Below are positions 1-64,000 of a stretch of DNA of 64,000 nucleotides, piece by piece. The stretch's first letter is position 1, and each line of letters begins with the position of its first letter. The position numbers were made by a program, and so were the translations under genes. The stretch is from positions 6,374,641 to 6,438,640 of the forward strand of contig NC_092705.1 in NCBI RefSeq assembly GCF_964275005.1, in the 5' to 3' direction. This DNA comes from Diadema setosum (taxonomy: Eukaryota > Echinodermata > Echinoidea > Diadematoida > Diadematidae). The notes under the pieces are model-generated. The model was given only the letters and a program-made list of their open reading frames with translations. It ran no database searches and was not told where the DNA came from.

Positions 1-516
1 GCATGAGCTACATAGACGACAGATGACTACCGGTTTTAGAGTTTCGTAGCAATCTTCTATGCACATTCAATGACGTTTGGGTATCGTTACACCATATCCC
101 ACCAACCTACATTCAAACCTTTATTAGATTTCCACCTTTTCATAAACATAAAAAACCCCGACGTACATCCTTCAAATCAAATAAAATCTTTGTTAGGAAT
201 CACCTGCTAGTAATGTGGGGAGGAGGTCGTATTTGCTAAATCATTGACCGAAACATCTACGTGACTATTTTCATTATGATTTTGTGTACGTAACAGTCGA
301 TGGAAGATTTGTGCCTTTAGAAACATCATTCTTCGTCATTCTTCTTCATCATACTTCTATTTTAACTTCGATTTTGTTGAAACCTTGAAGGAGACTTCCG
401 AAAGATTTTTCAGACTTCTGCATTTGAACATCCATAGACTGGTTTACACTGCTTACATAGTTTCTGAATGTATCTTTCTTTTCTTTTCTTTTTTTGAGTA
501 TTGATTTCTCCGCTTA

Positions 517-907
517 AAGGGGATGGCTAGTAACTGAACAGTGGGAATGCTGGGGGATGATTGTTCCAATCCTTGTGGGATTCATTCAAGAGTACATTAT
601 ATATCTATTGTTGTGTGAAAATTATTTGCTTCAGAATGGTCTCATATTCAAGTAATGTGCAGTGAAATGTTTCCAGGTCAGCATGCTTGTACAGTGACGG
701 GGCGATCGTTAACGATCTGTACAAGCATATTATGCTAACCTGGAAACATTAAACTGCACATTACTTGAATATGAAACCATTCTGAAGCAAATAATTTTCA
801 CACAGCAATAGATATATAATGTACTCTTAAATGAATCCCACAAGGATTGATCATCCCCCAGCATTCCCACTAATTCCCACTGATCAGTTACTAGCCATCC
901 CCTTTAA
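517..907. mobile_element. Foldback MITE with about 180-bp inverted arms
   Basis: The left arm (about 517-694) and right arm (about 717-907) are near-perfect reverse complements, around a core containing the palindrome GATCGTTAACGATC at 704-717. Ends read GGGGATGGCTAGTAACTGA and its complement. No coding capacity. Half-copies occur at about 20107-20318 (left arm) and about 34706-34906 (right arm). Confidence 0.85.
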
Positions 908-954
908 GGATCACAATAAATTCCACCACAAATAAAAATTTATAATCATAATAA

Positions 955-957
<3 letters not shown>

Positions 958-998
<41 letters not shown>

Positions 999-1000
999 AT
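958..1000 (+). repeat. ACT/TAC trinucleotide microsatellite
   Basis: About 14 uninterrupted or near-perfect triplets. Apparent ORFs through this and the TTG array at 1188-1219 are repeat artefacts. Confidence 0.9.
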
Positions 1001-1186
1001 ATATTCACGGCATTTCCGATTTATGTACTACAACTGGAAATCAAACAGACCGTCTGTCTTGTACAACAGAATTGAGAGATGTTCCTACTTTGCCGGAAGA
1101 ATTTTCTTGCGACTTAGCCATTCTTTTGTCCCGTTGCGAGTTGGACTTAAGGCTCGTTTACACCAAGCATGGTAACGGCAACGGTC

Positions 1187-1187
<1 letters not shown>

Positions 1188-1221
<34 letters not shown>

Positions 1222-1236
1222 TTTTTTTTTTTTTGC
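1188..1236 (+). repeat. TTG microsatellite followed by a T run
   Basis: About ten TTG triplets and then a T homopolymer. The poly-Leu and poly-Cys peptides predicted here are not genes. Confidence 0.9.
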
Positions 1237-1984
1237 TATGGTGCGCCAAAAGGAACCATGTCTGGTTTTCTTACAATATCACTTCCCCACTAATAATTTT
1301 GTTACAAAATTAATCTTCATCTGGTATTTCGTTGCTCTTGATTTTGACATTAGTATAACATTTTGCGTGATTTTTTACAAATTATTATTATTATTAATAT
1401 TTTAGATAGAACCAGACATGTTTTTTTTTTTTTTTGGCGCACCGTAGCAAAAAAACAAACAAACAAAACAAGACAACTACAACAACAACAAAAACAAAAA
1501 CAACGTCAAAGTCAACGTAAACATGGCATGGAAACCTTCTGGCACAATAGCACAATAGCCTCTGAAATGTAATATACTATCTGGAGATTTATCATCTATT
1601 CTCTTGGAGGTGTCGTTGCCGAGTGAATAAGAGCGTATATGTCAAATAAACATGGTTTGGGTTCGTGGGGTCGAGCTCAACGAAGCCCAACACATTTGCC
1701 CTACGTACCGTAAGGTACTTGGTCCACATTGCTGCCCTCTTATACCCAGGATGATAAATGAGTGAAATGATGAGAACGTTGGTTGATCAGCATGTGCTGT
1801 GCGCTCCCGTAAGACGGCGACTTGCTGGAATGCTTCCGAGGGAGTGGAGAGTGCACAAGTGAGCACTGTTGATGTTGGTTGAGCACTCTACAAAGTGGAT
1901 TTGGAACAATATGCGTCAAATGTTATTACCATAACCCTTATCATTAGGGTTTGACGGTTTCCATAGCCTGTTCACACCATGTTG

Positions 1985-2175
1985 TCATCTCTCGTTTATA
2001 TTTTCAACGGAAGCTTCATCATCATCTCCATGCTCCTTCAGGATACGTCTGGCTTTCTTTGTTTCGAGTCGCCGCAGTATCGGCTCCAGAAGGAAGACAA
2101 ACCCGGACAGCGACAGGGTCGCTCCGAAAACGTAGAACGTCAGGTGGTATGTCCCGGTTAAATCGTACAGCCAAC
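1985..2175 (-). CDS. SLC16-like gene, terminal coding exon (TM12 and tail)
   Basis: Acceptor TTCCAG|GT at 2176/2175. The exon completes codon 520 and encodes 62 residues, beginning WLYDLTGTYHLTFYVFG (TM12 with the family's WxxDxTGxY pattern). A basic stretch with PILRRLETKKARRILKEH and an acidic end lead to TGA at 1987-1985. A frame shadow on the same strand hides this exon in simple ORF lists. No convincing minus-strand AATAAA signal was seen close downstream. Confidence 0.85.
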
Positions 2176-5100
2176 CTGGAAAATAGCGGAGAGAATTTCG
2201 CAGTAAGTGCTACACTTAATCTTTGGTAACGTGTTCGGCAGATGACATAAAAATCACACACACACAACGCTAACATGAAACAAAAAGGCAATAAAAACAC
2301 AATTCCAATAAAATGTGGGTCCCACCTTTTATTTTACAATCGCTTTGTTTTACTTTATTTTTTGATGTCTCAGCCATTCCAAAACCGATTTTCATCAAAT
2401 AAACTTCGAATTCCTCTTAGAAAGGTACGCTTTGTACTATTTTACAAACGGTTTCTTGATAATTCTCACCTCTACCAATACTATACCATCCCTTTAAGCT
2501 AGGATGTACAAACATTTCTATACGGATTTGTTAGATTTCAGTTTTGACGGGAAGATCAGCAAATGGTTTAACTAATCGTACCGCTTTTTTTCATTGCAGT
2601 AAGATGGAAGGTAAGTAAGGTGGGCTGTATGACTCGTGGGTGTCGGTCTAGTGGGATGACCCCCAAATTTCTGAGAAATACACTAAACAAGCCATAAATA
2701 TGGGTCATTAAGTAACTTTCTTTGCTCTACATCACAAATCGATGTCTGATCCTTTTAAACAAAGCAAATCATTGACAAAGTGACATTATACGAACGTGAA
2801 TAATCATATCTACGCTTGAGAATGGCATACTCTGCACATTTTCAATGTCATAGCTGCCTCATATTAAGGGCAATTTTCTGAAAAGTGGTTAGGAACTATC
2901 AATTATATTGTACCTGCATTTCCGACAGACTACATACTAACCTCCTAGCACAGGCCCAACAATACCTCCAAGTCCGTGGCTTAGCAAGACGAGTCCCACT
3001 GCCTTGCCCAAATGATCTTTCCCTACGTAATTCCAGGCAAGGACAACCTGTAGGCTGAACGTGCCGCCGCTGGAGACGCCAGCCAACGTGCAGGAGAGCG
3101 CGTACAGCCAGTACGTCGAGCTCGCCATGCACACAATGACCGTTACACCGCAGACGACCATGAAAATCATGTACACGTTCGAGGGGGACAACCGGCCCAA
3201 GTCCGGTAGAACACCGCCGCCAACTCGACCAATCGTGCTACCGATTCCGAGGAACGACATCAAGAAAGACGCCATTTGGGGTTTGATTCCACGAAGAACA
3301 ACCATGTTGGGAAGGTGACTAATGACAGCATTGTAACAAATGGCGATTATGAATTGTGAGAACATCAAGACTGATAAGCGGAAGCTGTAAGAGAGCATGG
3401 AAAGTCCAACGGCATGAAAAACTGCGGGAAGAGGGTTATTACTTTTGACCTGAGTCATTACAGATATGGCTTTGGCAACATCGCGACATTCCATAGCAAG
3501 TGACGCAGTTGCAACTTCATTGGTTGCAGTAATTTCACATGAGTGTTCATCACCTTTAGGGCATGTTTCCATCTGCGCGTATCTTGCGGTTTGTGTTTCA
3601 CTGTTGGATGGTCTTATGATCTCAACATCCATAAAGCTTGTCTCCATGCCATCTGTGATGGTCTCGTCTGTGCTTTTGCCATCATCTGTGAGGCTTTCGC
3701 TATCGCCTGCGACGCTTTCACAATTGCTTGAAAGTGAACGAGTCCCGACGTAAGCGTTTCCCTCATTGTCCATGCGTTGACACCGGTTAAACTCGTGAGT
3801 TGTGTCGTCTGCAATATCGTTCGATCCCGACACCCTCTGATAGACCGCGCCATTTGGACCGCCCTTGTCCCGCCTTACGTGCTCTGGTTGTGGATTCTCG
3901 CTTTGATTCCCAACTGGTCGTTTTCCCCACGAGTCCAACGGCCTAAGGAGGAGGCCCCCAACGACAAGGTTTCCCATAATGGCGCTGACGATCAGCATGC
4001 TGCCCTGCCAGCCATACACGTCGACAAGGAACTGGACCAGAGGTGGAAAGAGAATTATGCCGATGCCGGACCCGCCCGACGAGATACCGCGAATCGTGCT
4101 AAAGTTCTTGTCGAAGTAGTTGGCTAACGCTACGGCGTTGGCAGGGAATAACGCTCCAGCGAAAAACCCTGTATAAAAAAAAAAGAGGAACAGACCTCAT
4201 GGAATTTAACCGAGTCTAATTGACCCATGTTGTGAGTAATCATACCGTCCCCTCTAGGTAAGAGACAAAACACTCTGTTCGTCGGATAGGACATAAACAT
4301 TTAATGGAGGTCCTATGTGTGAGAGAGCCACAATTCGTGCCCGTAAAAGATCCCGCTTCATTCGTTCATCGCAAAGAGCAGGGTGCATACCCCAGTGAAG
4401 TGGTCCCGCCTCACACCCAACTGGACCCCATGGAAGACCAGCTAGTGCAGCTGAATATGGGATATCCAGCCATCTTCTCGGACAGAAAAATGAAATAAAT
4501 AAACAAAACAAACAAACAAACAAGCAGATGATGCAGTAAATAATGAAGTGACAGCGAATACATTGATGGAGATGGGAAAACGGATAGTCACACAAACACG
4601 CATTTGACCAGAAGACTAACATCTAGAGGACACAATTTTGTAGTGCTAGTGAGTGTGTGTTACATACATGCTTTCCAACGGGTTCGTTTGTTCGTTTTTG
4701 TTTTCCATCTCACAAGATGTCTAGATAACCCATATTCAGCTGCATTAGCTTGTCGTCCATAGGGTCCAGGAAGTTGTGAGTAAATGACTGGGGTGGACCA
4801 CCTCACCAGGTTATGCACCCTGTCCTTTGCGATGAATGAATGAATGAAGCGTGATCTTTTACGTGTGGCTGTGTGTGTCTCTCCCATGGGACCACCATTT
4901 TATGTCCTATCCAAGAGACAGATTATTTTGCCCCTATCATAGAGGGGATGGCATGATAACACACCACATGGGCCAGTACGAATCACCGTTGGGTTCAAAC
5001 CTGCGCCCAAACCCGAGCCATTTCGATTGAAAGACAGATACGCTAATGACTTTAATAGTCACATCGCCGCCGTATAATCCTACTTTAATCAGCACATTGA

Positions 5101-6699
5101 GTCACTCCTCTTTTGCGATTCTCCAGTGTCATGATTTTTCATACGTTTCACACGAATAAAGGGACTGTACAGTACTGGTTGAGGTGGGGATTCATGTTTT
5201 GAACATTCTTAAGTGAGATAATGAGAAACCTCTTATGAAATATGAAAGAGCATGTAATTTTAAGGATTCAAGGTTTATTTGATGAAAACTGGTTTTCAAA
5301 TGACTGAGATATCCAAAAAAGTGATAATAATAAAAGGCGACAGGCCACAACTTTATTAGGATCTCTTTGTTTCACCTTGTTTTTGGATATCTCAGCCATT
5401 TCAAAACCGATTTTCATCAAATAAACTTTTGATACCCCTTAGAATTGCATGCTCTTTGAAATCTCATAGAGTGGTTTCTGAATATCTCCCAAAACGTTAA
5501 AAGCTAAATCCTCACCTTGACCAGAACTGTACACACCCTTTAACATTAAAAGGGGAACTCAAGGGGCTTGCCTCGACTTTGTCCCGGGGTGTAGCCATGT
5601 TCAGGAATCACCTCTGGGCAAACACTTTTAACCATGTCCTTCGAAGCAGTCAATTTATCTTTATACTAGTAATTACTTGTCTACCGTGTGACCATGAGAA
5701 CATGCAATATAATAGAGCATAGACTACATTGTTATGAAATTCACACCATTCACACAATCTCATGCTGAAAATCGAGAAACGCTGGCATCATTTCAATCTT
5801 CTCTTCTTCTCGTCTTATTTTCTTCAAGGTCTTAGGGCTAGGGTGGGTTGTGATAGGGTTCTATAAGTTTAGTTTGATGTAAGTATTAAGGTTAGGGTTA
5901 TATTAGTGGGTGGAATTTATGTTTGGCAGATATTATGATGGAGCAATACTATAGTAACAGGAGCAAATGTAATTGAATTATTTACATCAGACGCTTACAA
6001 ATGTAAACGCACCTGATACCACACCATACGTCAAGCAAAGCATGAGACGAGAGGGCGCGAACACACTCAACAGTACTCCGAGTGACGACATCAAACCACC
6101 CAGCGTGGCCATCACACGATATCCAAACCTGTTGATTAGCGCACCGGAAGAAAGCCCACCTGCAACGAGGAGGTAAGACAATGTTGAGAGGAGAGGATAC
6201 TGAGAGGATACTGAATGGATACTGAACGGATACTGAATGGATACTGAATTGTGTAATTCCTGCTCATGCACGACATAATCACAGAAAGGAGATTATATGA
6301 CTCAATTACACGATTTAAGTACATTCTAACCATGTACAGTTGTGCAAATGAAAATCTTTATCAAATAAATCCTACACCCAAGCTCCCACAGTCACCCATC
6401 CATTTCCCCATCCCCCTCGCGACAGAAGCGAAGCGAAGCAGGCGGGTTCGACCTCATTTCGTAACGCAATTTCAGATCAATCATTTCGTCGACGAAATGA
6501 CTGATTTCGTAACGAAATAGGCCATGCGACACTTGGCGCCCCATAGCGTATCTCACTTGTTTTGCATGATTATAACTGTACAATCATGTACATCTCGACA
6601 TTCTTTAGTTCTTTTCTTTCTGACTTGATTTGACCTTCACCTTAAAAAAAACAAAAAAAAACTTCACTCTTATTCACTTAATTTGGGTATGGGGGTATA

Positions 6700-6737
<38 letters not shown>

Positions 6738-8135
6738 GGTCTTAAATATATATAAACACGTGTGGTATTACGTAATGGGAATAGAATGACCACAAAGAGG
6801 CCTGGCCACTTCCCTCCCGTCGGAAATACTGACCCCAACACTGGAGTGACCCCAGAGGTCTCACACCGGTAAGTAATTCTCCATAATAAAAGAAACGTGT
6901 TATAGATTACAAATATAATATTCCATAAAATACTGCAAATCTGTGTCTTTTTTGTTTCATATCTATCATAAGGAGACTTACTTAATTCACTAACAGTGTA
7001 CAGGCCTTTAATTATTTTGCACAGGGGTTTTTGCTCAAACTCTGCTCAGAGGTCCTTAAAGAAAGACTACAATTTTACGAGTAAAACAAAATCATTGCAC
7101 TTATTTTCTGTATCTACGTCGAAAGATATGAAGTTCCCCTAAATCTAAAAGATATCGTGGGTCATGTCTCCTAATGAAGTGTATTTTATAGAGGGATTTC
7201 CCTCATCAGCCACACCTGATTAGTTAAACAAATTAACAGGCTTGTACGGCTTATCTTTTTTTTTTCAGGTCTATGTATCTTCGGTATGAAAAAGTGATGG
7301 GTTCTGGCTGGTTCATTTTAGTGAGGTCGCTATGAGGCTGTGAATCAGAAATGGCCATATGACGGTACCAGTGTTCATGCATGACCTGTTACACAGTCAT
7401 GCTCTATTTTCCGAATACAAGACTTCAAAATTTCAAAAATGCGGAATCCCGTTGAGATTGAATTTACAGACTGCTAGTTTGGAGCATTCTTCGTGCTTAG
7501 CAATTCATCATTGAGCACAGTGGGAGCAAAACATCAAGTAAGTCATATTGTAATGTTTATGGAGTTATTCTCATCGTGTTTTTCTCATTTTATGAATGCA
7601 AAGCTACATTTACTTAAACGAAATGGTCGCTATATATTGCCATTTCAATTTCAAGAGGTTCAAGGAAAAGTACAAATATGAGACTATCACTATTGATTTT
7701 GCGACATTCTATTGAATAGACTCTCAAACTCAAGTCACTTCAAGTAACCTGCTAACTGAGCCATGCATTAAAATGCATCATATACAAATCCATGGTTTTT
7801 TACACGTTCATAAGATCTACGGTATGTGGGTGTACAGACAACTACGACCCTCTTGGATGGATGCATAGAATTAATACAGGCAGATCTATCTTAGTGGTTC
7901 TGATTCTTCTTCTTTTTTTTCTGACATTGACAAACAGCATTCTCAGCTCACCGACATGAAACATCATGACTTGGGTACTGGCGATGAAGCTAATTTCTGC
8001 CGCGGTGCAGTCGAAGTACCCCTTCCAAACGACGAGGTAGACACCCGTAGCCGCGAGCAACCCCTCGAAGAACAGCGAGCTGATGACAGTAGCTAGAAGG
8101 ACGACCCATCGCCACCGCTGTCTGGTCACCTTCAT
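1985..8135 (-). CDS. SLC16/monocarboxylate-transporter-like protein, complete 4-exon coding region
   Basis: Joining 8135-7952, 6159-6013, 4168-2942 and 2175-1985 on the minus strand gives one open frame of 582 residues plus stop. Every intron is GT-AG and phase 1. The order of features fits the major facilitator SLC16 family: TM1-2 in exon 1, an RFG(Y)R turn after TM2, a YFDKNFSTIRGISSGGSG stretch like the family TM5 motif (YFxKRRxLAxGxAxAG), YGWQGS before TM6, a long soluble loop (about residues 190-365), TM7-11, and GWLYDLTGTYHLTFYVFG in TM12 before a charged tail. Family members move monocarboxylates or related small acids across the plasma membrane with protons; the substrate here is unknown. 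The TM1 motif is divergent: RQRWRWVV replaces the usual DGGWGWVV. The start at 8135 gives a short N-terminus. The acceptor at 8166 leaves an open frame upstream, so an earlier coding or 5' UTR exon is possible. I cannot assign a numbered MCT orthologue. Confidence 0.85.
2308..2501 (+). mobile_element. Family B MITE, right half, in the SLC16-like last intron
   Basis: Starts at the palindrome centre (GTGGGTCCCACCTTTTATT) and follows the right arm (TCTCAGCCATT, AACCGATTTTCATCAAATAAA) to ATCCCTTTAA. The left arm is missing. Confidence 0.75.
2942..4168 (-). CDS. SLC16-like gene, coding exon 3 (TM5-TM11 and central loop)
   Basis: 1227 nt encoding residues 111-519 and the first base of codon 520. 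It begins FFAGALFPANAVALANYFDK, passes the TM5 motif and YGWQGSMLIV (TM6), then an unusually long loop of about 175 residues. The loop is rich in Asp, Glu, Ser, Thr and Asn, has no membrane segment and is presumably cytoplasmic. TM7 onward resumes near SMLSYSFRLSVLMFSQFI. IGRVGGGVLPDLGRL matches the loop between TM8 and TM9. The exon ends GLGGIVGPVLGG. Acceptor ATACAG|GG at 4169/4168; donor GGAG|GTTAGT at 2942/2941. Confidence 0.85.
4245..4951. mobile_element. Long foldback element in intron 2 of the SLC16-like gene
   Basis: Ends CCGTCCCCTCTA (4245-4256) and TAGAGGGGATGG (4940-4951) are inverted. Inside, about 240 bp at 4255-4500 is a diverged reverse complement of 4690-4930; the segment GGATAGGACATAAA is shared. 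The roughly 190-bp spacer is not repeated. No ORF resembles a transposase. A possible CAT duplication at the flanks is too short to rely on. Confidence 0.7.
5158..5543. mobile_element. Family B palindromic MITE, full copy, in intron 2 of the SLC16-like gene
   Basis: Both arms are present: the left carries GATGAAAACTGGTTTTCAAA and the right carries CAAAACCGATTTTCATCAAA. Ends are AAAGGG...CCCTTTAA. Non-coding. Confidence 0.85.
6013..6159 (-). CDS. SLC16-like gene, coding exon 2 (TM3-TM4 region)
   Basis: 147 nt, completing codon 62 and encoding residues 63-110. It carries GGLSSGALINRFGYRVMATL, the conserved NRFG-R turn between TM2 and TM3, then a hydrophobic segment and a second one ending YGVVS. 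Acceptor TTGCAG|GT at 6160/6159; donor TCAG|GTGCGT at 6013/6012. The intron just upstream holds an 11-bp tandem repeat (6186-6250) close to the acceptor. Confidence 0.85.
6186..6250 (+). repeat. GGATACTGAAT-type minisatellite next to a splice acceptor
   Basis: Six head-to-tail units of about 10-11 bp (GGATACTGA plus AT, AC or GA). The array lies about 25-90 nt upstream of the acceptor of SLC16-like exon 2 on the minus strand. Confidence 0.85.
6430..6520. repeat. Cluster of TTTCGTAACGAAAT/ATTTCGTCGACGAAAT palindromes
   Basis: Several interleaved short inverted repeats built on ATTTCGT/ACGAAAT. Probably a small MITE remnant. No target duplication was identified. Confidence 0.5.
6701..6735 (+). 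repeat. GT dinucleotide microsatellite
   Basis: About 17 GT units in the intron between SLC16-like exons 2 and 1. Confidence 0.9.
7952..8135 (-). CDS. SLC16-like gene, coding exon 1 (TM1-TM2)
   Basis: Residues 1-61 plus the first base of codon 62. TM1 is about residues 10-35. The exon closes with ASTQVMMFHV, typical of the TM2 region. The donor is GTCG|GTGAGC at 7952/7951. A strong acceptor (pyrimidine tract then TTTCAG) ends at 8167, so the transcribed exon probably runs 8166-7952, with 31 nt ahead of the chosen ATG at 8135-8133. Those 31 nt are open in frame, so the true start could lie in an upstream exon. Confidence 0.8.
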
Positions 8136-8166
8136 CCTGTGTACAGCGTTATCAAGCACCTGTACA

Positions 8167-11100
8167 CTGAAACAGGTACGGTGAATGTGAGAGTCAATGT
8201 ATTGGGAATGCGATATTACAGTTACCGCGCATATAGACTCGGCAAAGAAGTGAAACTCGAGTAAAAAAACGAGTATATTTAAATGTTCTCGTGGTGCTTT
8301 CACGTTGTTTGCGTTCATTGGAGTCAGCTAGAGACCACTTGTACTGTACTTCTACTAGAATACGTACGGGCATTCGAATCTTATGCATAGCTTTCAAACA
8401 TAGATTATTCCCCACAACTACAGAACACTTCCGGAGGCTTGCCCGACAGAAATGCAAGTGAGCATGCGTAGTATATTCCAACTCAAGAAGTAGTTTATAT
8501 AACGTACAGAGTATACTATAAGGAAGAAGGCATAGCTTTGCAATATACTCCGTAGAGGAAAAGTATCAATAAATTTTGATAAAATAGTAAACTATCCTTT
8601 TATATATAAAGGCAATGATAGAGGTATATTTGTTTTATCATAATCAAAGAGCCAAGTCTTACCTCCTTCAGATGACAGGGGAAAATCGAATTAAGTTTAA
8701 AAAGTATTAAAAAAGACTACTTCGTCCAATTCCCCCTATGTTTTTTTTTTTTTTTTTTGATAACTATCCTCTACTGAGACATGCACGAACTGTCGAGCCT
8801 TCCCATCCAGGGTTAAAATAATGAATAAATAGTTATTAATCAATAAATAAATGAATGAAGACAAATTAATAAATAGATATATAAACACAGTCATGAATGC
8901 ATGACATACAAACTACTTCCAATGTTATATACATGTTATGAAAGATGAATGTATAAAACATATAACACGTCATTTGGAATGGACAGGTAATACATGAGCT
9001 GTGAAATCACAACACAATCCTAACGGATTTTATCGTGAATCTTACATCTTCTACTCATTAGTGTCTAATGAATAAGATAAGATGCTATAAGATCACTTGA
9101 CTGTATATGTAATATAATATATGTAATATAATATATGATAAATGTATATTAAAGAGATTTGAGAAAGTTTCAATGTTTTTCGTGTTTCACATCTGAGTGG
9201 ACAAACTTAGTTGACTCCAGTAGTAAAATCTGCATGTCACGCATTTTCTGAATCTACGCCAAAAGAATGTGGCATTTTAAGTAATATTCAAAAGAAAACG
9301 TGTCCAGCCTTTTTTTTTATGTGTATGTTGTAGAGTGATTTATCCTAATCAATCACACCTATAAATAGTTCCTAATATCCTTGTATTTTTCATTTGCGCG
9401 ATAATCATTTCCCAGATTTATTTTAGTCTCTTTGCTATGTGACAGGGCTCGGGCTGCTCCACTTTATTTACAGGTGTGAGTTCTAAATGTCTCACACAAT
9501 AATTCTCCGTAGACACACACTGCGAAAAAAAAAATAAAAATTCAACAAAATCATGTAAAAATACGTGAAAGATTCAGTGACTGTCAAGTTTCACAATAAT
9601 ATTGAGTGATATAAGTTGGTCTAATCAGATGATTATTAGCCAGGTAGACCAACTTCTTTCACTCCAGTTCTGAAATCTGCAAGAGGAGTTTATGAGCTCA
9701 AACTCCAACAAGAGGTCCTTACAACAATGAAAGCCTACGGTTTATCACTCAAAAGTCCACATGTTTTGTAAATCTCCGTCGAAGAACTGTAATTCTCCTT
9801 CAGGATAGATCTAAAGGAAAGCGTGTACAGTTCGACATTAAAAAGGCCATGATACAGTCCATAAGTTTGACACTTCGTAAAAACAGCCCATGAGTTCGAC
9901 ATTGCAACCATTATTTTTGAAAACACGGTGCTTGGTGTGTCGGTCTCGTGGGCCTTGTTTGTTTGGTGTCGATTTCATGGGCTGTATGACTCGTGGGCTG
10001 TATGACTCGTGGGCTGTATAACTCGTGGGCTGTATGACTCTTGGGTGTTGAACTCGTGACGTGCACCCGCATGCCCGTGGGGCAGCTCACTTCATTTGTG
10101 TCGATGTTCGCGGCGGCCACGGCAGCCCCGTTTGCCGGGAAGGTAATGCGCCGTGGGTAGATGGGATACTATAGTATTCTCCTGCTTTTTCTCCTCCGTA
10201 TTCTCGTCTCGTTTGTCCCAGTTCTCGCTCCGGTGAACATGTAGCTATCAGACGCTGTTCTCACGGCGTCTGGTCAGGCTTGACTACACAATATTTTCCA
10301 ATATTTTCCACTACGGACCATCTCAGTTTCGTTACGTTTTGTTATGTGCTGTTACACTTTGTTGCGTTCAACCTGTTTTATTACGGCCTACAAAGTTTCT
10401 CATTAGCACCGGGACTGCAGTGGCAATTTTTTTGACGGTTTAAAAATCTGACGCGGCATCCACGGCAATCACGGCCTGTCACGTTTGCCCATCCCGTTCC
10501 ACCGCGTTGTCTCACGTCCATTCCGTTTTTTTTTTTTTTTTTTTGTCCACGGTGGCCTGAAGCGGGACTGCCGCGTGGCCGCAGGGAACATGGTGGAAAG
10601 GCAGCACGAACAGGGAAATGCACACAATTTCCCAGGGCCTGTGTTGATTCATAGATGCTCCATGTAGCGCCCTCGTGGCGCGGCAACCAACGGTGCCATC
10701 TTGATTTTTGTAATGAATTGCTTTGTGGATTGACGGTCAAACAATCCAAAAAGTCTGCTGCACGAGTGTCCAATATCACCAGTTCTAAGAAACTTGCACT
10801 GACTTCAAGTCAAAATTCGGATCTATAGACAGTTTAAGATACGGCCATTAGCATTATATTCGCTCCACATTATTTGAGAGAGCTACTTCAAATCTCCACA
10901 AAAGAGATGAACCTTCGTTCAAAAAGCAAAGACTTATTTGTTACTCCGAACAGAAGAACCACATTTTATGGAGAACGAACATTTGCTTATGCCTGAAAAC
11001 GCTTTTTTTTTTCTTTTTTTTTCTTTTTTACAGTGGAAGCAAACATGAAGCTCGGTACCATCTTCGTAATTGCAATAATGTATTTGTATAATCTTTCTCC

Positions 11101-11991
11101 TTTTTTTTTTTTTTTGAGCGCAGAGGCATTATATGCACCATGGGTTATGCGCTTTATAAGTACTCGTAATTACTATCATTATCATCATAATTATTACTAT
11201 GATAATTTATTGTTACTTCTACTACTACTACTAGTATATACTACTCTTATTACTATCATAAGCCACTTAACGGATCGATTTTCTCATGTGCGGAAAACGG
11301 AAAGAATCGTCAGGCAAGCTCTACTTATAATGTTCACCTTTGTTGGAACACACAATGTGAAATTTATTCATCATCAAGGTCTAACAAAAGCTATCCATGC
11401 ATCTCAATAGCTATTCAATTCAGTTCAATTAAATTCTATTTATTCATTTCATAATATCACATTAAAATATTTACAGAGATGCGTGGGTCAAAGGAGAAAA
11501 TCACGCAAAAGCCCGGGACTTGGAAATTGAGATTTCTTTTACAATACGATTTGAAATCGCAGTTTTGAATTAAGATATTGTCAAAATGTACCTAAAATTA
11601 GAACTAAATTCAGATGACTACAGGATAAACAATGTATTGAATTATATACAAAACCAAACCAAACAACGACTGAATTAAGACAATACAATACAAAACCAAA
11701 ACATCCATGCAGGATACTGATTGTCAAAGGTTTGTATCATAACTGCACAGGTTCTCATTTATTCATCTCATTCACTATAATATAATATGGCGATTCCAGA
11801 AAAGATACGGCACATTTATCCATGCATATTTTTATTTGAAAGTCTGCATCACCCCGCTATATTACCGAGTACATTAATAAGTCACTGTGGAAAACGAAAA
11901 CGAAAACAAAAACAAAGAGAGCCTGGAGCCGAAGCCGAATCGCGTCTCGTTGCCATGGTGACTTGACTCTCGCTGGGGTTTTAAAGGGATT
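8167..11991. other. Upstream flank of the SLC16-like gene, no recognised gene
   Basis: Any 5' UTR exon and promoter of the minus-strand transporter should lie here, but no specific core promoter stands out. Contents include a T run (8743-8758), AT-rich simple sequence (8820-9140), a 16-bp tandem array (9979-10045), a T run (10526-10543) and ACT/ATT triplets (11165-11270). Short ORFs here show no domain. Confidence 0.6.
9979..10045 (+). repeat. 16-bp tandem array, unit GGGCTGTATGACTCGT
   Basis: About four units, the last degenerate. A single copy of the same unit lies at about 2623-2640 within the transporter gene, so it belongs to a dispersed repeat. Nearby inverted copies (CAGCCCATGAGTTCGAC at about 9885) suggest a larger element. 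Confidence 0.8.
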
Positions 11992-12592
11992 TTAAATTTT
12001 TGCGAGATACTTAGAAACCACTTTATAAATTAAAGAGCATACAATTATTCTAAGAGGAATTCAGCGTTTATTTGATGAAAATCGGTTTTAAAATGGCTGA
12101 GATATCCAAAAACAGAGTAAAACAAAGCGATCCCTCCATTGCAACTGATTGACAAATTGCCCTATACATCGACGTAAATAAGCACTGAATTGATCAGTGT
12201 TTAGTAGCCATGATAAAAAAAAAATCATGGGCGTACATACTCGAGCAGGATTCGAACCTGAATACGACCTCCTGATAAGCCTTATTTACGTCGATGGAGG
12301 GCAATTTGTCAATGTTGCAATGAAAAAAACATCTCGACGGAAGAATTTTATGAATTTAAAAGCGATCCTTATAACACCTTTTAATAGGATCACTTTGTTT
12401 TAGATATCTCAGCCATTTCAAAACCAATTTTCACCGAATAAACTTTGAATTCCTCTTAGAATGTTCTTTAATATCATTTTCATAAGATGTTTTTCTCATT
12501 ACCTAAAAAAAAAAAAAAAAAAAAAAAAAAAACATAACAAAATCTTGGAAACCTGAAGAGTCATCTCAACTAAAAGTGTATCATCCCTTTAA
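11992..12592. mobile_element. Family B MITE split by an inserted element
   Basis: The left arm (11992-12133) and right arm (about 12369-12592) are recognisable family B halves. They are separated by about 225 bp of foreign sequence flanked by a direct repeat. Confidence 0.8.
12134..12357. mobile_element. Hairpin element with tRNA-like stretch, nested in family B
   Basis: Flanked by a direct repeat of about 10 bp (AAAGCGATCC at 12124-12133 and 12359-12368). Outer inverted arms are about 45 bp and include ATTGACAAATTGCCCT and ATCGACGTAAATAAG with their complements. The centre holds GCAGGATTCGAACCTG, which on the minus strand is a B-box/T-arm-like tRNA sequence. This suggests a tRNA-derived SINE fragment. 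No full tRNA cloverleaf is present. A diverged single arm lies at 12830-12880. Confidence 0.6.
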
Positions 12593-14198
12593 TTAAGGAG
12601 CATTCCAGACGATTTAGATAATTTCACATCAGGTAGTACATAAATCAATAGTGCATTGTACATAATCATTTGTGCAATTTATTGTGCAATTTATTGTGAT
12701 CCTTGAGCAGATTAACAGTACTCTGTGACTGTAAAACCAGCACATAACACACTGAGTAAGGATGATGACATAGGTCATGTAACGGTGTAATTTCATTAAT
12801 ATACAATAACACTTGCTTAACAGGTTCACCTGTTGCAACTGATTGACAGATTGCCTTACTCTGGCGTAAATAAGCACCGAGTAAGTAGTGTGTTCGTATC
12901 TTTGTACCCAGCAATTCATGGTTGTTCAAATGCAAAATATCTGAAAATCATCTGGTATCCTTTTACGTTGTTTGGCGTGACGATCCTCAGCCTGCTTCTC
13001 ATGTTACCGCTAAAGCGAGAGAGGCTATAAAGCAAAGTATATATTGTATCAAACATAACACAATTCCTCCAAGCCATCTGTCTATAGTGAAGCTTTGCTT
13101 TTGAAGACGATTCCCTCCATTCCAATTGAGATTTTCTTATATCTGTATTGTTTAATGCGTCCTTAATGAGTGCATAATTCAACATGAAATTATGTGATGC
13201 GTTTGCTTTACATTAAATGCTTACCTATATAGAGCTGTATCTATTGATTAATACACATAATGTATTTGACATATATTATGCCTACACTTTGTTAAATCTT
13301 GCTATCATACGTTATATTGAAAACGGAATGCAGAAATAAACTAGACTGAATCTTCAGGTTCCTTTTCTTGCAATAACTACAGAAGGCGTTTGTCGGAGGC
13401 TTTTACATAGAGCATCTTAAATTATGCTATCACAAGTCTGAGGAGAAGATAAAAAATATAATTGATCCCCACGAATGATATTCGGTCCAGATAGCAATGT
13501 TTTTTAATTGTTTGTTTTTTACACTAATCTTATATACATGCACTTTCTATTGGCAAGGTTAGTGATCATGATCAAAAGAAATACCGGTATGACGCGATTG
13601 CGATAGCAGACCTTATGGTCCATGTATGTAAGGGTAGTTTATCTACCTTGTGAGCCTGTTGACAACATGCGGTGCTGAAAGACAAGAGGTATATGCATGA
13701 TCTTCAACAGCTACTCCATCAACCAATCGACTATAGTATACATTACATACCTGCCAACATTTCGAGATGAAATATCTTACTCGTGGATTGCAAAAATCTT
13801 ATTTTATATGCAAACTGAAGTTAAAGATCTTACTTTCGGTCAAATCTTCAGAAAATACACATGAAAGGTATATCTAAATATTTTCTAAAAATCTGATTTC
13901 TCTGACAGAAAATCTGATTTTGCTATTTTTAACGTAAAAAATCTTACTGAATCTGATAAAATCTTACTAGTTGGCAAGTATGACATTAGCATGATTAGTC
14001 AGGACACCAGTAAATAAAGTTGCGGTTAAATGATGCACGCTGTAGGTCTGATACACTTATATAAATTACTTGGCTGTAAGGTCTTCCTTATACTGTTCGA
14101 CTATGTAGTAACTTTATCAATCAAGGTCAAATTTAACACCGGAGTTCACTGCACTCTCCCTGAGAAAGGAACATGGAAAACACAATGAATTATCTTAA

Positions 14199-14969
14199 CC
14201 CTAAAAGGGCCGGGGGGGGGCGGAATCCGCCCCCCCCCCCCCCCGACGTTTCGCGCTATAATTCTGTTACGCGAGAAGGCCTCGTCGCGAGGCTTCTTGA
14301 CTTTGTTTGTTCAAGTCTCGCGCAACTTTTGAGACCAAATTTGCGACGTCCGCGCGTACTTTTGCGAAGCCACGCCCATTTTTGTAACGGAATGTCGCCC
14401 CAAAACGGGCACAATTTTGTGATTTTGTGTACATTTCCTATGGAAAACAGTGCTCTGTCGTGAAAGTCATAAAAACCTGATTATTTTTACAATTAATCAC
14501 TTTCATTGATTAGTTTTGTGCTAATTATGGTAGAAAAGTGGTCAGTGACAATTTCCAATGAAAAAACAAAGAAAAAACAAAAGTTGAAAAACAAAGAAAT
14601 ACACAAGAAATTCTGAAAACAATAAAATACATAAGAATTGAAATGAATTTTGGAAGTTTTTGTGATGTACAATCGTTGAATATGCTGCAACAGATTTACA
14701 GACCAAAAATTAGACTCTCAATGCTTTTAATTAGGCTAAAATATGATCTTGAGCTTAATTTGCATAATTAATTAATTAAAATTAGAAATTGATTGTTTCA
14801 AAAAATCTTATGACACAATCTTGTAGATTATGACGCAGGTCTCACGCATGCAAAATTTCATCGCGATCGCGCCACCGATGGCCGAGATCTCGGGGGGGGG
14901 GGGGGCGGAATCCATCCCCCCCCCCCCCCCCGGCCTGAGCATAGCCAAAAAAGCCCGGCCCCTTTAGGG
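14199..14969. mobile_element. MITE with TTAA target duplication and long G/C runs
   Basis: TTAA flanks (14195-14198 and 14970-14973) enclose CCCTAAAAGGGCCGG and its inverse CCGGCCCCTTTAGGG. Both subterminal regions carry a G run, GGCGGAATCC and a C run. TTAA duplications are typical of piggyBac or Kolobok type transposases. No transposase frame is present. Confidence 0.8.
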
Positions 14970-15184
14970 TTAAGGATATTGGCATTATTTCTTCAAAAAA
15001 GACAATCAGATCGAGGGATGTGAAGCTTTGAATATGGTTACCAACCTCTCAACAGGCCACCTTCATTGTGTAATAAAATATGATGGTAATAGTTTTCCTC
15101 GTGGATCTGATAACAATAAACCGTTCAACCCTATGCACCCTATTCAAACTGCAGCGCATCAACACTTGCTGTCTCGTGATCTGG

Positions 15185-15329
15185 GGCCCGTTTCATAAAA
15201 CTTGTCATCAGTGACAACTGCCACATTTCTATGACAAATTTGCTCTCAGCCAATCAGATGCAAGGATTTCAGTAGCTTGTCACATCTATGACAACTTGTC
15301 ACTGATGACAAGTTTTATGAAACGGGCAC
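15185..15329. mobile_element. Short MITE with GCCCGTTTCATAAAACTTGT inverted ends
   Basis: Inverted ends of about 32 bp: GCCCGTTTCATAAAACTTGT with TCATCAGTGACAA following, and the complement at 15297-15326. CTGG occurs on both sides (15181 and 15330) as a possible duplication. Confidence 0.75.
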
Positions 15330-15489
15330 CTGGTTTGCGTGCATTGGCTATCACGGGCAAGCCCCGGTCATATTTCCAAATTTCTACACAATCTGCCTTT
15401 CAGGTGTAGTCGTTTTCAGGGGCATGATATATACTGAAATATTTTGGGCAATCTTACCCTGGGCACTACATTGAAAGAATCTAAAAATT

Positions 15490-16138
15490 TACAGGACAAG
15501 TTTACCTTCAGATACATGATCATACATGTAGATTGAGTGAACGCAGCAATATTAGTAGAACACAAGTGAAAGTTTTAAGGAAAATTCGTTCAAAATCCGT
15601 TCAACCCAATCCGTTCAAAATAAATTTTTCCAGTTTTTGCGCAATTACTGTAAGATGAGGTGGCTATACTACAGATGATGATGTCACATGCACTGACCGA
15701 TGAAAAAAAATATATGTACAATAGGTCCCTACATAAATAGAGTTTCACAAAATTTAATACTTTGCAAAAAGTACACCTTCCCTCGACTTGACACTGACGT
15801 ATGTTTAGGGTAATGTCATCTCCCCCCCCCCTTCCCCCTCCCCCTCCCCCTCCCCTCCCCCCGCCTTCTCAAAGAGGCATGTCAAGTGCTCTTTTACTAT
15901 GCAATTCCCCGAAAGTGAAACAATGTTGAATTTCCTTTATATTTTCATGACATCCTGTACACATGCGTGACATCACAAGTTGTAGTTGTCTTCTTATCCA
16001 GCGATGAAAATTCAAAAACTTCATAACTCGGTTTTTGAACGGGTTGTCGATTTTCCTCAAGCTTTCACTGATTCATTCTATTAATATTGCTGCATTATCT
16101 CACTCAATACACAATCTGAAGGTGAACTTGTCCTTTGA
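15490..16138. mobile_element. Family A palindromic element, diverged copy
   Basis: Ends AGGACAAGTTTACCTTCA and TGAAGGTGAACTTGTCCT. Both arms share TTGAGTGA, AACGCAGCAATATTAG and the AACTTTCACTGAT type block with other family A copies. A CT/C-rich run interrupts the middle (15822-15862). Confidence 0.75.
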
Positions 16139-16683
16139 CACCCATGATATTATAACCTAAAACAGTACCCATGTCCTTCAGACATGTATATTTCCAAAGA
16201 TAAGAGGTTTACCCGACAACTATACACAATGTCCATGAGAGGTCATTCGCACACACACACATACACACAAAAGTACTTTAACTTTTACTGAATAAAATCT
16301 CACGATACATGTACAGTCTCTATCCCTTCATTTTAGAGTTATACTGCTGTTGCATACGATCAGCATAGAAATGACCTTGACCGTAAATACCATAACATTG
16401 CACACGCAAATTATTTTAAGAGACCGAGAAAAAAAAAGGAAAAAAAAACACCATGATTGCTAGTACGATTTAGTATACTTTCCATATTAGCATTTATTAT
16501 TATTTTTTTTTAAAGCAATAAGCTTCCTGAACCCGTAGGCCTACTTCAAATCACTGTCTACTGCGTTTGCGTCTTTACAGACACGAGGTGACCAATGTTC
16601 TCCGGATGTCCCCCGGGGGAGCGGACTACCTACCTCGAGTTCTGGGGTATACGGTCTATGATATAAAGTACAATATTATTCAT

Positions 16684-17160
16684 TTATCGAGTATCAACGA
16701 CTTTGAGAGCTTTAGCTTTATCTGGCATGACAATAAAATCATCTGCATACAGCAGCACAAATAATTTTAGGTAATAAATCTCTACATGATCATTACTCTT
16801 AGTGGACCTTACCTGGTTAGCTACAGACTTCTAGTATAGCCTACAAGTACAACATTATAGTGGCAATTAAAATCCTGTTCGACATCATTCAATAGCTGAA
16901 TAAAGCATATAAGGGGAGAAGTTCTGCTGTCCCCTTCACGTACACCAATAGGGAGCTTTAGATTTTAGACGCGCGGACGTTCAAAGAGAAAAAAACATGA
17001 TCTGAGCGTGCGCAGTAGCGCGGATCAAGTTACTGCGCACACTCAGATCATGTTTTTTTCTCTTTGAACGTCCGCGCGTCTAAAATCTAAAGCTCCCTAC
17101 ATTCGCAAAACTCTGAAAGCTTATTGCTATTACTCTCACGCAATACTTTGCATTTGTGAA
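16684..17160 (-). pseudogene. Decayed non-LTR retrotransposon reverse transcriptase fragment, interrupted by a MITE
   Basis: On the minus strand, LKLFVLLYADDFIVM holds the YADD active-site motif (16749-16738). Farther upstream GVREGDSRTSPL followed by LLNDVEQDF corresponds to the GVRQGDxLSP block of LINE-type reverse transcriptases. The two blocks are separated by frameshifts, and a stop follows at 16686-16684. A palindromic MITE (16951-17097) splits the GVREGD region; removing it with one TA restores the reading frame across the join. Only a small part of the RT domain remains. Confidence 0.65.
16951..17097. mobile_element. Near-perfect hairpin MITE, TA duplication
   Basis: Arms of 67 bp (16951-17017 and 17031-17097) around a 13-nt loop, almost perfectly complementary. 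Ends GGGAGCTTTAG...CTAAAGCTCCC. TA on both sides (16949-16950, 17098-17099), as left by Tc1/mariner-type insertion. The low divergence of the arms suggests a recent insertion or strong pairing constraint. Confidence 0.9.
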
Positions 17161-17939
17161 TGACGCCAAAAGTCCACATCCACGATGACGTCAGCATACA
17201 TACAACTATCGAAAAGTCCCTGTATACTATCAGGGAGATGGTCCACCCTTATACTTTTATCTACGGATGGACCATGATCTGAGGATGAAGCCCTGTTGCG
17301 TCTTCACCGCTTGCCTCAGCCTTCTCAAGCAACTGTGTACGTTCTAAACGAGTGCTATAGTCATTCCAAAGGTGGGTTACACCTCCATTCTGTTCAAACA
17401 CAGTGGATGTTTGAAGGTCCGTGGTACAGTAATTCGCGCTGTGTGGAAAATAGACCTAAAGCCTCGAGGACTTATCCACAAGGCAAGGTTGAAGACTGTC
17501 CTCGGGAGGCGTTATTTGTGCCTGGTAATAGTAAAGCACTGATCTCTATGTACATAAGATAAGTACTGGCAGGCAGGGAGACGAGGAAGAAACGCCATAG
17601 TTCGCAAGGGGGGGGGGGGGTGGGTGAAGGTATCGCCCATCGATATCATAAATAAATATCAATGAACACGCCTCGTACCTTAGTCTGGTTTACAGACCAC
17701 TTGCCAACTGTGCATGTACAATCCCTTCCACAAATGCACCCGATTCGCGGCGTTTAAATCGAAGGCATCATTCTGCAGGAACCACTGATATCCCTTTATT
17801 TTTCTATATAGAGAACAGTGGCAGAAACATCAAGGTCAACCTGCTACTTCTTTTGTTGTGAGAGGGCGTTAGCAAAATTGGTTCATGCGGAGGCAGATGA
17901 TCTGGAGGCTGGACGCCCTCGTGGAGGCCAAATAAATGC

Positions 17940-17972
17940 GACCAGCCAGGGAGGTCACCTCCCTGGACCAGC
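17940..17972. mobile_element. Ultra-short hairpin insertion 1 (19 nt) with 7-bp duplication
   Basis: Insert 17947-17965 is CAGGGAGGTCACCTCCCTG: 9-bp perfect arms and a 1-nt loop. Exactly GACCAGC lies on both sides (17940-17946, 17966-17972). Confidence 0.75.
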
Positions 17973-18223
17973 CCGAACGCGAAAAATGTGTGAAGGAGCA
18001 CCCCGGGGTTAGAGGCCAGACTACTCCCACCTAAAACGGCATACAAAGGAATGTACACTGGTCTTCCCTCGCCTTGAAACCCCAAACAAAGAACTGAACA
18101 CAATACACGGATAAAAAACAAGTCTCACGCAAAGACGCAAACCATTGTACTAGTATTAGTACTTTAGGGAGGAATGATTATTTATCTCATTTCCCATGAG
18201 CGCACTCAATCTTCGCTCTATAC

Positions 18224-18267
18224 ATGAAACCAGGGAGGTGGAAGAGAGAACACCTCCCTGATGAAAC
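18224..18267. mobile_element. Ultra-short hairpin insertion 2 (30 nt) with 7-bp duplication
   Basis: Insert 18231-18260: arm CAGGGAGGTG, loop GAAGAGAGAA, arm CACCTCCCTG. Flanked by ATGAAAC (18224-18230 and 18261-18267). Confidence 0.8.
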
Positions 18268-19307
18268 CATTCTCCGATGTTTCAAGTTCGTAGTGTTTCG
18301 GAGCAGGGTGTGAGTCGTTTACCATGACATCTTGCTCCCGCGACAATCGCTCCCACTTGTGCTAACTTTTGGTTCCCCCTTTAACAACATTATCTTCTGT
18401 TTTTCTATTTTTCAGAACCTTTGTCTATGCATATGTCTACATTACATACTTATTCATTCTCTTTGCCTTTTCAGTGATAAATGTATCACAACGAAACTAA
18501 ATCTATTATACCACATGTATTCTTATGTAAGATAAATATAAGTATGTAAAATATATGCTTGCGTAGCTGTAAGAACCTTATACAAAATCATTGTATTCTC
18601 ATAAAAAATGTTCATGTTATTGTATCTTACCCTATGGAATTTCATGTTATCATGTTATCATATTCACATGTATGTTGTTAATAAACTCAACTCATCTCAA
18701 CTCAACTTAATTATGGAGAAAATCATAGATTGGAGAAATTGTCGCAGCCCAGAGCAAATCGTGTCACCATCTATTGTCGAAGGAGCAAAAATATCTATCA
18801 CCATGGATGTGACACAATATATTTGCACATGCAGGACTGCGACAATTTCTCCGGCCTATGATATTTTCTCAAATAACTCATAATGGTCATGTGAGCTACG
18901 TGAGTCACCTCCCTATAGTAGGAGGTAATGAAGGAAATACGCTGAATGAAAAGACCCAAACACCGATTCATCATTGGAAGGCATCCTATCACTAAAATGA
19001 AAAAAAAAAAAAGACAGATGCATACATCACACTTTCGATATGTCTTAGCTAGCTATGTCTATAGATAATAACACAAGCAATATAGAATAGACTATAGGAG
19101 GAAGAGCTGCAAGGAATCATGGACTTCGAACTTACTTTATTAGGAGCAGAAGAGGACGGCCGCGGTCCCAGCATGAGAAGATGACTGCCTTCCTGAAAGT
19201 TGATAGAGCTACGACTCTAACGGAAACGAAGAGAAAGGCAACGATCGGAGTTGTCGGCTCATAATCATCCAGTCCAGACATTCATTGTTATGATTTCTCA
19301 CTAGTGT

Positions 19308-19335
19308 CATGGAGCTACTAACCCGTAGCTCCATG
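19308..19335. repeat. CATGGAGCTAC hairpin without visible duplication
   Basis: Arms CATGGAGCTAC and GTAGCTCCATG around a 6-nt loop. The same stem as the insertion at 59115, but the flanking 7-mers (CTAGTGT and GTTCTAT) do not match. Confidence 0.6.
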
Positions 19336-20106
19336 GTTCTATACGCATTATCAATTACGATACACACGGCCTTGTACATACACTTGACACCGCTGACCAG
19401 CATAATAATCACGATACTATACGACATGCAATGCGTACGGCCACGTGACCTTTGAGGGAGGGAGGGATTTGGGGGGGGGGGGGGGGAGAGAAGGACAGAG
19501 AGAGAAGGCCGAAGGGATAGCACGCCGTTGTTGGACCAGAATAGTTAGCCTCAAATCAGTCGTTTATATTCATTTTGTTTGCGTAAAGAGGAAAAACTTG
19601 TATTTAACTTTATATGAATTGAGTCAAACTGTGAAATCAATTATTGGCACCATGGAAAAGTCATTGACATTATCATTAATATGTATAAGAAGTCAAATCT
19701 TGTATCGAGTCTATTTTTATCCAGCATAATAATTGTCGCATTATCACCCTATCACTTATTGGTATTAAGACAACATTCTTACTGTATAAAGGGTTGAATT
19801 TCGGACCAGCTAATAGTAAGTCTAAAAAAGAAAGAGAAAAATTTTACAAGCACAACATTGAAAACTAGACCAAAATCGAATTAAAAAGAAAAAGAAGATT
19901 TATGAAATCGCGGAGTTTCGCTAATTTTCAGCAAGCAGTTCCTGAGCTGCAGACAATGGGTATAGGCCTATACGAGTAAGGGCCTATAATTCGCGAAAAT
20001 TATAGTGATTTGATAATGCCATCGCCTCACAAAATTTCAAGTTTGTTTGTTTGTCCGTTTGTTTGTTTGTGTGCTTGCTTGTATTGTTAAAACGCAATGC
20101 CCCAAT

Positions 20107-20318
20107 AATGGCTAGTAACTGCATGATCAGTGGGAATCAGTGGGAATGCTGGGGGGTGATTGTTCCAATCTTTGTGGGAATCATTTAAGAGTACATTATA
20201 TATCTATTGTTGTGTGAAAATTATTTGCTTCAGAGTGGTCTCATATTCAAGTAATGTGCAATTAATGTTTCCAGGTTAGCATGCCTGTATACAGTGATGG
20301 GGCGATCGTTAATAACGA
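20107..20318 (+). mobile_element. Half-copy (left arm) of the 517-907 foldback element
   Basis: Matches the left arm of the element at 517-907, from ATGGCTAGTAACTG through CAAGTAATGTGCA to GGGGCGATCGTTAA. The right arm is missing after the core. Confidence 0.75.
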
Positions 20319-20431
20319 GATGGTCACCATGTCGTTCGGTTTTCATAGAACCACTCAGACTCCAGAGTAGTAATGGGCGAAGAAATTTCGCATGTGTTGT
20401 ATATACCATTCACACAGATGACGACATAATA

Positions 20432-20913
20432 GGCGTTTTCACATCAGCCCGATGTTTCGAAATAGCGCGCTATTTTCTGACTTGGGAAATTTTCCCGATA
20501 GCGAAATAGCGCGCTATTTGATAATGTGAACACAAATTAGCCCCCTAATTGTATCGCTCTGATCGAGAACATTTCTCGACTCCAACTCGGGAAATTTCTG
20601 AAATAGCGGGATAGTAGCGCGCTATTTGATAATGTGAAAACGACTCGAGAAATTAGCGCGATGAATTCCATCATGCCTAGCGTGTGTGACCCGATCGATC
20701 GAGGAAAACTGCACACAAATCATGAGGAATTTTTGAGAGGGCACACACATTACTGATGCTGTTTGCACATACTCAGCTGTCGAACTAGCTCGAAAAAAAT
20801 GCGGACTAATTCTCTTCGGGCTGATGTGAATAAGAAATGAAATAGCGCTCTAATTCGCAATCGCGAAAAAATATTTCGAGCTTGGATTTTTATCGGGCTG
20901 ATGTGAAAACGCC
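20432..20913. mobile_element. MITE with GGCGTTTTCACATCAGCCC ends, TA duplication
   Basis: A perfect inverted repeat of 25 bp including the flanking bases (20429-20453 and 20892-20916), with TA on both sides. The interior carries repeated AAATAGCGCGCTATTT palindromes. Non-coding. Confidence 0.85.
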
Positions 20914-21905
20914 TATAGATACCTTCTTTTACTTTCTTTCTTTTTCAATGGGTACTTTCGCCTACACGTATCCTGTTAGGCAAAGTGTTATCTATGATAA
21001 TGACGGGAAATGGAAATTGAGAAAGTGATGAAAATACTTTATTGAAGACTACTAGTTTTATTGTGAGTTTATTACAGCTCATTAGACAGTTGTTGTGAAA
21101 CAGGAGTTGTTTACAAAGAGCTTTTTGTCGAACGTGCTTGGTAATCACAGTCAGGAATTCGGAATGCTTTAGGTATTCAAGATGACCATGCACCGATGTA
21201 TCAGAAATTAGTGTCTGGAATTAATGTACTCCCTATTTGTGATGCGTAATTTGGTATATGTAGTTGGAAAATGGAAGGTTAGATTGGTGTGTTTAGAAAT
21301 AGGAGTGAGAAGGATAATTTTCATAATTTTGTGAAATTTTGCTGTAAACAGAAATGGACAGTAGGCGGATGAATATTAGTCATTTTCCAGGGGTTGAGTT
21401 GCACATGAATGCGCCCTTTGTGCTGTTCGTATGTACCGCGGGAAATTTGGACACTTGCACTGCACTCTGCACGACACACACCTCACTTCGCACTCTCGCA
21501 CCGTAGCTAGGACAAGCAACCTGCCGCAATGGGTTGAGTCTGGCTGTTTTCTGCCTGTTATGATGTCTTTTGGTTTGGCAGAGTTTCTTTTGGACAACAA
21601 CTGTAAGTCCTTTATATTGTGTTATAACTATCAAGAGAAAGAGATTTGTGACAGTATAAAAATACGTTATTAGTTAATTGTATACACGTGTACATTGTTA
21701 TAAAACTGACAGATGTCGGGTGAAATTTGTTTGAGTTAAACTAATGACAGTATAAATCGGGCCGTTGGAATGTAAATGGGAGAAATTTGAGTTGACGTGA
21801 TTTTTGTTCTTTTCACGGAAATAATATGAACTGAGAAATCATTTGTGGTATATAATGTATTTCAAAGTGTGAATTTAGGTGGAGGGTGTTTTAATTTGAG
21901 TCAAT

Positions 21906-21997
21906 TCAAAATGGCGGCGCCCATGATTTAGATTGTTCAAAATGGCGGCGTCCATGGTTTAGATTATTCAAGATGGCGGCGCCCATGACTTAATGAT
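21906..21997 (+). repeat. Triplicated 32-bp unit containing ATGGCGGC (YY1-like sites)
   Basis: Three tandem units, each beginning AAAATGGCGGCG or AAGATGGCGGCG and followed by CCATGA/G and TTTAGATT. ATGGCGGC is the core of the animal YY1 consensus. A fourth partial match, ACATGGCGCC, follows at about 22000. Confidence 0.75.
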
Positions 21998-23131
21998 GTT
22001 ACATGGCGCCAGTTTATAAATTAATCAATGGTTGTGATAGTAATTTCATGCTTTAATGTATAGAATGATCATAATTTCGATGAGTATTGTATTCAAAGCA
22101 TGGTCAAGTAAATCTATAATTGATTTATTTTTTTAGTTGAATGATTGTAATGTTGATCGAGAAATTTGTGTAAAGTTTGATAGAAGAGAATTGAATCTTT
22201 GTGTTCCTAAATGAACATTATGACAGTACAGTGGTATACTGAAGAATCAATTTACTGTATTTATTTTTAGTGTTCATGGGTGAGATGTTCAGCCCTCCGG
22301 TACTGGTGTTCTCATGTCTGAGGATGAGGGTTCATACTTTCAAAGAGCGAGTTGCTACCTGACTTAGGGTAGGCATGAATGATTTATGAGCAATTGTTCA
22401 CCATTTTTGTGTATAATGTACAACTGTGTATGATACAACAATGAATGTTTTTTTTGGTGATTTATCTATTGCTAAAAAGGGGGAAAGCTTTCGGTATGCA
22501 GAAACTGAAACAGATTTACATGGAAGTAATTATTGGTATGTACATGATTTATGATAGTCGCTATGGGGTAATGATTAAATTGTTTATTCGAGTGCATGTT
22601 TAGATGGTACATGCGAGTTTAGATGGTGGCTGATTAGAGTTCATTGATACAATACTAGTTCATGTATCGGGCGATGAATGAGTCATAGAGTTTTGTGGAT
22701 ATCCTGGGAAGTTTGGATATTCGAGATAATTGTGTGGATAGTGAGTCCACGAGTGTTGAAGACAATTTATTGTGTATTGCATCATAGCTTCTATCTTGAT
22801 CTGCATGGAAAGTAATTACATTTGTAGATTTAGCACCATATATACATATAGTTTTCACATTTTGGGAAGTGCTCTTGCATTGCAAAAAGAGGGGGATCAA
22901 TTTATTAAGAAATGAAATGTTGAATACAAACTTATGAGTGTTTTCCTGTTTCTTGCAGGGTTTTCTTTTTTGTGTGTCGATTTACTGACACCAATAAAGT
23001 CAAGTGAACTACAATCCTGCGTCCACTCATTCATTTGAGTCCTGGGGTCTATCACCACATCATCACAGCCCCCTAAAGTACCACCTATCCACGACAATAA
23101 CTCATTGTTATCTGTATTAACTCATTATGTT

Positions 23132-23530
23132 TTAAGGGATGGCACTGACAGTTTCGGTTGAGATGGTGTTTCAGGTTTCCAACGTTTGTTGATGATGATT
23201 TTTTTTTAATGAGAAACCTCTCAGGAAATATAAACGAGCGTAAGATTCTATAACGATTGATCAAATTTCATTTGACGAAAATTTGTTTTAAAATGGATGA
23301 GATATCCAAAACAAAGCGATCCTAATAAAAGGTGCCGTGGGATCAAGCTTTTATCAGGATCGCTTTGTTTTACTTTGTTTTTGGATATCTAAGCCATTTC
23401 AAAACCGATTTTCATCAATTTTATACTTTGAATTCCTGTTAGAATTTTTCATAAAGTGACTTTTAAGTAAATCTCACAAAAAGTTAAAGCTGAATCCTCA
23501 CCTCAACTAATACCATATCATCCCTTTGTA
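23132..23530. mobile_element. Family B palindromic MITE, full copy
   Basis: Ends TTTAAGGGATGG and CATCCCTTTG. The centre has mirrored AAAGCGATCCTAATAAAAGG / CTTTTATCAGGATCGCTTT blocks. Confidence 0.8.
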
Positions 23531-23849
23531 TCAGACGGCAAGAAAGGCGCGGACACGCAAGCTTTCAGCTTTTTCTTTATTCTCGTCTCTGACCAAGGCG
23601 CCTTTGCGAAGTAAATCTTCTCCATGTTGCTATGATTGACCTTGATGAACAAATTTAATCAAACCAGCGGAATGTTAGAAGTTTCAAGAAATTCTATCAT
23701 ATCGCAAGAAAAATGACAAGTAGGTCTGACAAGTTGCATATTTTTACATATGAGACAATGATATTGATCTCGACCAACTTTGTATGGTATAATTCGATCC
23801 TGGTGCTGAGAAGTGCGTGTAAGTTGGCCATGTACTATTATACGGTTAC

Positions 23850-24126
23850 AGCTCGTTATTCCGAAGGTTCGTTATTCCGAAGGCTCGTCAGTCCGAAGAT
23901 TCGTTATTCCGAAGGTTCGTTTTTCCGAATTTCATTTTCGGATTAACAAATCTTCGGAATAACGAACCTTCGGAATAACGCCACAAATGTTCGGATTAAC
24001 GAACCCTTTTTCATTTTCGGATTAAAGAACCTCTTATGGGTATAGGGATTTGTGTGTTTCGGAATAGCGAACCTTCGGAATAACGAACCTTCGGAATATC
24101 GAACCTTCGGAATAACGAACAGCACC
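23850..24126. mobile_element. Foldback element built from TTCGTTATTCCGAAGG units
   Basis: About five forward units (TTCGTTATTCCGAAGG) at 23855-23935 and about six reverse units (CCTTCGGAATAACGAA) at 23945-24122. Each arm is itself a tandem array. Predicted ORFs with the repeated peptide RYSEGS or similar are artefacts of this array. Confidence 0.85.
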
Positions 24127-24753
24127 CTATTATACATAATTACTAAAACCTGTCTAGAGCACACGTCCTCAACACGCCTGCATGGAAGAAAGATTCGGTT
24201 TACCGTGGATATGCTTTTGAAATTGGGATTGAGATTTATTTGGTTGGTTTGATTCTGTATTTCGAAGGACTTTGAATTATTTCTGCTCCATCAGTAAATA
24301 CTAATTTATATTTCACAGCATTTTTTCTTTCAAAATAAAGTTCCTGAACAGGGGGAGGCAAATGTAATTGTACAGGATTTTCAACAGTGCTCAAAATAAA
24401 AATAGGTCTACGTAAATAAACTTGAGTTGATATTGCATTGAGGGAACTAACATTCATGAAGATGTCACTAATAACAGCGATATAGAAAGTGCAGATGGCC
24501 GTTATAAAGCATACAGCTTGAAGGAGTGGCCAGCCTGTAGTGACGTAGGCCTACAAGATTGATGGATGTATGAATCGTAAGTGCTACTTGCCTTGAATTA
24601 CTGTAATGTAGTAAAGTGCATGTGGTGCTTTTATAGTGTGCACACATGCGCTAGTGAGGATACACTGGGGCATAAACGATAAAATCATGACCAGCATTAG
24701 TCATTACAAAATAAGTCTAATATTGCGACAAACAGTAATGCTTTAAGATTGGT

Positions 24754-25320
24754 TTAAAGGGAAGATAAACCCCAAGAGCAATGTGGATTGAGTGAAAGCA
24801 ACAACATTAGTAGAACACATCAGTGAAAGTTTGAAGAAAATCGGACAATCGATGCAAAAGTTATGAATTTTTAAAGTTTTGATGTTGGAACCGCTGGATG
24901 AGGAGACTACTAGAGGTTATGACGTATGAGTGGACAACAATACCAAGAAAATATAAAGAAAATTCTGCAAAAATCCATTTTTTATGAAAATTACAAATTC
25001 CATCAACTTGATGTTGACATATGTTAAGGGTAGCAATTATTCCCCCTGCTTTCTGAAAGCGGTTGGTCCATTGCTCTTTCATAATTCTAGAAAAGTGAAT
25101 TTTTGTTGAATTTCCTTTATATTTTCTTTGTATTGTTGTCCACTCATACGTCATATCCTCTAGTAGTCTCCTCCTCCAGCGGTTCCAACACCAAAACTTT
25201 AAAAATTCATAACTTTTGCATCGATTGTCCGATTTTCCTCAAACTTTCACTGATGTGTTCTACTAATGTTGCTGCTTTCACTCAATCCACATTGTTCTTT
25301 GGGTTTATCTTCCCTTTAAA
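24754..25320. mobile_element. Family A palindromic element, full copy
   Basis: Ends TTTAAAGGGAAGATAAACCC and GGGTTTATCTTCCCTTTAAA. The two arms carry the AATGTGGATTGAGTGAAAGC block and its complement. Open frames on both strands are mirror artefacts. Confidence 0.85.
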
Positions 25321-25653
25321 GATATTGTATTGTGAGCAGTGATTTAAAACAAAACAAAAATCGAGATATTACATATGATGCAAATATAATCAGTTATATC
25401 ACAAAGCACACTATAACACATAAAAATTTCGAAATAAAGCCTAAAATATTTTCCCAATAACCCATAACTGTAGACGATTAATATTACATGTATTTTACTA
25501 TTGTTTAAATTTTGTATATTTAACAATACTTAACATTGATCATGCTGATTAACATTTTTACATTATCTGTTTCCATCCCTCACTCACATTTTAGAACTAT
25601 TTTGAAACTGTAAAGCTGGGTTTGTTTCATCTGCAAATGGTAAATCATGCCTG
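25321..25653. mobile_element. Family C element, abutting a second copy
   Basis: Shares AGCAGTGATTT, ATAACCCATAACTGTAGAC, TATTTAACAATACTTAACAT and TTTCATCTGCAAATGGTAAA with the other family C copies. Its tail runs directly into the next copy. Confidence 0.75.
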
Positions 25654-26422
25654 TAAAGGTCTTTTTTACCTTTGGGAACAGTGATTTAAAAAATGTTCGA
25701 GATATCGCATTTGATGTACATATGTACGTCAGTTGTATCACAAAACATCCTACCATAACACATTCGCAATGAAGCCTAGAATAATAAGGAGATATCACTT
25801 TTTTTTTCTCAATAAACCATAACTGTATACAGACGGTTTAGTCTGGAAACGTTTAATTATAATTATTATAACTATTGTTCACATTTTGTAATATTTAAAA
25901 ATGCTTAACATCGATTATACTGATTCAAATCTTTAAATTGGTCGTTCCTATCCCTAAGTCAAATCTTAGAACTATCTTAAAGGGATGGTACAGTATTGGT
26001 GGAGATGAGAATTTCGCTTTTAACTTTTTGCAAGATACCAAGAAAACACTTATGATATATAGTACAGAACATACCATTTTAAGAGGAATTCAAAGTTTAT
26101 TTGATGAAAATCGGGTTTGGAATGACTTAAACATCCAAAAACAAAGTAAAACAAAGCGATCGTAATAAAGTGTGGGTCCCACACTTTACTAGAATCGCTC
26201 TTTTTTGGATATCTCAGCCATTTCAAAACCAATTTTCATCAAATAAAATGTTGAATTCCTCATAGAATTACATGCTCTTTCATATTTCATAAGAGGTTTC
26301 TCATTATCTCACCAAAAAATGTTAGAAACCTGAAATTAGGTCTCAACCAAAACTGTACAATCCCTTCAAGCACTAATGCTGGGGTTTTGTTTCATCTGCA
26401 AATGGTAAATTATGCCTTTAAG
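25653..26422. mobile_element. Family C element split by a family B MITE
   Basis: Head 25653-25977 and tail about 26370-26422 (GCACTAATGCTGGGGTTTTG) align to an uninterrupted family C copy at 30976. The insert is family B. Confidence 0.8.
25978..26369. mobile_element. Family B palindromic MITE nested in family C
   Basis: Ends TTAAAGGGATGGTACAG and CTGTACAATCCCTTCAA. The centre GTGGGTCCCAC is a perfect palindrome. Confidence 0.85.
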
Positions 26423-27407
26423 TCAAGACCCAACATTTTACCTCCTTTTGCAGGGATGGCATTTCAAGATATCTGGACTATGATGTCCAATTGATTTATG
26501 AGCTAATGAAAGCTTTGGATTGCTTAAATGAAAATCATGAGAAGGACGAGTTCGGTATGTTATGAATACATTCATTAGTAATCAAATAATCTTGAAAAAC
26601 TAGTAAATTGTGAACATATTTATATACACACATATTATAGCCACATGGTACAAGTGAATTTCATGAGTCTTTAGAGTTGTGAAAGGATGTAATAAAGGAT
26701 CAGTGTGAGCAAAATAGGACAGCTGAGTGCAGATTCGACGGGCTTTTTTTCTGTAGAAGAAATAATGAATTGATTTTCACTTTGATGCAATTTTCCCATA
26801 CAATGTTACAGCAATATAATATAATCATGGCACTAACAAGGCATTACACAACATTATAAAATATTTCTTATTCATTATGTCCTTCAATCGCCGAAGAAAA
26901 CCAGTTGCTCTAGATATCAAGATTATTACATTTTGTACATTGATGATCATATAAACTATTCCAGGTCAAATGAGAATCAAGAGTGACTCTTAAAAACTTA
27001 GGTGGTTGTTTTGTGAAAGCAGAAGTCATCGAGTCGTTATTTGAGACTCTGAAAATGATAATCAATGAAATGATGATGACAATAATAATGATAACAAATA
27101 TACAATTACGTGTAAGTTGATGATATATAACTTATAAAGTATTACAGAGAGAGAAAGATAGTAGATATAGATATATACGGGTATATAGAAATAAACGTTT
27201 TATAGTATTTTGTGTTTGACTTACACTTTTTCATGATATATTCCACGTGGTATACAAAGGCATCGTGTCCAATGATTTCATCGAATTGGCGACCTCAATC
27301 TTGCATCGATAAGCGTGGGAGATGTACTGTCACTCGGCTCAGTTCTTTGAACCCTATTTATCTAGGTTCGTTAGCAATGAATGGGACACGTCAAGGCATT
27401 ATATGCT

Positions 27408-27957
27408 TAAAGGACAAGTTCACCTTCATTAACATAAGGATTGAGAGAATGTAGCAATATTAGTAGAACACATCATTGAGAGTTTGAGGAAAATCGGACA
27501 ATCCGTTCAAAAGTTATGAATTTTTGAAGTTTTTGTGCAGTCACCGCTGGATGAGAAGACTACTGCAGTGTATGATGGCACATGCGTACAACAATATAAG
27601 GAAAATATAAAGAGAATTTCACAAAATTTCATCTTTTGAAAAAAGTACACATTCCCTTGACTAGTTACTGACATATTCCCATTGCCTTTAGAAAGAGGCA
27701 AGTCAAGTGCTCTTTTATAATGCGAAAAAAAGTGAAAATATATTGAATTTTCTTTACATTTTCTTTATACTGTTGTACTCATATGACATCACGAGCCTTA
27801 GTAGTCTCCTCATCCAGCGGTTCCAACACAAAAGTTGTAAAAATTCATAACTTTTGCATCGATTGTCCAATTTTCCTCAAACTTTCACTGATGTGTTCCA
27901 CTAATATTGCTACTTTCTCTCAATCCTTATGTTAATGAAGGTTAACTTGTCCTTTAA
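27408..27957. mobile_element. Family A palindromic element, second subtype
   Basis: Ends TTAAAGGACAAGTTCACCTT and AAGGTTAACTTGTCCTTTAA. Shares GTAGAACACATCA and AAAGTTATGAATTTTT with the first subtype but differs at the termini. Confidence 0.85.
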
Positions 27958-28481
27958 CCATTCAAAGACCGCAACTTTGACCTATACCAACTATCCCATT
28001 GTTGAGCATACAGTCAGACCCGTTTATAGCGGCCACACACGGGAGACGGGAAAAAGTGGCGGTTGCAAACAGGTGGCCGCGAGAGAGTGGGGTCTTTAAC
28101 AAATCTCGCTTTCTCTCGAAGAGAATTGTTTTTAATGGCAGTATGGCCACTAAAAACAATGGGAGAGCTCGCACATAGAGTAGTATGCATTTACTGCCAC
28201 TACATACCATGTTCAGTCAAGTTCGTGTTCAGTGTGTTTGGAACATTTCTTCGAAAATCTTGGATTTTTCCATCAAGTCCTATATGAAGCTGAGTCGTAT
28301 TTACTCATAAAGGAAAATTAAAAAAAAAGTAGTTCATAGAACCATTTTATAAAACAAATAATGCACAGGTTTAAGTTCATGATGTAAGTGGAGATGCAGC
28401 TCACTCTCGGATATTCACAATGTCATGCAACATGCACTCTACTGTGTCTCGGTATACATGTTGGTCTATAACCTCGAGTGC

Positions 28482-28520
28482 GTTGCACCAGGGAGGTGAG
28501 TCTCATCTCTCTGGTTGCAT
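28482..28520. mobile_element. Ultra-short hairpin insertion 3 (25 nt), slightly decayed
   Basis: Insert 28489-28513 starts CAGGGAGGTG and ends CTCTCTG. Flanks are GTTGCAC and GTTGCAT, 6 of 7 identical. Confidence 0.6.
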
Positions 28521-29190
28521 CTTCTCTAACGCCCTCTCTTATGTATTATTTATCACATCATGTCCACAATTTATTTGCTTAAATATACATCTAGTTGAAT
28601 GAAAAAAAAAAAGCAACGACAGAACAGTAAGTTTCTATCAATATCAGGCTTAAGGTGATAAAGTCATGGAATTCTGATGACTAAAACCCATGTCGGGCCA
28701 GAGTTATGAAACATCCCGTTTAAACTGCAGAGGTTTCATATCATACGACTGCTAGTGATTTTTTTTTCTGAGACAATGCCCAGTATTTTCAAATAATAAC
28801 TTGGCCATGTTTTCTTTTGTACTTATCGAATATCGATAAAGAGTAGCTTTGAAAGTTGTCGGCTTCAACGCACTGCATCCTTGAAAATTGACGGCCTGCG
28901 GGTTTGGGTTTAAAGGTATAGCCTAATATATTTGCAAGGATATGACTTATCAACCAGAGACACAAACTACATGCATGATTTAATGATGGCACTGATTCAA
29001 AAGTCTCCCGACGATCAGGAAGGAGAAGTAATACAGTACACCATTCTGCATTGAACTACACGTAAACTCTTCACCCTCTTCACACACAAAACAACAACAA
29101 CAGCAACAACAGCAGGAAGGATGTAGCATTCCTTGTATCGTTATTTTTGCAACAACCTCGCAATGACAAATAGCTGTTGCCGGTTGTATA

Positions 29191-29234
29191 GTTGAACCAG
29201 GGAGGTGGGAAGATAACCACCTCCCTGGTTGAAC
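29191..29234. mobile_element. Ultra-short hairpin insertion 4 (30 nt) with 7-bp duplication
   Basis: Insert 29198-29227: arm CAGGGAGGTG, loop GGAAGATAAC, arm CACCTCCCTG. Exact GTTGAAC on both sides (29191-29197, 29228-29234). A degenerate relative follows at 29238-29260. Confidence 0.8.
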
Positions 29235-29490
29235 GTCTGACCAGGAAAGGGAACCTCCCTGAACGTCGACCGTCTTGCCCGAACCACAGCGGGGAGAGCT
29301 CTTGTTTGATGACGTAATAACAAAGGTCTATTTGCATAATAATATGTAGCACAGAAACTGACGATTTGGTGGTATATAATTATTAAGAACATGTGAAACT
29401 TAAACACTGCCAAAGTCAAGAAATGCCGGCTTTGACCACCATTCCATATATTTTGTCTGACCACTCACATTCTTCGTTGAACTCAATTCC

Positions 29491-29660
29491 GGGGGGGGGG
29501 GGGGAGGGGCATTTCATGAATTGTTTTGGTAGGATATTTTTCTGACAAACTGTTACAAGCTAAACTGAAACCATGCCTTGCACCTGAATGATCAAGAGCA
29601 AATTTGTCCGACAACTTCGTCAGACAAAACGCTTCATGAAATGCCCCCCCCCCCCCCCCG
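29491..29660. mobile_element. Small MITE with G/C-run ends and GGGCATTTCATGAA arms
   Basis: Left end: a G run plus AGGGGCATTTCATGAA. Right end: TTCATGAAATGCC plus a C run. The interior has no coding capacity. Confidence 0.7.
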
Positions 29661-29997
29661 ATCGCATCAGAGGTCATCTTTTTTAATTGGTCGTTATCGC
29701 CACAAGCTCGTTTCCTCTCCACAAGTTAAATTGATGAAAGTGCTGGTGTGGATTCCTGTCGGATGTGTGTGGTCTTCTGTTTTGTTTGTTTCTATTGTTA
29801 TCTTCGTGAAAGAGAGAGAGAGATCCACCTATTAAAGTTGGATAACTGCTACGCGGAACGCCCCCAAAAATGGTCCTGCTAAGTTTGTTAAAAAAATAGA
29901 ATACAAGTACAGACATAAAAGAGATCTGTCTACTTTATATCACGTGATCTATTGTATCACGTGACCACACAGTCTTCTGGATCTGAAAACCTATCGT

Positions 29998-30201
29998 CGT
30001 GCGCATGGCAGATTGTCGTTAGCGCGCTTCCCTGCGCCTGGCAGATTGTCGTTACAGTGTGGGAGTGCGCATGGCAGATTGTCGTTAGGGTGTGGGAGTG
30101 CGCGTAGGGTTAACAACATTCTGCCATGCGCACGGAAGTGCTCTAACAACAATCTGCCATGCGCACGGAAGCGCGCTAACGACAATCTGCCATGCGCACG
30201 A
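29998..30201. mobile_element. Foldback element of 34-36 bp tandem units
   Basis: Three forward units containing GCGCATGGCAGATTGTCGTT, then three inverted units ending AATCTGCCATGCGCAC. The outermost arms (29998-30031 and 30168-30201) are perfectly complementary over about 34 bp. Confidence 0.85.
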
Positions 30202-30975
30202 CGGACTGTCAAGAATCGTTAAGTTAACTTCATACGGGGCAGGAAACCCCCCCCCCCAAAAAAAAAAAAACAAAAAACAAAAAAAAAAACAAACAAACAA
30301 AACAAACAAACAAAACAAAACAAAAAAACCAGCACAATATGGTGGGGTCGTCTTGGTTTTTCGTAGATATTTGAAGATTGCTTTATTCTAAACAACAGAA
30401 GTAGTGATCGGATCAGGCATCCAGTCAGCGGACATGATTGGATGCAATGTAAAATAAAGGTCAACGTACTTGAAATACTTAGTACTATCCCTCGCACAGC
30501 CTTATTAGACACGGTACAAAATTAACACACAAAAGAAAATCACCGTTCGAAAATAGGAAAGATGGGGATAAACTGTTAAGAGAGAGAGAGACAGAGGGAG
30601 CGACGGAAAGGTTGGAACTCTTTTGTTCAAGTTTAGCAATAAAATTAGACACCGTTCGTTTGAGGAAACACGGTATAGGCATGCGAAGCTGCATGGTGTC
30701 GTAAATCCGTAGACATAAAATGTTATATACTGTTCGCGTAAAACCCAACGGTGTGTGTTTGCTGGAGAGTCCCTTTCGTTAACCCTCTGTGCCAGGCACC
30801 ACATTTATTTCCTGTCTAGAGGTTTGTGTGTAAAATTTGTACACATTTGACTCATTGGCACAGAACTTGCAGAAAGGGTTAACAACGCCCTCTGTTGTCA
30901 TGAGGGAAGAAGACGTTTCTTTGAGGCATTGGCATTCACTTGTGCGTTTGTGCGTCTTCAAACAGGAGTTTTGTT

Positions 30976-31344
30976 TTAAAGGTCTTGCTTACCTTTGGGA
31001 GGGGTGATTTTAAAAATGTTCAAGATATCACTTTTGATGCATATGTGTAGGTCAGTTGTATCACAAAACATCCTACCATGTAATTTTTTGCAATAAAGCC
31101 TACAATGTAAGTAGATATCGCTATTTTTCTCATTAAACCATATAACTGTATACGGTTTAGTCTGGAAACATTTTTATTATAACTATTGTTCACATTTTGT
31201 GTATTTAACAATACTTAACATCGGTTATACTGGTTCAAATTTTTGCATTGGTTGATTCTATCCCTAACTCACATTTTAGAAATATTTTGAAGCACTAATG
31301 CTGGGTTTTTGTTTCATTTTCAAGTGGTAAATAATGCCTTTAAA
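30976..31344 (+). mobile_element. Family C element, full copy
   Basis: Runs from TTAAAGGTCTTGCTTACC to TGGTAAATAATGCCTTTAAA. Used as the uninterrupted reference for the split copy at 25653. Confidence 0.8.
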
Positions 31345-31419
31345 CAAACACAAATCTAAGATATTTGCCCATTATTGCACCTTCTCCATAACAATCTCAC
31401 CTGTCAGATTATTATCATC

Positions 31420-31580
31420 CAGGGGCGGATCCAGGAATTCTGTAAAGGGGGGGGGGGGCGTAACTAATATTTCTGGTGCCTCTTCCGGGTTTCATTTCAT
31501 TTTTTTTTTCATTTCTTTTGTTTTTAACGAAAAATAAAGGGGGCGTGCACCGCTTGCGCCCCCCTCTGGATCCGCCACTG
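31420..31580. mobile_element. MITE with CAGGGGCGGATCCAG / CTGGATCCGCCACTG ends
   Basis: 15-bp imperfect terminal inverted repeats. Such ends are widespread in animal genomes as short hAT-like elements (established knowledge, family not verified). A G run lies near the left end. No clear target duplication. Confidence 0.65.
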
Positions 31581-31582
31581 TC

Positions 31583-34500
31583 ATGTCTGCCGTCGTTTTA
31601 GATTTGAAGGTCACCGTACTATTCCCTAACTCTATCACTGGTGGCATTGGTTGAATAATGGAAGTGGCGGAACAGCATTACACGTAGCGTTTTTCATTGT
31701 TGCAGTGGATTGCCAGTACGTGCTTTCGTATTTTTGGCAAATCAATGCATGTTTTACACAAACCACTGAATAAGAGTATTTACTTTAATCACTCTATCGA
31801 TCAACCGGCCAACTCTTTCACACGAAAGGCTTATAATATATGCGTGTTTTTTTAATAAACAAGGAGGGATTGGCAGGGGTAAAAGGAGAAGATTGATGGG
31901 GAAGGTTTAAATAGCGCAGATGGAAGGGCGAGATAATCTAATAATCAGAAATCCCTCCATGACGCGAGACTGGTGTGAATAACAGTGGTATCACCATGGA
32001 ATAACAGTCGAATTACTTATCATATAGATCATCATCGATCATCATCGATCTAGACTTCTAGTAATCCATTCTTCCTCTCCCCTTGCGCGATCCCACCTCC
32101 CTGATCATATTATTCATCACTCCCGCCGTATCGTGTAAACTCACAGGAGACTTCGAGTTCAGGATGGCTATATTTGGACCATCCCGTACCTTTTTTTCCA
32201 TTGAATGTAAGTTGCAGAGAGCATTAGTTTTAAAGGAACATGAGGGCTCACACGGGTAAATAATTCCCCATAGAGACGTGTGTTAAAATTCAAAATTAAA
32301 ACAAACATTCTTTAAAATAGCTGGGAGAATGAAATGTTTCATCTTCGGTAACCTGAAAAAGTGAGGTATATCCTTTCATCCATCAAATTTCCAGGGGGGG
32401 GGTGATTTTTAATTATTTTTTTTTCTTCATTTATTTTAGTATCTTTGGTACGAATTTGCGATGCGGTCAGGGATACTCGTTTGTAATTATTTACTGGGCT
32501 CACTTCTGTAAATAAAATGGAATGTCCCAGACCCCTTCACAAAATCGTACCAAAGATAACAAAATAAATGAAGAGAAAAATTAATTAAAAATCAGAAAAG
32601 GCAGTTTGGCAGAACTGAATAGCTGCAGATATTGAGTGTGAATTCCTCTACAAACTGCATTTTAGTTTGAAGATGAAAGCTTTTCTCATGGAATTTGAAG
32701 GGACTATAAATGGGTACATGTACAGAAAATAGGTGCTTTTTTTGAGTGAAAAGAACTCGTAGTCTGGCTTTGCGGACCTTTGGAAATAGTTTGAGCTGAA
32801 GAACCCGCCTTGGAAATTTGACGGATGAAAGGGTATATCTCACTTATACAGGTTAGTAAAGATGAAACATATACAAACTATATATATATATACGCAGACT
32901 GCTGGACATGACCGTAGGTGCAGCTTTAAATTCCTACCTTGAATGGCTGTAGCCTCGTTTGAAAGTCCCTCATTGGTCAAGCTGCTAGCAAAGTTCATCA
33001 GGCGTTGTATAGCGTGTCTCAACTTTCAGCGCGAACGATCCATGCCATGCAGTTAGAAAACAGCAGAGAACACGTTAGAATGCTCTCAGTTCACGGGATA
33101 GCACTAGACAATCTGTCACCGCAATCCTACACTACAGTCTGCCCTCTACGGCCAATGCAATTTAACTAGTCGGCGTGTGTTGTGGATTTGCGTGGAGCTG
33201 ACCACATACAACTATCTGTGGTGTTGGCCTTTGTAGAGGCGTATAGCTCCATGGTACGAGTACATTATATGTTGATAATATATGATATATCCACGATAAT
33301 ATAAGCTGCCACATCAGCTAAGTTCGCTCTGTGCCCATTTCGGTTTGAAGCCGTCCAAGGCTTCCGCAGATGAGGGACTCACACCTTCCGACGTCTTGAG
33401 CGGCGGCGATCAAAAGAAAGAGGGTATCATCTACGTCCCTAGACAGCTAGGCAGTCGAGAAGGCGGACTCCCGGGAATGGCGGGGATGACGCATGAGGCT
33501 TAGGGATGATAATACACGTGTATCATTCCCGCAAATGAATCTTCGTCTGCGCGGAGGGGGAAAATTGAGCGACGATGGAGTGATATCGCGCGGAGCCGTT
33601 TGCGGAGACAACGTGATCCTAGCGAGGACATGATGCGGTGAATAAGGAGATCATCCTGGAGGCAAGGGTGGGGCGCGACTCGCGCGTGAGATGTTTTCGC
33701 ACACGTTATCTCACGGTGTCTACGCATACACATACTAATGAGTGCTGTGACATGAAATGTATACCGCCATCACCGATTCATTCATGTACATCTCTATCCT
33801 CTCCCTTCCCCTCGCTTCACTCAAAGTTTACTCGCTTTGTAATGTACGCACACATCCTCTCCGCGTGCCTCCATCGGCCTGAAGGCAGACGCTGTAAATA
33901 TCCTGTGTACCATCGTCAACCTTTCGACACCGGCGATAAAAATGGAGCAGGAATGCAATGATGACGAAGGAAGCGACGCTCACCTCTTGACATAATGTAT
34001 ACGTATGTCTGTTGTCAACGCTAATTTAACTCAAAGAAATAACAAAATCCGACAATCCCACCGGAGGTGAAATGCGTTATTCCTCGTCCATACCCTTTTA
34101 CCCTATAATGAGAAATCCGCACTCACCTCTCGACATGGTGAAGAGACAATGATTGTGTGCTACTTTCAATGAAGAAAAATAGAGCGAAGAAATTGAAAAA
34201 AAAAAAATCTTGGTATCACGTCAGGGAACACTTTACCTAACACATATCATTTTACTGTTCATTGGGTAGCAATAATTGTCTTGGAAATGTTTATCCAAGG
34301 TGCAATTATTCGGTTAGCGCTGATTAATCGATTTATGTTATTGTTCCGCGTTGCTCAGGTCACCCATTTACTTCTGTCAACGTGATTAATATTGTTTTAA
34401 TTCACGTGCATTTTCTAACAATGTCAAGATGCGTTTTGATAACATTCTTCACCACAGCTTCCACAATTCCGTTAATGTAATGAAAACAGAGGATTATCAT

Positions 34501-34705
34501 TTGATGACCATTAAACCAACCTTTTCCATAGTGACAGCATAATTATGTTTACGCTCGTTTAGCACTTGTTCTCGTACACATGTAAGTATATTATATAATT
34601 TTATCCCCTTGCGCTTGCTTGCATCGATCACTTGATTTGCCAAAGCCCTTCATACTACTAGTACATGTGTATAATACATTGTTTGAACATAGATCCCTAA
34701 AAATC
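31583..34705. other. Gene-free stretch with simple repeats
   Basis: No coding exon recognised. Includes imperfect inverted copies of CAAAATAAATGAAGA-type sequence (about 32425-32580), a TA run (32880-32893) and a moderately GC-rich block at 33380-33700. Confidence 0.5.
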
Positions 34706-34906
34706 ACCAGTGCAGGTTAGCGTCCCTGGTCAGTGACGGAGCATTAATCTGCACATTACTTGAATATGAGACCGTTCTGAAGCAAATCATTTTCACACAA
34801 CAATAGATATACAATGAACTCTTGAATGAATCCCATAAGGATTGGAACAATCACCTCCCAGCATTTCCACTGATTCCCACTGATCAGTTACTAGCCTTCC
34901 CCTTTA
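34706..34906 (+). mobile_element. Half-copy (right arm) of the 517-907 foldback element
   Basis: Begins in the core region (CAGTGACGG) and follows the right arm, including TGCACATTACTTGAATATGA and CTGATCAGTTACTAGCC. The left arm is absent. Confidence 0.75.
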
Positions 34907-35194
34907 AAACGGCCCCACAAAATAGCGGTGCAGACCCAAATATCATCGGTCATTCATCATAGTGCTAAATGATCAGTTATTATCCTTTAGTTATGACCGG
35001 TCATAAGCAAATTTACATGTTTAGTTAGGCAAAATATAAATGCTTGGTCACGCAAACGTTCTAAACTAATCATTTGATTAGGATCTTCTCCATTATTAAT
35101 TTTTATAATATCAGCTATTAGGGTCCCTCTGGCGGGGCTCTCTGGTGCGGCAGTGGCAACACAGAAGAGGCTACCCTGGATAAGTATAGACGTT

Positions 35195-35401
<207 letters not shown>

Positions 35402-36476
35402 GCCTATAGCTTTTAGTCATCGGTTTCCTAGAGGAGAGTCTGCACCCCGGCCCACTTACAGGACCTCCGCAGTGGTCGGCCAGCTAGATAGCTACACGCA
35501 CGCAGCCGCCGTGTTTACCCAGCCGAGATCGTGCGTAGATGTGAAGCCCTCCAAATCCCTCGGCTATCGACCGTCGCCGTGATGGTATGCAATAAGCGGG
35601 TGGCGGGCACGAGCAGCCCAGTCGCGTTGTCATCCATGTGCAAATTAAAACTAAACGGCAATTATTTTATGGGAAGTCGAAACTTAATGTATCTAATGGA
35701 TGAAAGATTGAAATCTACCCTGTCCCCACTTCCTTCTCCTCCTGTAATAAAAGAAAGAGGAGAAAGCTATACAGGCTAATACAGAGAGAGAGGGAGAGAG
35801 AGGCGTTGAGGGGAGGGGGATAGAAGAGAGACATACACTCACACGCATACACAAAAAACGACCGAGCGAGAAATATCTGTATCAAGAACAAGAACGAAAA
35901 CAGCGGGAATAACGATCACTCTATCATTGAGCATACATCCCGACAGATCACAGCAATATTGTCGCTTCCGCTGAGGGGCAGCTTTACAGTTCACGTAAAC
36001 TTGGAATTATCATAGCACCAACTCCATTATCTCAATGGTACAAACCTACAGGTTTGCTTGTTTAGCAGCTACACATGCTAACTACACGTCATAATACATA
36101 ATGCTTTATACCCTCTCTTCATTCTCCCTCCAATCTGTCCCTTCCCATTGTCTTCTTATTTGTCCTGTCCACGTTTTTGTTTCCTCCGAGAGTCTGCTTG
36201 TTTGTGTGCGTGTTTCACTTTTTACTTGTTTTGTAGTTCAATTTCCCGAATGGCTCTAATCTCCATAAGCTCTTCTCTTACGTGGACCTCTCTATTCCGA
36301 CAATTTGATGATACTGAACAAAATAAATAAAATGTATGTATATATTTTGTTGTATTGCTGCAATTGCATAATATTTTTTGTTGTTAATTGTATCCGAAAC
36401 TAAAATGTAATATTGGAAATAAATCTGATTTGAATTGAACTGAAATGTATGAATGATAAATCCCTTTACAGAATAT

Positions 36477-36862
36477 TAAAGGTACTATTTACCATTGGGA
36501 GCAGTGATTTCAAATATATTCGAGATATCACATTCATTTTGATGCATAATTATGTCTAGGTCAGTTGTTTCACAAAACAAACCATACCATATGAAAAAAA
36601 AAATCGCAATAAAACCTAAAATATAAGAAGATATCAATATTTTTCTCAATAAACCATAACTGTAGACGGTTTAGTCTAGAAACGTTCCTATTATAAATCT
36701 CATTCACATTTTGTATATTTAACAATTATAATTCTTAACATTGATTGTATTGATTAACTTTTTTACACTAGTTGTTCCTATCCCTAACTCACATTTTAGA
36801 AATATTTGAAGAACTAAAGCTGGGTATTTGTTTCATCTGCAAATGGCAAATTATGCCTTTAA
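36477..36862 (+). mobile_element. Family C element, full copy
   Basis: Runs from TTAAAGGTACTATTTACC to GGCAAATTATGCCTTTAAA. Same block order as the copy at 30976. Confidence 0.8.
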
Positions 36863-39800
36863 AGAAAGGAAGACGGTGAAGGCTGAATGAACAGGAAACT
36901 CATTAGAAAATTTATCAGAACAAGAGACGAAGTATGACGAGGACGCTCGCTCGCGTTGAAACATGCGTCGAACGTCAGACTGTTAGTAGTGTTAGACGCA
37001 AACAATAGCAACAAAAACAACAAAAACAGACAACACATTTATTATGGAAATGACATCGCGAGGACGTCAACACACACACACACACAAACACACAAACACA
37101 CGATCACACTCTGTGTGGGCGAGGTGACTATATACGACTTGGACGCCTCTGACGTTACTTTCGAGGAATGTTGGTATTTGACGTCCAGGGTTGTTTGGGA
37201 TGGGGCTTAAAGTGTCGGTAATGAAAAGCTTCTAGTGAGGCGAGGGATATAGGTATGAACCCCTGGAATAATAATCGGTAGGAGATACCCGGGTCTTGCC
37301 CCTTCCCTTCGACCCCTACCTCCACCCCCATCCGCCTCTTCCACCAACAATCTCCTCCTCCTCCTCCTCCCTCCTCCCTCTTATCCCCATCTCGCTCTTT
37401 CATACGTAGGAAGAAAGATTAGTGGAGAGAGGAAGAGAGGGGGAAGCGAGGGAGAGCGGTAATGATGTTAATTTGAGAATGCATGTACGTTTTCGTACCG
37501 AGTTCAAACGTTACTGAATTCTCCCTGCGCTATCATATGCGCAGTTGCACAATGATGAATCTTCACAAGAGCATAATCCGACGGTTCCTTATGTAAATTC
37601 TTTAGCATCTATACTGTCAACTAATGATACCATATCAGAATGTAATTTTGGAAGCAGAAATGAACCGATTCTCTACTATACGGTGGTCTTTCTGATACCT
37701 TTATGAAAGTTAGCTTATGGGAATCATGAGCAAACCTTACCCTGACTGAAAGAGGAAACCCCGGTTGAAGAAAATGATAGAATTTATAAGTTCATCATGA
37801 CAATCAATAATAATGGCCCTGTTAACTCTGGACCATGCAAGCCATATTGTGTTCTATTCTGATATGCCATCCATCACCTCAGAGAGAAATGTTATAAGTA
37901 ACATTAACCCCACAAATTAACGCTTTGTGACGACCCCAAATATATTTGCAAATGCACAAGATACGAAACACTGCTCCCCCCCAAAAAAAAAAACAAAAAA
38001 AAAAAAAAAACAGAAAAAGTCAGAGGCACATCCACCCACCGACGCCCGTCCCCAACCCCTTCCCCCACACACAAACTGATAGAAGGGTTTCATTGCAGAT
38101 GGTATCTTGAACAAAATAGAGCCGCATACAAAAAGTATTCATGTTTAATGTGTAATACTTTTTTTTTATTGTATCAAATTATAATATTGCATGTATTGTT
38201 CTGTCCTTGTTTGTACGTTATGCTTTTTCTTCAATAAAACATAAAAAATACATACTTTGACTTAAAAAGAAATGTATTTCTAAGATCGGCATAGGAAAAG
38301 GAATTGGCTGGTAAATCATGTAAGAGGTATGATGAATGAAACGTATTCCAGATGTAAACATCCCTGACGGTGAACAAGTATGATGATGATGATAAAAGTT
38401 ATATGGGGTTATAGCAACAAGTGCGGATAAAATCGATGAACTCTCTCTGAAATCCGAAAACGAAATTTAAACAATTCTTCAACATATCTATTTTTTGTGC
38501 TGCCAAGGAAATCGGTTTAATTTAAAGTAATTAAATGTTTATTCCCCTCTGTTTACATTAATTTATTGAAACACGTCGGTTAGATGATAAGTACATGTAT
38601 TAATTGTTGACTTTAAGCGTCATGTATATCAAATTTTGATGATGACTTTGAAGAACAATAGATGTGGAACCATATTTTAGGGTCATGTATGAAAACCAGC
38701 AATTTCATAAATTATGTTGATCCATATTATCACATTTTTAGGGAGGGGTTACTTCTCGTTTGTGCAATTCCAGTTTTAAAGCCTATGTGGTTTGATGGGA
38801 CCTGCAAGATAATAAACAAGTCTGCTTTTATGTAGACCTCGTCATGTTTCTTGATATTACTTTAATATCCCTACATTACTACATCACCGACCAGTATGTA
38901 ATTTCTATTTATGATACCATTCGATACTGTATTTATCATTTTGATGCAGCTTCATTTGAGAATTATGAGATAAATGACGTAAAACGATAATGTGAATTCA
39001 CAAAAGTGAATTTCGTCAGGATGTTTCCGAAGTTGTGTAAAAAAAAAAGTGCTTAAAATGAATGAGCAGCAACGTTTTTATGATTTTCTACTTGAATAAC
39101 TTCATGTAATGTGGATGTGAATTATGTTGAATGCCTGTCTCATAATGAATAAAGTACCACTGCAGAGGAAAAGAAGACTACAGATTTGAAGTTAGATTTT
39201 TAGGTTTTTGTTTACTCTTTCGACTCCCTCTTGGGGAATAGAAGTACAAACATGAGGTACAAAACAGCAATATAACAAATATTTGAATACAACATGCATA
39301 GATAAATTTAAAAAAAAGTCAAATAAATTCATAAATACAGTCTACAGATCAAAAGAAGATGGTTGCTTTACAACATCCTATCACCAAACATCGAGTGCGT
39401 ATATATGCCTAGCCTTATCTACACCGCCCCACCTCCTTGTCTACACTACATGAAGTGCATCAACTGTAATCTTTCTTTGATTTTTCACCAAATTCCACCA
39501 TATTAAGAATTGAGCCCCCACGTGCTGACCTTTCTTTTTCTTTCCTTTTCCTGTCAGCAGAGACATTATCATGAGCTCCCTCGTAGAGATGCTATATAAG
39601 TTTTAAAAATAAAAGCGTTTGATCTGCCTTTATAATATCGCTTGATTTGATCTCAGTAAATCAGTTTTTGATAGGGCCCCAATTGTCATAACAACAACAA
39701 CCTCATCATAAGGCACGCAAATTCTTTTTTTTCCCCCAACTTTTAGAATTTAAAAGGTGCAATGACAGTAAAACGTTTTATGGTTTTGATCTGTTTTGTT

Positions 39801-42300
39801 TGTTTGTTTGTTTGTTTTTGTTTTTTATTTTGGTTGGGGTTCAATATTGTATTCCCTGGCTCCACTGAGAAAAAGAAGGAAAACATTGCTGACACAAAAT
39901 AGAGCAGTTAATCCCTGATAACCTTTAATGATAAGCAGACTGCATGTAATGGCTCGCGTCTCGGCGAGACTGCCGGCGCGGCGTCGTGTTGAGAACACGT
40001 CTTGTCGATAATGTCGCCCCCTACGTGGAAAGATGACGAGAGAGGGAACGAATGCGTCGAACCTCCAATGGCGACAGAAGGGACAGGCGTGCGGAGGGAG
40101 CGGAAAAGACGTCAACTACAGACGTCTTTCAAGAAAATATGGAGAGATGGCGGGGAAAAATATCCACGGACAAACAAAAACTGACAACATAATTGACGAT
40201 GTAATGTGATGAAGTTATTCCCATTGGTACGTGAAGAAAAAAAAGAGAGAGATAACATCACATTCATCATTAATTTTTATTCGTCAGCTGAGATCAGCTA
40301 TCATGTCAATATTTAGTTTATATTCTTCTCTCTGTATACACACAAGATATATAGAGAATATATATATTCTCTATATTATATACATAAGATATATAGAGAA
40401 TAGATATACAGTATTATAATGTGCAGAATAAAATAGAGTCATCTTCTTTAATTTCGTAATTAATCATGTCGACCCTGAAGAAGACGTGTGTATGCGTCGA
40501 AAATTTTGTTTGAATAAATGGCACTGTTGGACTAAAATACCCTACTTCGTCATAAACATATCAGAAGATTGTATTTGCGCATTGTGGAATTATACTTCAT
40601 CACGTAAACTTCATTCCGATATTTTAGTCTGGGATATATATCTTAGATTAAGCGGGATTCGATATACAAAATTAAATCAAATCACGGTTAACACTTTTTA
40701 ATGTCAACATACAAAACCCACTTTTTAACTTCGACCCTGGGCTTAACACTGTGAGAAATCACGTCTGGACAAATAGTTTTAACTGCGCCCCTCAAAGCAG
40801 AACAATATCTGTATCCATATGTAGTACTATTTTGCCTATATCTCTATTTGTCTATTTATTTATTTGTCATTTATCTAAACAGCTTGATTCCGCCTTTTCC
40901 ATTGTTGTAATTTACAAAAGGGCTGAGAAAAATATTATGACTAATAAAGCTCTAGTCAGTTTGTTGTTGTTGTTGCTTGAAAGAAACAAAGTGGGATCTA
41001 TTTCTCGTGGGCTGGGCACAGCAACAGTGCATGGAGCTTGCCCGTTGCTGCTATGGCAAATGTGATCATTGTATATACTCGCAATTGTCGGTGGAATGGA
41101 ACCCAAGTGTGATCAATTGCGACTAGCAAACGTGATCAGACGGCGCCTAATCCCAACCTTTCCGTTGATACCACAGCAGGATCTTTATGACGACACAGAC
41201 AGGTATAATTCAAAATTCAAAACTCCGGTGCATTATTCGTAATACATAGTACGAACAAATCAGTAACTGGGTGGAGACGCCTGTAGTGGTAAATCAACCG
41301 CGACAATTTGCTCAACTCCGTTATTATTGTTATTATTAATATTAATTTCTTTGCTTACAGATTCGCGAGTAAACACACTCTAAAGGCTCCCTCCTTCCCC
41401 CTCCCCCCCCCCCCCCCCCCCGTCCGTCCGTCTGTGGTATTCTTAGAGAAGCGGTAGCGGATACTATGATGTTGCGAACATTTTGCAAATAAGATATTTT
41501 TGCGTGTATACTGCTAATCGACATTTCGTTTCCGTCTTCTTGTCTTTGTTTTGGTTTGTTTTGTTTTGCTTTGTTTTGTTTTTTACCTGGAATATGGGAA
41601 TGCAGTTGCGTATACTTCTGGTCAAATAATAAAGTTGTTGACACAAAGTTCCTCTTACAATTATTGACTTGACGTGTAACACGGAAACAAAATCTCGCCA
41701 TGCCGTCTGGGTGAAAGACAACCTTGACTTCAGCCAGAGATGCGGCAAGGAGACAATACCAAGAAATCGATAGCAAAGACGCAATAGTTCCGCGAAGGTC
41801 TTTGCGACTTCTTTCGGGGGAGGGTGTGTGCTACTATTGCCCGGCAGAATAGGCACGCGGTGTTGAAAGTGCCAGAGATTTGGGCAGTATAGCGCCGATA
41901 CCAGTCGCGCGTGGTAGCACTACCAGAATACGGAGCGGGGTATCTATTCCAATCCCACGGAGCACGTCAAGCAAGGGCAGTTCTCCGTGTGCGGTGGAAT
42001 CAATGCTTGCCTGGTTTCTTTTCAACACGATTTTTGTTCTCGCTCCAACTAAAAATCCGCCCACAGCACTGTGTGCAATCCACCAGAGCGGCAAACGTGC
42101 ACGCCAAACTTATGAAGACTCCCTACAACATTTGGATACCACCGGGCATCATAATTTACGAGTTAGCAGCGTCGTGTAATAGTGTGGGAGCAGAAACTTT
42201 ATCTCGCGTAAATTTGTATCATGACAATTCCCATTTCTTAGCGCAGTTTGGATATTCTGCCTGTGCTTCGTGTGTAAACTTTTGTCCAAGAACAGTCTGA
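36863..42300. other. Intergenic stretch upstream of the PRKX-like gene
   Basis: No exon recognised. Contains CA repeats (37070-37102), a CTC run (37350-37380), A/C runs (37975-38011), a TATATAGAGAATATATATA palindrome (40346-40400) and C runs (41399-41422). Confidence 0.5.
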
Positions 42301-42839
42301 GGTTGTGTACACAACAAACTTTCTCGTCATGATGAAAACTGGCTGTTCGTGATGAAAACTGGCTCGTTCTTCTGAAGAGATAGAGGAGGGGTATCCGGGT
42401 GCTCCGTGACGCGACAGATCCCTTACCCGTGCGGGAAAGCGGCTTAGCGGGAATTGCTCTATATTGTTTGTTTTCATCATCGCGGCCACGATCATTTTTC
42501 TGTTTTTGGCCATGCTGTATACATTTGACGTTTCCGTGGGAAGTTAACCCAGGGAGCTAGCCTTGTTCTTTCCCGGAGTTTTGTGGGAGGATGGGATGTA
42601 AACACTCAGTCCTCTCTGTCTCCGTGTGATATGCACTTGGTTCATTGAACTCTTTGGCAGCCAACCCCAGCACCAGCAGACCAGACAGCTTCAGGAAGTG
42701 ATGTGAATATGATGATATGATATCGAAATGCAGCCCGTGCGGAATGGGAAAACAAAGTCGTACTGGCAGATCACAATCGACTGTCAAAGCTCTTTCTAAC
42801 TAGACACAAGTTCACGAGTTTGGAGGAATATCTGGACCA

Positions 42840-43059
42840 TGAATAGCAGTTGTGGTGCCGCTGGTGTTGGTGCGCGATGCCGCGTCTAGGTTTGACTTGA
42901 GACGACAAAATCTTTGGATCCTTTTCCATCTTTCCTACTCTCTATTTCTCGCTTTCCCCCCTCTTTCTCTATATATATATCTTCCTCGGCCTCTTCCTCT
43001 TTTACCTTACATCCCTGTGGATTTTACTTTGGAAAATAAAGAAAGCAGTGTCCGTTATC
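42840..43059 (+). promoter_or_regulatory. Probable 5' UTR and core promoter of the PRKX-like gene
   Basis: The stretch before the ATG at 43060 is pyrimidine-rich. It contains a TATA-like alternation at 42971-42980, about 80 bp before the start codon. A transcription start near 43005 would fit, but the TATA-like run could also be a simple repeat. No upstream ORF covers it convincingly. Inference only. Confidence 0.3.
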
Positions 43060-43210
43060 ATGGCTTCCAGTCGAATTTCGAAAGGACGGAATTTAAAGAA
43101 GAGCGGTTCTAGCAGCAAACTCAAGGACTTGCCACCCCCACCTCCCGGGTCCAACAACAACGACCACAGAAAATACGATCTGTCCGACTTGGAACTACTC
43201 AAAACTGTCG
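43060..43210 (+). CDS. PRKX: PRKX-like gene, coding exon 1
   Basis: ATG at 43060 (context TTATCATGG). It encodes 50 residues plus one base: MASSRISKGR, a serine/lysine-rich stretch, PPPPPG, then the start of the kinase domain (YDLSDLELLKTV). Donor GTCG|GTAGGT at 43210/43211. The open frame continues as intron to 43422 without homology, which supports the donor. An in-frame GTG 12 nt upstream is less likely than the ATG. Confidence 0.85.
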
Positions 43211-46200
43211 GTAGGTATTTTATCATCACATCATGGATGGGGAAAGAACGGGGACACTGGCACAGCGGTGTCCCTCGCTTGACCCAGATTTGTGGAAATA
43301 TGTTATTTCGACTGCAGTTCTTGCTTTCCAAGGCTGGATTCCGAAGACTCGTCTGTGTGGTATGCCCCAAGCCAAGCTGGCTGAACCATATTTTGTGCGC
43401 GTGTATGCCATGCCTGCGTTGAGACTGTCTTGTATGATACCATGGCATTGGTGTTGGTGCTAGCAGGGAGATGTAGTACACTAGTAATAGAGCTAAGAGA
43501 ATGATCTTTCAGCATGTTCAGTGCTCAAATGTATGCATTTTCTGTTTGTTTCCGTGAATACTTTTTTTATGTTTTTTTTTTCTTTTGTGTCAAATTGAGT
43601 ATAGCACTATACAATCTATGTGAATTGTGGATTCATTGCATGGCTTACCACAAAAGTTAAATTGGATGTAAATATGCTCATATACTCACACTGTATACCT
43701 CTTGTAACACATTTATTTACATTTTCAAAACTTATGTGGTATATGTCTGTTGCACTGTATGATTGGTCTCAATTCCCTTTGTGCATTCAACTAAAACTCT
43801 GTACAACAGGATTATTCAAAAGGAATTTAATTACCATACTTCTCAATCTATTTACATACAAATCATTAATCCTGATTCACATTAATATATCATAACTTAT
43901 TACAGGTACAAAATTGTCATTATAATTATTCAAACTAAATAGATTGTTTCATGGTATAGAAGGCAGATGTGCAGGGAAAATGCGGCAAAAGTTTGCAGCA
44001 GACTTGAAACTTACTGATCAAAGGGCAAATCCAGTCCAAACAAGTTGGTCTGATATAAAAAGAGTAAAATCTTACAAGTTCAATGGTAAAAATTTGAAAT
44101 CTGATGAAAAATAAGGAAGTTATGACATTCTGAAGTTTTGCTAATTTCTGCAAAACAGTTCTCGTACAGTGGATATGAATATGCAAATGAGTGAGCTAAC
44201 CATATCATAACCTCACAATTTTCCATTAAAGGGAAGGTAAACCCAAAGAGCAATGTGGATTGAGTGAAAGCAGCAACATTAGTAGAACACATCAGTGAAA
44301 GTTTGAGGAAAATCGAACAATCGATGCAAAAGTTATGAATTTTTAAAGTTTTGGTGTTGGAACCGCTGGATGAGGAGACTACTAGAGGATATGACGTATG
44401 AGTGGACAACAATACAAAGAAAATATAAAGGAAATTCAACAAAAATTCACTTTTCTAGAATTATGAAAGAGCAATGGACCAACCTCTTTCAGAAAGCAGA
44501 GGGAATAATTGCTACCCTTTACATTTGTCAATATCAAGTTGATGGAATTTGTAATTTTCGTGAAAAATGGATTTTTGTAGAATTTTCTTTATGTTTTCTT
44601 GGTATTGTTGTCCACTCATACGTCATAACCTCTAGTAGTCTCCTCATCCAGCGGTTCCATCACCAAAACTTTAAAAATTCATAACTTTTGCATCGATTGT
44701 CCGATTTTCTTCAAACTTTCACTGATGTGTTCTACTAATGTTGCTGCTTTCACTCAATCCACATTGCTTTTGGGGTTTATCTTCCCTTTAATCGTGTACA
44801 AAAAATGATGAAAATTCAATATTTCTGTCATTGAAGTTTAAAACATGATGTTTTTCCTGGTTGAATAACTTCAGAATAGTAATTAGTTAGATATACCAGG
44901 ATTTGAGCCTCGGGCATACTTGCATTTGAATGAAAAACTGGAATTTTCAAAATTTTATGTTCAAACTATATATGGCAAGTTGTGAGGGTATGACATGCTT
45001 ACTTTGCCATTTGCATATGCATATTTACTGTTCAAGAACTGTTTCCTTAAAAATTAGTGAAAATTCAAAATGTCCTAACTTCCTTATTTTTCACCCGATT
45101 TCGTCGAAATTGTACAGTTGAACTCATAGTATTTTACTCTTTCTTATCAGACTAACTTTTATTTTGACTGGATTTCCCCTTTAAGTATTGCTGTCATCGC
45201 ATGCACAGAATGACTGATTCATATGATCGAGGGGGAATTCTCATTGACCGAGCTACAATGGTTTGATGAGCTGAAGGCCCTATTAGTGCAATAGACCAAA
45301 AGTCTGATTGACTAAGTTATTTTACAAATCATAGTAAAAGACTAATCTTGTGTGTCTATAGCCGCTAATAGCTACACACGGTACACAAATCAGATGAGAT
45401 CATTAAAAAAAAATATGATGCAGATAATAAAAGCATCATTCGGAATGCTTGCCTGGCCATTCCACATGAGCCCATACCCCCTTACACTCCCACACCACAC
45501 ACCTGCTTTAACCCTTTGAGTGCCCTCACACTTTGTTGAACTTGGCCATGCTTTTTTCATCAGCTTTCGGTAAGCTCTCCAAACTTGACCTAGTTTCAGA
45601 TTATAGAGCCCACTTGGGCGTAGCAATAGTGTCACAATGGTGATGTAATAAGGATTAGGGGGGATTTGGGGGTTAGGTAATTTTTTCATTGACAATTCAG
45701 TCCTTCAAGTGGAAGGCTATGGTGATGTAATGGGGATTATTGGGGGGGGGGGGGGCTAGGGGGTTAGGTAATTTTGTCATTGACAATAAGTTTCCAAACA
45801 ATTCTTGTGCCACTTGACTGGAGAAAGCACTCCAGCATGCCTGCCAATCTGCATAGAAAGGCACAGTATTGGATGAGGTGAGAATTCAGCTTTTAACTGG
45901 TTTTGTTTTGTTTGTTTTTTTGCAAGATACTTTGAAACCACTTTCTAAAATGTTAAAGAGCATACAATTCTAAGAGGAATTCAAAATTCATCTGATGAAA
46001 ATAAGTTTTGAAATGGCAGAGATGTCCAAAAACAAAGTAAAACAGAATAATCATAATAAAAGTGGTTCCCACCTTTTATTAGAACTGCCTTGTTTTGAAT
46101 ATCTCAGCCATTTCAAAACCAATTTGCATCAAATAAACTTTGAATTCCTCTTAGAATTATGTGCTCTTTCATATTTCATAAGTGTCTCGTGTTATCTAAA

Positions 46201-48083
46201 AAATCATCATAAAAAAAACATTGGCAACCTGAAGCCCCATCTCAGCCACAACTGCACCATTAATTTAAAGTGGCTCAATCATGAAATGATTATGATTCTT
46301 ATCTCTCAAAAGAGTGAGTGGTGATTTTAGAATACACACACATATTATATTATCTGAAGGAAGACTTTGAAATGACATTGTGAGTGCAGATCAAAGGATG
46401 CACTTTGTGCCAAAGTTTGACTTGCATTAATTCATCCCCATTCATCCCTTGTGATTGGCTGAAAAGCCAATTTACTGTGCATTATTTAGATTATATTGCG
46501 CTTGTCAATCACAGCGAGAGGATGCATTATTATACCTCAACTGTCTTGATATATGAAATTTCAATTTTTCATTATTTTCTCATGTTGATTTGTATATTTT
46601 ATCATGAACTGTCAGTGTTTTGAAGAAGAATATTTGTAATGAATATGAAATATTTGCATGCAAGACACAGAGGGTACATGTATCTCCTATATTTTGTAAA
46701 TTAATTTTTCAACATCAAACATTTGGTTTGCTGGAGCAGCAAAGGCTTTCTAAGATACTTATAGAATTTAATAACAAAAATTGTAAAGTAGAATCTTCAA
46801 AATAGATTTTCTGTGACAGAATATTTTAATGATGAACATGCATTCCATCTATGGGATAAGTCTTTATTTCAAGACCTCTGAGAAGTAATTGCTAGGTTTT
46901 ATCATTTGCCATCATCTAAATTTAGAGATTTCTTTAGAATTATTTGCTCTGTCAACTTGTGTGAGTGTTTTGTGTGGTACTACCAGACATAACACTCACA
47001 TGGTACATATGTATGTTGTCTGAAATCTGTCACTGGCTATAAAGGTTGCAGTACTTTAAACTATCATAATTCCATAACTTTCTTGTTTTTACCTGATTTT
47101 CATTTTGCTGTTTGTTTGACTTCACCACAGGTATCATCAATTTCAACTTGGTATAGAGTCTCCACTTTGAAATACATTGTATATGCATTTTGTTTTTCCT
47201 TTGCAGCGTGAATATGATTTTTTTTTTTAATAAATCCTGAAAGAATGACACAAGAGATATTTTTTGGAAGGTTGCCCTGTCTTGCAAAACACTAAGATCT
47301 TCTAACTTTGACTGAGCTGAGTTTCTGTTACACCAATACACTTTTGTGTAATTATCAAATTGCCTATTTTCTTCTATTTCCTCTTATTCTACCATTTCTT
47401 AAAGGCATAATATGAAACAAAACCCAGCTTTAGTGCTTCAAAATAGTTCTAAAATGTGAGTTAGGAATAGAAACAACCAATGCAAACATTTGAATCAGTA
47501 CATACATGTATAATTAATATTAAGTATTGTTAAAAATTAAAAAATGTGAACAATAGTTATAATGAAAATGTTTCTAGAATAAACTGTCTACAGTTATGGT
47601 TTATTCAGAAAAATAGTGATATCTCCTTCATATATTATAGGCTTTATTGCAAAATTTTTGCATGGTAGGATGTTTTGTGATACAACTGACCTACACAATT
47701 GTATGCATCAGATGTGATTTCTCGAACATTTTTTACATCACTGCTCCCAAAGGTAAACTGTACCTTTAATACATTGCTATCTTGGCAAGTGGAAGAAATA
47801 TCTCATTAATGTATATGTCCTGTCTGGATAACAACTTAGTTTTACTTCAACTCTTTGTTCACCACCTCCCCCCCCCCCCCCCCCAAAAAAAAAAAAAAAA
47901 AAAAAAATGTATAGGCACAGGGACATTTGGTCGAGTGTTGTTGACACGGGACAAGCGAACCAAGGATTACATGGCGTTAAAGGTACTCACAATAGCCGAC
48001 ATCATCAAGCTAAAACAGGAGGACCACGTACGAGATGAGAAAGCCATACTCAGCATCATCAACCACCCTTTCATCATCAAGTT
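43060..48083 (+). CDS. PRKX: PRKX-like cAMP-dependent protein kinase catalytic subunit, 5' part (exons 1-2)
   Basis: Exons 43060-43210 and 47915-48083 join in phase 1 to give 106 residues plus two bases of codon 107. The N-terminus is basic and serine-rich, followed by a proline run and YDLSDLELLKTV. Then comes the glycine loop GTGTFGRV (residues 51-58), ALKVL with the ATP-binding lysine at about 73, IIKLKQEDHVRDEKAIL with the alpha-C glutamate at about 92, and HPFIIKL. The KLKQE-HV stretch and DFxxLxTVGTGTFGRV spacing match PRKX better than PKA-alpha/beta. PRKX is a cytosolic and nuclear Ser/Thr kinase regulated by PKA regulatory subunits. The remaining catalytic and activation-loop exons were not found before 64000, so the gene is cut by the window edge. 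Confidence 0.85.
44226..44791. mobile_element. Family A palindromic element in PRKX-like intron 1
   Basis: Ends TTAAAGGGAAGGTAAACCC and GGGTTTATCTTCCCTTTAA. Very similar to the copy at 24754 along its whole length. Confidence 0.85.
45856..46266. mobile_element. Family B palindromic MITE in PRKX-like intron 1
   Basis: Left arm GAAAGGCACAGTATTGG..., centre GTGGTTCCCACC, right arm TCAGCCATTTCAAAACCAAT. Ends are degraded. Confidence 0.75.
47399..47769 (-). mobile_element. Family C element, inverted, 145 bp before PRKX-like exon 2
   Basis: The reverse complement of the 30976 copy: starts TTAAAGGCATAATATG and ends GGTAAACTGTACCTTTAA. Confidence 0.8.
47868..47907 (+). repeat. C17-A23 homopolymer pair at the exon 2 acceptor
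   Basis: Seventeen C then twenty-three A immediately before TGTATAG|exon. The pyrimidine tract is pushed about 30 nt away from the AG. Confidence 0.9.
47915..48083 (+). CDS. PRKX: PRKX-like gene, exon 2 (glycine loop to alpha-C)
   Basis: 169 nt encoding residues 51-106 plus two bases. Holds GTGTFGRVLLTRDKRTKDYM, the ALK lysine and the alpha-C helix. Acceptor TGTATAG|GC at 47914/47915; donor TT|GTAAGT at 48083/48084, an almost ideal donor. The acceptor is odd: a 17-C run and a 23-A run come just before it. Confidence 0.88.
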
Positions 48084-51000
48084 GTAAGTATCACTGAGCA
48101 TTGGTTGAAATTTTATTGGTTCAAATTTTGTTAATTTTTGATTTCAGAATTGAAAATCATGTGGAGGAATGTTTCACTGACGCTGGACCTGGGACCCCTC
48201 GTGAAAAGTAAAAGGAGAACAAATCAAAAAGATACAGAAACCCACACATAGATGGTGTCAATATTCGTCACAAGAATCGTACGCCAAAAAAAAAAAAAGC
48301 TTAACAACAACAACAACATTTAGAAGACTTAACATCTTCAAACAATCTTTGCCGATTGAGTTGATAACTCTTTATTTATTTAATCATTATTTATTTATTT
48401 ATTTATCTATTGATTGATTGATTTATTTATTTATTTAAAATATGGCTAGAAACATCTTCACTACAAACACAAGACAGTGATTTGCTGATTAATGATATCT
48501 TGGCACAAACCGGAGCCTGTTTTTGGTGCTGGTGATGCTTCGCACCTGTAGTACTGAGTCAACTCTGATGGATGTTTTCTGTTTGTGTTATTTCCGCAGG
48601 ATTAAGTGGGCACTTGTCACCAGGAGGCTAAGCCTCTTTACCCTCTTACATGTCTTTTCTCAAGTATCCATTCAAGAGATGGACAAACACTGGAACTTGC
48701 TCTGGAGTCCACACCATCACAATTTTTTAAAGAGAGTGAGAGAGAGGAGGAACTCTTTTCCCTTCCATTGATAAATAATACAGAGTGGGTCCCATTAGTA
48801 GGTTTAGAAGATTATGCTTTTTACAGTTTTTTTTTTTTGTTTGTTTAATGTTTTCCAGGTCATTTTTAAGCCCACAGTCTTCTGAAACACATTTTGATTA
48901 TGATTACTTCATGCAGAAAAAGTAGTGAAACACTTTATGAAAGCTTGAGGAAAGTTGGTCAGCCCCTTCAAAATTTGAGAACTTTTCAGGATGTGATGTG
49001 TTACCTGCCTCTCTTGACAGGACCTCCACAAACATGTTTTGATGTTAGAATCTAGTCTGATTCTCCTCAAACGTGAACTCACTTATTTCATCAATCTTTT
49101 CTGCACGCTGAATCGGCACTATATTTAACTTCCCCTCAAGCCTCTTATAAGTAATGAGAAATGCATACCATGTCAGTATGTGACATCATTTTTTGTTGAA
49201 TCACTAATATTAGCATTCTTAAAATGATTAAAAAAATATGATTTTTGTCATCATCATCATTTGTTACTTAACTCAGGGATGTGAGAGTTCAGATTTAAAA
49301 CTTTGTTACTCTGCCCAAAACCCACTTTTCAGGCCTTTTTACAGTTAAAAAAACAAAATTTAAATGTACAAATTTTAATGCACTTCTGTCTTTTCTTCAT
49401 TGGTTTCAAATTTTTTTCAGACTTTTTTTTTTTGCAAATACTCTCACAACCCTGTTGAATGCTGTGCTGTTTTGTCTTCCATTACATTATTTAAGCATTA
49501 CTTGCTTACTTTAAAGTTAGGTTTGATCACTGGAAATAGATAATTTGAATTATATAGAGAGTAGATTTGATCATCTGCAAGGCTTTACAGAGTTCAGTTT
49601 CGTCTTAATTGCATTTAAATGTTAGAAAGATCCTAATTACATGGTAGCAACAGTCCAGTAAATCTGTGCTTTGAACCACTGCACTGTATTATAGTATCAG
49701 CAATGTAGTTGTAGTTGACCTGATTTAAATTTTAGTTGGGCTTGGGGCAGAGTTTAAGTAAACCTTGGACAAGCAAAGGGTTAACAAACAGTGTTTTGTA
49801 CTTGATTTTAAATGTAGGTCCTTTCTAGGCAATGGGGCACTCTTTAAAGAACTTCTTCTTTTTCTTCTTCTTTATTTCCTTCATGCCAGCCCAAATTCCA
49901 CCAAAGCTTTACTCGTAGATGACATTTACTTGCAGACACATTGAGTGTTAAAGAAAATGAAAGCATGTCCAGCCTTCCCGCCGTTTGCTTTTGTCGAATT
50001 TGACAGCTTATGGGATGTCTCTGTGCTACTTCGTTGTGAAAAGGGTTGCTTTTTACCAGGCAAATATGACTGGAACAGCATGAATTGATAAATTACCTCT
50101 TGGGCTGGCTTTTCTGGAGGCAATGTGCCCACGTTTGTTCAGGACTCATACAATCAACAGCAAATAATGAAGCAAGACCTCTTTGAAGGGGTAAATGGAA
50201 ATCTATCAGTGGTTTCGGTCACCATCATCATGTCTGGTTGTGGTTATTATTATTTTGTTCTTTCTTCCATCCTTTCCAGTGGAATTAATGGATTTATTTT
50301 TCTTTGATAAGTCTTAAATTGAGGTGGGTTGTGTATCATTAACCAATTATGGAATCCCAGGGGGTATATTACCATGAATATAGGTCCACACATAATATGC
50401 CCTCTACAGGGACAAAGTTTGTTGGGCAAGGACAGTAGGAAAAAGGACACTCCCTATCCAAATCAAAGGACAGTCACTGCTTGTGACTATTAGCAATGCA
50501 GGTCATTTTGGAAGGAATAATGATTTCATTTTAGTCTGTCATGAAGTAGAATACAGAGATTGCCACAAAACATACACAAAAAGGTCCAGAGTTTGTTGAA
50601 AGCTAGGTCTCTATCTGGGGATCGAACAATTCATTGATTTTTCTGAAGGTATGTAAATTGTATAGGTCACTCTATATAGATGATCTATATTAGCACAGAG
50701 ATTGCCGTGGCTTAGGCCTTTTTTTTTTTTTTGTTAGTCTGCTGCAAACTAATCCAAATGCACTGTTGTAATGGTTTATGTAGTTCCTTCTGCTGTTTTG
50801 TCTACATGTTTGATCACAATGAGTATTCAACTTTGATTTGTAAATTATTCAGTTTTGTCACCTGAAGCCCGTTGAGGACGGGGCTGATATTGCTACAACA
50901 CGCATTTCCTATAGACGCTTAATGTATGCCCGAGTATACTCGGGACTCATCTTCAATGGGTTCAGTTTCTTCCACTTCTTGTTTTTACTCAGATTTTGAC

Positions 51001-51470
51001 ATTTTACATTCAATGCCAGAGTTTCTAAACTTTTTCTTTTGATGGGATTCGATAATATACTGGAGCAAAATATTGCTCAATACAAATACGCCTACTGCTT
51101 AATATCGTGTTTTTTTTTTTTTTTGTCTAAAACTGACATCCTCTGCCAATCTCATGATGATGTTTGACTTGACCCTGTCCCAGTTCCGTTAGTTTGTTCT
51201 GTAACTGTTTTGAAAACTTGGTCCTGTTTGCATTCTGACTGAAAAGCCATTACGTCTGAGGAGTAGACAGATATCAAATACTTGCCCAGGACAAACATCA
51301 GAGTCTGTCTCATCTATTTAAACAAGGTGCGATGAGTGAAGACTGTGAAGTACAAGATTCTCGGAAAAAAGAAGAAGAAGAGGCAAATGTTTTATAAATA
51401 TTTTGAAACACAAGCACCCTGAATACTTTTAGTGGTACATGACTCATGGAGTTTTCATGGTGATGACTTA

Positions 51471-52036
51471 AGGGCTTTTTACACTTGTAAATTTTTGCTT
51501 AGCCCCGGACTATCGGTGGGGCTAAGGGGGGGCCTTAGCCCCACCGTTGGTACGGGACTATCCTTAGCCCACTTTCTGTTTACACTCGTTTTTGCCAAAG
51601 TGGGCTAGCCCCACCGATAGTACGGTACTATCTGGCCCTGCAAAATAGCAGGGGTTAGCACCGCAATTGCGGTGCTAGCACCGCAATTGCGGTGCCAAGC
51701 AAGTGAGTGTAAACAGAACGAAAAAATAATCCTGGGCTAAGCAACGGAGACGAAGTCCGACCCTCACTGACCAATCAGAAACGAGGTAATCAAGCGCTGC
51801 CGGTGCGTGCGTGAACGTGTACAGTACACAGCGTAATTATGAATATTCATGTGGTTTGGAAAGTCCGGGGCTAAGAAATACGAGTGTAAAAAGGTCAGTT
51901 TTCTCCTTAGCCCCGGACAAGAGATAGTACGGGACTAATTGGCGAGTGTAAAAAGATGAAAAAATTGGTACGGGACTAACGATAGTCCTGGGTCAGAGAA
52001 AGTCCGGGGTTAAGAAACACAAGTGTAAAAAGCCCT
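51471..52036. mobile_element. PIF/Harbinger-like MITE, TTA duplication
   Basis: Ends AGGGCTTTTTACACTTG and CAAGTGTAAAAAGCCCT, with TTA on both sides (51468-51470, 52037-52039). A 3-bp TTA/TAA duplication is characteristic of PIF/Harbinger. The interior has repeated TTAGCCCCGGACTA motifs and a doubled palindrome GCACCGCAATTGCGGTGC (about 51658-51694). Confidence 0.85.
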
Positions 52037-53295
52037 TTAAAGTCCTTACAAGTAGTTTTTTACTCGCAGGCCATTTTTGGCCAATTGAACTTGCAATGCA
52101 AGTTGGAAAGGATGGTTGGTTTGTTCAATGTGATAGAATTACATGAGCAAAAGTGCTTGTGTAGTCACATAGTATTTCTTTGCAGTATGCTTTACTTTGA
52201 GTCTGATCGATTAGACAGTTAATGTTCATCTTCATCATTCAGACTTGGCTGTAGGAGTTTTTTTTTTTTTCAACTTTGTCAGAAGATGTAGTAATGGGGG
52301 GGGGAATACAGTACTGCTGTTTCTTGAACATGATTGGATGCAAGTACATCACCAAATTACAAAGAGGGTATATCGATGCATTTTAAAAGGTCTTGCACAA
52401 TATGCATACAATTTCTGTAGCTAAAGGCACCATGTGCCATTCTGTTGAAATGCATAGGCCTATGTGACAGAAAATTGTTTGATGTACAGCTGTATGTCAT
52501 GCTTTGAAGATGAAGAAGTAGGCCTTCTGTTACTGTTAGGCTCAGAGAACTTTGTTGAATTTGTTTGTTTAATTGTATGTTACATCATGGAGTCTAATGT
52601 CACCAATGAAATATTCTGTATTTATCATTAGTTACCACAATATACTGAGTTTTTTTGGCTATATTTGATCAGAATAATATGGAGTTGTGAATTATATACA
52701 CTGTATTGTAATTTTATTCCAGTGTCTAACCTGAATGACCACTGCACAAATGTGCCTCTACTCTCTCCCTGATATATTTATAATATATTTGTTATGTTCA
52801 TTGTCTACCGGTAAGAGATCAGTCTTTCTGCACCCCGGCCACTTTACCCCGCCCTTTGATGTCGCCTCCAATCAAGCACCCCATCAGACATGCATACAGC
52901 TCTATATACCAGCATCCCTCAGAACAACTGGTCCTCTCCTGAGCATTTCCCTCCCAGCTCCCCTGTTCTCATCCTGCTCCGCCCACCCCTCCCCTAGTTT
53001 TCACTCCCCCTATTCCCCTTTGTGGGTCGATCAGTTCGACACTGATTTTCCCCTGCCCTGAACTCTGGAGGTCGTGCCCTCTCCCAACAAAGAAATCCCA
53101 GGCCCCTTACATTCCTGTAGGAAATCTGTAGCTATATTATGGCAAATGATGCCTCATGTGTTTGTGCTGCAGGAGCAGGACCAGATTGTGTTTCCGGGGT
53201 AATGGGGGAATTCTGAAGGGGCGTAACCCTGATATTTTGGTTTGAAAACCTGTCAGAAAAAAACATGAACCAGCTTTTGAGAGGAGATATTTATA

Positions 53296-53661
53296 CCCCT
53301 TTCATAAACTCATCCTCCTATTATCCGCATAAGAATAATGCGGACAATTCAATAAAAAATGCGTTCACAAACTCTGAAAATAATCCGCATTATTTTTACG
53401 ACGCCCGTCCTGAAAAAAGGCGGATAATCGTCATGGTGACTGCACACGTCCCTCCTGCGGGAAAGACAGGTGACGTTTGATCGCACCCCGGCAATTATCC
53501 GCATTATTTGGGTTTGCGTTCATAAACTCCAAATCTGGTCCCGATGCTGCTATTATGCGGATAATAGAAGGGTCGAAATAAAGCGCATTATTCTTTCCCC
53601 GCTCCGATTTTACGACCAAATGTTGCGGATATTATCCGCATTATTGAGTTTATGAAAGGGG
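53296..53661. mobile_element. MITE with CCCCTTTCATAAACTCA ends, TA duplication
   Basis: Left CCCCTTTCATAAACTCA and right TGAGTTTATGAAAGGGG, TA on both sides. The interior carries several ATAATGCGGA/TCCGCATTAT words in both orientations. Confidence 0.85.
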
Positions 53662-56326
53662 TATTAGTTGCAAGTGCAACATAATGGTATCTATTCTAAA
53701 TAAAAGCCCACAGGCTTGTGTGGTAATGGATGAGCCATGCATAGATTGAAGGTGTAAGTTAATTCAGCCAAGGCAAAGTACATTTGATTTTCTGAAGATT
53801 ATTTGTGTACCAAACATGCAGTTACCTAAATGAGTTGATATGATGTGAGACTAGACATTATGGATGTTCCACACTGCAGAAAAAAAAATAATAGGCCCTA
53901 ATAAATTCCTGTGGTTGTTGTAGAAGATCATTTGTCTTTCTGCAAGTTTGTTTATAGTAGCTGATTAAAATGTAATGTCAACCTTATGATTTATGAGTCT
54001 GACCAGAAACAGTGAATGATACAACTCCAAGGAATTGCTGTGACATGCGTAAGAGCTGTGTAACTTGAATGAAGAGTGTTGAGTAATAATTTTGATATAT
54101 ATTCAATATCAGAAAATGTTGAATTCTTCATTTCAAACCTGGTGCTTATGTGAATATGTTTGGATGGAAATTACTACCATGGGTATTCCCTTTCACTTCT
54201 AGATGAGTATCGTGTGTATAACAGCGAATGATGCTTATTGGTCATTTAGGCCTACAGTTTCCATCATTGAAGACATTTAGGCCTGTTGTACAGATTGAAA
54301 TCCCTACTCATAGAATTATAAGTTATGTTCTGAAATGTGTGAAGTCCACAACAGAATATGGAAATTTTCTTGGAATTTTCCTGCCATCATCTTTTACCTG
54401 TTAAAAAAAGAATTGCTGCTGCACTTTAATGTTAGCATTTATTTGTTACTTTATACAAAGTGACTATGAGTCAAGCATTTGGTGTGATGTATGTCTGTAT
54501 TAGTATTTTGGTAGAAGTTAGAAGCCAGTTTGAGTTACTAGTGAATATATAACTTTGGAATCTTCTTGAAGTTTTTATTGTGATGCTCGTTAAAACTTGT
54601 CATGCACACTAATAAGTGAGTAACATACTTCCGTGTAGCTGACAGTGCCTTCATAATGGATAGATAAGAACCGTGGTGAATGTCTAGTAAGAAATGATGT
54701 ATTGATAGTAAAATCAAAGGACTTAAAGTGGCAAGCAAAGAGCTGTTTGCCTTCAGGTTCTGTGATGGAATATAATATATCATGCAAGAGCATGATTGAG
54801 GGTTATCATGTATTTGGTATCATCTGACAGGAGGCCTTGCCCATCGCCTCCCTCCCCCGCCAGGAAGGAAATTGTCCTCCTGTTGCTAGGGGTAGCAGGA
54901 GGTAGGGGTTATGACCCTGGAATGGACTGGTCCAGGGAGGCAGAAATGCACCATAGTGTGAAGGCCAGATCCTGCATCATCTTAAAGGGGCACTGTGTGA
55001 TCGGCAGATGTCTTGTGTTTGATTGTCAAAAGTGTACTTCTAACAATAAAAGCTGAATAGATTACACAAAAAGATGATGTCAAGATAATAATCCTCCTCC
55101 TCCTCGCTGGGACTTTACCCCTTGTAGTCATGAAGCAAGTTGAATCGGGGGGGGGGGGGGGGAGTGGGAGGGGCAAGATTTGGAGGGGAGAGTGACTCTA
55201 GACCTCATCAGATCAATTTCTAGGCGAACATCTTAAAAACATTTCTCCCCATCAATTTGCTTAATTAAGAAAGTAGAAGGCAAGTGTGGTAGAAAAAAAT
55301 AAAATGACATAGGCCTAAATTTTGACTTTGGGCAAGCTGAGTGGCCATACTGTATGTGTAAAATTGTAAAAACTTGCTGTTTTATCTGTTTTTTGTTTTT
55401 TTTTACATCTTTCTAATGAAGATGTATTGAGGGACAGTGTAATAAGTGAGGCCAACAAGTGAATGTGACTTTAAACTTTTAAGGAGGAGGGAAGAGGGGT
55501 GATGGCAGGACAAAAGTTTAGCTGACCCTGAATTGAAGGGCACAGCCATATGTTTTCCCTGCTAATGAGGGTGCAACATTTTGCTTGGCATTTATTGGGG
55601 ACTGGTGGGATGACATGGAAGAGGGTATGGTGTCATCTATCCTGGCTTTCTCCTACCAAGGGTTTGATGGGGAGGACCAGGGAGGTGTTGCAGATGATGG
55701 AGAGGCAACTCTCTGTATTCCATACAAACCCATGATTGGGTTCTATAAAAGCAATTCAATGGGATATCCAAAATTCCTCTTCACTTTTAAATGAAGAGAG
55801 AGTTTAACATTTCATTGAATTACAAGTTGTATTTCAATGCAAATTTTGAATGAAATACTAGAATTTATTCAGAAGAGTGTGGAAAGAATTTAAAGTCATC
55901 ATTAGGCCTATGTATTTCCGTTCTTAAAAAAATACAAATCAAAATGAAATGAAAATAATGTTCTCTTAAAATGGTATAAACATACATGTACATGTATGTA
56001 CATTTACAGTATTATTACAGTTATATGATATACAGAACATACATACATATACAGTTTACAAACATATTAAAATATATGTATAATATGTTACATCCTGATG
56101 TAGTAACGAGCTATTCTATTAACCTCAACAGGCTATTCTATCAACCTCCAAAACACTTTACATTAATTGGAATGAGTTGATGCCACGCTGAGCAAATCTC
56201 ACATAAAGCTTTTCAGTTTGTCAAGAAGGACTATTTTCAGAAAGGCATGCATTGGTAAAATGGTTTAATACAAGAAATCAGATAGAGAAACTCACAGTAG
56301 AGGATTATTTCTAACCCTTTTTTTTA

Positions 56327-57520
56327 TGCCTCCGCCACGAAGTGGTGCCGGAGGCATTATGTTTTCGGGTTGTCCGTCCGTCCGTCCGTCCATCCGTCCG
56401 TCCTTCCGTCCGTGCGTCCTTCCGTCCCTCCGTAATGAATTTTCTGGACAAGGTAACTATCGAAACCTGTTGAGGTATCCTAATGAAACTTGGCATGTAT
56501 GTGTATTAGGGGGTGAAGTTATGCCTATCAACTTTTGGGTGCACATGCTCAAGGTCAAAGGTCAAAAGGTCAAGGTCAAATACATACAATTTCACTATTT
56601 CCACCATATCTATTGAATGCCTGAAGATATTTTCTTGAAACTTAGTGTATACATGTATTACCCAATCAAGATTCTCTGGTGAAAGTTTGGGTCATGAGGT
56701 CATGTATGCGTGTGTAACCTATCACTAGAAATTCTCTGGAAAGTTTTTTTTTTCCTCTTTTCGCCTCAAAGGTCAAAAGGTCAAAGATCAAGTGAAAGTG
56801 CTGAACTAACTTTTTCCTCCATATCTCGGAAGTGGCTCAAGTTACCTTGAAACTTAGTACATATTATGCATGTTCTACCTGAAAGTAATTATCTTATGAA
56901 TTTTAGGGTCAAGGGCCAGATGAAAATGGTAACAATTTACTATTCAATTCAGAAATTGCACTTTTTCTCCACACCTGTACCTTGAAAATTACTCAATGCC
57001 TAAATGTATGAATGGGTCAAAGTCAAGTTAAAGTCCGTAAATCCCTAGATACATGCTGTCTTATTCATCCAATTAAACCTACATCAAGGAAGGTGAACAT
57101 TCAACCCATTTGTGACAAACTTGTCATTCCAATATTTTGCCAATTTTGTGAAAATGTAATCACACAGTGTCCACATGTACTATCTAGACCTTTGTCCGTT
57201 TGTGACCAAACTTGGATGGAAGATGTCCCTTGGGGAAGTGAAGGTCGTCACAAGGTCAAAGGTCATAGACAGGGGTCAACAAACTTTTAGGGCCCAATGT
57301 TTTGTTTTTAGGGCACGTTTTGATTGTGGCTCATAACTTTTGATCCCTATGTCTGTTTGTGACCAAACTTGGACGGTAGATGTCCCTTGGGGAGTTAAAG
57401 GTCATCACAAGGTCAAAGGTCATAAGCAGGTCAATTAACTTCTGGGAGTTATAAAAAATATTAATTCCTTGTACGCGAATGGGCGAGACACAATTTGGCA
57501 CTTGCCTTGTTTTCTCCCTA
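56327..57520. repeat. Dispersed repeat with GCCTCCGCC hairpin, CCGT array and AAGGTCA motifs
   Basis: Begins with the hairpin TGCCTCCGCCACGAAGTGG / CCGGAGGCA, continues into CCGT tetranucleotides (56371-56430), then many AAGGTCAAAGGTCA words. A segment with GTGACCAAACTTGGA and GATGTCCCTTGGGG occurs twice (about 57200 and 57360). Confidence 0.7.
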
Positions 57521-59107
57521 TGGTGACTCTGAATATAGGTGTTGAGAGCATGAACCTACATGTAGACATTGCAAAGTGGATGACTGTTCATATTCATTCT
57601 CTTCAGATAAGGGACATACCTCCTGTCTGAAATATTGGGGGTGGGGGTGGGAGGGGCATGTGCAAGGATGTATGGGAGTAGCCATACAAATATTTTTTTT
57701 TATTCATTTCAGACCCGAAAAGCAGAATCCCGAGCATGAACTAGATTTAGTCATGTTGATAATGATTTCTGTCAGACACTACGTTATGAAATTGTGTAAG
57801 ATTCACTTTGTAAAAAAAGATGCCACTAATACACCGTGAAGCAATTGCTGCAGTCAGACCTCTTTTATAGAAAGCACATTTTCTTTGGCATAAGATATTT
57901 TAGGCAGCACGCCATGCATGGCTTGACAAATGTAGTCCCTCAGCTTCATGTTGACATGTTCCAGACATGAATAACAACATCATGTATGCTCTGCAGTCAA
58001 GGTCAAATCCGAATGTCTCTTGCTTCGTTCCCACCCATTCAGGAGAGCTAAGTTGATGGTGAGACGTACAACCTCTTTCCGTGTGTGCGTGTGTACATAC
58101 AACATTGTCCATATTGTTCGTTTGGGTAGGTATTGTATGGATTGAATCTCTGCCAATTTTGTTTCAAATTGGAGGAAGTTTGCCCCGACATAATATATAC
58201 CTTGTGTGTGCTATATGTACATGTAACTGCCTGATGTCTGGTTCCCGGCAGCTTTGGGGTACAATAAAGCGAGGGTCAAGCTGCTTGGGAATGACATGAT
58301 AGCCGGGAGTAGGGAAATCAATATCTTAACCTCCTCCGCTGAAAGGAAGATTTCACTTCTAGGTCACTGATGCAGTGTCAGCGTATTACACAATGGTTGC
58401 TTTGCTTGTAATTTGCATATTATTAGCTACCCTTTTCTTGAGGTCTAGGCTTACATGTATAGACAGTCAATACAAAGTGGTAGACCATGAAATTTCAGGG
58501 ATCAATTTATGACCTAACATTTTCTAGCAGATCTTAGTCAATCCTACAAATTATTACACTGTGCATATTACTCAGAGAAAAAAAAAAACTACCAGGTTGA
58601 CATAAGGGGGAAAATCAACAGAGTAGGCCCTACTTTGTAAAACAGCATCCAAGTATATATTTATTCAGAAAAGTAATTAGAACATTGTCAGTAGGTAAGC
58701 CATACACTTGTATTCTGTGCACTGTGAAGAGATTGATTGTAGGCCTGAATGTCTTAGGGATATGATCTAACAACTTATAAAAGTGTTGCCTTCTTTGTTA
58801 TGGTGTAGAAATATTTTCTGGTTTATACCCTGAATGAACCTTGTTTGCATTCAAACAGACATTATAAGAGAAAATGCTTCCCTCATAAATTAGAAAATAA
58901 TTTATTTGAAGTTTTAGTGTTCCAAACAGAGGCAGATCTGACAACTGTAGTCAAGCATCAAAAAGCTATTCTTGGCTGTGTATATGATCCGCAGATAGTC
59001 TATTGTTGTGATAATTATGATAATGATATATGGGAAATTGTGCAAGTTTTTGTTTCATTTATCTCACAGAGTGAACATTGTTATTCATCTGCTGATTGGG
59101 TTTGTTG

Positions 59108-59152
59108 GTTTCAGCATGGAGCTACTAACTGTTAGTAGCTCCATGGTTTCAG
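59108..59152. mobile_element. Ultra-short hairpin insertion 5 (31 nt), second stem type
   Basis: Insert 59115-59145: perfect 15-bp arms CATGGAGCTACTAAC / GTTAGTAGCTCCATG with a 1-nt loop. Exact GTTTCAG on both sides (59108-59114, 59146-59152). A related hairpin at 19308-19335 lacks recognisable duplications. Confidence 0.75.
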
Positions 59153-61524
59153 TTTGGACAAGCTATGTGTTCAATCTTCCCACAAACAAGACAGCTAGGG
59201 TAGTGGTCATGCTCAGAAGGAAACACCCACATGGAGGCTGTGATACTGTAGGTGCAATTATGTACCTCAGTTTGGTTTTGAGGTCAATGCCCTCAACACA
59301 AGAAACATGATCAAACCCATTCAGGTGCAGGGGTGACTGAAAACATGCGGGAGCATGGATGACAATTTTGGCAAGATCCATGTTGGACTCCTGAGCATTT
59401 TTAGTCTCCTAGTTTTTAATAATGAGAGCCTAAAAAGTAAGGAGGAGACTGAGGATCAACTCTGTTTTTTTTTTTATTTGCTTTCACTTTTATTGATTCT
59501 CTTCCAGGATCAAATGCAGAAAGCTCATTGATTTGGATCCATTCCCCCAACCCCTTCAAGTGTCCAATCTCCTCCAGGAATGTTATGGTTGGCAAATCTC
59601 TAATAATTGTGCTTGCTTGTCCATCACTTTCTTGCTTCATGTATTACCTGCCCACCCCACCTTTCTCCTTCCAATTTGCATCACCTGGTCTGCTGTATAG
59701 GGTACAAGTAATAGTCTATATCCTCAGAACATTGCGGGGGGGGGGGGGGGGGGGGGAGGTAGCTATGTATCTGATACCATATTCTGTCCAATGTGATACC
59801 GGTACTTCATTTTTTTCTCACATTATGAACTGTTGTAGTGCCTAGTCAAGTCCCAAAATTTTCAGAGAAATTATCCACAACAACACCACCACCAACAGCA
59901 ACAACAAACACACATCTGAGATACAATTTATGTTTTACAACTTTGTTGGTTTGTATGTTGTATTTTTGCCATATAAATCTCACTTGTCAACTTTCAAATG
60001 TTTGACCATATGGCGGTTTCAAATTGTGCATGCTAGGATTAATCCTCTACCTGTAACTAGGGGATTCCCCATACTAGACCATAATTATGCACTTCTAATC
60101 TAAGTTCCTAGCTGAGAAACAAAAACAACAACAAAAAAGTAAAGTTTTGAGGGCATGCAAACTCTTTACATGGTTTTTTTTATGTTAGTATCTGTAGTAC
60201 AGAAACAAAGTGTTTTTATTGAAGCTGTTTTTATGTTTTTTGTTTTGTTTCATTTGTGTGTGTTTGTGTGTGTGTGTCAGCCAAATACTCAATGAAATGC
60301 ATGAATTGCAAAGAGTTTGCTGAGAAATGAAAGGACTACTCTGAAATCGATGTCTGCCAGTGAAAACTGAGAGGGACTGGACTCACCAGCAATTATGCCT
60401 GCTAGTGCCCTGTTTGGGGTGCCATGATCACCCCAAACAATACCGGGTGGGATGACAGTGTGTAATGGATAGTATCGCTGGAGAGCCTGATCAATAGTGC
60501 GAGACTTGCCTTTGCACTCCCCTTATTGTTGTTGTGCTCTCTGCTTTTTCATTCTTTCATTCATTCATTTGTTCACTTTATAGTCAGTCAGTCAGCAAGT
60601 TTCTCATGCAGTCATTTAAATACCCTAAACCTGCTGCTTGCTATGTGGCAAATTCCAAGAAACAAATTGTATTATTTCTATTGATGTCAGTTGTTCATTT
60701 TGTATCCTGTTGGAATGTCTGTCTCTTTATTTCCTTATTGATTTTATCTGGGGTTTCTAGTTTGATATCCCTTCCTAGAAGAAGCTGCCACAAAGTTTAA
60801 CAGTTTGTGCACTGTGAGAGACCCCATCTTAATTTCTTTTTTTTTTTTTCATTGAATACTCCAGCTCCATTATTGTTTTTATTAGCCTATAAAAGGGAAA
60901 GGAAGTTGCCAAAATGTAACCCCCCCCCCCAGAAATATTCTGATGCAATTTATTGATCACCTGAATGGATGTGGATATTCTTACCAGACAGAGTTAAGTC
61001 TAATTATGATGTTTCTGTCAAAGTAAGATGATGCACTGTATCCTGAAAGCGGTTGCTCTGTCCAGTCAATACTTGCACACAATCTGTATGTTTTCAGTCT
61101 AATCTGTATGTTTTCAGTCTTACTGTAATTGGCCAAGGAATGTAGAGTTACACATGTGTAGGTACTTATTGCTAAAAAGGCTGTTATTTTTACAAACAGA
61201 TAGTTTCACACAGATATGAAGCGGTCATAAACACATTTGCAAGATGCTGTTTTTGTGATTTGACAACGAAACTGTTGTAATTGCACTAATGCCTGTTCGT
61301 TCAAGATTGGTGGTGATATTTTTTCATGTGACATTGTTAAATTCATGGCCCAACAGTGATTCTCAAGAATCAAAAAATTAAACCTATGAGAAAATAACAG
61401 AGGCTCTTTTATATTATTCTGGTGGACTCCATTTTCTCTATAGGGCCTACTGTAAATTGACTGTTGGCATCATTGCTCTCAAAAAATAAACCACGCTAGA
61501 GTGCTTCTGTAATGATTTTCAGTC

Positions 61525-62096
61525 TAAAGGACAAGTTCACCTTCATAAACATAAGGATTGAGAGAATGCAGCAATATTGGTAGAACACATCAGTGAAAGT
61601 TTGAGGAAAATAAGACAATCGATGCAAAAGTTATGAATTTTTAACATTTTTGTGTTGGAACCGCTGGATGAGGAGACTACTAAGGCTCGTGATGTCATAT
61701 GAGTACAACAGTATAAAGAAAATGTAAAGAAAATTCAACATATTTTCACTTTTTTCGCATAATAAAAGAGCACTTGACTCGCCTCTTTCTAAAGAAAATG
61801 GGAGTAATATTACCCATAACATATGTCAGTAACGAGTCAAGGGAATGTGTACTTTTTTTCAAAAGATGAAATTTTGTGAAATTCTCTATATATTTTCCTT
61901 ATATTGTTGTACGCATGTGACATCATATACATTGTACTGCAGTAGTCTTCTCATCCAGCGGTGACTGCACAAAAACTTCAAAAATTCATAACTTTTGAAC
62001 GGATTGTCCGATTTTCCTCAAACTTTCAATGATGTGTTCTACTAATATTGCTACATTCTCTCAATCCTTATGTTAATGAAGGTGAACTTGTCCTTT
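61525..62096. mobile_element. Family A palindromic element, second subtype, in PRKX-like intron 2
   Basis: Ends TAAAGGACAAGTTCACCTT and AAGGTGAACTTGTCCTTT. Matches the copy at 27408 throughout. Confidence 0.85.
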
Positions 62097-62346
62097 GTTA
62101 AAGTATCCATAAAACCACAATATTGAGTTCCTTATTCCAGTAACATTGGTAACGCTTTGTGTGGCCAGGCGCTAATACTGTATCTTGCCTATCATTTATC
62201 AGTAAACCATCCAAACTTGACCGAGATGCAGTTGTGGATTAGCGAGCCTATTCAGGAGGTGTAGCAATCGTCAGTTGAGATTAAGTTGCCTCCAAACCCA
62301 TAGTGTTCGAGACAACTTAACGCCCTTCTCATTCTCAACAGACGCA

Positions 62347-62387
62347 ATGTACCCAGGGAGGGGAAGAGGCCACCTCCCTGATGTACC
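62347..62387. mobile_element. Ultra-short hairpin insertion 6 (27 nt) with 7-bp duplication
   Basis: Insert 62354-62380: CAGGGAGGGG, short loop, CACCTCCCTG. Exact ATGTACC on both sides (62347-62353, 62381-62387). It lies in a dispersed repeat whose relatives at about 45625 and 45725 have no hairpin. Confidence 0.8.
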
Positions 62388-63759
62388 GGGACTAGGGTGA
62401 TTAGGTAATATCTTTTCATTGACAGTTAGTTTCCGTATATCTTGCCAGTTGATGAAGAAAGTGCCTGCTAATCAGCGAACAAAATCAGTAATGTTGAAGG
62501 ACCTTATGCTGCGTTTATCATCCTTCCCCTGTTTGAAACGGCTTTCAAAAGCTGTTTCCATAGCCCTTTAGAAACGGCTTCCAGAATAGTTGCGTTTATC
62601 AACTCAGTTTTGGAGTTTTGGAGAGTGTAGCAGTCTTCTCATCCAGTGATGGCTGCTTGAATAAAAATGTTTCCTGAACTTCCCTTATGAATTTTTTTCT
62701 GTACAGCATATTGTGATGTTTCATGCAAGTCACTTTTATTTTTCTGTCTCACTTTGTCTGTTGCCATAGAGATTGCCATGGAGACAGCTTTCTTTAAATA
62801 TAACTTATTGTTTTGTGCTCTGATGAACTCATTTCTATTTTTTTTTTGTTTTTTTGTTTTTTTGGGACCAGTACTTCCCCTTCAGGAAAAGACTAACAGT
62901 TATCTGTAGAAAGTGTTTTCAAGAAATATGTATACAATGTATATATTTTTTTGGCATTGCTTTTGTCATTTTTGGGATGTTTTCATGATTCTCTGTCATT
63001 TCTGTTGTTTGAATCAACCAACTGTCCTGGAGTTGACAATAATCAAGAGGCCTGTAGTGATGCCATAGTATTTACACCAAGGCGTGCGGAGTGCAAAAGT
63101 GATGAGATAGTGTATGATTAGAGATACCAAGAAAGGGAATCAAACTAAAAAGTGGGTGGGGCAGAGATTAGCAATGAAGGAGAAGCAAAGAGCGAGAAAG
63201 GAGAATTATGATTGGGTGAGATAGGTGAGGGAGAAAGTACAAGAGGATGTTCACTAAAACAAGTCACAGATGTGTGAATGCAACAGGATGCAGTGTAATC
63301 TTGTGATCAATAGCATCAATGGCATCCGAGTTTGGGTCCTGTAGGAGAGAATTTTATTGATCTCTCACATTGAGCGCACGGGGACATGAACTGATTATTC
63401 TCCTCTGGCTCTCGAGTGCCCGCCTTGCTGGCAATTGTTCTCAGGTCCTGTACTTGCAGAGGTCGCAGAGATCAGAGGTAACTCTGACTTTGAAGTCTAT
63501 TGTCACTGTGACATTCCTTTCCTTGTGGGTGGGATGGCGCAGGGGTGGGGTGGAGGGGGGGGGAGGGCTTTGGGACAGATAATCAGGCATTTACAGTACA
63601 GTGCCATGAATAATTCGAAATGCTCTCTTGTATTTTCTGCCATTGAAGCTTTTCCTGGTGTTGGCTGTGCCAAATTTTGAATAGATGTGACCTCATTTCC
63701 ATGAAATGATCATCACATATGTCATTACGAAATTCAGATAGGGCTGTATGCTGCATGTG

Positions 63760-64000
63760 TTAAAGGGCTGGTATAGTTTTGGTTGAGATGCGGGAGTCAG
63801 ATTTTAACTTTTTGTGAGGTAATTACAAATCACTTATAGAATATTAAAGAAAGTACAATTCTAAGTAAAACAAAAGTGAGCATAGTAAAAGGTGGGACAT
63901 ACCTTTACTTGGGACCTTTTTGTTCTTGGATAGTTCTTCTATTTCAAAACCAGTTTTCCTCTAAGAATTGCATCTTCTTTCATATTTCACACTAGGTGTC
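63760..64000. mobile_element. Family B MITE, cut by the window end
   Basis: Left end TTAAAGGGCTGGTATAG; the centre is diverged (AGGTGGGACATACC); the right arm begins and runs off the window. Confidence 0.65.

Follow-up and report, generated by a model that had tools for sequence, protein, structure and literature searches.

The question raised by this locus is what left a series of very short hairpins, each set between matching or nearly matching 7-mers, in the genome of the sea urchin Diadema setosum. The stretch of DNA analysed, referred to throughout as the window, is 64,000 nucleotides long (contig NC_092705.1; C22:6374641-6438640 of the assembly searched). Six short hairpin inserts with shared CA...TG ends can be read directly from it, and all six had been picked out in a preliminary description of the sequence; the 7-mers on either side are exact repeats in five of the six and agree at 6/7 positions in the remaining one. 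They are set out below, named as the excision scars which we shall argue they very probably are, together with one uncertain neighbour.

17940 to 17972, unstranded: scar 1, comprising GACCAGC (17940-17946), the 19-nt hairpin remnant CAGGGAGGTCACCTCCCTG (17947-17965) and GACCAGC (17966-17972)
18224 to 18267, unstranded: scar 2, comprising ATGAAAC, a 30-nt remnant (18231-18260) and ATGAAAC
28482 to 28520, unstranded: scar 3, aged, comprising GTTGCAC, a 25-nt remnant (28489-28513) and GTTGCAT (6/7)
29191 to 29234, unstranded: scar 4, comprising GTTGAAC, a 30-nt remnant (29198-29227) and GTTGAAC
29232 to 29268, unstranded: possible older one-sided scar adjoining scar 4, uncertain, a single case read from the sequence without a control; AACGTCT (29232-29238), 23 nt ending ACCTCCCTG (29239-29261) and AACGTCG (29262-29268), flanks 6/7
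59108 to 59152, unstranded: scar of a second (CATGGAG) family, comprising GTTTCAG, the 31-nt remnant CATGGAGCTACTAACTGTTAGTAGCTCCATG (59115-59145) and GTTTCAG
62347 to 62387, unstranded: scar 5, of the CAGGGAG family, comprising ATGTACC, a 27-nt remnant (62354-62380) and ATGTACC

Short inserts in the window

The preliminary description held that chance would rarely place exact 7-mers against a hairpin, and a scan of the window bears this out. Exact 7-mer repeats bounding terminal inverted repeats, sought over lengths of 16-4000 nt, were found six times, four of these being inserts listed above and two being artefacts of G/C runs, while the counts in five random first-order sequences were 0, 1, 0, 0 and 0. 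Within that size range, whose upper limit was 4,000 nt, all the convincing repeat-bounded inserts measured 19-31 nt. The sequence CAGGGAGGT, at one mismatch or fewer, has 23 matches in the window, as against a mean of 7.7 and a maximum of 17 among 100 shuffles. The 19-mer of scar 1 (or its complement) recurs at two further loci, L040 and L059, with different target duplications, and the left side of scar 2 is made up of 19 nt of an inferred 20-nt tail, CAGGGAGGTGGAAGAGAGAC, discussed below.

The window holds several other features. A 237-nt element (13746-13982) has terminal repeats CATACCTGCCAAC/CATACTTGCCAAC, close to the CATACCTGTCAAC of zebrafish Pdre2, and an exact flanking repeat of only 6 bp, ACATTA. 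Two adjoining 33-bp tandem arrays, with units that are partly the inverse of one another, lie at 29999-30200, and there are four copies of a large element whose inverted-repeat arms measure ∼230 nt (24753-25320, 44225-44792, 27401-27961 and 61524-62098). The clearest protein is a monocarboxylate-transporter frame, 94% identical over its full length to a Diadema antillarum protein. Comparison with Rfam gave nothing at gathering scores, and no tRNA was found.

Flanking repeats across the genome

The assembly comprises 912,680,840 bases in 102 contigs. The pattern CAGGGAGGT-N(0-30)-ACCTCCCTG occurs at 3,615 places in it, compared with one place for the reversed control, and a second family, CATGGAG...CTCCATG, occurs at 1,554 places, compared with 56 for its control. 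The flanks of the first 50 listed of the 3,615 places, an unselected sample lying wholly on contig C1, were then tabulated: exact 7-bp repeats were present at 25/50, 6/7 repeats at seven, exact 8-bp repeats at three, and neither at 15. When two copies recognised by their flanks are removed (n = 48), the corresponding numbers are 25, 6, 2 and 15, so that almost a third of unselected CAGGGAG places have neither a 6/7 nor an 8-bp repeat, a fact that weighs against the excision reading given below. The first 23 listed CATGGAG places, also on C1, gave 16 exact 7-bp repeats, three at 6/7 and four with neither. The 7-bp duplication is modal in both families, and 8 bp is rare.

As a control we took hairpins from viral contigs that have these arms, using the CAGGGAGGT hairpins only and leaving out the CATGGAGCTACTAAC matches there. 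Among 26 such hairpins, counted by hand and including some that duplicate one another, the best flank identity was 3/7 and none reached 6/7; flank identity is thus no property of hairpins with these arms. The preliminary description had proposed a genome-wide comparison of flank identity with random flanks, and the identity proves to be above random (25/50 exact as against at most 3/7 in the 26 viral hairpins). The inserts carry genuine 7-bp target duplications of the transposase type.

In 327,628 bases, with simple-repeat 7-mers filtered out, we surveyed hairpins 12-48 nt long that lie between exact repeats, grouping them by their end dinucleotides. Those with CA...TG ends numbered 22 with 7-bp repeats, six with 8 bp (one of these being counted in each of two repeat copies), none with 6 bp and one with 5 bp. 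For the 15 other end dinucleotides, surveyed at 7 bp only, there were none in eleven cases and 1, 1, 1 and 2 in the four composed of A/T only. The specificity for CA...TG ends is high. The CAGGGAG-family count in these bases is not a density, because much of the sequence was fetched for holding CAGGGAG hairpins. Hairpins of other CA...TG families with exact 8-bp flanking repeats were also seen (L057:9214, L110:1992 and L107:3649, the last the same in L110:1298), and these are perhaps scars of P families which duplicate 8 bp.

The target motif

The consensus of the duplicated 7-mer is the palindrome GTTNAAC. Thirty exact sites were compared with it, 25 of them on C1 and five in the window (one of the latter belonging to the second family); 108 of their 180 specified positions agree, whereas random 7-mers averaged 48.4 and never exceeded 69 in 5,000 draws. 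The second family on its own, represented by 16 sites with the 7-mer GTCTGTG at two of them, fits at 60/96 positions (random mean 25.8, maximum 50, again 5,000 draws).

The terminal repeats of hAT elements often start with CAGGG, as do the urchin hairpins of the CAGGGAG family, and hAT excision scars are not known to keep terminal-repeat tails. An origin from hAT elements was considered and rejected, the modal duplication being 7 bp and not the 8 bp with motif GTNCGNAC that is described for the hAT element hobo (PMC3276498). The Drosophila P element itself also duplicates 8 bp, with motif GTCCGGAC, yet in the P-superfamily element 1360 (Hoppel/ProtoP) the duplication is most often 7 bp and the target motif is GTTNAAC, the same as found here (PMC3276498). 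The likeness has one qualification, in that 1360 is an element with mapped insertions and no intact copy with the urchin ends was found among the places sampled. Galileo, described from copies of the element where the urchin families are described from scars, has mostly 7-bp and a few 8-bp duplications and a palindromic GT...AC motif, GTANTAC (PMC4168063), which fits the urchin duplications less well (88/180, as against 108/180 for GTTNAAC). The preliminary description had taken 7 bp as a departure from the 8 bp usual for P elements. That objection does not hold for the superfamily: with 1360 at 7 bp and Galileo mostly so, a 7-bp duplication is compatible with it.

Anatomy of the hairpins

For the anatomy we used 51 places, 48 from C1 and three from the window. 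Insert length was 18-37 nt at 49 of them, the search pattern itself permitting 18-48 nt only. CA...TG terminal remnants are present, and the bound on their length comes from the scars, under the 48-nt ceiling of the pattern. Among the 51 places there are 47 different hairpins; the repeated ones are a 19-mer at three places, a 25-mer at two and a 27-mer in two tandem copies. The sequences can be described as the joining of two tails, each a prefix of one of four inferred tails: CAGGGAGGTGGAAGAGAGAC (20 nt), CAGGGAGGTGGGAAGAGA (18 nt), CAGGGAGGTGGAAAGAGA (18 nt) and CAGGGAGGTGAGAC (14 nt). Measured against these, two tail prefixes are joined without filler at 26/51 places, with 1-4 nt of filler at 20/51 and with at least 5 nt at 5/51, filler-bearing joins thus making up 25/51. 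Since these scars were themselves the main source of the inferred tails, the tally describes them and does not test the scheme independently. The whole 20-nt tail is kept at 12 of 20 fetched loci of a terminal 17-mer (seven independent sites as judged by flank), after which the sequences differ.

This arrangement is that of a known excision product. The P transposase makes an unusual cut with a 17-nt stagger (PMC7776569), and the junctions left by excision of Drosophila P{wa} have the 8-bp target duplication on either side and between the two copies at most 17 nt from each of the CA...TG terminal repeats, joined by microhomology or 1-15 nt of filler, some junctions being one-sided (PMC2895639, Table 1). 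The urchin inserts share the duplications and the CA...TG ends; judged by the inferred tails they would also share the remnants of both terminal repeats and the filler-bearing joins, and possibly the one-sided products. They differ in having 7 bp (rarely 8) and inferred tails of 14, 18 and 20 nt, where Drosophila has 8 bp and 17 nt, and in numbering thousands in a genome, where the Drosophila junctions come from a laboratory assay in recombination-deficient (spn-A) flies (PMC2895639).

We consider it highly probable that the inserts are scars left by the excision and subsequent end joining of DNA transposons of the P superfamily, which would resemble 1360/ProtoP in target motif and in the length of the duplication and have a stagger of ∼14-20 nt; the weight of this reading lies in the duplications, the motif and the existence of two families. 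On such a scheme a P-superfamily transposon would enter a GTTNAAC-like site, of which 7 bp (rarely 8) would be duplicated. When it left, the transposase would cut one strand at the end of the element and the other ∼14-20 nt inside, so that the tips of both terminal repeats would remain on the chromosome as single-stranded tails, to be sealed by end joining with short overlaps or filler. Because the tails are mutual inverted repeats, the scar would be a CA...TG palindrome between two target duplications. We infer a P-superfamily transposase as the maker of these scars, the staggered cut and the end joining; what we observed is the anatomy, the length and motif of the duplication, two empty sites and the P transposase genes.

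One-sided products may also be present. A candidate at L055:8291 reads GTTTGAG/CAGGGAGGTGGAACTG/GTTTGAG, with an exact duplication, and a second, at L088, likewise has an exact target duplication. The control for these used ten words; of their 274 occurrences, four had an exact 7-mer repeat no more than 45 nt away, so either candidate alone could be due to chance and carries little weight singly.

The anatomy also bears on the proposal, made in the preliminary description, that the hairpin is itself a minimal transposon mobilised in trans, the 18-48-nt units being cut and pasted by a transposase of P or other type. The genuine target duplications, the few identical hairpins noted above and the failure to find a larger parent in the places sampled (see below) would all suit such an element. 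A mobile hairpin or MITE should, however, have a shared interior, and 47 different hairpins in 51 places are unlike the outcome of a self-copying hairpin. The filler-free joining of two inferred tail prefixes at 26/51 places and the two candidate one-sided versions with target duplications also speak against it, as does the overall likeness to P excision junctions. Furthermore, the binding sites of P transposase are internal to the 31-bp repeats (PMC7776569), and the inserts are too small to hold them; the repeated hairpins are short joins which may have recurred independently. The proposal is thus unsupported, and we keep it at a low probability, which it owes to the lack of larger elements with the same ends in our samples.

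Empty sites, inherited copies and clustering

If the scars arose by insertion and excision, related sequences lacking them might be expected. The flanks of 39 scars, joined with the insert removed, were compared with the sequence fetched, and paralogous empty sites were found for two: L056:4718 is matched by L059:6513-6783, and L052:8302, a CATGGAG scar, by a repeat copy in the window.

4227 to 4431, + strand: repeat copy with the empty site matching L052:8302, having one GTAAGAG and no hairpin

At both empty sites the hairpin is missing and the target is present once, in whole or for the most part; the surrounding sequence shows slight differences. Another three matches across the join proved to be copies that carry the hairpin. 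As judged from these alignments, the two paralogous empty sites support insertion.

They also bear, together with the motif, on a second suggestion of the preliminary description, that a hairpin-processing nuclease produced the inserts with no transposon involved. Such an enzyme would account for the palindromic shape and for that only; it is disfavoured by target duplications that bear the motif of a known transposase and by the existence of empty sites, and we regard it as extremely improbable.

Several scars have been multiplied with the same flanks (L043 twice, L037/L062, L052/L068, L087/L095/L097/L106, L122 and the fold-back element L119/L120), and those scars must therefore have been inherited and duplicated. 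The target repeats at some scars have decayed. Both points count against a programmed or somatic excision in which the elements would still be present in the germline and the scars of the assembly would be somatic. This would explain thousands of scars with no parents in the samples, but we think it very unlikely. The fold-back element (G000:C1:40029690-40030470 and G000:C2:32686960-32687720) is an observation in its own right: both of its terminal repeats hold a CAGGGAG hairpin of the 48-nt type, with one side truncated, apparently a scar that was captured and then amplified.

The scars favoured here as products of P-like excision are not evenly spread. Among the first 50 listed places on C1, 11 of the 49 gaps were shorter than 20 kb, where 3.8 were expected, a number equalled in about 1 in 5,000 simulations; one of the short gaps arises from a tandem copy. 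The window contains three exact-pattern places, as against ∼0.25 predicted from the genome average, having been chosen for its scars. Local hopping of the P element over 50-150 kb is on record (PMC7776569). Local hopping would explain the clustering, and a preference for open chromatin would do so equally.

P transposases and the search for a parent element

For the P transposase RNase H domain the genome gave 52 matches, each of which exceeds the curated cut-off, although some are fragments of a single gene; in the control genomes, whose composition is not given, it was found in 0/14. Six of the 52 lie in open frames of 735-925 aa. Four frames were scanned. In three of them the P-type HTH, both RNase H domains (N and C) and the GTP-binding domain passed the cut-off, and one of these three had a THAP9 C-terminal match as well. 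In the fourth, RNase H N and the GTP-binding domain passed the cut-off and RNase H C did not reach it. A THAP domain was called in none of the frames, a point against the P reading. On this domain content, the genome encodes transposases of P type in long open frames.

An intact element with the ends of the scars was not found among the places sampled (terminal-word pairs, 17-mer flanks and P loci), in a search that was not exhaustive. The preliminary description had envisaged larger elements with the same termini, and none came to light in these samples. The four terminal words occur at 292+276 (568), 163+154 (317), 187+180 (367) and 338+386 (724) places, and ∼100 first-listed places of each were read by eye for opposed pairs 60 nt-20 kb apart; none of the pairs was an element. 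One opposed pair, 18 kb apart, was rejected as a chance pairing of a scar with a repeat copy, and two pairs 640-660 nt apart were rejected as scars within the terminal repeats of the fold-back element.

The 20 fetched places of the terminal 17-mer likewise showed recognisable element ends in 0/20. A repeat of 6/7 or better was present at 11 of them and absent at nine, where the right boundary was set by the best match; four of these nine are copies of one repeat. At the P-transposase loci L081-L086, and in L107-L110, which flank the first pair of them, there was no CAGGGAGG or CATGGAGC end, CATGGAG occurring by itself inside L081 and L086.

The left end of one P element could be drawn. L081 and L082 share 13.6 kb at 98.5%, with the left end CACCAAAGAG, an end which depends on one boundary. 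Hairpins with CACCAAAGAG ends occur at seven places genome-wide, compared with one in the control, and a 7- or 8-bp repeat was found at 0/7. These hairpins, CACCAAAGA...TCTTTGGTG (L113-L118), are unlike the 7-bp scars, being set in the context GTG-NN-hairpin-NN-CAC with the dinucleotide repeated.

The link from scar to P transposase therefore stands on anatomy and target motif, and since no intact element with the same ends was found, we term the scars P-like and assign them to no named element. The same results leave some room for another superfamily of DNA transposons which keeps its tails, whether undescribed or with duplications of 6-7 bp, as in Dada. With no parent found in the samples, nothing ties a particular transposase to these ends; the P element with a drawn left end (CACCAAAGAG) apparently left no such scars; and the inferred tails are not of the 17-nt length. 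On the other side, duplication length and motif both agree with 1360, hobo of the hAT superfamily has 8 bp and GTNCGNAC, and P transposase genes are present in the genome. On balance, we consider such an origin unlikely.

Discussion

P-type transposons with CA...TG terminal repeats are not confined to flies. Zebrafish Pdre2/THAP9 combines a P-type transposase with such repeats, as the urchin would on our reading, while differing in its 8-bp duplication and in its terminal sequence (PMC10983969). The mechanism proposed for the urchin scars, excision with retained tails followed by end joining, is already known. What is unusual is the presence of thousands of scars from at least two families, with no parents found in the places sampled. 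The titles and abstract openings in the literature surveyed hold no account of genome-wide P scars or of these Diadema hairpins. Scars of this kind would probably escape repeat annotation, being too short and too varied to cluster.

The countable trace of cut-and-paste jumps is usually small. Here the scars are short, many are flanked by exact target duplications, and a simple pattern suffices to count them, so that past excisions, local hopping and the germline repair pathway would be readable from a single assembly. The 7-bp GTTNAAC preference of the fly element 1360 would also have its counterpart in an echinoderm.

More tentatively, P-superfamily families in Diadema may survive almost only as scars, with excision sites by the thousand and very few intact copies, if any, a view we hold as possible though less than even. 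If it is true, it would imply either a transposon which nearly always leaves without the homologous repair that would restore it, or a hypermobile family now extinct. In either case the scars would be a countable record of its jumps, with a clustering that fits local hopping.
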